From: Bacteroidales bacterium
GTDB taxonomy: Bacteria; Bacteroidota; Bacteroidia; Bacteroidales; UBA12077
DNA length: 32,747 bases
Assembly (NCBI GenBank): GCA_030156305.1
Contig: JASGMZ010000005.1
Coordinates: forward strand, 1 to 32,747
Reading direction: 5' to 3'
Positions 1-32,747 of the stretch are shown here, in pieces. Under the pieces are notes generated by a model that had not been told where the DNA came from, did not search any database, and saw only the letters and a program-made list of their open reading frames with translations. Position 1 is the stretch's first letter; the number at the start of each line of letters is the position of its first letter. Made by a program: the position numbers and the translations under genes.

Positions 1-93
1 GATATTTTTATTTTAAATGAATAAACCATGTAAGCATTCACAGAGTTAATAAATTATAGATATACCTCAAATCCGCATGTCTTTTACGAGTTT

Positions 94-278
94 CACAACC
101 TTGCCTGCCAGCCACGGCTGGTAAACTGGCAAGCAGGGTATCACAAACCTGCCTGTCGGCAGACAGGGTTAATGCACAAAGTACCACAAAGTTAGGCGAT
201 ATTTTACTTAGTGAAACCCTGCTTGCAGCAGGCAAGGTTGTGTTATACTTTGAGTGACCCAGCCTGCCGGCTGGCAGG
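94..278. repeat. GC-rich inverted-repeat cluster
   Basis: This is a GC-rich island in AT-rich DNA made of nested inverted repeats. CACAACCTTGCCTGC at 94-108 is the perfect reverse complement of 228-242. GCAAGCAGGGTATCAC at 129-144 matches the reverse complement of 211-226 at 15 of 16 bases. The left arm therefore equals the right arm except for an extra 20-bp piece (109-128) that itself contains CCAGCC/GGCTGG. Between the arms lies a hairpin CCTGTC-GGCA-GACAGG (152-167). A further hairpin CCTGCC-GGCT-GGCAGG follows at 263-278. No ORF here looks like a protein; the 38-235 ORF simply reads through the repeats. It is probably a dispersed intergenic repeat, and its function is unknown. Confidence 0.75.
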
Positions 279-348
279 TTAGTGTTACAAATAAAAACTT
301 AACTAACTTACGGATATTAGGATATATATAAGTGTTTAGGTTTAATAA

Positions 349-455
349 ATATCAAATATCGAATATCGAATATCAAATGAAAAAGTTAAGTCAACAAAAC
401 AGTACGGTTACAAAGAAAAAATAATTTTAACATTTTTTATTTGATATTCGATATT
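349..455. repeat. ATATCRA heptamer repeat with 17-bp inverted repeat
   Basis: Four consecutive 7-bp units (ATATCAA, ATATCGA, ATATCGA, ATATCAA) run from 349 to 376. A 17-bp stretch AATATCGAATATCAAAT at 362-378 is perfectly inverted at 439-455, leaving about 60 nt between the arms. Only two heptamer units are visible in the right arm. There is no coding potential. The arrangement could form a long hairpin or be the remains of a small mobile element. Confidence 0.7.
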
Positions 456-472
456 TATCATTTAATTATATT

Positions 473-588
473 GGCTCTATTAAAACAAAAATACCTGGAA
501 TGCTCAGAATTAGAATCATAATGTAGTGAACTTTTCATATATTTGAGAATAACAAATTTTTTTAACACCAACTTTATTAAATAGAGCC
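473..588. repeat. possible degenerate element with GGCTCTATT ends
   Basis: The left end reads GGCTCTATTAAA, and the reverse complement of the right end reads GGCTCTATTTAATAA. That gives nine identical terminal bases and loose similarity further in. The 116-bp span has no ORF of its own and no clear target-site duplication. It may be an old MITE-like remnant or a chance inverted repeat. Confidence 0.35.
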
Positions 589-606
589 TTGTGTTATAAT
601 ATCTAA

Positions 607-765
607 GGGCTTGTAAGGCCATAAAGTATACAGAATTGGCGAAGTAATTTTGTTCTTTTTCAAGGCGTAAATGAGGCGAATAGCCATAGCTATTTAACGA
701 TTTCACAACGAAGAAAAAGGGCAAAAGAACAAGCCAAAATGTATAGGTTAATTAATTACAAGCCC
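607..765. mobile_element. MITE-like fold-back element, 159 bp
   Basis: The element starts GGGCTTGTAA and ends TTACAAGCCC, a perfect 10-bp terminal inverted repeat, and is flanked by TAA on both sides (604-606 and 766-768), a likely 3-bp target duplication. Read inward from either end, TATACA occurs at the same offset (bases 21-26), followed by TTGGC. At the exact midpoint sits AATAGC-CATA-GCTATT (679-694). The whole unit can fold back on itself imperfectly. It encodes no transposase, so it would need one supplied in trans. Its right end supplies the final codons and stop of the neighbouring histidine kinase gene. Confidence 0.65.
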
Positions 766-2658
766 TAAGTATTTGTTTAGTACTGAAAGTAATTTTTTAG
801 GATTAACAGGTTTTGTAATATAATCATTAATGCCTAAAAGATAACCTTTGTCAATTTCCACGGGCATTGCATAAGCCGATTGAGCGATGATCGGGATATT
901 TTTATTTAAGGCTTTAATTTGTTTTGTCGCTTCGAAACCATCCATCTCAGGCATTTTAATGTCCATAATGATTAGGTCTATATTTTGATGTTTTTTAAAC
1001 AGGCGAACTGCTTCTTTTCCATTTTTAGCTCTAATTAATTTTGCCTTGGTTCTTTTTAATACTTCCTCTATATAAAGATAATTATTTGGTTCATCTTCAG
1101 CAATAAGAATTTTTTTATCCTTCCATTGGTAATTTGTAGTTTTAGGAGGACTTTCTTTTTTATTTCGGGTATCTTTAATCTTCTGATAAGGGATCGTAAA
1201 GAAAAAACTCGAACCCGATCCGGGATAGGATTCGACCCATATCTTGCCACCAAGGAGTTCAACCAGGCTTTTGCATATAGCAAGGCCTAACCCTGCTCCC
1301 CGATATAATTTTGTTTTATCATCTTCAATTTTTCTGAAGCGTTCAAAGATTAACTCTTTTTTCTGCTGATCCATTCCTATACCACTATCTTTTACATAAA
1401 AAAGAAGTGTGTCCGATTTTTGAAATTCATAACCAAAACTTATAAATCCCTCTTCGGTAAATTTTAATGCATTGTCAATAAGGTTTGAAATAATTTGAGT
1501 TAAACGAAGTGGATCGGTAAGAGTGATAATGCTTTGTTCTTTTTTAGTTAGATTAACGGAAAGATCAATGTTTTCTTTTCCTTTTTGTTTTTTTATTTCA
1601 CAATATGATTCATAGATATCCATTAAGGTTTGATTTACATCACATTCTTTAGGTATAATTTTTAATTGGCCAGCTTCAATTTTAGAGATGTCTATGATAT
1701 CATCAATAAGTTGTAAAAGATTATTTCCGCTATTGTGGATTAATTTTATATAATTTTGTTTTTCTTCGGGCGAGATAGATGAGTCGGGCATGGTAAGTAA
1801 TTCGGTAAAACCGAGAATGGCATTCATAGGAGTTCTTATTTCGTGCGACATATTGGCTAAGAAAGCAGATTTTAGTTTGTCACTTTCTTCGGCTTTCATT
1901 TTTGCTTCAAGCAGATTTTTTTCTGCCTCATCGCGGGCTGCTTCTCTATTCAAAATTTGTTGAAGCATATTATTAAAATCCTCGTAAAGTATGCCTATTT
2001 CATCATTGCTTTTTCTTTCAATTTTCACCTTGTAATTGCCCTCTTTTGATATTTTTCGGGTAAGTTTTGCTAATTCAAGTATTGGTTGTGATATAGGTTT
2101 CTGAAAACCACGTGCAAGAATAAACGATAAAATAATCATCCCGGCTAACACGCCAATCATAATTAGAACATATTCTTTGATTTTGTCTGTTATGATGGAT
2201 GAATCCACTTCAGTAATAATAATACCATATTTAAAATCCTGATAAGAAATAGGATGTTCAATGGTTAAAATTCCAGATTCGAAACTATATTTTGTGTCTG
2301 TTAAATTATCTGGATCATCGTATAAGGGAGGAATAAATATTTCATTCGTTTTTTTATAAGATGCAAATAAAATCCCATTCCGATCATAAATTGCTCCACT
2401 CATAAAATCAGGAAGCGATTCAAGTTTAGATAATATTTCTGCGGCCCCTTTATTATCATCAAAAGTTAACGATGCTACGGAGTAATCTCCAACTAACTGT
2501 GTATTTAAAATGGCATTATCAAGCAGGTTTTTTTTCAAACTGTTAATGTCATTTATTCCAATAATAGTAAAACCAACGATAAGCGTAACACTGCTGGTAA
2601 GCAGAATAATGCTAACAATTTTATTTTTTATAGATATATTTTGAAAAAACTTCATCAT
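748..2658 (-). CDS. Hybrid sensor histidine kinase/response regulator (CHASE8-like, HAMP, HisKA, HATPase, REC)
   Basis: This is an inner-membrane phosphorelay sensor of 636 residues. A membrane segment at about 13-34 precedes a periplasmic region of about 130 residues that resembles the CHASE8 sensor of YfiN-type proteins. A second membrane segment (about 163-184) leads into HAMP (about 184-237). HisKA carries phosphoacceptor His272 in SHEIRTPMNAILGF. The ATPase shows the N box (NLIDNALKF), the DSGIGM G1 box and GAGLGLA. A C-terminal receiver (about 515-632) has Asp566 and Lys616. There is no DNA-binding or GGDEF output, so a separate Hpt or regulator is expected, and none lies in this window. 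It is the last gene of a tight operon, 2 nt after the yfiR-like gene. Two adjacent start codons exist. The last residues (GLVIN and stop) come from a MITE-like element. Kinase assignment is certain; the CHASE8 call is by resemblance. Confidence 0.95.
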   Translation of the reverse strand: MMKFFQNISIKNKIVSIILLTSSVTLIVGFTIIGINDINSLKKNLLDNAILNTQLVGDYSVASLTFDDNKGAAEILSKLESLPDFMSGAIYDRNGILFASYKKTNEIFIPPLYDDPDNLTDTKYSFESGILTIEHPISYQDFKYGIIITEVDSSIITDKIKEYVLIMIGVLAGMIILSFILARGFQKPISQPILELAKLTRKISKEGNYKVKIERKSNDEIGILYEDFNNMLQQILNREAARDEAEKNLLEAKMKAEESDKLKSAFLANMSHEIRTPMNAILGFTELLTMPDSSISPEEKQNYIKLIHNSGNNLLQLIDDIIDISKIEAGQLKIIPKECDVNQTLMDIYESYCEIKKQKGKENIDLSVNLTKKEQSIITLTDPLRLTQIISNLIDNALKFTEEGFISFGYEFQKSDTLLFYVKDSGIGMDQQKKELIFERFRKIEDDKTKLYRGAGLGLAICKSLVELLGGKIWVESYPGSGSSFFFTIPYQKIKDTRNKKESPPKTTNYQWKDKKILIAEDEPNNYLYIEEVLKRTKAKLIRAKNGKEAVRLFKKHQNIDLIIMDIKMPEMDGFEATKQIKALNKNIPIIAQSAYAMPVEIDKGYLLGINDYITKPVNPKKLLSVLNKYLGLVIN

Positions 2659-2660
2659 TT

Positions 2661-3251
2661 TTATTCTTCTACTGGTTCTACTATTTTAGCTGAGTTAAGT
2701 AAATAGAAACTCATTTGTAACGGTGATTTTAGTACAGCTGTTTCATTTATTTCAAAACGTAACTTATTGTCTTTTTCAAAAAAATTAATTAACACCCCTT
2801 TTTCTGCAAATCCTTTTGTTTCGCCAATAGTTAATATGGGTTGTTGTTTGGTTATTGCAATAATCTGATCGATATTCTTTTTTTCAGATTCGGCGATAAA
2901 TAGAATATGAGATCCCTGAATTTCATTTAAATTATGAATATTTTTGATTATTACACGTTTATTTTTTATTTTTTGTATAGCATAAATTTGAATAAGATTT
3001 TCGGTTAAAGGAGTTTCTCCAATAACAGATATTATAAAGGGCTCATCTGGATTGTCTATTAGGCTTTCTTTGGGCCAGGTTATAAAACGCGAAAATTTCT
3101 CTAAATAAACAGCCTTAAGTACATAAATACTTGCTTGTGAAACCCCCTGTAATGATAATAATGATAAAAGGATTATGAGTCCTGTTCTTTTAAATACTGA
3201 ATAGGATAAATTATTTTTTATGGTTATATGTTTATTGAAATTTATGCTCAC
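2661..3251 (-). CDS. YfiR-family periplasmic protein (DUF4154)
   Basis: This is a 196-residue exported protein of the YfiR/HmsC (DUF4154) family. An N-terminal hydrophobic segment (about 23-38) ends in VSQAS, a plausible signal-peptidase site. The mature part begins with the family-typical pattern YVLKAVYLEKFSRFITWP, then PFIISVIGE, GSHILFIAES and a C-terminal region with INFFEKDNKLRFEIN. In Pseudomonas, YfiR is a periplasmic repressor of the membrane cyclase YfiN. Here it is wedged between a ligand-binding lipoprotein (3 nt gap) and a CHASE8-like kinase (2 nt gap), so by inference it modulates that kinase. The protein contains no cysteine, so the disulfide-based control known for Pseudomonas YfiR cannot apply. 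The family call is good; the partner is inferred. Confidence 0.85.
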   Translation of the reverse strand: MSINFNKHITIKNNLSYSVFKRTGLIILLSLLSLQGVSQASIYVLKAVYLEKFSRFITWPKESLIDNPDEPFIISVIGETPLTENLIQIYAIQKIKNKRVIIKNIHNLNEIQGSHILFIAESEKKNIDQIIAITKQQPILTIGETKGFAEKGVLINFFEKDNKLRFEINETAVLKSPLQMSFYLLNSAKIVEPVEE

Positions 3252-3254
3252 AAG

Positions 3255-4550
3255 TTATTTCTCAAAGTGGGTCAATTCAATATACTGATTGTTTTCAAAA
3301 CTCCATATTACAATTTTTGGAAAAGGATCACCATTAATATCAAAATTAATAGGGCCTGATGCTCCCTCATAATTAATTGATCGGCCTTTTAGTAAAATAT
3401 TTTTTCCAACATCAAATTCATTTACATTAATTTTAATCACATCATTATTTGGGTCATAATCATCAACACCTGAAATTTCGCGTAAATATTGTTTAATCTG
3501 TAAAGGGTTTGTGGTGTTTCCTTTTAGCATTGCATATGCCAGACAATAAACCGCATCGTAAGCATGTTCTGAGTATGTAGCTGGTAAAAATCCAAATCTT
3601 GATTTGTAATTATTTTTATATAACGCATAATTTGGATTTCCCTCGTTTGTACTGGATATTCCCAAAATATCATCTATCAACTCGGGGTTTCCGTTGGTTA
3701 AAATCTCTTCGGGTAAAATCCCGTCATTTACAAAAATATAGGGTTTTTTATTTAAAGATTGATATTTTGAATTATTAAAAATACGATGAGTAAGTACCGC
3801 AATTTCAGAATTAAAAGCAACAATAAAAAGTACATCTATTTCGCTATTAAAAATGGTACTCATTTCATATTCAAAATCGTAAGTGTTTAAATTTACCTCA
3901 TTAGGGAAACTCACATTTGCTTTAACGTTACCGCCTAATTCAGTAAACATATCCTTAATGATAGTCGACAGGCCGGTTCCAAACCGGTCGTTTCTAAATA
4001 AGATGGCGGCATTATTTAGTTGCAACGTGTCAACACAATATTCGGCAGAAATAGTACCAAAAGTATAGTCTGACGGGCAGGTACGCCAAATTAAATCGTT
4101 GTCATCAAGCAAAGTAATTTCGGGCGTTGTAGCTGCATAACTCATCATTAACATATTGTTTTTAACACATTCCTCAGCCATTTCAACAGCAACAGAAGAA
4201 AAAGTCGGGCCAATAATGAGGTTTATATTTTGTTCATATAATTCATATATTAGATCAACTCCTAATTCAGGATTTCCTCCGGAGTTTTTAAAAATTAGTT
4301 CAATTTCTCTTTTCTCTCCGTTTATTACTAATCCTCCTTTTTGGTTTATCTCCTCCATAGCCAGCTGTGCACCAAAAAACATATTTTCAACTTGCTCGCG
4401 TAACATTGACACATCGCCTACCACTGCTATCTTTACAGGGTTTTTATATTGCTTTTTGTTAAAATCTTCGGTTAGTTTTTCGCAACTCGACATAAAGACT
4501 ACAAAACCAATAATAAAAACAAATATTTTATATCTCTTCAACTTGCTCAT
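3255..4550 (-). CDS. LivK-like periplasmic ligand-binding lipoprotein (Peripla_BP_6 type)
   Basis: This 431-residue protein resembles branched-chain amino-acid/urea-type substrate-binding proteins (periplasmic-binding fold I). The N-terminus is a lipoprotein signal with lipobox FMSSC (Cys23). The body starts NPVKIAVVGDVS, followed by GAQLAMEEINQKGG, the hinge region LIIGPTFSSVAVEMAEE and a second lobe AAILFRNDRFGTGLS; the C-terminal part has YSEHAYDAVYCLAYAM. No ABC permease or ATPase gene is nearby. It lies in an operon with a TonB receptor (12 nt upstream), a YfiR-like protein and a hybrid kinase. A sensory rather than transport role is therefore likely, although it could also feed a transporter encoded elsewhere. 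The ligand cannot be read from the sequence. Confidence 0.85.
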   Translation of the reverse strand: MSKLKRYKIFVFIIGFVVFMSSCEKLTEDFNKKQYKNPVKIAVVGDVSMLREQVENMFFGAQLAMEEINQKGGLVINGEKREIELIFKNSGGNPELGVDLIYELYEQNINLIIGPTFSSVAVEMAEECVKNNMLMMSYAATTPEITLLDDNDLIWRTCPSDYTFGTISAEYCVDTLQLNNAAILFRNDRFGTGLSTIIKDMFTELGGNVKANVSFPNEVNLNTYDFEYEMSTIFNSEIDVLFIVAFNSEIAVLTHRIFNNSKYQSLNKKPYIFVNDGILPEEILTNGNPELIDDILGISSTNEGNPNYALYKNNYKSRFGFLPATYSEHAYDAVYCLAYAMLKGNTTNPLQIKQYLREISGVDDYDPNNDVIKINVNEFDVGKNILLKGRSINYEGASGPINFDINGDPFPKIVIWSFENNQYIELTHFEK

Positions 4551-4562
4551 TGCTCCATAGGA

Positions 4563-6701
4563 TTAAATATAATGTTTAAATTGAAAATAAACAGATCTCC
4601 TTAGTGAGGGGATATCATAATTATTAAAACCTGGATAATAATACTTATAATCTAACAAATTTTCAATTTTTAATATAATTCTTGATTTACTATTTTTTAT
4701 GATTTCTAAATCAGTGGAGGAGATCATTAAGTCTATTACAAAGTAAGGATCTAACTTATACCGGTTAGTGGCATAATTAATGGGATCGTAAATAAAATTG
4801 TTTTGATCGCTGGCAATTCTTGAGCTGATGTATCGGGCTTCTAAATTTAAATTTAAATAATAATCAGGGAAATGTAATGTATTCCCAAATTTTATCATAT
4901 GTGATGGATACAAAGCGGTGTTCACTTTAATTTTTTGTAAAATAGGATCGTTTTTTTCTAATATACTTTTTTGGTAAGCATAATTTAAGTAACAAGTTTT
5001 GTTTTTTTGAGAAAAATTTATTTCTGCTTCGATTCCTCCGGAATAAATATTTGAAATATTCCCTGCGGTTATATTTGAAACTTGTCCATAGGGCAAAAGG
5101 TATTCAATCTTATCTTCGATTTCGGTATAAAATAAATTTGTATTAAAATTGATGTTATTTGATAATTTCCCTATGATAGCCCATTCCAATGTTTTTGCTT
5201 TTTCAGGTTTTAGGTCAGGATTTCCTACAAAACCACCGGGGCTAATATAGTTTGTGTAAAGTTGAGTAGATGAGGGCGCATTAAATGAGGTTCCGTACAT
5301 TAATTTAGTACTTAACTCATTATTTAAATGGTAAACGGCAGCAAGCCGGTATGTGAATACATTGCCATAAATGTTGTGTATGTCGTATCGATAGCCTCCT
5401 GTAAGTGTTAAATCTTCAAGAAAAGAAAGATCGAAGAATTTCGCCGGATTTAATATCATTTGAAGGAATACGCCAAAGTTTGTAAAATATTTTTCGCCAT
5501 CGGTACCTCCGGGATTAAGATTTCTTATTCCGGAAGTGTTCATGCTATAAAATTTTTGATGATCGTGAATATCCGATGTGAAATCAATACCCAATGAGAC
5601 AATATTAATATCATCGAAGAAATATGAAAAATTTCCGTTTACATCGTAACTATTATATTTTATTTCTCTTTCAATCCATTCGGAAGGATCCGTATCATCG
5701 TCAAAAATTTCATTATTTACTGGTTTTCCGAAACTATGCGCAAAAGTAAAGTCAGCTGAAAGTTTTTCAAGTAACATTTTTGAATATTGGAGTCTTTCAA
5801 AAGAATTAAAAAGGCTAATTCTGTTGTTATGAGTTAAAGCTCCCCAATCGGCAAATTCGGCATGCGAGTTTACATTCTGATTAACCATGTCAAAAGTAAA
5901 TTTCCCCCAATCTTCGGTTTCGTAATTCATTTTAATGTAAACACTCGTAGGATTCGATTCGTTTTTTTTGCTTACATCATCAGATGAATAAATGCTTTGG
6001 CCGGGAATGTTTTGTGGTTTAAGGTTTGAATAGTCAAATTGGGCATAAGTACTTGCAAACAAGAAATCGAAATTTTTCTTCGCGCCACCAATAATGGTGC
6101 TTAACCCAAATGATGTGTTTTGGTTAGTATTTCCTAAAAAATGAGATACAGCATTTGCATTAAGGCTACTTCCTTTTTTGGTGATTATATTTATTACTCC
6201 TAAAAAGGCATTTTTTCCATACAGGGCAGAATTGGGGCCACGTATAATTTCAATTTTATCAATTGCTTCAATAGGGATTAATGATAATCCTAAATAATTA
6301 TCAGCATTGGAGCGGAAAGAAATATTTTGTCCGTCAATCATTATTTTTACTAATCTCGAATAACTTCTTACACCTCCATTAATGCCACGTATTCCCATGT
6401 TGGGCTGGGAATGATCGGTAATAAAATCAAGCCCGGCAATACTATTTAGTGCTTCGTCAATGCTTATATATCCTCGTTCTTTTATTTGGTTTGCAGTAAT
6501 TACAGATACAATGGATGGAGCATCGATGATATTTTGGTTTTGCCGAACGGCCGAAACAATTTCAACGTCCATTAAATCTTCTAACGAAAGTTCAAAAAGC
6601 TTGCTGGCTAATAATGTATCAGGTTCTTGAGAATAGGTGTTTAAGGTAAAACAAAAACCAATGATAAAAAGAGTAAATGACTTGATACCTGTAATTTTCA
6701 T
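4563..6701 (-). CDS. TonB-dependent outer-membrane receptor (no CarboxypepD-like domain)
   Basis: This is a 712-residue outer-membrane receptor. A signal peptide ends around TYSQ. The mature protein begins with SLEDLMDVEIVSAVRQ, then a plug domain (about 60-175) with DAPSIVSVITANQI, GIRGINGG, IEIIRGPNSALYGKNAFLGVINIIT, and a beta-barrel with FNAPSSTQLY and NPDLKPEKAKTLEW. It lacks the N-terminal carboxypeptidase-like domain common in Bacteroidota receptors. The DLMDVEIVSA opening recalls receptors found next to DUF4154 and signalling genes in Proteobacteria. There is no SusD partner. It heads a tight operon with a ligand-binding lipoprotein, a YfiR-like protein and a hybrid kinase, and may either import a ligand or act as an outer-membrane input. 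The substrate is unknown. The 72-nt gap upstream shows no clear -7 box. Confidence 0.93.
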   Translation of the reverse strand: MKITGIKSFTLFIIGFCFTLNTYSQEPDTLLASKLFELSLEDLMDVEIVSAVRQNQNIIDAPSIVSVITANQIKERGYISIDEALNSIAGLDFITDHSQPNMGIRGINGGVRSYSRLVKIMIDGQNISFRSNADNYLGLSLIPIEAIDKIEIIRGPNSALYGKNAFLGVINIITKKGSSLNANAVSHFLGNTNQNTSFGLSTIIGGAKKNFDFLFASTYAQFDYSNLKPQNIPGQSIYSSDDVSKKNESNPTSVYIKMNYETEDWGKFTFDMVNQNVNSHAEFADWGALTHNNRISLFNSFERLQYSKMLLEKLSADFTFAHSFGKPVNNEIFDDDTDPSEWIEREIKYNSYDVNGNFSYFFDDINIVSLGIDFTSDIHDHQKFYSMNTSGIRNLNPGGTDGEKYFTNFGVFLQMILNPAKFFDLSFLEDLTLTGGYRYDIHNIYGNVFTYRLAAVYHLNNELSTKLMYGTSFNAPSSTQLYTNYISPGGFVGNPDLKPEKAKTLEWAIIGKLSNNINFNTNLFYTEIEDKIEYLLPYGQVSNITAGNISNIYSGGIEAEINFSQKNKTCYLNYAYQKSILEKNDPILQKIKVNTALYPSHMIKFGNTLHFPDYYLNLNLEARYISSRIASDQNNFIYDPINYATNRYKLDPYFVIDLMISSTDLEIIKNSKSRIILKIENLLDYKYYYPGFNNYDIPSLRRSVYFQFKHYI

Positions 6702-6773
6702 TTTTTAAGATATTCAGAAAGTGTAATTTATAGAAAAATATAAATTAATCCTAAAAATATATAGATAATATTT

Positions 6774-7763
6774 TTATATATGAAGCCCCGATGTACAATT
6801 GTTGCATATTTTTATCTTTTTTCGGTTTGTTAGTATTTGATATCTAAAACGATTAAAACCTGATGAATGCCAAATTTGTAAAAGATTATTTTTATGCATA
6901 TTTCCCATTTTATGATCCGTATTTTTGTCGAAACAACAAGGGATTACATCACCTTTCCATGTGGTAACTAAAGTACTCCAAATCCTGAAACATCTGTTTT
7001 TTAACTTATTTTTAATTTTAATTTGATTATTTTTTGAAGCATATCTTGAATATTGATTATTTAACGGCAATAAATCTAATTTATCATTAACAGATTCTAT
7101 CTGAGCCGTTTTTATTTCTATCTTGTTTGCACCGATAGATTTCCCAAGGGATTTAATCTCATTAATTTGATGTTCGTTAAATTGGAAAACAAGAAATTGG
7201 ATAATTATTTTCGGATGTTTTGTTTGATATTTTTTTTTAAGATTTGATAAAATCTTAATTCCGGATATTACTTTTTGCAGTTCTCCTCCTTTCCGGTATT
7301 TTTCATAAGTTTCCTGATTTACACCATCAACGGAAATGATGATTTTATCGAGCCCTGATTCGATTATTTTCTCTGCATTTTCTTTTGTTATAAAATGTCC
7401 GTTTGTTGACGTGCAGGTGTAAATTTTCTGTTGATGTGCATAGGTAATGATATTAAATATCTGTGGATGTAAAAATGGTTCTCCCTGGAAATAGATCATC
7501 TGGTAAAACAGCCAGGGCGAGAGGGTATCGATAATATTTTTATAATCGGGCATACTTAAATATCCTTTTTCTCTGTTAGATGAATTATTCCCTGTTGGAC
7601 ATTCAGTGCAATGCAGATTGCAATAATTAGTTGGTTCAACCGTAAGGGTTATTGGTTTGCCCCAAAGAAAAACCCTTTTGCATACATTAGAAATAAAATA
7701 ACTGATTAATATTTTAAACGCATTAAAAAATTTGATTAAAGAAAAATAACGTATCCAATACAC
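6774..7763 (-). CDS. Radical SAM/SPASM domain protein
   Basis: This 329-residue protein carries the radical-SAM iron-sulfur motif CNLHCTEC (Cys48, 52, 55), with the expected following elements YFQGEPFLHP and IIISVDG. A C-terminal SPASM-type region has NRCFRIW (Cys258), VIPCCFD (Cys276/277) and CNNC (Cys320/323), which would ligate auxiliary clusters. The N-terminal 40 residues are hydrophobic and basic, suggesting peripheral membrane contact. The gene follows the OmpA-type lipoprotein gene by 5 nt and precedes the TonB receptor by 72 nt. No small precursor-peptide gene is visible beside it, so peptide maturation is unsupported. SPASM proteins also act on enzymes and small molecules. The enzyme class is certain and the substrate unknown. 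Confidence 0.9.
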   Translation of the reverse strand: MYWIRYFSLIKFFNAFKILISYFISNVCKRVFLWGKPITLTVEPTNYCNLHCTECPTGNNSSNREKGYLSMPDYKNIIDTLSPWLFYQMIYFQGEPFLHPQIFNIITYAHQQKIYTCTSTNGHFITKENAEKIIESGLDKIIISVDGVNQETYEKYRKGGELQKVISGIKILSNLKKKYQTKHPKIIIQFLVFQFNEHQINEIKSLGKSIGANKIEIKTAQIESVNDKLDLLPLNNQYSRYASKNNQIKIKNKLKNRCFRIWSTLVTTWKGDVIPCCFDKNTDHKMGNMHKNNLLQIWHSSGFNRFRYQILTNRKKIKICNNCTSGLHI

Positions 7764-7768
7764 TTTTG

Positions 7769-8779
7769 CTAATTAACTTCTAAAATTTTAAAAAGTTCAT
7801 CCAATTTTGGTGTAAGAATAATTTCTGTACGTCTGTTTTTTCTTCTTGCTTCGGAGGTTTGGAGTGGATCAACAGGTACATATTTGCTTCTTCCTGCAGC
7901 AATTATTCTATTTCCTTTTATATTGGGATTTTCCATTAATATACGCACAATTGCTGTTGCCCTTTTTACACTTAAATCCCAGTTATCTTTTATTGCATCG
8001 CTGGGAATATAGGGTACATCGTCAGTATGGCCCTCAACCATAATGTTAATATCCGGATTTTTACCTAATACATCAGCCAGTTTTTTTAATGCGCTAACTC
8101 CTTTAGAGTCAACAACAGTACTTCCTGATTTAAATAAAAGTTGCTCTTCCAGTGAAACATACACCTTGCCATTTCTGATATCTACGGCCAACCCTTCATC
8201 GGCAAAACCGATTAAAGCTTTGGATACTTTATCTTTAAGTACATTAACAACAGAGTCTTTCCGATTTAAAATAGTTTCTAATTCAACCAGTCGCGCATTT
8301 TTTGACTCAAGTTCTTTTTTATACGCATTTAATTTATTTCTTTCAGCCCTTAAGTTATCTTCTAATTTGCGTAATTCATCTTCTTTTTCAATTATTTCTG
8401 ATTGGGTGTTTTGTAACTCTTTCAATAACTTTTTTGTTTCATTTATATTCCCTGAAAGTAGCTGATCTTGAGACTCCTGGAGTTGATTATATTGTTTGCT
8501 AATTTTATCATATTTAATTTCTACCGCATGAAGCTTTGTTGTTTTTTCCAGGCTGTCTTGTTGTAGATTTTCTATTCTTTTTTGCAGCTGTTCGGTTTTT
8601 GCTTTCAGCTCTGTATTTGTAATGGTTAGATTTTTATTCTCATCTTTTAACAATTCCCTTTCTTCTTCGCATTTTTTAGCACTTTGTTGAACCTCCTCAA
8701 ATTGTTTAGCAGGCACACATCCCGAGAAAATAATTAACATGATGAAAAATACATGGTAAGATTTGAATTTTGAATGCAT
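7769..8779 (-). CDS. OmpA-family lipoprotein with long coiled coil
   Basis: This 336-residue envelope protein has a lipoprotein signal with lipobox IFSGC (Cys21). Residues about 27-185 are a heptad-rich coiled coil full of K, E, L and Q. The C-terminal OmpA domain (about 210-325) shows LLFKSGSTVVDSKG, NINIMVEGHTDD, NWDLSVKRATAIVRIL and the peptidoglycan-contact stretch RRKNRRTEI. It probably tethers the outer membrane to peptidoglycan across a long spacer. It is the first gene of the minus-strand block, with a -7 box at 8828-8835. Pseudomonas YfiB, which sequesters YfiR, is also an OmpA-type lipoprotein, so its position upstream of the yfiR-like gene is suggestive. However, a radical SAM gene and a receptor intervene and such proteins are common. 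Confidence 0.9.
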   Translation of the reverse strand: MHSKFKSYHVFFIMLIIFSGCVPAKQFEEVQQSAKKCEEERELLKDENKNLTITNTELKAKTEQLQKRIENLQQDSLEKTTKLHAVEIKYDKISKQYNQLQESQDQLLSGNINETKKLLKELQNTQSEIIEKEDELRKLEDNLRAERNKLNAYKKELESKNARLVELETILNRKDSVVNVLKDKVSKALIGFADEGLAVDIRNGKVYVSLEEQLLFKSGSTVVDSKGVSALKKLADVLGKNPDINIMVEGHTDDVPYIPSDAIKDNWDLSVKRATAIVRILMENPNIKGNRIIAAGRSKYVPVDPLQTSEARRKNRRTEIILTPKLDELFKILEVN

Positions 8780-8827
8780 ATCAATAATTTTGGTTATTAT
8801 GGGTTAAAGATAATAAATTTGTTTGAG

Positions 8828-8835
8828 CAAAGATA
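8828..8835 (-). promoter_or_regulatory. -7 box for the OmpA-lipoprotein gene
   Basis: The reverse complement reads TATCTTTG, a perfect match to the Bacteroidota -7 consensus TAnnTTTG, about 49 nt before the start codon at 8779. No good -33 TTTG is visible at normal spacing. It is divergent from the dxs promoter. Confidence 0.6.
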
Positions 8836-8884
8836 TAAAATATGTTATATTCTGAATACGTTAATACGGAGTTAAAATTATTCA

Positions 8885-8892
8885 TATCTTTG
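8885..8892 (+). promoter_or_regulatory. -7 box for dxs
   Basis: TATCTTTG is a perfect TAnnTTTG match ending 19 nt before the ATG at 8912, giving a very short leader. This position also argues against the TTG start at 8903 used in the ORF track. Confidence 0.6.
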
Positions 8893-8911
8893 CAAAGAAT
8901 ATTTGTATTGT

Positions 8912-10831
8912 ATGTCAAGTGATTTATTAAAAAACATTCTTTTACCGGAAGATCTGAAAAAATTATCTATTGAAGAACTTCCGAAGTTAAGCCAGGAGCT
9001 CAGGCAATTTATTATTGATGTAGTTTCCTCTAATCCCGGGCATTTTGGTGCAAGTTTGGGTGTTGTTGAACTAACTATTGCTTTGCACTATGTATTTAAT
9101 ACCCCTTATGATAGAATTGTTTGGGATGTAGGCCATCAGGCATACGGGCATAAAATTCTTACAGGACGACGTGAGGTGTTTCATACCAACAGAAAATACA
9201 AAGGAATAAGTGGATTCCCAAAACCCTCCGAAAGTGTTTACGATGCATTTGGTGTGGGACATTCATCCACATCTATATCTGCAGCTTTAGGTATGGCCAA
9301 AGCATCTCATTTAAAAAATGAAAAAGACAGGCAGGTTGTTGCGGTTATAGGCGATGGATCTATGACTGCAGGATTGGCATTTGAAGGGCTAAACAATGCT
9401 GGTTCTGCAAAAGATAACATTTTAGTTATTTTAAATGATAACAACATGGCTATAGATCCTAATGTTGGTGCATTAAAAGAATATTTGCTTGATATTACAA
9501 CATCTAAGACTTATAATAAATTTAAAGATGATGTTTGGACTCTTTTAGGGCACTTAAATAAATTAGGCCATAATTATAGAAAAATTGCCCAACAAATAGA
9601 GAACTCCATTAAAACATTTCTTCTCCGGCAGAGTAATCTTTTCGAATCAATGAATTTCAGGTACTTCGGCCCGGTTGATGGGCATGATGTGGTTTTCCTC
9701 ACAAAAATTTTATCTGATTTAAAAGATATTCCTGGCCCCAAATTATTGCATGTAGTAACTCAAAAAGGTAAAGGATTTAAGCAAGCTGAGCAGAATCAAA
9801 CCGCATGGCATGCTCCCGGTAAATTTGATAAAACAACCGGAGAAATTTTAAAAGTTAAATCAGATAAACCTGTTGCTCCAAAATATCAGGATGTTTTTGG
9901 ACATACCTTATTGGAACTGGCCAAAAAAAATGATAAAATTGTTGGAATAACACCCGCTATGTCAACAGGATCATCATTAAATATTATGATGAAAGAAATT
10001 CCTGAACGTATTTTTGATGTTGGCATTGCAGAGCAACATGCTGTTACTTTTTCAGCAGGACTAGCTATTGAAGGAATGTTGCCGTTTTGTAATATCTATT
10101 CCTCGTTTATGCAACGTGCATACGATCAGATAATCCATGATGTAGCTATTCAAAAGTTAAATGTTGTTTTCTGTCTCGACCGTGGGGGGTTAGTAGGCGA
10201 AGATGGCGCTACACATCATGGAGTATATGACCTGGCTTATATGCGCTGCATTCCTGATATGATTGTTTCTGCCCCTTTAAATGAAGAAGAATTACGCAAC
10301 TTAATGTATACAGCGCAGTTGGAAAATCATGGCCCTTTCTCAATTCGTTATCCAAGAGGCAGAGGGGTTATGCCGGAATGGAAAACTCCATTTAAAAAAA
10401 TAAAGATTGGAAAAGGACAACAGATAAGAAAAGGAGAAGATATTGCGATTCTTTCGATTGGACACGTGGGCAATTATGTAATTGAAGCTTCTAAAATATT
10501 AGCCAAAAGTTATCAAATCGATGTGGCACATTACGATATGCGTTTTGTTAAACCTATTGATGAAGAGATTTTACATTTTGTAGGTAAAAACTATAAAGCG
10601 GTAATTACTATTGAAGATGGTACTATTATTGGAGGTTTTGGAAGTGCAATACTGGAGTTTATGAATGATCATGAATATAACCCTGTCATTAAGCGAATGG
10701 GCGTACCTGACAAATTTATTGAACAAGGAACACCTCAGGAACTGCACCATGAATGCGGCTTTGATGTACAGGGAATTATAAAAGAGGTTAGAGCGCTTAC
10801 CAAACCCAATATTTTATCTAATGTGGGATGA
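8912..10831 (+). CDS. dxs: 1-deoxy-D-xylulose-5-phosphate synthase
   Basis: This enzyme condenses pyruvate and glyceraldehyde-3-phosphate into DXP, the first step of the MEP isoprenoid pathway, using thiamine diphosphate in the cytoplasm. The protein is 639 residues from the ATG at 8912; the ORF track adds three residues from a TTG. Visible landmarks are [33 protein letters not shown], the ThDP/Mg motif [16 protein letters not shown] ending in [25 protein letters not shown] in the pyrimidine-binding domain, [12 protein letters not shown], and a C-terminal transketolase domain ([10 protein letters not shown]). The length fits the family (about 620-640). It is transcribed alone from the -7 box at 8885 and divergent from the OmpA lipoprotein gene. 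The tRNA-Leu downstream has its own promoter. Confidence 0.97.
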
Positions 10832-10860
10832 TCTTTTTTTATGAAACATTAAAAATAAAT

Positions 10861-10891
10861 TTTGCTGAACAAAAAGTATTATCTATTTTTG
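10861..10891 (+). promoter_or_regulatory. Promoter of tRNA-Leu
   Basis: TTTG at 10861-10864 and TATTTTTG at 10884-10891 are separated by 19 bp, a textbook Bacteroidota -33/-7 pair, ending 27 nt before the tRNA 5' end. Confidence 0.75.
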
Positions 10892-10918
10892 CACACGCAA
10901 AGGTTCATTGTTTATTAT

Positions 10919-11002
10919 GCCTGGGTGGCGGAATTGGTAGACGCGCTGGTCTCAAACACCAGTGGACATTAGTCCGTGTCGGTTCGAGCCCGACTCCAGG
11001 TA
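10919..11002 (+). tRNA. tRNA-Leu (CAA anticodon)
   Basis: This is an 84-nt tRNA with a long variable arm. The acceptor stem is GCCTGGG paired with TCCAGGT (G-U at both ends) and discriminator A at 11002. The anticodon stem-loop CTGGT-CTCAAAC-ACCAG gives anticodon CAA. The T arm is GTCGG-TTCGAGC-CCGAC. CCA is not encoded. A consensus promoter lies upstream and a terminator follows, so it is a single-gene transcription unit between dxs and the dCMP-deaminase-family gene. The 10828-11025 ORF is a shadow over it. Confidence 0.96.
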
Positions 11003-11012
11003 CTTTTAACAG

Positions 11013-11037
11013 AACCCTCTTTTAAGAGGGTTTTTTT
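11013..11037 (+). terminator. Intrinsic terminator of tRNA-Leu
   Basis: AACCCTCTT at 11013-11021 pairs with AAGAGGGTT at 11024-11032 (the innermost pairs open to form the loop), followed by a run of T. It sits 11 nt after the tRNA. Confidence 0.85.
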
Positions 11038-11061
11038 GTATTGTTTAAAACGATCTGACTT

Positions 11062-11508
11062 ATGAGTAATCCTGAATCATTACATCCATATAAAGAAAAA
11101 CAACTTGAATATGATAAGCGATACCTTGAAATGGCTAAAATTTGGTCTAAAAACTCTTATTGTGTCCGACGAAAAGTGGGTGCATTAATTGTTAAAGGGA
11201 AAATGATTATCTCCGATGGGTATAATGGTACTCCTTCGGGTTTTGAAAATGTTTGTGAAGATGAAAATAATGTTACAAAACCTTATGTTTTACATGCTGA
11301 AGCCAATGCCATTACAAAAGTGGCCAAGTCAAACAATAGCTCCGAAGGAGCTACGTTATATGTTACTACATCTCCTTGTATGGAATGTTCAAAATTAATC
11401 ATTCAATCGGGGATAAAAAGAGTTGTTTTTTGTGATAAGTATCACAAAACAGAAGGATTGCAGTTATTAGAAAGAGCAAATATTGAAATTGTACATTTAT
11501 TATTATAA
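11062..11508 (+). CDS. dCMP deaminase-family (cytidine/deoxycytidylate deaminase) protein
   Basis: This 148-residue zinc-dependent deaminase probably converts dCMP to dUMP for dTTP synthesis. The catalytic zinc motif HAEANAI (His78, Glu80) and PCMEC (Cys106, Cys109) are intact. The N-terminal part has RKVGALIVKGKMIISDGYNGTPSG, typical of dCMP deaminase/ComEB proteins, with CVRRKVGA marking the nucleotide-binding side. The length fits the family. It is followed 10 nt later by the S41 protease gene on the same strand, so the two are probably cotranscribed. The exact substrate, dCMP against a related nucleotide, is inferred from family resemblance. Confidence 0.92.
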   Translation: MSNPESLHPYKEKQLEYDKRYLEMAKIWSKNSYCVRRKVGALIVKGKMIISDGYNGTPSGFENVCEDENNVTKPYVLHAEANAITKVAKSNNSSEGATLYVTTSPCMECSKLIIQSGIKRVVFCDKYHKTEGLQLLERANIEIVHLLL

Positions 11509-11518
11509 ATCATGCATT

Positions 11519-13120
11519 ATGGCCGAAAAGAAAATTAATAAAATATATTTACCCATACTATTTGCTATTATATTGATAGCAGGAATTATACTTGGAAGTT
11601 CGTTGAGTAAAAATAACGGGAATCATTCTTCTTATGTATATCAAGAGGAAGACAAGTTGCTTCGTATTATTAATTACATTGAACAGCGTTATGTAGATAC
11701 GGTTTCAAGAGAAAAATTAGAGAATGCTGCTATCCCGGCAATATTAGAGGAATTAGATCCGCATTCGGTATATATCCCTGTTGATGATATGCAGCAAGTA
11801 AGTGAAGATCTACGAGGAAATTTCGAAGGCATAGGTGTAGTATTTAATCATCAAACCGATACGGCAATTATTATCAATGTTATATCTGGTGGACCGTCTG
11901 ATAAAGCAGGAGTAATAGCTGGCGACAGAATTATTAAGGTAAACGATTCTCTTGTTGCAGGACAAAATCTTCCAAGTAACGATTTAGTGGGAATGTTAAA
12001 AGGAGAGATGGGAACTAGGGTAAAAGTTAGCCTGGAGCGGAAAGGTGTTCCTGAACTGATTGAGGTGGAAATTATTCGTGATAAAATACCACTTTATAGT
12101 GTAGATGTTGCTTATATGGTAACCAACGAAATTGGATATATTAAAATAAACCGGTTTGCTGAAACAACATTTAAAGAGTTTTTAAAAGGGGTTGAAAAAT
12201 TAAAAAAACAAAATTTAAAGAAACTTATTGTTGACTTACGTGGCAACAATGGAGGATACATGATTGCTGCTACCAATATAGCGGATCAGTTTTTAGAGGA
12301 AGGACAGTTAATTGTTTATACCGAAGGAAAAGCAAGCCCGCGGCAGGAAATTTATTCTACCTCACGTGGCGTTTGTAAAGATATTGAAGTTGTAGTTTTA
12401 CAAGACGAATGGGCAGCGTCAGCCAGTGAAATATTGGCCGGCGCTATACAGGATAATGATCGCGGAACAATTATTGGCCGCCGATCGTTTGGAAAAGGAT
12501 TAGTACAAGAAGCCTATCCCCTTTCTGATGGGTCGGTTATCAGACTTACTGTTGCACGATATTATACGCCAACAGGCCGTAGTATACAAAAGCCTTATAA
12601 TGATGATAAAATGGAATATTATAATGACATTTATAATCGATTTCAACATGGAGAATTTGAAGCTGAGGATAGCATTCATTTTGCCGACTCGTTAAAATAT
12701 ACTACTCCCGAAGGGAAAGTTGTTTTTGGAGGTGGAGGAATTATGCCCGATATTTTTGTGCCTATCGATACTACAGGGTACTCAAAATATTATTCTGAAA
12801 TTGTTCAAAAAGGAATCTTACAGGATTTTACCTTTAATTATGCGGATGAAAACCGGGGAAAATTGAATCCGTTTAAGACTGCTGAGGAGATTAATAATTA
12901 CTTAATTTCTGTTGAAATTTTCGATCAGTTTGTTGCTTATGCCTCACAAAAAGGGGTGCAGCAAACAGTTAAAGGTTTTGATAAATCAAAGAAAATAATT
13001 GATACACAAATCAAAGCACTTATTGCAAGAAATATATTGGATAACGATGGCTATTACCCAATTATAAAAGAGATTGACAGGACGCTTAATGTTGCGGTTA
13101 AATTTTTAGAAAATAAATAA
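11519..13120 (+). CDS. S41 family C-terminal processing peptidase (CtpA/Prc type)
   Basis: This is a membrane-anchored periplasmic serine protease of 533 residues from the ATG at 11519. The ORF track starts at a TTG inside the upstream gene, which is less likely. One N-terminal membrane segment lies at about 9-28. A PDZ domain (about 100-190) contains GNFEGIGVVF and GPSDKAGVIAGDRIIKVN. The S41 core has IVDLRGNNGG, the nucleophile region DEWAASASEI (Ser301) and SFGKGLVQE (Lys326), the Ser-Lys dyad. The C-terminal extension of about 170 residues is charged. Such enzymes cleave hydrophobic C-termini of envelope proteins; the substrates here are unknown. A strong terminator follows at 13219. Confidence 0.94.
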   Translation: MAEKKINKIYLPILFAIILIAGIILGSSLSKNNGNHSSYVYQEEDKLLRIINYIEQRYVDTVSREKLENAAIPAILEELDPHSVYIPVDDMQQVSEDLRGNFEGIGVVFNHQTDTAIIINVISGGPSDKAGVIAGDRIIKVNDSLVAGQNLPSNDLVGMLKGEMGTRVKVSLERKGVPELIEVEIIRDKIPLYSVDVAYMVTNEIGYIKINRFAETTFKEFLKGVEKLKKQNLKKLIVDLRGNNGGYMIAATNIADQFLEEGQLIVYTEGKASPRQEIYSTSRGVCKDIEVVVLQDEWAASASEILAGAIQDNDRGTIIGRRSFGKGLVQEAYPLSDGSVIRLTVARYYTPTGRSIQKPYNDDKMEYYNDIYNRFQHGEFEAEDSIHFADSLKYTTPEGKVVFGGGGIMPDIFVPIDTTGYSKYYSEIVQKGILQDFTFNYADENRGKLNPFKTAEEINNYLISVEIFDQFVAYASQKGVQQTVKGFDKSKKIIDTQIKALIARNILDNDGYYPIIKEIDRTLNVAVKFLENK

Positions 13121-13218
13121 TTTTTTTATTAAACCCTTTTTATCTTTAAAAGTCATATTATAGAATTAGGATTAAATGGTAGATTTAATTCATAATTTTG
13201 GGTTTTTAGGTTAGTTGT

Positions 13219-13248
13219 AGGCACTCTGGGGAGAGTGCCTCTCTTTTT
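13219..13248 (+). terminator. Intrinsic terminator after the S41 protease
   Basis: A perfect 9-bp stem AGGCACTCT/AGAGTGCCT with a GGGG loop is followed by CTCTTTTT. It ends the dCMP deaminase-protease unit, about 100 nt after the stop codon. Confidence 0.85.
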
Positions 13249-13374
13249 ATGAAAAATTAGATGCATATTCCTTGTATCATTTTTTGAACTTCAATATATT
13301 TTTAATTTAAAAGATTTTTCTGAACAATTTTTACTATTTTGTGTTTATTGTATTGATAAAATAGTTAAACACAA

Positions 13375-15792
13375 ATGAAGAAAATTAATATATATCTATT
13401 ATATTTTTGGATATTGCCAGGAACAATTATTGGACAACAAAAAAGTAGTGGGGAGATTCAGGGTAGAGTTTTTAATAGTAAGAATAATGAGCCGGTACCA
13501 TTTGCAAATGTGGTGATATTCAAAACAACCATAGGTTCGGCTTCAAATTTTGATGGTGAATTTTTGTTTACTGGATTAGAACCCGGTTTTGTAAAGTTAC
13601 AAGTTTCTGCCGTTGGTTATAAAACCTATATCTCTGAAGAAATCATGGTCACCAATGCCAAAAAGGTTAATATCAATATCCCTTTGGAAGAAACCTCTGT
13701 AGCTCTCGATGAAGTTGTTGTTAAGCCATCGCCCTTTCGAAAAACAGAAGAGAGTCCTGTGTCTCTACGTCGAATAGGTATTCAGGATATAGAAAAAAGC
13801 CCGGGTGCAAATCGTGATATTTCTAAGGTTATTCAATCTTTTCCAGGGGTTGCATCCACTCCTGTTCAACGAAATGATGTGATTGTCCGTGGAGGTGGAC
13901 CCAGTGAGAATTCTTTTTATCTCGATGGGGTTGAAATACCTAATATAAACCATTTTGCTACACAGGGAGCTTCCGGAGGGCCGGTGGGGATCATTAATGT
14001 GGATTTTATTCGCGAAGTAGATTTTTATTCGGGTGCCTTCCCGGCTAACAGGGGTAATGCACTAAGTTCGGTGCTGGAGTTTAAGCAAAAAGACGGGAAC
14101 AAAGAAAAATTAGAAACACAAGGAACGTTGGGGGCCTCAGAAGTAGCTTTGACTTTTGACGGACCAATAACTGATAATACAACATTTATCTTTTCAGCCC
14201 GTAGATCTTATCTGCAAATATTGTTTGACGCTTTGCAGCTTCCTTTTTTACCCACTTATAACGATGCACAGGTTAAAATTAAAACCCGTTTTAACGAAAA
14301 AAACGAACTTACTTTAATTGGGTTGGGAGCTATCGACCAATTCGATTTAAATCTCGATGCAAATGATACGGAAGATCAACGTTACATTTTAAATTATATT
14401 CCAGTGAATGAGCAATGGAGCTACACGGTTGGCGCTGTATTTAAGCATTATAGAGAAAAAAGTTATGATACCTGGGTTTTAAGCAGAAATGCACTGAATA
14501 ATCGATCCTATAAATACCAGGACAATATTGAGGTAGATTCATTATTAACATTTGATTATTTGTCCGAAGAATCAGAAACAAAATTTAGGTACGAAAATAC
14601 AATCCGTAGTGATAATGGATATAAAATAAATTATGGTGCAGGAGTAGAATACGCAAAATATACAAATGATACCTACCGAAAACAATTTGTTGGCACTGCA
14701 ACACAAACTATTAATTACTATACTAAATTAGATTTATGGTCGTGGTCATTATTTGGACAAATTAGTAAAGAATATTTTGGGGAGAGGTTATCCCTTTCTT
14801 TGGGAGCAAGAACCGATGCGAATAACTATTCATCCGAAATGTCTAATTTGCTTTCGCAATTTTCACCACGCTTTTCTGCATCCTATCAATTAAAATCTGA
14901 TTTATCTATTAATTTTAATACAGGACGTTATTATCAGCGTCCGGCATATACTACATTAGGATTTAGTGATGCTACAGGCGTATTAATTAATAAATCAAAC
15001 GGATTAAAATATATTTCTGTCGATCACCTGGTAGGTGGTTTTGAATATTTGCCAAACGATGAAAGCGTCATTTCTCTGGAAGGTTTTTATAAATATTATC
15101 ATGATTATCCTCTTTCTGTTAACGACTCCATAGCTTTATCCAATAAAGGGGCCGATTATGGTTCTTTCGGCGATGAAGAGGTGTTATCTGTTGCCGAAGG
15201 ACAAGCGTATGGATTGGAGTTACTAGCTCGTCATAGAAATTTGTGGGGATTTAACCTGGTGCTTTCTTATACCTTAGTTCGCAGTGAATTTAAGGAGTTT
15301 GACGAAAATTTGAATCTAACATCAACCTTTATTCCTTCATCTTGGGATAATATTCATTTATTGAATTTAACCGCTACAAGAGATTTAAAACGCAACTGGC
15401 AGTTTGGCTTTAAATGGCGATTTGTTGGCGGTTCACCATATACCCCGTTTGATGAGAATAAATCCAGCCTGATAGACGCATGGAATGCACGTGGGCGAGA
15501 ATATCTGGATTACGCGCAATTTAATGCTTTACGTTTAGATCCCTTTCATCAACTCGATATTCGAATCGATAAACAATATTTTCTTGAAAAATGGTCGTTA
15601 ATGTTTTATATTGATGTGCAAAATATTTATAATTTTAAATCTGATGAGCCTGATAAGCTTATAACCCAAACCGATCAAAACGGCAATGTTTTAATCGATA
15701 CTACTGATCCAACAAGATATGATTTGAAAAGAATTGAAAGTGACGGTTCAGGAACGGTGTTGCCCTCATTAGGAATTATTGTTCAATTTTAA
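13375..15792 (+). CDS. TonB-dependent receptor with N-terminal carboxypeptidase-regulatory-like domain
   Basis: This 805-residue outer-membrane receptor is of the common Bacteroidota type. A signal peptide ends near TIIGQQ. Residues about 27-105 are a CarboxypepD_reg-like beta-sandwich (EIQGRVFNSKNNEPVPFANV, FDGEFLFTGL). The plug (about 120-240) begins after ALDEVVVKPSPF and contains VIQSFPGVASTP, DVIVRGGGPSENSFYLDGVEIP and VDFYSGAFPANRGNALSSVLEF. The barrel ends in LPSLGIIVQF with a C-terminal Phe. The plug style with RGGGPSENSFYLDG matches receptors without SusD partners. An 11-nt gap separates it from the next gene, a small secreted protein that may function with it. A -7-like CTATTTTG at 13334-13341 is one base off consensus. 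The substrate is unknown. Confidence 0.93.
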   Translation: MKKINIYLLYFWILPGTIIGQQKSSGEIQGRVFNSKNNEPVPFANVVIFKTTIGSASNFDGEFLFTGLEPGFVKLQVSAVGYKTYISEEIMVTNAKKVNINIPLEETSVALDEVVVKPSPFRKTEESPVSLRRIGIQDIEKSPGANRDISKVIQSFPGVASTPVQRNDVIVRGGGPSENSFYLDGVEIPNINHFATQGASGGPVGIINVDFIREVDFYSGAFPANRGNALSSVLEFKQKDGNKEKLETQGTLGASEVALTFDGPITDNTTFIFSARRSYLQILFDALQLPFLPTYNDAQVKIKTRFNEKNELTLIGLGAIDQFDLNLDANDTEDQRYILNYIPVNEQWSYTVGAVFKHYREKSYDTWVLSRNALNNRSYKYQDNIEVDSLLTFDYLSEESETKFRYENTIRSDNGYKINYGAGVEYAKYTNDTYRKQFVGTATQTINYYTKLDLWSWSLFGQISKEYFGERLSLSLGARTDANNYSSEMSNLLSQFSPRFSASYQLKSDLSINFNTGRYYQRPAYTTLGFSDATGVLINKSNGLKYISVDHLVGGFEYLPNDESVISLEGFYKYYHDYPLSVNDSIALSNKGADYGSFGDEEVLSVAEGQAYGLELLARHRNLWGFNLVLSYTLVRSEFKEFDENLNLTSTFIPSSWDNIHLLNLTATRDLKRNWQFGFKWRFVGGSPYTPFDENKSSLIDAWNARGREYLDYAQFNALRLDPFHQLDIRIDKQYFLEKWSLMFYIDVQNIYNFKSDEPDKLITQTDQNGNVLIDTTDPTRYDLKRIESDGSGTVLPSLGIIVQF

Positions 15793-15803
15793 TAATTACA
15801 GTT

Positions 15804-16544
15804 ATGGTTAGAAATTTTATGATTATTGTTCTGATTTTATTGGTGATGGGAACTAAAGCTCAGCAAACGAAAGAGGAAAAATCTAACAAATATATTTTTG
15901 CAACAAATCAGCAAGGGAAGGGCCCGGAAATTGAAATTCATTTTAATGAAGGTACTGCATTTTATTACCCGTTAATGGCTATATGGATTGAGGATATGGA
16001 TGGGAATTATTTACAAACCCTTTATGTGGCAGAATCAATTGCCAAAGGTGTTTTTAATTATGGAGAAATAAGGGATAACCGATGGGTCAATGGTGCAAAA
16101 CGCAGGCCCGCAGCATTGCCCTATTGGGGTCATAAACGTGGAGTTAAGGCTAACGATGGTTTTTATATGCCTACACCCCAAAATCCAATAGCAGATGCTT
16201 ATACCGGTGCAACACCAACCTCCGGGTTTGTTTTAAAAACCAAAGCAGATAATCCATTGCCCGTTCATTTTAAGATTTTGTTTGAAATAAACCAGTCGTG
16301 GGACTGGAATAAATACTGGACTAATAATAAGTTCCCTGATGATGAGCATTATAAAACTTCATCACAACCTGCAGTAGTTTATGCTGCCACTATTGATTTA
16401 AAATCCGAACAGGAGATTTATGAAATGAAGCCCATTGGACATAGTCATTATTCGGGTAAAGACGGGAATTTATATCCCGATTTAAGCACCTTAACCACAG
16501 CACTACAAATAGCAGATAAAATCAGGGTGAAAATAAAGAAATAA
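15804..16544 (+). CDS. Secreted protein, DUF2271-like
   Basis: This 246-residue exported protein has a hydrophobic N-terminus (about 5-18) followed by GTKAQQ. The mature part has a beta-rich pattern: IEIHFNEGTAFYYPLMAIWIEDMDGNYLQTLYVAES, then RPAALPYWGHKRG, DAYTGATPTSGFVLKTKA and NQSWDWNKYWTNNKFPDDEHY. The line AIWIEDMDGNYLQTL resembles DUF2271 proteins, which often accompany PepSY or iron-uptake genes, but I cannot confirm the family. It starts 11 nt after the TonB receptor stop and is probably cotranscribed, so a role in using that receptor's substrate is reasonable. It converges on the GNAT gene with only 9 nt between the stops. Confidence 0.6.
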   Translation: MVRNFMIIVLILLVMGTKAQQTKEEKSNKYIFATNQQGKGPEIEIHFNEGTAFYYPLMAIWIEDMDGNYLQTLYVAESIAKGVFNYGEIRDNRWVNGAKRRPAALPYWGHKRGVKANDGFYMPTPQNPIADAYTGATPTSGFVLKTKADNPLPVHFKILFEINQSWDWNKYWTNNKFPDDEHYKTSSQPAVVYAATIDLKSEQEIYEMKPIGHSHYSGKDGNLYPDLSTLTTALQIADKIRVKIKK

Positions 16545-16553
16545 TTTCCGGGT

Positions 16554-16997
16554 TTATTGGCTCCAAACCATTATCAATTCAGGTTCATTGGTGTTTTCTT
16601 CAATCTCTTCAGCAACAATAGTAAAACCTGAATGGTTGTAAAACGCTACACTATGGGTATTCTTTTTTAAAACCTTAAGCTCAATATTTTTTCGATTTTC
16701 TTTGATAAAGTTGAGTAGAGCTGTTCCTATTCCTTTTCCTTTTCCTTGTAACTCTGTTTTTACAAAAATGGCTGCAAGATAATTATCAACCATCGAAATA
16801 AAACCTACCATTTCCTGATTTTTAATTGCTACATACGTTTCCGATTGTAGTAAATATTTTTCTGCCATTTCCTTTTTGTGTGATTTCCACAATGAAGGAG
16901 CAATAAAATCATGCGCTTTTACTGAAGCATGATACCAAAGCTCAACAATGGGCAGAATATCATTAAGTGTAGTGTAAATTTCCGGTTTTTCATTCAA
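16554..16997 (-). CDS. GNAT family N-acetyltransferase
   Basis: This 147-residue acetyltransferase has the acetyl-CoA pyrophosphate-binding motif LQGKGKGIGTALL (motif A) preceded by the beta-strand YLAAIFVKTE, and a C-terminal VAFYNHSGFTIVAEE, typical of GNAT motif B. The opening, PIVELWYHASVKAHDFI, resembles YjaB-type GNATs. The acceptor substrate is unknown. It lies 16 nt after kdsB on the same strand, so it is probably cotranscribed, but no functional link to Kdo metabolism is evident. Confidence 0.88.
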   Translation of the reverse strand: MNEKPEIYTTLNDILPIVELWYHASVKAHDFIAPSLWKSHKKEMAEKYLLQSETYVAIKNQEMVGFISMVDNYLAAIFVKTELQGKGKGIGTALLNFIKENRKNIELKVLKKNTHSVAFYNHSGFTIVAEEIEENTNEPELIMVWSQ

Positions 16998-17013
16998 ATA
17001 TTTAAGTATACCC

Positions 17014-17766
17014 TTAATCTTTTTTTATAAGGGATAATGCTTTTTGTAAATCTTCCGGGGTATCTATTCCTAATGAATCGAAATGGGTTTTTGCTAACTT
17101 GATGGTATATCCGTTTTCAATCCAACGGTTTTGCTCCAACGATTCTGCTATCTCCAGTTTCGATCTTTCCAGCAGGGTAATTTTTGATAAAACAGAAGTT
17201 TTATAGGCATACATCCCAATATGTCGATAAAAGTCGAAAGATTTTAACCAGTGCTCTTTTTCTTTATTACGAACATATGGAATTGGTGAGCGGCTAAAAT
17301 AGATCGCATTCATTTGGTAATCAAAAATTACCTTAGGTTTGTTGGGATTAAAAATATCCTCCGGATTAGTAATCTTTTTTATTAAAGTAGCTATTTCAGT
17401 TTCATCAGAGGTAAAACAATTTATTAATTCTTTAATCTGCGCAGGCTCAATAAAAGGTTCATCACCTTGTATATTTATCACAACATCAAAAGGTGTATTT
17501 AATTTTTTTTGAATGATCTTAATAGCTTCAGCAAGCCTGTCTGTACCACTTTTGTGATCTTTAGAAGTGATTACATATTGTCCTCCAAACTGTTTTATTT
17601 CATTGGCAATTCTTTCATCATCTGTGGCAACATAAACATAATCGAGTGCTTTTTTTGCCTGTTCGTAAACTCTGTTTATCATGCTTTTACCATGGATGTT
17701 AACCAGCGGTTTTCCGGGAAATCGGCTCGACTCATATCGCGAAGGAATAATTCCTATAAATTTCAT
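17014..17766 (-). CDS. kdsB: 3-deoxy-manno-octulosonate cytidylyltransferase (CMP-Kdo synthetase)
   Basis: This enzyme activates Kdo with CTP to give CMP-Kdo for the inner core of lipopolysaccharide. The 250 residues match the family length. Landmarks are the nucleotide-binding N-terminus FIGIIPSRYESSRFPGKPL, YVATDDERI, TSKDHKSGTDRLAEA, VVINIQGDEPFIEP and the C-terminal region HIGMYAYKTSVL with LEIAESLEQNRWIENGY. It is the first gene of a two-gene minus-strand unit with a GNAT gene. A -7 box lies upstream at 17798-17805. Confidence 0.96.
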   Translation of the reverse strand: MKFIGIIPSRYESSRFPGKPLVNIHGKSMINRVYEQAKKALDYVYVATDDERIANEIKQFGGQYVITSKDHKSGTDRLAEAIKIIQKKLNTPFDVVINIQGDEPFIEPAQIKELINCFTSDETEIATLIKKITNPEDIFNPNKPKVIFDYQMNAIYFSRSPIPYVRNKEKEHWLKSFDFYRHIGMYAYKTSVLSKITLLERSKLEIAESLEQNRWIENGYTIKLAKTHFDSLGIDTPEDLQKALSLIKKD

Positions 17767-17797
17767 GAATACTTTAATGTTTTAAGTAATTTTAGTA

Positions 17798-17830
17798 CAA
17801 ATGTATATATTATGACTTAATGACAGCAAA
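17798..17830 (-). promoter_or_regulatory. Promoter of kdsB
   Basis: On the minus strand TTTG (17827-17830) precedes TACATTTG (17798-17805) by 21 bp, matching the Bacteroidota -33/-7 pattern. It lies about 31 nt before the kdsB ATG. Confidence 0.6.
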
Positions 17831-17878
17831 TTTTGGGTAAAAATTGATTAAAATTAAACAAAAACAGATATAAAATTG

Positions 17879-17886
17879 TAATTTTG
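17879..17886 (+). promoter_or_regulatory. -7 box for the sigma-54 activator cluster
   Basis: TAATTTTG matches TAnnTTTG 34 nt before the ATG at 17921. No clear -33 element is visible at normal spacing. It would drive the activator, lptE, the TPR-like gene and secG. Confidence 0.5.
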
Positions 17887-17920
17887 TCATATAAAATGAT
17901 AAGATAAAATTTATATCGTA

Positions 17921-19150
17921 ATGGATATTCAAAAAATAAAGCAACGGTTTGGTATTATTGGCAATTCGATAACCCTAAACCGGGCCATTGATATTGCTGC
18001 CCAGGTTGCACCCACTGATCTTTCGGTTTTAATATCAGGCGAAAGCGGTACAGGGAAAGAGGCTTTTCCCCAAATTATTCATCATTTTAGCGCACGGAAG
18101 CATGGCAAATATATTCCCGTAAATTGCGGTGCAATACCCGAAGGAACCATTGATTCAGAGTTGTTTGGACACGAAAAGGGATCCTTTACCGGTGCGCATG
18201 AAACGCGTAAAGGGTATTTTGAGGTTGCAGATCAAGGAACCATCTTTCTCGACGAAGTGGCAGAATTGCCTCTATCTACTCAGGTGAGGTTGCTCAGAGT
18301 ACTCGAAAGTGGTGAATTCCTCAGGGTAGGATCGTCGAAAGTGCAAAAAACTAATGTTCGCGTAATTGCCGCAACAAATATTGATCTTGTTAAAGCTATT
18401 GAAGAGAATAAGTTTAGAGAAGATCTTTATTACAGGTTAAATACTGTTCCAATTTCAATACCGCCGTTGCGAGAGCGAGGTGATGATATCTATTTATTAT
18501 TCCGAAAATTTGCAACAGATTTTGCCGAACGTTACCGTATGCCTCAGATAAGCCTTGATGATGAGGCAAAGGCAATGCTTGAAAATTACCAATGGCCTGG
18601 AAACGTGCGACAATTGAAAAATATTACCGAACAATTGTCCGTTATCGAAAAGGATAGAATTGTATCTGCCGATGTTTTAAAAAGATATTTGCCTGATTAT
18701 TATCCGAATAAATTACCCGCGCTTTATAATAAAAGCGATTTAATTGATGAAAAAACATCTGCTTCTGAGCGAGAGATTCTTTATAAAATCTTGTTTGATA
18801 TGAAGCATGATTTAAATAATTTGAAGAAGTTAGTTCATGAAATTATTGAAAAAGGGGATCATGTTGAAGAGCTTAAGCATGCCGATCAGCTTATTCAAAA
18901 TTATAATCAGGAAACATCATCGGTAATAAACACTATAGATCGACAAAATAAAGATTTTAGTAAAAACAATGTTCCAAATATTGAAGATACCGAAGAGTTT
19001 GTAGAAGAGTCATTATCACTGGAAGATAAGGAAATTGAGCTTATTAGGAAAGCACTTGACAAGCATAATGGGAAAAGAAAATATGCTGCACAGGAGTTGG
19101 GAATTTCCGAACGAACCCTTTATCGAAAAATTAAAGAATACGATATTTAG
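17921..19150 (+). CDS. Sigma-54-dependent transcriptional activator (AAA+ and Fis-type HTH, no receiver domain)
   Basis: This is a 409-residue bacterial enhancer-binding protein. The AAA+ domain begins almost at the N-terminus: Walker A GESGTGKE (40-47), the sigma-54 contact loop GSFTGA (87-92), Walker B IFLDEV (108-113), and RLNTVPISIPPLRERGDDI as the sensor region. After WPGNVRQLKN comes a linker of about 120 residues rich in charged helices, then a Fis-type helix-turn-helix at the C-terminus (KRKYAAQELGISERTLYRKIKEY). There is no receiver, PAS or GAF input domain, so activity is probably controlled by level or by a partner. It begins a run of same-strand genes ending in secG. I saw no convincing -24/-12 site in the window, so its targets are unknown. 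Confidence 0.94.
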   Translation: MDIQKIKQRFGIIGNSITLNRAIDIAAQVAPTDLSVLISGESGTGKEAFPQIIHHFSARKHGKYIPVNCGAIPEGTIDSELFGHEKGSFTGAHETRKGYFEVADQGTIFLDEVAELPLSTQVRLLRVLESGEFLRVGSSKVQKTNVRVIAATNIDLVKAIEENKFREDLYYRLNTVPISIPPLRERGDDIYLLFRKFATDFAERYRMPQISLDDEAKAMLENYQWPGNVRQLKNITEQLSVIEKDRIVSADVLKRYLPDYYPNKLPALYNKSDLIDEKTSASEREILYKILFDMKHDLNNLKKLVHEIIEKGDHVEELKHADQLIQNYNQETSSVINTIDRQNKDFSKNNVPNIEDTEEFVEESLSLEDKEIELIRKALDKHNGKRKYAAQELGISERTLYRKIKEYDI

Positions 19151-19172
19151 TTAGATGCAAATTTGCAACAAC

Positions 19173-19676
19173 ATGAAAAAAATAATTTTTAGTATAATTA
19201 TCTTAAGTGCCACTATTCAATCCTGTACGGTTAGTTATACACTTTCAGGAGCATCCATTGCTCCAGAAGTAAAAACGGTATCTGTGCAATATTTTACTAA
19301 CAGGGCTCCGTTAGCCATGTCAAATATTGGACAGTATATAACAGACGAACTAAAAGATAAGTTTAAGTCTCAAACATCATTAACGTTGGTAAACGATGTG
19401 GGCCATTTAAATTTCGAAGGTGAAATTACTCAATATGATACAAAACCCATGGCTATTGTAGGTGATGAGACCGCAGCTCAAAACAGGCTTTCGGTTACTG
19501 TACACGTAAAGTTTACCAATGAAATCGAACCCAAATATAATTTTGATTCAGACTTTACTAGGTACGCAGATTATGACAGTAATTTAGATTTGGCTCAGGT
19601 TGAACAGGAGCTTATGGAGGAAATTGTAGAACAGCTTATAGATGATATATTTAATAAATCGGTTGTAAACTGGTAA
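19173..19676 (+). CDS. lptE: LptE-like LPS-assembly lipoprotein
   Basis: This outer-membrane lipoprotein is expected to plug LptD and help place lipopolysaccharide in the outer leaflet. From the MKKIIF start it has 167 residues; the ORF track begins six codons earlier at an ATG (19155) and both are possible, but MKK gives the cleaner lipoprotein signal. The lipobox is TIQSC. The mature part begins TVSYTLSGASIAPEVKTVSVQYFTN, typical of Bacteroidota LptE, followed by LTLVNDVGHLNFEGEITQYD and a helical C-terminus. It sits right after the sigma-54 activator stop and 15 nt before the TPR-like gene, an order I recognise from other Bacteroidota. The symbol is inferred from family and context. Confidence 0.82.
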   Translation: MKKIIFSIIILSATIQSCTVSYTLSGASIAPEVKTVSVQYFTNRAPLAMSNIGQYITDELKDKFKSQTSLTLVNDVGHLNFEGEITQYDTKPMAIVGDETAAQNRLSVTVHVKFTNEIEPKYNFDSDFTRYADYDSNLDLAQVEQELMEEIVEQLIDDIFNKSVVNW

Positions 19677-19691
19677 GTAAAGGAAATTTTA

Positions 19692-20750
19692 ATGAATTTT
19701 TCAGATTTCTACATAAATATAGATGATTTAGCTAAACTTAAAAATGCTAATATTAGTACATTGCAGAAGCTTATGAAGGAGCATCCGTATTTTCAGGCAA
19801 CTCATGTATTATTGCTATTAGCTATGAAGCTTCAAAATAATCCACAATTTGACAATCAGCTTGCATTTTCATCTATCTATGTCCCCAACAGAGATTTGTT
19901 ATATAATTTATTAAATAAAAAATTTTTTGAAAAAGAAGTTCAATCCACACAATCAGTTGATAACAAGCCTGATGCAGAAGTTGAACAAAAGGAGCAGAAA
20001 GTAAATGATATAAAAAAAGATTTACCATCCAAAGAACCTGATAGTAAACTTTTAAAAAATAAAAATGTCCGACGAAAAATTAAAGACAGCATTGAAGGGA
20101 TGGGGGAAAATATTTCCGAAACGCTTTTAAGCCAAATAGAATTTTCGGAAGTTAAAGATGGGGATGAATTACAATATCCACCAGAAATTTATTTTATTGA
20201 CGATGAACGTACCGGAAAGAATAATGTGATAACCATTGATGCCCGCCCGGGAAAAATTTTCGAATCACAAAAAAAAGATATTTTTCAAATCGATGAATCG
20301 GAAGAAATTTCTGAAATAGAACATAAATCAACGGGTAAAAAAATAAAAGCAACTAAAGAAAATAAGTCTAAACATAAAACAAAGGGAGATAACAACGGGA
20401 GTGACTCAAAAATTGAAAAAGTTAAAAACTTTGAATATTTTGATATCAATAATTATGCAGATGATGATATCATTGAAAATGCGGATGACAATGATTTAAT
20501 TGCCAGATTTATTGCCGAAAAGCCGCGAATTAAGCCAAAAGAAGTAACTGATCATCAAAAAGATATTTCCCGGGAAAGCACAAAGGAAGATGATGATCTT
20601 TTAACCGAAACATTAATAAAAGTTTATATTGCACAGGGTTATATTGAAAAGGCAATTAAATCTTATGAAAAATTAAGTTTGAAATATCCGGAAAAAAGTA
20701 CTTACTTTGCAAATCAAATAAAAGAATTAAAAGAACAATTAAATAAATAG
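19692..20750 (+). CDS. Hypothetical protein with C-terminal TPR-like helices
   Basis: This 352-residue protein has no signal peptide. The N-terminal 85 residues are helical (ISTLQKLMKEHPYFQATHVLLLLAMKLQ). A long middle part (about 90-290) is low-complexity, charged and K/E/D-rich, probably disordered. The last 50 residues form a TPR-like pair, LTETLIKVYIAQGYIEKAIKSYEKLSLKYPEKS. It lies between lptE (15 nt) and secG (4 nt), a conserved position in Bacteroidota, which hints at an envelope or secretion role, but no function can be assigned. It is clearly a real gene from the ORF length and tight spacing. Confidence 0.75.
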   Translation: MNFSDFYINIDDLAKLKNANISTLQKLMKEHPYFQATHVLLLLAMKLQNNPQFDNQLAFSSIYVPNRDLLYNLLNKKFFEKEVQSTQSVDNKPDAEVEQKEQKVNDIKKDLPSKEPDSKLLKNKNVRRKIKDSIEGMGENISETLLSQIEFSEVKDGDELQYPPEIYFIDDERTGKNNVITIDARPGKIFESQKKDIFQIDESEEISEIEHKSTGKKIKATKENKSKHKTKGDNNGSDSKIEKVKNFEYFDINNYADDDIIENADDNDLIARFIAEKPRIKPKEVTDHQKDISRESTKEDDDLLTETLIKVYIAQGYIEKAIKSYEKLSLKYPEKSTYFANQIKELKEQLNK

Positions 20751-20754
20751 TGAT

Positions 20755-21102
20755 ATGTATACCTTAATTTCAGTTTTAATCATTATTGCGAGTATATTAC
20801 TAATATTAATTGTATTGGTTCAAAACTCAAAAGGGGGAGGTTTAGCATCGAATTTTTCAGGATCAAACCAGGTGATGGGAGTGAAGAAAACAACCGATTT
20901 TTTGGAAAAAGCAACATGGACACTTGCTGTTAGCCTTATGGTATTTAGTGTGATAGCAAGCATGACTATTCCAAGAGGAACAACCGAAGAAAAATCAAGA
21001 ATTGAGCAACAAGTAAATAATGCTGTTGATCCTACACAGATGCCTCAATTCCCAACTTCTATACCCGAAGAAGATGCTCCCGGAAATGGAGAAGGAGAAT
21101 AA
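20755..21102 (+). CDS. secG: Preprotein translocase subunit SecG
   Basis: This 115-residue small inner-membrane subunit of the SecYEG channel has two membrane segments (about 2-20 and 56-73) separated by the family signature QNSKGGGLASNFSGSNQVMG. The C-terminal tail of about 40 residues is acidic and proline-rich. It is 4 nt after the TPR-like gene and is followed by a clear terminator, so it closes the unit begun by the sigma-54 activator. Confidence 0.94.
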   Translation: MYTLISVLIIIASILLILIVLVQNSKGGGLASNFSGSNQVMGVKKTTDFLEKATWTLAVSLMVFSVIASMTIPRGTTEEKSRIEQQVNNAVDPTQMPQFPTSIPEEDAPGNGEGE

Positions 21103-21123
21103 AAAATTATTGAATAAAAAATG

Positions 21124-21158
21124 AAATGTCAGTCTGTCAGTTAGGCTGACATTTTTTT
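21124..21158 (+). terminator. Intrinsic terminator after secG
   Basis: AAATGTCAGTC pairs with GGCTGACATTT (11 bp including one G-U) and is followed by a T run. It separates the secG unit from groES. Confidence 0.85.
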
Positions 21159-21165
21159 ATCTTTG
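21158..21165 (+). promoter_or_regulatory. Candidate -7 box for groESL
   Basis: TATCTTTG, a perfect TAnnTTTG, starts in the T-tract of the secG terminator. It would give a 5' leader of about 200 nt before groES. No -33 TTTG is visible at normal spacing, and a second weaker candidate (TATTTG near 21279-21284) is closer to the gene. Confidence 0.4.
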
Positions 21166-21335
21166 TGCATTCCATAAGAGTTGTGTTTAATAAATAGTAA
21201 CCCAGCACTTTAATGTTTTTTAAGGAGAAAAGGATTATTTTACCCTTGTTTGAATTGTCAGTTTAAGAGATTAAACACTATTTGGCACAAAATATGAATA
21301 GATGGTTATCGTGAAAATAAAAATAAGTTTAACCC

Positions 21336-21353
21336 GTCTGCCGATAAGCAGAC
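21336..21353. repeat. Small hairpin in the groES leader
   Basis: GTCTGC-CGATAA-GCAGAC forms a 6-bp stem 19 nt before the groES ATG. The bases resemble the CCTGTC/GGCAG hairpins of the repeat cluster at 94-278, so it may be a related fragment. It could affect groES translation. Confidence 0.45.
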
Positions 21354-21371
21354 AATAAATATTTAAAAAAG

Positions 21372-21650
21372 ATGTCAGAATTTAAGTATAAACCATTAAA
21401 AGATCGAGTTTTAGTAGAGCCAGCTAAGGCTGAAGAAAAAACTGCCAGTGGAATCATTATTCCTGATTCTGCAAAAGAAAAACCACAAAAAGGGACTGTT
21501 ATTGCTGTTGGCGAAGGAAAAAAAGATGAGCCAATGACATTAAAAGCAGGCGATGTGGTTATTTATGGCAAATATTCCGGAACAGAAATAAATGTAGATG
21601 GAACGGATTATTTAATTATGCGTGAAGATGACATTTTATTAAAAGAGTAA
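21372..21650 (+). CDS. groES: Co-chaperonin GroES
   Basis: This 92-residue, 10-kDa lid of the GroEL chamber starts [39 protein letters not shown], containing the PLKDRVLV signature and the mobile loop. It ends with [26 protein letters not shown]. The length is close to the usual 90-97. groEL follows after 35 nt in the same unit. No CIRCE operator is seen upstream, so HrcA control is not supported. Confidence 0.97.
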
Positions 21651-21673
21651 AATTATTTAAGTAATCAATTTAA

Positions 21674-23323
<1,650 letters not shown>

Positions 23324-23337
23324 TCAATCATCAATCG

Positions 23338-23351
23338 CTGCCGTAAGGCAG
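23338..23351. repeat. Small hairpin after groL
   Basis: CTGCC-GTAA-GGCAG is a 5-bp stem with a 4-base loop 15 nt after the stop. It resembles the CTGCC/GGCAG hairpins at 149-162 and may be a fragment of the same repeat family. Confidence 0.35.
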
Positions 23352-23369
23352 AAAATCTAATATAATTTC

Positions 23370-23406
23370 AACCCTTTGTTGCTTTTTGCACAAAGGGTTT
23401 TTTTTA
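23370..23406 (+). terminator. Intrinsic terminator after groL
   Basis: AACCCTTTGT pairs with ACAAAGGGTT (10 bp, with GC/GC extending it past a bulge), followed by a long T run. It ends the groES-groL unit. Confidence 0.88.
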
Positions 23407-23499
23407 TTTTTTTGTAATGATTTTCGGCAACTAAAAAAGCAGATGTACTTTATGGTCAAAAAAAAGATGCTATTATAACTACAAATTGAGCTTTATTCT

Positions 23500-23562
23500 T
23501 ATTTTTGATACGGAATCAAACAATAATAAATCGTTTGGTATGTTTTTCGTAGTAAATACCAA
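23500..23562 (+). promoter_or_regulatory. Promoter -7 box and leader hairpin of the DUF4412-like gene
   Basis: TATTTTTG at 23500-23507 matches TAnnTTTG. The predicted leader contains TTGGTAT (23535-23541) and ATACCAA (23556-23562), a 7-bp stem ending 6 nt before the ATG at 23569, which could hinder ribosome access. Confidence 0.45.
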
Positions 23563-23568
23563 TAAAAA

Positions 23569-24393
23569 ATGAAGCCAATGAATCGTCAAAAAGTATTTTT
23601 TATTTTTCTTTTTACTTTGTTCTTTAATGTTTCATCTTTTGCAGGATGGGTAATTACCCAAAAAAGTTATGATTCTGACCAGGGTGAAGCATCAGCAATA
23701 ATCGAAACAATTTATATTGAGGATAATATAATGAAAATTGTTCAGGATGATATGATTACCATTTTTAACCTGAACGATGAAACGATTACTCTGATGAACC
23801 CTGAAAAAATGGTTTACTGGAAAGGTACTATTGCTGATTACAAAACCGATATTAAAAAGGCTTTGCAGACGGCTATGGAAGAACAATTAAAAAAAGCATC
23901 TGAAAAACAAAAACCGATGATCCGAAATATGTACCAGGGGATGATGGAAAATATTGATGATCCCTCGAAATTTGCTGGTGAAGAGCCTGAAGAATATCAG
24001 TTGGAAATTGAAAAAACCAATGAAAAGGAGCGAATTGCCGGATATCAGGCCGTCAAATATCAGGTTAAAGTAAATCAACAATTAAAAGAAGAAGCCTGGT
24101 TATCCGAATCGAATCGTGCCCATAGCGAATTTGATATTCAGAAGTTTTATGCCATTTTTGGCGATTTTGTTAATCAGGCCGCATCGGGAGCTTATTACCA
24201 AAAGGATGAAGAATATATCGAATTTGCTAAATTAGGATTTCCCTTAAAATCCATTAACTACTATGGTGGATACGAATCTGTTAGCGAGGTAACCAACCTT
24301 AAGCAAGAAAATATAGATATCACTGAATTTCAACCACCCGAAGATTACCGGAAAGTTAATCTAACCGAGGTGGGAATCGAAGAACAAGAGTAG
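23569..24393 (+). CDS. Secreted protein, DUF4412-like
   Basis: This 274-residue exported protein has a signal peptide with core VFFIFLFTLFFNVSSFAG. The mature part starts GWVITQKSYDS and continues YIEDNIMKIVQDDMITIFNLNDETITLMNPEKMVYWKG, a pattern of DUF4412-type proteins (a beta-rich periplasmic fold distantly like LolA). The middle is helical and charged (about 85-140). The C-terminal half includes RIAGYQAVKYQVKVNQQLKEEAWLSES and GFPLKSINYYGGYESVSEV. A second ATG at codon 4 (MNRQK) is also possible. It stands alone, with no operon partner. The function is unknown. Confidence 0.7.
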   Translation: MKPMNRQKVFFIFLFTLFFNVSSFAGWVITQKSYDSDQGEASAIIETIYIEDNIMKIVQDDMITIFNLNDETITLMNPEKMVYWKGTIADYKTDIKKALQTAMEEQLKKASEKQKPMIRNMYQGMMENIDDPSKFAGEEPEEYQLEIEKTNEKERIAGYQAVKYQVKVNQQLKEEAWLSESNRAHSEFDIQKFYAIFGDFVNQAASGAYYQKDEEYIEFAKLGFPLKSINYYGGYESVSEVTNLKQENIDITEFQPPEDYRKVNLTEVGIEEQE

Positions 24394-24609
24394 TTTTTTG
24401 AGTTTTTAAATTGTTTTCAATCCTAATTGCTGGCTCAATGGTCCCAAATCTGCCTTAGCAGCTTTAATAGTCGAATATTTTTTAATGGGCATTATCTACT
24501 TTCTGTCTTGAAAAATCACTTAATTTTTTATTTTGATAGTAAACAATTATTATGCTTTTCTACTGCTTAAATTCTTTTATGTACACTTTGTGGGTTAGCA
24601 TCCGCAGAG

Positions 24610-24960
24610 TTACTTTCTTAAAATTTTCTCCAGGGCTTTCCCCCTGGCCAGTTCATCTACCAGCTTGTCCAGATAACGAATCTTCTGCATCAGTTCATCT
24701 TCAATTTCTTCCACCCGGTACCCGCATATTACGCCTTTAATTTTTGAAACATTGGGATTGATAGCCGGAGCCTGTTCGAAAAAAGTTTCCAGATCACTTT
24801 CCTCCGCCAGGTGTTGTTGCAGCGTCTCCTGGTCATATCCTGTAAGCCAGAAGATAATGGCATCTACTTCTTTTTTGGTGCGCCCTTTCTTTTCAACCTT
24901 TTGAATATACAATGGATATATAGTAGCAAAATGGGTTTTGAAAATTTTGGAGTTACTCAT
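24610..24960 (-). CDS. DUF2200 domain-containing protein
   Basis: This small 116-residue cytoplasmic protein shows the conserved opening KIFKTHFATIYPLYIQKVEKKGRTKKEVDAIIFWLTGY, followed by INPNVSKIKGVICGYRVEEIEDELMQKIRYLDKLVDELARG. It is a compact mostly helical family of unknown function found widely in bacteria. It starts 15 nt after the stop of the TPR lipoprotein gene, so the two are likely cotranscribed. Downstream, between this gene and the DUF4412-like gene (24394-24609), I see no gene. Confidence 0.88.
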   Translation of the reverse strand: MSNSKIFKTHFATIYPLYIQKVEKKGRTKKEVDAIIFWLTGYDQETLQQHLAEESDLETFFEQAPAINPNVSKIKGVICGYRVEEIEDELMQKIRYLDKLVDELARGKALEKILRK

Positions 24961-24975
24961 TATACTTTTTTTTTA

Positions 24976-25782
24976 TTATTTATTCCAGAATTCAGCACAT
25001 TTTTCCTGTTCAGCAATTCTTAATATTGAAAAACCTAATTCAATTGCTTTACTAAAGTCTTTACATGCCTGCTCTTTTTCACCTAATTCGTATCGCGCCA
25101 ATCCACGAAGAAAGTAAGCATTTTTATTATTAGGGTCTAATAATATTGCTTTATTACAATCAGAGACAACTCCTTTCAGGTCATTGGGGAATCTGGTTCC
25201 GGCTCTGTTTACGTAAACCCTTGCGTTTGAAGTGTCTGTTAACAGATATTTATCAAAATCTTTTTTTGCCAGTTTGCTCTTGCCTGTGGCTAAATATATC
25301 CTTGCACGGGTTAAATATAATTCTGGTTCTGGTGATTCTGATATTTTATCCTCCAGCGTCTTTAAAAGATCATTGAAATCAGGCCTTGTCCAAAATCCCA
25401 TCGTAGTATTTACCCTTCCGCTACAATCGTCATCAATTAAATCAAAGGATACATAATAGTCTGTTTGATACACCTTGTACTGCCCGTCATCCTGGCACAT
25501 TTGCCCTTCTTTGTCAATAAATTTAATGGTATCTCCTGATAATACATAGTTTGATATAACATCAACCGTTTGGTTATTTCCAAAATCAGCTTCAATGCTA
25601 CCGTTTTCTTTAAAATTAAAACTAATTGGCCCTGTGTGTCCAATCCTTACCCATTTACCATGAATAAGATTTTCAGGTTTTACAACGTTTTGCTCATTTT
25701 GATTATTTTTCTTTGTACTTTGATTGCACCCGGATAAAAATCCGATAGTACAAATTGCTAATAAGATCAATTTTGCTTTCAT
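24976..25782 (-). CDS. Lipoprotein with N-terminal beta domain and C-terminal TPR repeats
   Basis: The ORF track starts at 25827, but the ATG at 25782 gives MKAKLILLAICTIGFLSGC, a clean lipoprotein signal, so this start is chosen (268 residues). After the lipobox the N-terminal part, HGKWVRIGHTGPISFNFKENGSIEADFG, continues as a beta-rich domain of about 110 residues, similar in style to lipocalin-like domains. The C-terminal part has three TPR-like units: PELYLTRARIYLATGKSKLAKKD, ARVYVNRAG and NAYFLRGLARYELGEKEQACKDFSKAIELG. It is probably periplasmic or outer-membrane. It lies upstream of the DUF2200 gene, 15 nt apart. No specific function can be given. Confidence 0.75.
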   Translation of the reverse strand: MKAKLILLAICTIGFLSGCNQSTKKNNQNEQNVVKPENLIHGKWVRIGHTGPISFNFKENGSIEADFGNNQTVDVISNYVLSGDTIKFIDKEGQMCQDDGQYKVYQTDYYVSFDLIDDDCSGRVNTTMGFWTRPDFNDLLKTLEDKISESPEPELYLTRARIYLATGKSKLAKKDFDKYLLTDTSNARVYVNRAGTRFPNDLKGVVSDCNKAILLDPNNKNAYFLRGLARYELGEKEQACKDFSKAIELGFSILRIAEQEKCAEFWNK

Positions 25783-25909
25783 ATCGGTTTTGTTTACTAT
25801 TTGTATTGTTTCATTTTCAATGAGCAATACCTCTTTTTAAACGAAACCTAAAGGTAACTAAAAAAAATGGAAGTACAATTTCATTCAAAACGAAGGGTAA
25901 GGATACTAT

Positions 25910-26177
25910 TGTCCGGCGAGTCGAAAAACAAGCACCGTGAGCGTTAAGAAAAATCTGCTGTTCGAAGCACTGAACGGAGGGAAGTGCAAGTTTAGATTTT
26001 TAGCTCACATCGCGTAGTTTTTCGAGTGAGGCGGGCGCAGCCTTGAATTTCTTTACGTACTTTCTTGTTTCAAGACAAGAAAGTATGTGGGGCATGGGGT
26101 AAAGCGCCTGAAAAAAGAAATCGTTAAATGATAAATAAAACAAGGTTTCAGAATAGATGTAATTTTTTTATCGGACA
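25910..26177. repeat. Structured intergenic repeat with nested stems and long hairpin
   Basis: This fills most of the 428-nt gap between the TPR lipoprotein and the repeat protein. Nested pairs are: TCGAAAAAC (25921-25929) with GTTTTTCGA (26017-26025); GTGAGC (25937-25942) with GCTCAC (26003-26008); AAAAATCT (25949-25956) with AGATTTTT (25994-26001); and GCACT (25967-25971) with AGTGC (25983-25987). A second 14-bp hairpin ACGTACTTTCTTGT-TTCAAG-ACAAGAAAGTATGT follows at 26055-26088. TGTCCG (25910-25915) and CGGACA (26172-26177) bracket the whole. GC content is higher than the flanks. No ORF is credible. It is a repeat or structured RNA; similar-looking sequences occur between genes in other Bacteroidota as far as I recall. 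Confidence 0.75.
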
Positions 26178-26210
26178 GCAGTGAAAAAAATAAATGGTAA
26201 GTACTAATAT

Positions 26211-27200
26211 TTATAATGCATCTTTATCCTGCTCCTCCGGCGTTAAATCAGAGTAAAGAAATTTATTGGTTTCAATCCATTGGTTTAACGAATAATCCCA
26301 TTTGTAAATAATTTCCATATACAGTTCTCCCTCTTCGTTATATTCAGAAAGTGTTTTATCAAAATTAACCCATTTTTTTTTCGAGTAATCCCATTTTTGA
26401 TGGATTACTTCTATTAAACGGCCTTCCCGGCCGTATTGATACATTATCTTTAGTCCGTTAAGCCATTGTTTGGTGTAATTGTTCCATGATATTCTAATTT
26501 CCTGTGTTTTGTCTCCCCTAAAATTATAAAGATATTCGTATTTTCCTTCGGTACTCCATTTTTTGGTGTCTGCATTCCAGTTTTTAATGAAAATTTCGTT
26601 AGGATAGGAATATTCTCCGGGATAATACAACTCAAATTTTTTATAATACTCCCACTCATTTTTTATGCTGTTATATTTGCTAATGGTAATATTGTTTTCC
26701 AAACCATCCATATTGTAATCCATAATATACCGTACGGTATTAATCCATTCTTCGCCTGGCTTTTGCCATTCCTGAAATAATATTTCTTTTCGTTCGTTAA
26801 AACGGTTGTAATAAGATGTTTTTAACTGCGTATTTACCCAATCGTTGAACGATGGCCTCCAGGTCTGTACCAGCTTTTCCTGTTCGTTGCCTTTTTTATC
26901 GTAAGCAAACAATTCCTGGGAAACATTTATCCATGCTTTTTCATCGTAATTCCATTCCTGGGTAAGTGTTCGTATAGGGTCATCATTTTTGTTATAAATA
27001 ATGATTTCACGCTGATAGGTTTCCCATTGGTTTGATTCCCGATTCCAATGATGTTTATATAAAGTGTCAATATTTTCAATACGTAATGAGTCAGTAATTA
27101 ATGAGTCAATTTTTTCGGGCAACTGAGCAGTTAGTATTCCCGAAGAGAGGAGGAGTGTTACTAAGAATAAACATTTTTTTATGACGGTATATTTAAACAT
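26211..27200 (-). CDS. Secreted protein of W/Y repeats
   Basis: This 329-residue protein has a signal peptide (CLFLVTLLLSSGILTAQ). The rest is about nine degenerate repeats of roughly 31 residues with the pattern W-x6-7-W-x9-11-Y and often a following G or N, for example EWNYDEKAWINVSQELFAYD and KWDYSKKKWVNFDKTLSEYN. The repeats make a beta-rich solenoid plausible. They recall DUF3836-type secreted proteins of Bacteroides, but that is not confirmed. There is no sorting domain at the C-terminus (ends PEEQDKDAL). It stands alone between a structured repeat and the divergent CDF transporter gene. Confidence 0.7.
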   Translation of the reverse strand: MFKYTVIKKCLFLVTLLLSSGILTAQLPEKIDSLITDSLRIENIDTLYKHHWNRESNQWETYQREIIIYNKNDDPIRTLTQEWNYDEKAWINVSQELFAYDKKGNEQEKLVQTWRPSFNDWVNTQLKTSYYNRFNERKEILFQEWQKPGEEWINTVRYIMDYNMDGLENNITISKYNSIKNEWEYYKKFELYYPGEYSYPNEIFIKNWNADTKKWSTEGKYEYLYNFRGDKTQEIRISWNNYTKQWLNGLKIMYQYGREGRLIEVIHQKWDYSKKKWVNFDKTLSEYNEEGELYMEIIYKWDYSLNQWIETNKFLYSDLTPEEQDKDAL

Positions 27201-27271
27201 TATCGTGTTTTTATGACAATTTAATAAAATATACAGGCATTATCAACTTTTTGGCGATAATATTTCGCTTT

Positions 27272-27303
27272 TTTGTTCAACCTGATTATTTCCTTTATTT
27301 TTG
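27272..27303 (+). promoter_or_regulatory. Promoter of the CDF transporter gene
   Basis: TTTG at 27272-27275 and TATTTTTG at 27296-27303 are 20 bp apart, a full Bacteroidota promoter. It lies 19 nt before the ATG at 27323, so the ORF-track start at 27251 would be upstream of the promoter. Confidence 0.75.
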
Positions 27304-27322
27304 CATATATTTTATAAATACT

Positions 27323-28276
27323 ATGACAGAAAAACGGAATCAGCAAATAAAATTTGCTTCATGGGTAGGTATCGTTGGCAATTCAATTTTAGCTGTTGTT
27401 AAAATATTTGTTGGTATAGTTTCCGGAAGTTTTGCCGTAATTGGCGATGGAATTGATACCACCACAGACATCTTAACCTACTTTATTACTTTGGTTGCCG
27501 CACGAATAATGAATAAATCTCCTGATTATAAATTTCCCTATGGTTATAATCGTGCCGAAGCAGTTGCTACTAAAGTATTAAGTTTTGTTATCTTTTTTGC
27601 CGGAGCGCAGTTGTTCTTTTCTGCCATAGCAAGAATCATTAAAAATGAACCCCACCAGGTTCCTGCATTATTGGCTGTTTATGTTACGGTGTTTTCTATA
27701 TTGTCAAAAATAGCGCTTGCTATTTATCAACTAAGGGTTGGCAAAAAAATTAACAGTAACATGCTTATTGCCAACGGAAAAAATATGCGTAATGATATCT
27801 TGATTTCCACCTCGGTGTTGTTGGGCTTGCTTTTTGTTCATGTTTTTCACTTACCCGTGTTGGATTTAATTACCGCGATATTAATTGGTACCTGGATTAT
27901 GCGATCGGGATATCGTATTTTTATGGAATCCAGCCGTGAGTTGATGGATGGGACAGATAACCCCGACTTGTATTATAAGATATTTGATGCCGTAGAAGAG
28001 GTAGGCGCTGTTAATCCTCACAGAGTGAGAATAAGAAAGCATTCAAACATGTATACAGTTGACCTGGATATTGAAATTGACGGGAAACTGACAATCGATG
28101 AAGGACATAAAATTGCCAAAAAAGTTGAATTAAATATAAAAACGCGTATTGAGAATGTGTATGATGTGTTAGTGCACATCGAACCTAAAGGGAACCAAGA
28201 GAAAGAAAAATTCGGCCTTTCACGGGATAATATTGATTTGGAATGCAAAAAGAACAAAAATGGAGGAAAAATATAA
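27323..28276 (+). CDS. Cation diffusion facilitator (CDF) family metal exporter
   Basis: This inner-membrane proton-coupled divalent-metal exporter has 317 residues from the ATG at 27323 (MTEKRNQQ); the track start at 27251 lies upstream of the promoter and is rejected. Membrane segments begin SWVGIVGNSILAVVKIFVGIVSGSFAVIGDGIDTTTDI. The transport-site motif in TM2 is DTTTD (DxxxD). In TM5 it is NMRND (NxxxD), where zinc-type members have HxxxD. The C-terminal cytoplasmic domain includes VRIRKHSNMYTVDLDIEIDGKLTIDEGHKIA and a final VLVHIEPKG. The missing TM5 histidine points away from zinc and possibly to manganese. The end overlaps the aminotransferase gene by 17 nt, suggesting coupled translation. 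Confidence 0.93.
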   Translation: MTEKRNQQIKFASWVGIVGNSILAVVKIFVGIVSGSFAVIGDGIDTTTDILTYFITLVAARIMNKSPDYKFPYGYNRAEAVATKVLSFVIFFAGAQLFFSAIARIIKNEPHQVPALLAVYVTVFSILSKIALAIYQLRVGKKINSNMLIANGKNMRNDILISTSVLLGLLFVHVFHLPVLDLITAILIGTWIMRSGYRIFMESSRELMDGTDNPDLYYKIFDAVEEVGAVNPHRVRIRKHSNMYTVDLDIEIDGKLTIDEGHKIAKKVELNIKTRIENVYDVLVHIEPKGNQEKEKFGLSRDNIDLECKKNKNGGKI

Positions 28277-29399
28277 AAAACCACAGGGTTCTTATATCAG
28301 TTTTATGAGCAATAAAGTTAAAGCTCATGGTGGTATTAATCTGGCTCAGGGAATTCCCGGTTTTAACCCTCCGCAGGAGCTTACACAAATTTTAAGTAAA
28401 CTATCAACCGAAAATATACATCAATATGCTCCCGGAATCGGGAATAACGACTTGCTTGAACTTTTATTGAAAAAATATCAATCCGAATATGCCTTTACCA
28501 AAGATGATTTTTTAATCCTGCAAGGTGCTACCGAAGCATTATCGTTGCTTTATATCTATTTTAATAAAATAATACCAAAACCTTTCTCGGCGTTAGCTTT
28601 CGAGCCTGTTTACGAAAGTTATAATAATCTGCCGCAAATTTTTAATACAGGTTTTGTTCCTTTCCCGTTTCAAAACGATTCAACCGTTGATTTTGATAAG
28701 CTGGAAAATACTTGCAGGGATAAAGATGTAAAAGTTATTTTTATGGGTACCCCGGGAAATCCTTTTGGTAAAATATGGAGTAAAAAGGAAATTGACAATT
28801 TACTCAAACTAAGCAAAACCCTTGATATTTTTGTTGTATTTGATGCGGTTTACCGCGATTTATATTTTGAAGAAAAACCTTATATCCCGTTGGATCAATT
28901 TAATCCAAACCTATTTTATGTCAATAGTTTTTCGAAAAAATTTTCTATTACCGGATGGCGTGTAGGATATTTAGTGGCCCATCAAAAGCATATGGAGCAT
29001 ATTAAGCCCATTCATGATTATACCGGCTTATGTGCGCCTTCGATTTTGCAACAGGCAATTGTAGAGTATCTTAAAAATAATAATTACGAAAAAAATTATA
29101 TTGCACCGTTAAGGGAAAAGTTAAAGAAATCATATTCTTTATTATCATCTGCGCTTAAGAACTTAGGTTTTAATGTACCTGAAACGAAAGGCGGATATTT
29201 TGTTTGGGCAGAGTTACCGGAAAAATACCCCGATGGTTTTAAGTTTGCTATTGATTTATATGAAAAACAGCGCGTAGCCGTAATTCCGGGTGAGCATTTT
29301 TCGGCGAATGCGAAAAATTATATTCGTTTAAATATTGCACGCCCTGTGGCTGAAGTGGAAGAAGGTATTGAAAAAATTAAAGCTTTTTTCGGCAAATAA
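28260..29399 (+). CDS. PLP-dependent aminotransferase, methionine/kynurenine aminotransferase type
   Basis: This 379-residue class I/II aminotransferase starts at the ATG at 28260 (MEEKYKK). The track begins at a TTG 27 nt earlier, which would only add a poor tail. Landmarks are GGINLAQGIPGFNPPQEL, HQYAPGIGNNDLLELL, FMGTPGNPFGKIW, VFDAVYRDLYFEEKPYIP and the PLP-lysine region NSFSKKFSITGWRVGYLVAH. The C-terminus has KGGYFVWAELPEKYPDG and FIRLNIA-like YIRLNIARP. It resembles methionine aminotransferases (YbdL type), which convert 2-keto-4-methylthiobutyrate to methionine. It overlaps the CDF gene and converges with aroA, with 12 nt between stops. Confidence 0.9.
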   Translation: MEEKYKKPQGSYISFMSNKVKAHGGINLAQGIPGFNPPQELTQILSKLSTENIHQYAPGIGNNDLLELLLKKYQSEYAFTKDDFLILQGATEALSLLYIYFNKIIPKPFSALAFEPVYESYNNLPQIFNTGFVPFPFQNDSTVDFDKLENTCRDKDVKVIFMGTPGNPFGKIWSKKEIDNLLKLSKTLDIFVVFDAVYRDLYFEEKPYIPLDQFNPNLFYVNSFSKKFSITGWRVGYLVAHQKHMEHIKPIHDYTGLCAPSILQQAIVEYLKNNNYEKNYIAPLREKLKKSYSLLSSALKNLGFNVPETKGGYFVWAELPEKYPDGFKFAIDLYEKQRVAVIPGEHFSANAKNYIRLNIARPVAEVEEGIEKIKAFFGK

Positions 29400-29411
29400 C
29401 AGCAGCTTCAA

Positions 29412-30644
29412 TTATTTATTGTTGATGCCAAATCCAAATGCTATTAAATCATCCCAAAAATCAGGATAGCTTTTTTTAACTACCTCTGGATCATCAATAA
29501 TTAAAACATTATTTTTTATTGCCAGTGGTGCAAAAGCCATAGCCATTCGGTGGTCGTTATAGGTTTTTGCTAAATGGTTTTCCGGAATTTTTAAGGTTTC
29601 ATTTCCTTGCCATTCAAGATAATCTTTTCCGTTGGTTTGCAGATGAATGCCCATTTTTTCAAATTCATTTACCAACGCTTTGATCCGGTCGGTTTCTTTT
29701 ATCGATAGATTGTCCAATCCGGTTAGTTTGAAAGGAATTCCCTTGGCTGCCAGCGTAACCGTTAGTGTTTGAGCTAAATCAGAACAGTTGGTAAAATCAT
29801 ATTCAAAATGCCTGCATGTTGTTTGTATATTTTTTAGACTTAACCACTGTTCATCAAATTTTGATTGAACACCTAAGCTGCTGTAAATATCCGTTAAAAC
29901 CGAATCGCCCTGTAAGCTGTTTTTTAATAATCCCGGTAACTGTATTTCTGCGTTTTTTATGAACGAAATTATTTCGAACCAGTACGAAGCAGCCGACCAG
30001 TCAGATTCTACTATTTCTTCTTTCGGTGAATAATTCCCTTTTTCAACTTCAATAGTGCTTTTATTCCACTGAAAGTTAATGCCATGGTTTTGCATTATTT
30101 TCAATGTCATATCAATATAATCTTTCGAAAGGATTTTATCATCGATATTTATCGTTAACCCTTTTTCTAAAGATGGTGCAATCATTAACAACGCACTAAT
30201 AAACTGGCTGCTGATATTGCCTTTAATGCTTATTGGTTTTGATTTTAGCGTGGAACCTGTAATTTTTAAAGGAGGAAAACCATCTTTTTCCAGGTAATCT
30301 ATTTTTGCACCCAAATCCCTTAAAATATCGACCAGAATATTTATGGGGCGTTGTTTCATCCGTTCGCTGCCTGTTAAAATCCGTTCGCCTGGAGTTATTG
30401 ATAAAAATGCAGTAAGAAATCGCATAGCCGTTCCTGCAGCGCCAATATCTATTACCGGTACAGATAAATGGTTAAGTGCATTAATTAAAACCCTGGTATC
30501 ATTACTTTTTGAAAGATTATATATGTTAAAATCCTCTTCACAAAGTGCCCTAATAATCAATAACCTGTTCGAAATACTTTTCGATGCGGGTAAGTGTATA
30601 ATTTTATCGTTTTGTTTAACGGGGGCTTTAATTTCAATTTTCAT
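29412..30644 (-). CDS. aroA: 3-phosphoshikimate 1-carboxyvinyltransferase (EPSP synthase)
   Basis: This is the sixth step of the shikimate pathway, adding enolpyruvate from PEP to shikimate-3-phosphate. The 410 residues are a little shorter than the E. coli enzyme. Landmarks are LPASKSISNRLLIIRAL, the PEP-site loop GAAGTAMRFLTAF, RMKQRPINILVDILRDLGA, GNISSQFISALLMIAPSL, KETDRIKALVNEFEKMG and NDHRMAMAFAPLA. It starts 2 nt after the aroB stop, forming an aroB-aroA operon. The usual Pro after TAMR is Phe here. Confidence 0.96.
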   Translation of the reverse strand: MKIEIKAPVKQNDKIIHLPASKSISNRLLIIRALCEEDFNIYNLSKSNDTRVLINALNHLSVPVIDIGAAGTAMRFLTAFLSITPGERILTGSERMKQRPINILVDILRDLGAKIDYLEKDGFPPLKITGSTLKSKPISIKGNISSQFISALLMIAPSLEKGLTINIDDKILSKDYIDMTLKIMQNHGINFQWNKSTIEVEKGNYSPKEEIVESDWSAASYWFEIISFIKNAEIQLPGLLKNSLQGDSVLTDIYSSLGVQSKFDEQWLSLKNIQTTCRHFEYDFTNCSDLAQTLTVTLAAKGIPFKLTGLDNLSIKETDRIKALVNEFEKMGIHLQTNGKDYLEWQGNETLKIPENHLAKTYNDHRMAMAFAPLAIKNNVLIIDDPEVVKKSYPDFWDDLIAFGFGINNK

Positions 30645-30646
30645 TA

Positions 30647-31711
30647 CTAAAGTGTGTTATACCATTTTAAAGTTTCCAGCATATCGTTTTTTCGGCAATG
30701 TTGGTTAATTTTTATTTTTCCAAAATCTTCGAGCAATGTAACATTGATGTCAGCTCCTTTGTTTTTTTTATCATGCCCAATAAGTTCGATTATATTTACT
30801 ATATCCGTTTCCGGGATGTTTACTTTTGGATAAGTATTTAATAAATAGTTTACAACCTGCTCCATTTTTTGTGCAGGGAAACCACATAATTTTTTCGAAA
30901 GAAAAATTTCGCATAACATCCCTAAAGCCACAGCCTCACCATGTAATAAATTGTTTTTTTGTTTCATAAAAAAACTTTCAAAAGCATGTCCAAAGGTGTG
31001 TCCGAAATTTAATGCTTTGCGTTGTCCTTTTTCCAGCGGGTCTGTTTCAACATAATGATTTTTTATTTGAACCGACCGGGCAATAAGTTGATTAAGGGTT
31101 TTATAGTTTATGTTCGAGATTTTGTATTGTGTTAAATGCTCAAAATCCTGTTGGTTAAAAATAAGGGTATGTTTAATCATTTCTGCCCATCCCGAAAGGA
31201 TATTTCGTTTATCTAAAGTACTTAAAAAACGACTATCAATAAATACATATTTGGGATGATTAAAAATACCAATTTCATTTTTCAATTTTAAAAAATTGAT
31301 TCCTGTTTTTCCTCCTATCGAAGCATCCACCTGCGATAATAAGGTAGTAGGGATATTTATAAAATCCATCCCTCTCTTAAAAGTGGATGCAGCAAAACCA
31401 CCCATATCACTAATAATTCCACCACCGAGGTTAATAAACAAAGCGTATCTGTCGGCATTGTGCTGGGTTAGAAATTCCCAAATTTTGCTTACTGTATTTA
31501 TCGATTTATTCGATTCTCCGCTTACCGTTTCAATAATGTTTACATCATCAAACAAATCATTTTTTTCTAAAACAGGAAGACAGTATTTTTTGGTATTCTC
31601 ATCTACCAACATAAAAATGTTGCTATAATCCGATTCATCCATAAATTTTTTTATAACGGATTGAATTTCTGTTGTAATGATTATATTTGAAAAGGATGTT
31701 TCAATTTTCAT
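30647..31711 (-). CDS. aroB: 3-dehydroquinate synthase
   Basis: This is the second step of the shikimate pathway, converting DAHP to 3-dehydroquinate with NAD and a divalent metal. The 354 residues match the family. Landmarks are the NAD-binding NLGGGIISDMGGFAASTFKRGMDFINIPTTLLSQVDASIGGKTGINF, WAEMIKHTLI, and the metal-binding GHTFGHAFES with LLHGEAVALGM. It is the first gene of aroB-aroA. No clear -7 box was found in the 225-nt upstream gap. Confidence 0.96.
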   Translation of the reverse strand: MKIETSFSNIIITTEIQSVIKKFMDESDYSNIFMLVDENTKKYCLPVLEKNDLFDDVNIIETVSGESNKSINTVSKIWEFLTQHNADRYALFINLGGGIISDMGGFAASTFKRGMDFINIPTTLLSQVDASIGGKTGINFLKLKNEIGIFNHPKYVFIDSRFLSTLDKRNILSGWAEMIKHTLIFNQQDFEHLTQYKISNINYKTLNQLIARSVQIKNHYVETDPLEKGQRKALNFGHTFGHAFESFFMKQKNNLLHGEAVALGMLCEIFLSKKLCGFPAQKMEQVVNYLLNTYPKVNIPETDIVNIIELIGHDKKNKGADINVTLLEDFGKIKINQHCRKNDMLETLKWYNTL

Positions 31712-31766
31712 AGTACACGGTTTTTTATAAGGTAAAAATAAAAAAAACTATTGGTTTTATGTTTTT

Positions 31767-31877
31767 AATGAAACATCATGTTTGTAAATTATGTATCAAA
31801 GAGAAAGTTACTTATCTTTGAATGAAACATCCATGCACTGAAGTTTACAAAAATGGAAAGAATATAACATGGATGTT
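31767..31877. promoter_or_regulatory. Promoter region with repeated AACAT/ATG sites
   Basis: TATCTTTG at 31813-31820 is a good -7 box. AATGAAACATC occurs at 31767-31777 and again at 31821-31831. AAACAT-C-ATGTTT (31771-31783) and AACAT-GG-ATGTT (31866-31877) are near-palindromes. AACATCCATG (31826-31835) pairs perfectly with CATGGATGTT (31868-31877). These could be operator sites or an RNA stem at the start of the transcript. Confidence 0.4.
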
Positions 31878-31936
31878 CCACAATACCAATTAATTAACTA
31901 AAATATATTCGAGTGAAAAACCAATAAGATTAAATC

Positions 31937-32407
31937 ATGCAATTCGATAATAAAAATAAAGTGTTGAAATTAAATATGAGAAGATATATTGTTCTTTTAC
32001 TTTTTACTACAATTATCGTATTACTTGTTTTTACCCGTTTGCTGAATAATCCTGTTTGGGTTATTGATAAAACCACAGCAATATTAATTACTATTGTCGC
32101 CTACCTAATCTATATTATTATAACTTATATTATTAATTATCAATATATTTTTTATTCCGATGAGGGGGATAAAATTATACTTAAGTATGTTTCCTTAAGG
32201 CCCTTTAATAATAAACGAAATGCTATTGAAATTTTCAAACGAAATTATTCTGGTTATAAAATCTGCAAGTCTTTTTTAAATCTTAAAGAAGAAATAATTT
32301 TTTTTGTTCAAACTCCAAATGGTGTTGCCAAATATCCTCCTATAAGTATAGCTGCCCTTACTCCAAAACAAAAAAAGATCCTTATTAATTCGATAACTCA
32401 GTTGTAA
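31937..32407 (+). CDS. Hypothetical membrane protein with two TM segments
   Basis: This 156-residue protein has a short basic N-terminus and two hydrophobic segments (about 13-36 and 45-70). A soluble part of about 85 residues follows: IFYSDEGDKIILKYVSLRPF, SGYKICKSFLNLKEEIIFFVQTPNGVAKYPPISIAALTPKQKKILINSI. The beta-rich soluble part looks like a small PH-type domain facing the cytoplasm, but that is only an impression. It lies alone between aroB (divergent) and gdhA. I do not recognise the family. The coding call rests on ORF length, a plausible topology and an upstream -7 box. Confidence 0.65.
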   Translation: MQFDNKNKVLKLNMRRYIVLLLFTTIIVLLVFTRLLNNPVWVIDKTTAILITIVAYLIYIIITYIINYQYIFYSDEGDKIILKYVSLRPFNNKRNAIEIFKRNYSGYKICKSFLNLKEEIIFFVQTPNGVAKYPPISIAALTPKQKKILINSITQL

Positions 32408-32469
32408 ATTTTGGCGCAGTTCTATCAGTTAAAATGTGTTTAATATCATATCCTCACATAATACTTTTA

Positions 32470-32532
32470 TTGGCTTATTTCAATATTAAAACCTACATTT
32501 GTCCAAAATTTAAAATGCATGAAAATCATGCA
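32470..32532 (+). promoter_or_regulatory. Promoter and leader hairpin of gdhA
   Basis: TTG at 32470-32472 and TACATTTG at 32494-32501 are 21 bp apart. The leader then has TGCATG-AAAAT-CATGCA (32516-32532), a 6-bp stem, before the ATG at 32568. Confidence 0.5.
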
Positions 32533-32567
32533 AGTTTGATGTTCAACATTAAAACTATACAAAAAAA

Positions 32568-32747
32568 ATGAATGTAGATAAATTAATGATTCAGCTAGAG
32601 CAAAAGCATCCTGGAGAATCGGAGTATTTGCAAGCTGTCCGCGAAGTGTTAGAATCGATAGAGGAAGTATACAACCAAAATCCTCAGTTCGAAGCAGCCA
32701 GTATTATTGAGCGCATTGTAGAGCCCGACCGAATATTAACCTTTAAG
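32568..32747 (+). CDS. gdhA: Glutamate dehydrogenase, N-terminal part (cut by window end)
   Basis: Only the first 60 codons are present and the frame is open to the window end. The ORF track missed it. The translation starts MNVDKLMIQLEQKHPGESEY and contains LESIEEVYNQNPQ and IIERIVEPDRILTFK, which is the conserved start of hexameric NADP-type glutamate dehydrogenases. The enzyme interconverts 2-oxoglutarate plus ammonia and glutamate, linking carbon and nitrogen metabolism. Cofactor preference cannot be read from this portion. Confidence 0.88.
   Translation, partial: MNVDKLMIQLEQKHPGESEYLQAVREVLESIEEVYNQNPQFEAASIIERIVEPDRILTFK

Follow-up and report, generated by a model that had tools for sequence, protein, structure and literature searches.

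The gap between two minus-strand genes in the 32,747-nt stretch of Bacteroidales DNA analysed here (the window) folds strongly, and the question is what kind of element it holds. Both flanking genes are ordinary: one encodes a TPR protein (24976-25782) and the other (26211-27200) shows only a sub-threshold match to DUF3836. The initial annotation left the choice between a structured RNA and a mobile structured repeat. The repeat is supported by many dispersed copies, which end sharply, have unrelated flanks and in places form tandem arrays, while a dedicated RNA is possible but unproven. The window probably contains a single copy, slightly decayed, from a non-autonomous family of dispersed intergenic repeats that extends across the phylum.

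Structure and ends of the window copy

Direct reading and folding placed four nested stems on the plus strand where they had first been proposed, over the same span of 105 nt (hairpin 1, 25921-26025). Stem 1 pairs TCGAAAAAC (25921-25929) with GTTTTTCGA (26017-26025; 9 bp), stem 2 GTGAGC (25937-25942) with GCTCAC (26003-26008; 6 bp), stem 3 AAAAATCT(G) (25949-25957) with (T)AGATTTTT (25993-26001; 8-9 bp) and stem 4 GCACT (25967-25971) with AGTGC (25983-25987; 5 bp). Folding also gives a 5x1 internal loop on this strand, GTTAA (25943-25947) opposite a single A (26002). The 14-bp hairpin reported downstream was likewise recovered as hairpin 2 (26055-26088, plus strand), with 13-14 bp between arms at 26055-26068 and 26075-26088 and a loop, TCAAG, which is invariant in the seed alignment of the family. 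It is preceded by AGCCTTGA and a T-rich spacer (26039-26054, plus strand), in which GCC is the 3' half of the closing that the family forms with its 5' GGC, and CTTGA is complementary to the loop of hairpin 2. A third hairpin (GGGGCATGGGGTAAAGCGCC, 26089-26108, plus strand) is a 3' extension present in some subfamilies only, among them that of the window copy (GGGG..GGGGCAAAGCCCC); it is intact (GGGGCAAAGCCCC) in loci L002 and L024.

The minimum free energy of 25910-26177 is -82.4 kcal/mol, compared with -62.7 ± 4.4 kcal/mol for dinucleotide shuffles (z = -4.43; none of 200 as low). The reverse strand of this region is less stable (-63.6), leaving the plus strand as the stabler sense. A weak terminator-like site (26027-26045, plus strand) and the T-rich sequence behind hairpin 1 would fit an ordinary intrinsic terminator. 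However, the plus strand is antisense to its neighbours, because both flanking genes lie on the minus strand, and neither a terminator nor chance structure sits easily with a z-score of -4.4, a second copy that stops at the same points and covariation throughout the family. An explanation of this kind is extremely improbable.

The second copy lies in the same genome (G000:C9:13960-14237), is 90% identical and has unrelated flanks. Homology between the two stops sharply at both ends (ATTGTCC and CAGTG) and defines a unit at 25908-26183 (plus strand), slightly longer than the region bracketed in the initial annotation. The bracketing motifs are present (TGTCCG at 25910-25915 and CGGACA at 26172-26177) but probably do not form a genuine terminal repeat. 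TTGTCC belongs to the repeat's own 5' end (ATTGTCCGGCGAG, 25908-25920, plus strand), as judged by comparison with the second copy (GGCATTGTCC) and with GGCATCGATTGATGAGCC of genome G337 (L198), while CGGACA..CAGTG resembles a downstream IS4-type end (CACTGCTGTCCGATAAAA, 26166-26183, minus strand), similar to the terminal inverted repeat of DUF4372/DDE_Tnp_1 elements. The bracket therefore combines the 5' end that belongs to the repeat itself with a foreign IS4-type end; the window copy may have been joined to that foreign end and the composite copied as one piece within the genome. In the window copy the family's closing GGC, retained in the second copy, is replaced by ACT (25905-25907), so the outermost pairing is lost.

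Were TGTCCG...CGGACA to represent terminal repeats, the whole unit would be a MITE of the IS4 type (DUF4372/DDE_Tnp_1) with the hairpins as passengers. The right end in the window does match TTGTTGTCCGRTAAAA ends, 60 of which were found among 198 genomes from the order, spread over 28 of them (4 in a reversed control); one locus (L057) joins such an end to a gene encoding DUF4372 and DDE_Tnp_1 domains, and both ends occur together in some short elements (L062, L049 and L064). IS4-type MITEs of Bacteroidota are also similar in size to the repeat. In contrast to them, the window copy lacks a full left terminal inverted repeat, having only ATTGTCCGG, and direct reading found no target-site duplication (approximately 10 bp expected of the class) flanking either own-genome copy. 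Furthermore, the window's genome yielded no further end of this kind, and family members elsewhere do not have IS4-type ends. A MITE origin is very unlikely. The three short elements and 57 further matches, TTGTTGTCCGRTAAAA-ended with varied internal sequence and many of them at contig ends, appear from their sequence to be DUF4372/DDE_Tnp_1 MITEs in their own right.

A Bacteroidales MAG contig (L024) carries a full-length relative. Paired changes support hairpin 1, with A-U replaced by G-C at 25940/26005 and U-A by C-G at 25971/25983, and one pair in hairpin 2 has likewise changed on both sides. Taken by themselves, three sequences provide weak evidence (17 of 500 shuffles reach the same level). 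A further 26-bp match, 96% identical to the unit's tail (L014, G037:C92:40127-40152), lies in an apparently unrelated AT-rich stretch and is probably due to chance.

A dispersed family that keeps its fold while its sequence turns over

An order-wide BLAST search revealed a common core, consisting of AGCCTTGA, a T-rich spacer and a hairpin with loop TCAAG, and 16 seeds were used to build a model (R1). It matches the window copy at 26039-26088 (73.1 bits). When Bacteroidota genomes were searched with it, matches (E ≤ 1e-3) were found in 95 of 396 sampled genomes (approximately 0.4 expected by chance). Units are intergenic, approximately 170-230 nt in size and often multi-copy (up to 15 copies reported per genome), sometimes clustered or tandem, and copy number is very uneven between related genomes. 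Tandem arrays include three units in L134 (G492:C7:58000-64000, 2597-3407) and five in L140 (G622:C1, 3043-4586), with a spacing of approximately 330-460 nt. Polymorphic-toxin and integron arrays were rejected as an explanation of such clusters, which sit among ordinary genes. Three core patterns gave 0, 3 and 0 matches in viral contigs, and no repeat copy was found in phages. The single plasmid match is a perfect-looking, unannotated unit on pHALHY01 of Haliscomenobacter hydrossis DSM 1100 (NC_015511.1:34-210, minus strand).

No recurrent neighbour protein was found among 948 ORFs around units in 48 genomes. The gene 5' of the unit lies on the same strand in a ratio of 47:23; that on the 3' side lies on the opposite strand in 48 cases and on the same strand in 42. 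The 5' bias could be explained as plain promoter avoidance.

The unit begins with GGC-CT, followed by a long, variable hairpin 1, CA-GCC, TTGA with a T-rich spacer, and hairpin 2 with loop TCAAG. Alignment of within-genome copies, whose flanks are unrelated, places the left edge at GGCC and the right edge one nucleotide past hairpin 2. Both ends are sharp in genomes G717 and G429 (GGCC... and ...GTACA/GGTAGCA) and no target-site duplication was seen in the aligned copies of either. Aligned left edges read GGCCT, GGCAT or GACCT; the right edge is an A after hairpin 2. The closing GGC/GCC covaries to GAC/GTC. Hairpin 1 spans 122-242 nt in the measured set, with its 3' arm upstream of AGCC. Although their stems are unrelated, ten representatives drawn from nine genomes mostly adopt a common fold (an outer closing around the long stem, then spacer and hairpin), the window copy and its L024 relative being the least regular. 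The 5x1 internal loop (GC|GUUAA|..A|GC) recurs in several unrelated subfamilies, as seen in folds of the window copy and of units from G717, G429, G188, G202 and G670.

A check for compensatory change in the stems, on which the initial annotation had made its reading depend, found it to be strong in hairpins 1 and 2. In the R1 seed alignment (16 seeds) double changes occur at 11 of 13 pairs. Among 77 distinct R1 matches, 97.6% of hairpin 2 cells are paired and 256 are double changes, compared with 66.9 ± 8.6 after shuffling (reached in none of 500 shuffles) and 11-30 in sliding controls; fitting the matches to the model favours structure to some extent, but only 16 seeds went into building that model. 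For the basal stem of hairpin 1, 60% of 124 unselected elements score above the 95th percentile of mismatched-arm controls. A set of 55 elements picked for having the stem, which illustrates rather than tests it, has 91% of cells paired against 61% with shuffled arms, and 210 double changes against 66. Sequence thus turns over while paired changes keep the two-hairpin fold.

The fold is also strand-specific. Neutral drift predicts equal numbers of G-T and A-C deviations from Watson-Crick pairing. In six within-lineage alignments, G-T (79) outnumbered A-C (34) on the element strand, and the reverse-strand fold showed the opposite (42:70). The strand test, which used a consensus structure with G-U forbidden, gave P = 3e-5, a nominal value because cells here, as in the covariation counts, are not independent events. 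As the excess of G-T over A-C is confined to one strand, selection acts on a single strand of element sense, which on this sequence evidence may be either RNA or single-stranded DNA; single-strand folding fits both. The repeat consists of discrete, multi-copy, intergenic units with sharp ends and selection on one strand, and is not tied to a conserved neighbouring gene.

Comparison with known RNAs and mobile elements

Tolerance of G-U on one strand and the conserved GUUAA/A internal loop would suit a dedicated regulatory or trans-acting RNA that spreads by duplication and functions as RNA. In addition, the invariant CTTGA and TCAAG could form a candidate pseudoknot, a pairing proposed from complementarity; however, the two motifs hardly vary. 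The unit also has no conserved gene neighbour, its copy number is very uneven among related genomes and it forms tandem arrays. No sigma-70-type promoter match was found inside or just upstream of it, and a search of Rfam 15 at gathering and loose thresholds gave no match to a known family on the element, either in the window or at related loci. Such an RNA is decidedly unlikely.

Strand-specific folding and the lack of a target-site duplication also fit single-stranded DNA transposition, and the repeat could be a REP-like element moved by a Y1 (HUH) transposase, for example of Bacteroidetes RAYT group 5 (subclass 2.6). According to one study (PMC6006769), genes of that group have 'atypical secondary structures' on their flanks, and further copies of these structures occur at other places in the genome; their sequences are absent from the text. 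Y1 genes are modestly commoner where the repeat is present (75 of 95 genomes, compared with 196 of 301 without it, by hand tally). In contrast, 30 Y1 loci held no repeat copy at E ≤ 0.01 (best 19.7 bits, E = 0.019), and 17 of 18 further Y1 loci from repeat-rich genomes had none nearby, leaving G500 as the only exception (1 of 48 overall). Nor does any copy lie near the sole clear group-5-like gene among these 48 loci (L097, in repeat-rich G048). Conversely, 129 repeat loci (535 kb) contain no Y1 signature, and no Y1 match was found in G188, G777, G797 or G739, each of which has many copies. The repeat also has no GTAG/GTGG foot: the GTAG in the window copy is inside an internal loop (26014-26017 region). 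A Y1-mobilized REP is, on this evidence, which covers a single group-5-like gene, unlikely.

The exception in G500 is an IS200-type Y1 gene that contains a single in-frame TAG and is located within hairpin 1 of a repeat copy (L257, G500:C1:892000-896200, 1631-2385); a second copy lies approximately 450 nt upstream in the opposite orientation. The gene, which carries hairpins of its own at its ends, appears to have been inserted into the copy. The idea that hairpin 1 bearing a gene is an autonomous version of the repeat was rejected, since distant arms are mostly neighbouring copies or chance and the G500 gene has hairpin ends of its own.

Likenesses to REP/REPIN elements with RAYT (TnpA_REP) are nevertheless considerable: both are dispersed, non-autonomous intergenic palindromes with a strand-specific fold and no target-site duplication seen, both tolerate G-T pairs, and in both the sequence classes change while the fold stays. 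However, REPs measure 20-40 nt (REPIN doublets approximately 100 nt), carry a GTAG/GTGG foot and flank a transposase, whereas the Bacteroidota repeat has approximately 170-230 nt and two unlike hairpins, is closed by GGC..GCC and lacks a foot, and no transposase was found to be linked to it. IS200/IS605-derived non-autonomous elements share its subterminal hairpins, single-strand-specific fold and lack of target-site duplication, but the repeat unit is without tnpA. No IS200/IS605-type target was evident, as no tetranucleotide is common to the left flanks of 12 copies from G429 and 7 from G717 and no tetra- or pentanucleotide is conserved there. The repeat thus works like a REP- or MITE-type non-autonomous element, yet departs from both families in the defining features that could be checked.

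BOX, ERIC, Correia/NEMIS and Bcr1-type repeats are intergenic imperfect palindromes of 100-200 nt, often transcribed at 3' ends. They resemble the repeat as structured intergenic palindromes but belong to other phyla and have other sequences; unlike them, it has one architecture throughout its phylum despite near-complete stem turnover. Integron attC sites were rejected, as the two ends of their palindrome should read RYYYAAC ... GTTRRRY and those of the repeat are GGCC...AGCC, and no integrase-like protein recurs nearby.

Possible mode of spread

Spread is suggested by the distribution of the sequences, no mobility event having been caught. Copies may spread through a single-stranded intermediate that is recognized by its fold and handled in trans by an enzyme encoded elsewhere, and would then persist in gaps between genes, mostly behind gene 3' ends. 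A transcribed copy might act as an RNA hairpin, serving as a mild terminator or 3'-end stabilizer. It is possible, though doubtful, that the family represents an undescribed phylum-wide class of mobile element in which the two-hairpin single-stranded fold is selected, stems are free to vary, ends and loops are fixed and the trans-acting enzyme is neither RAYT/IS200 nor DDE. If so, spread could occur via, for example, an RNA or single-stranded DNA intermediate.

No mobilizing enzyme was identified among linked genes and the Y1 loci examined. Comparison with empty sites fails within the genus because relatives are too diverged (proteins of the flanking genes are only approximately 35-38% identical). 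In the sole orthologous pair examined (G682 and G717), the copy was common to both or the flanks had diverged, and there was no clean empty site.

The family is apparently undescribed in the sources searched, since no earlier description of the motif was found in the open-access literature by sequence or topic. About one in four of the Bacteroidota genomes sampled contains this structured repeat, with its strong covariation and sharp ends. In well-studied members of the phylum, it offers a means of studying both the spread of bacterial structured repeats and their possible action as RNA. With the model and anatomy, many intergenic gaps that otherwise have no explanation can also be annotated.

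Individual genomes carry variations on the unit. In G048 (L010, L016-L021) a TTGCGATGCA..TGCATCGCAA palindrome, which is conserved, and a GCCCCTACGGGGC hairpin come after the unit, so that here it is part of a larger composite repeat; one of these loci also matches Rfam Acido-Lenti-1 (L021, 1655-1700; 39.8 bits). In G429 (L169-L182) a second structured repeat (..CGCCTTGATGAAAACAAAGGC..GGTCCTTTTGTTGCCGGACAAAAGGAC) lies in the opposite orientation upstream of many copies, often abutting them, and is possibly a sister family. A subfamily pattern search revealed few true relatives outside G337. That genome also contains deletion derivatives (L193, L201 and L202), in which a shared CAAGCAA connects the 5' start GAGCCGAAAAACAAGC directly with hairpin 2's 3' half, a junction that resembles a slippage product of the 5' arm and the loop.
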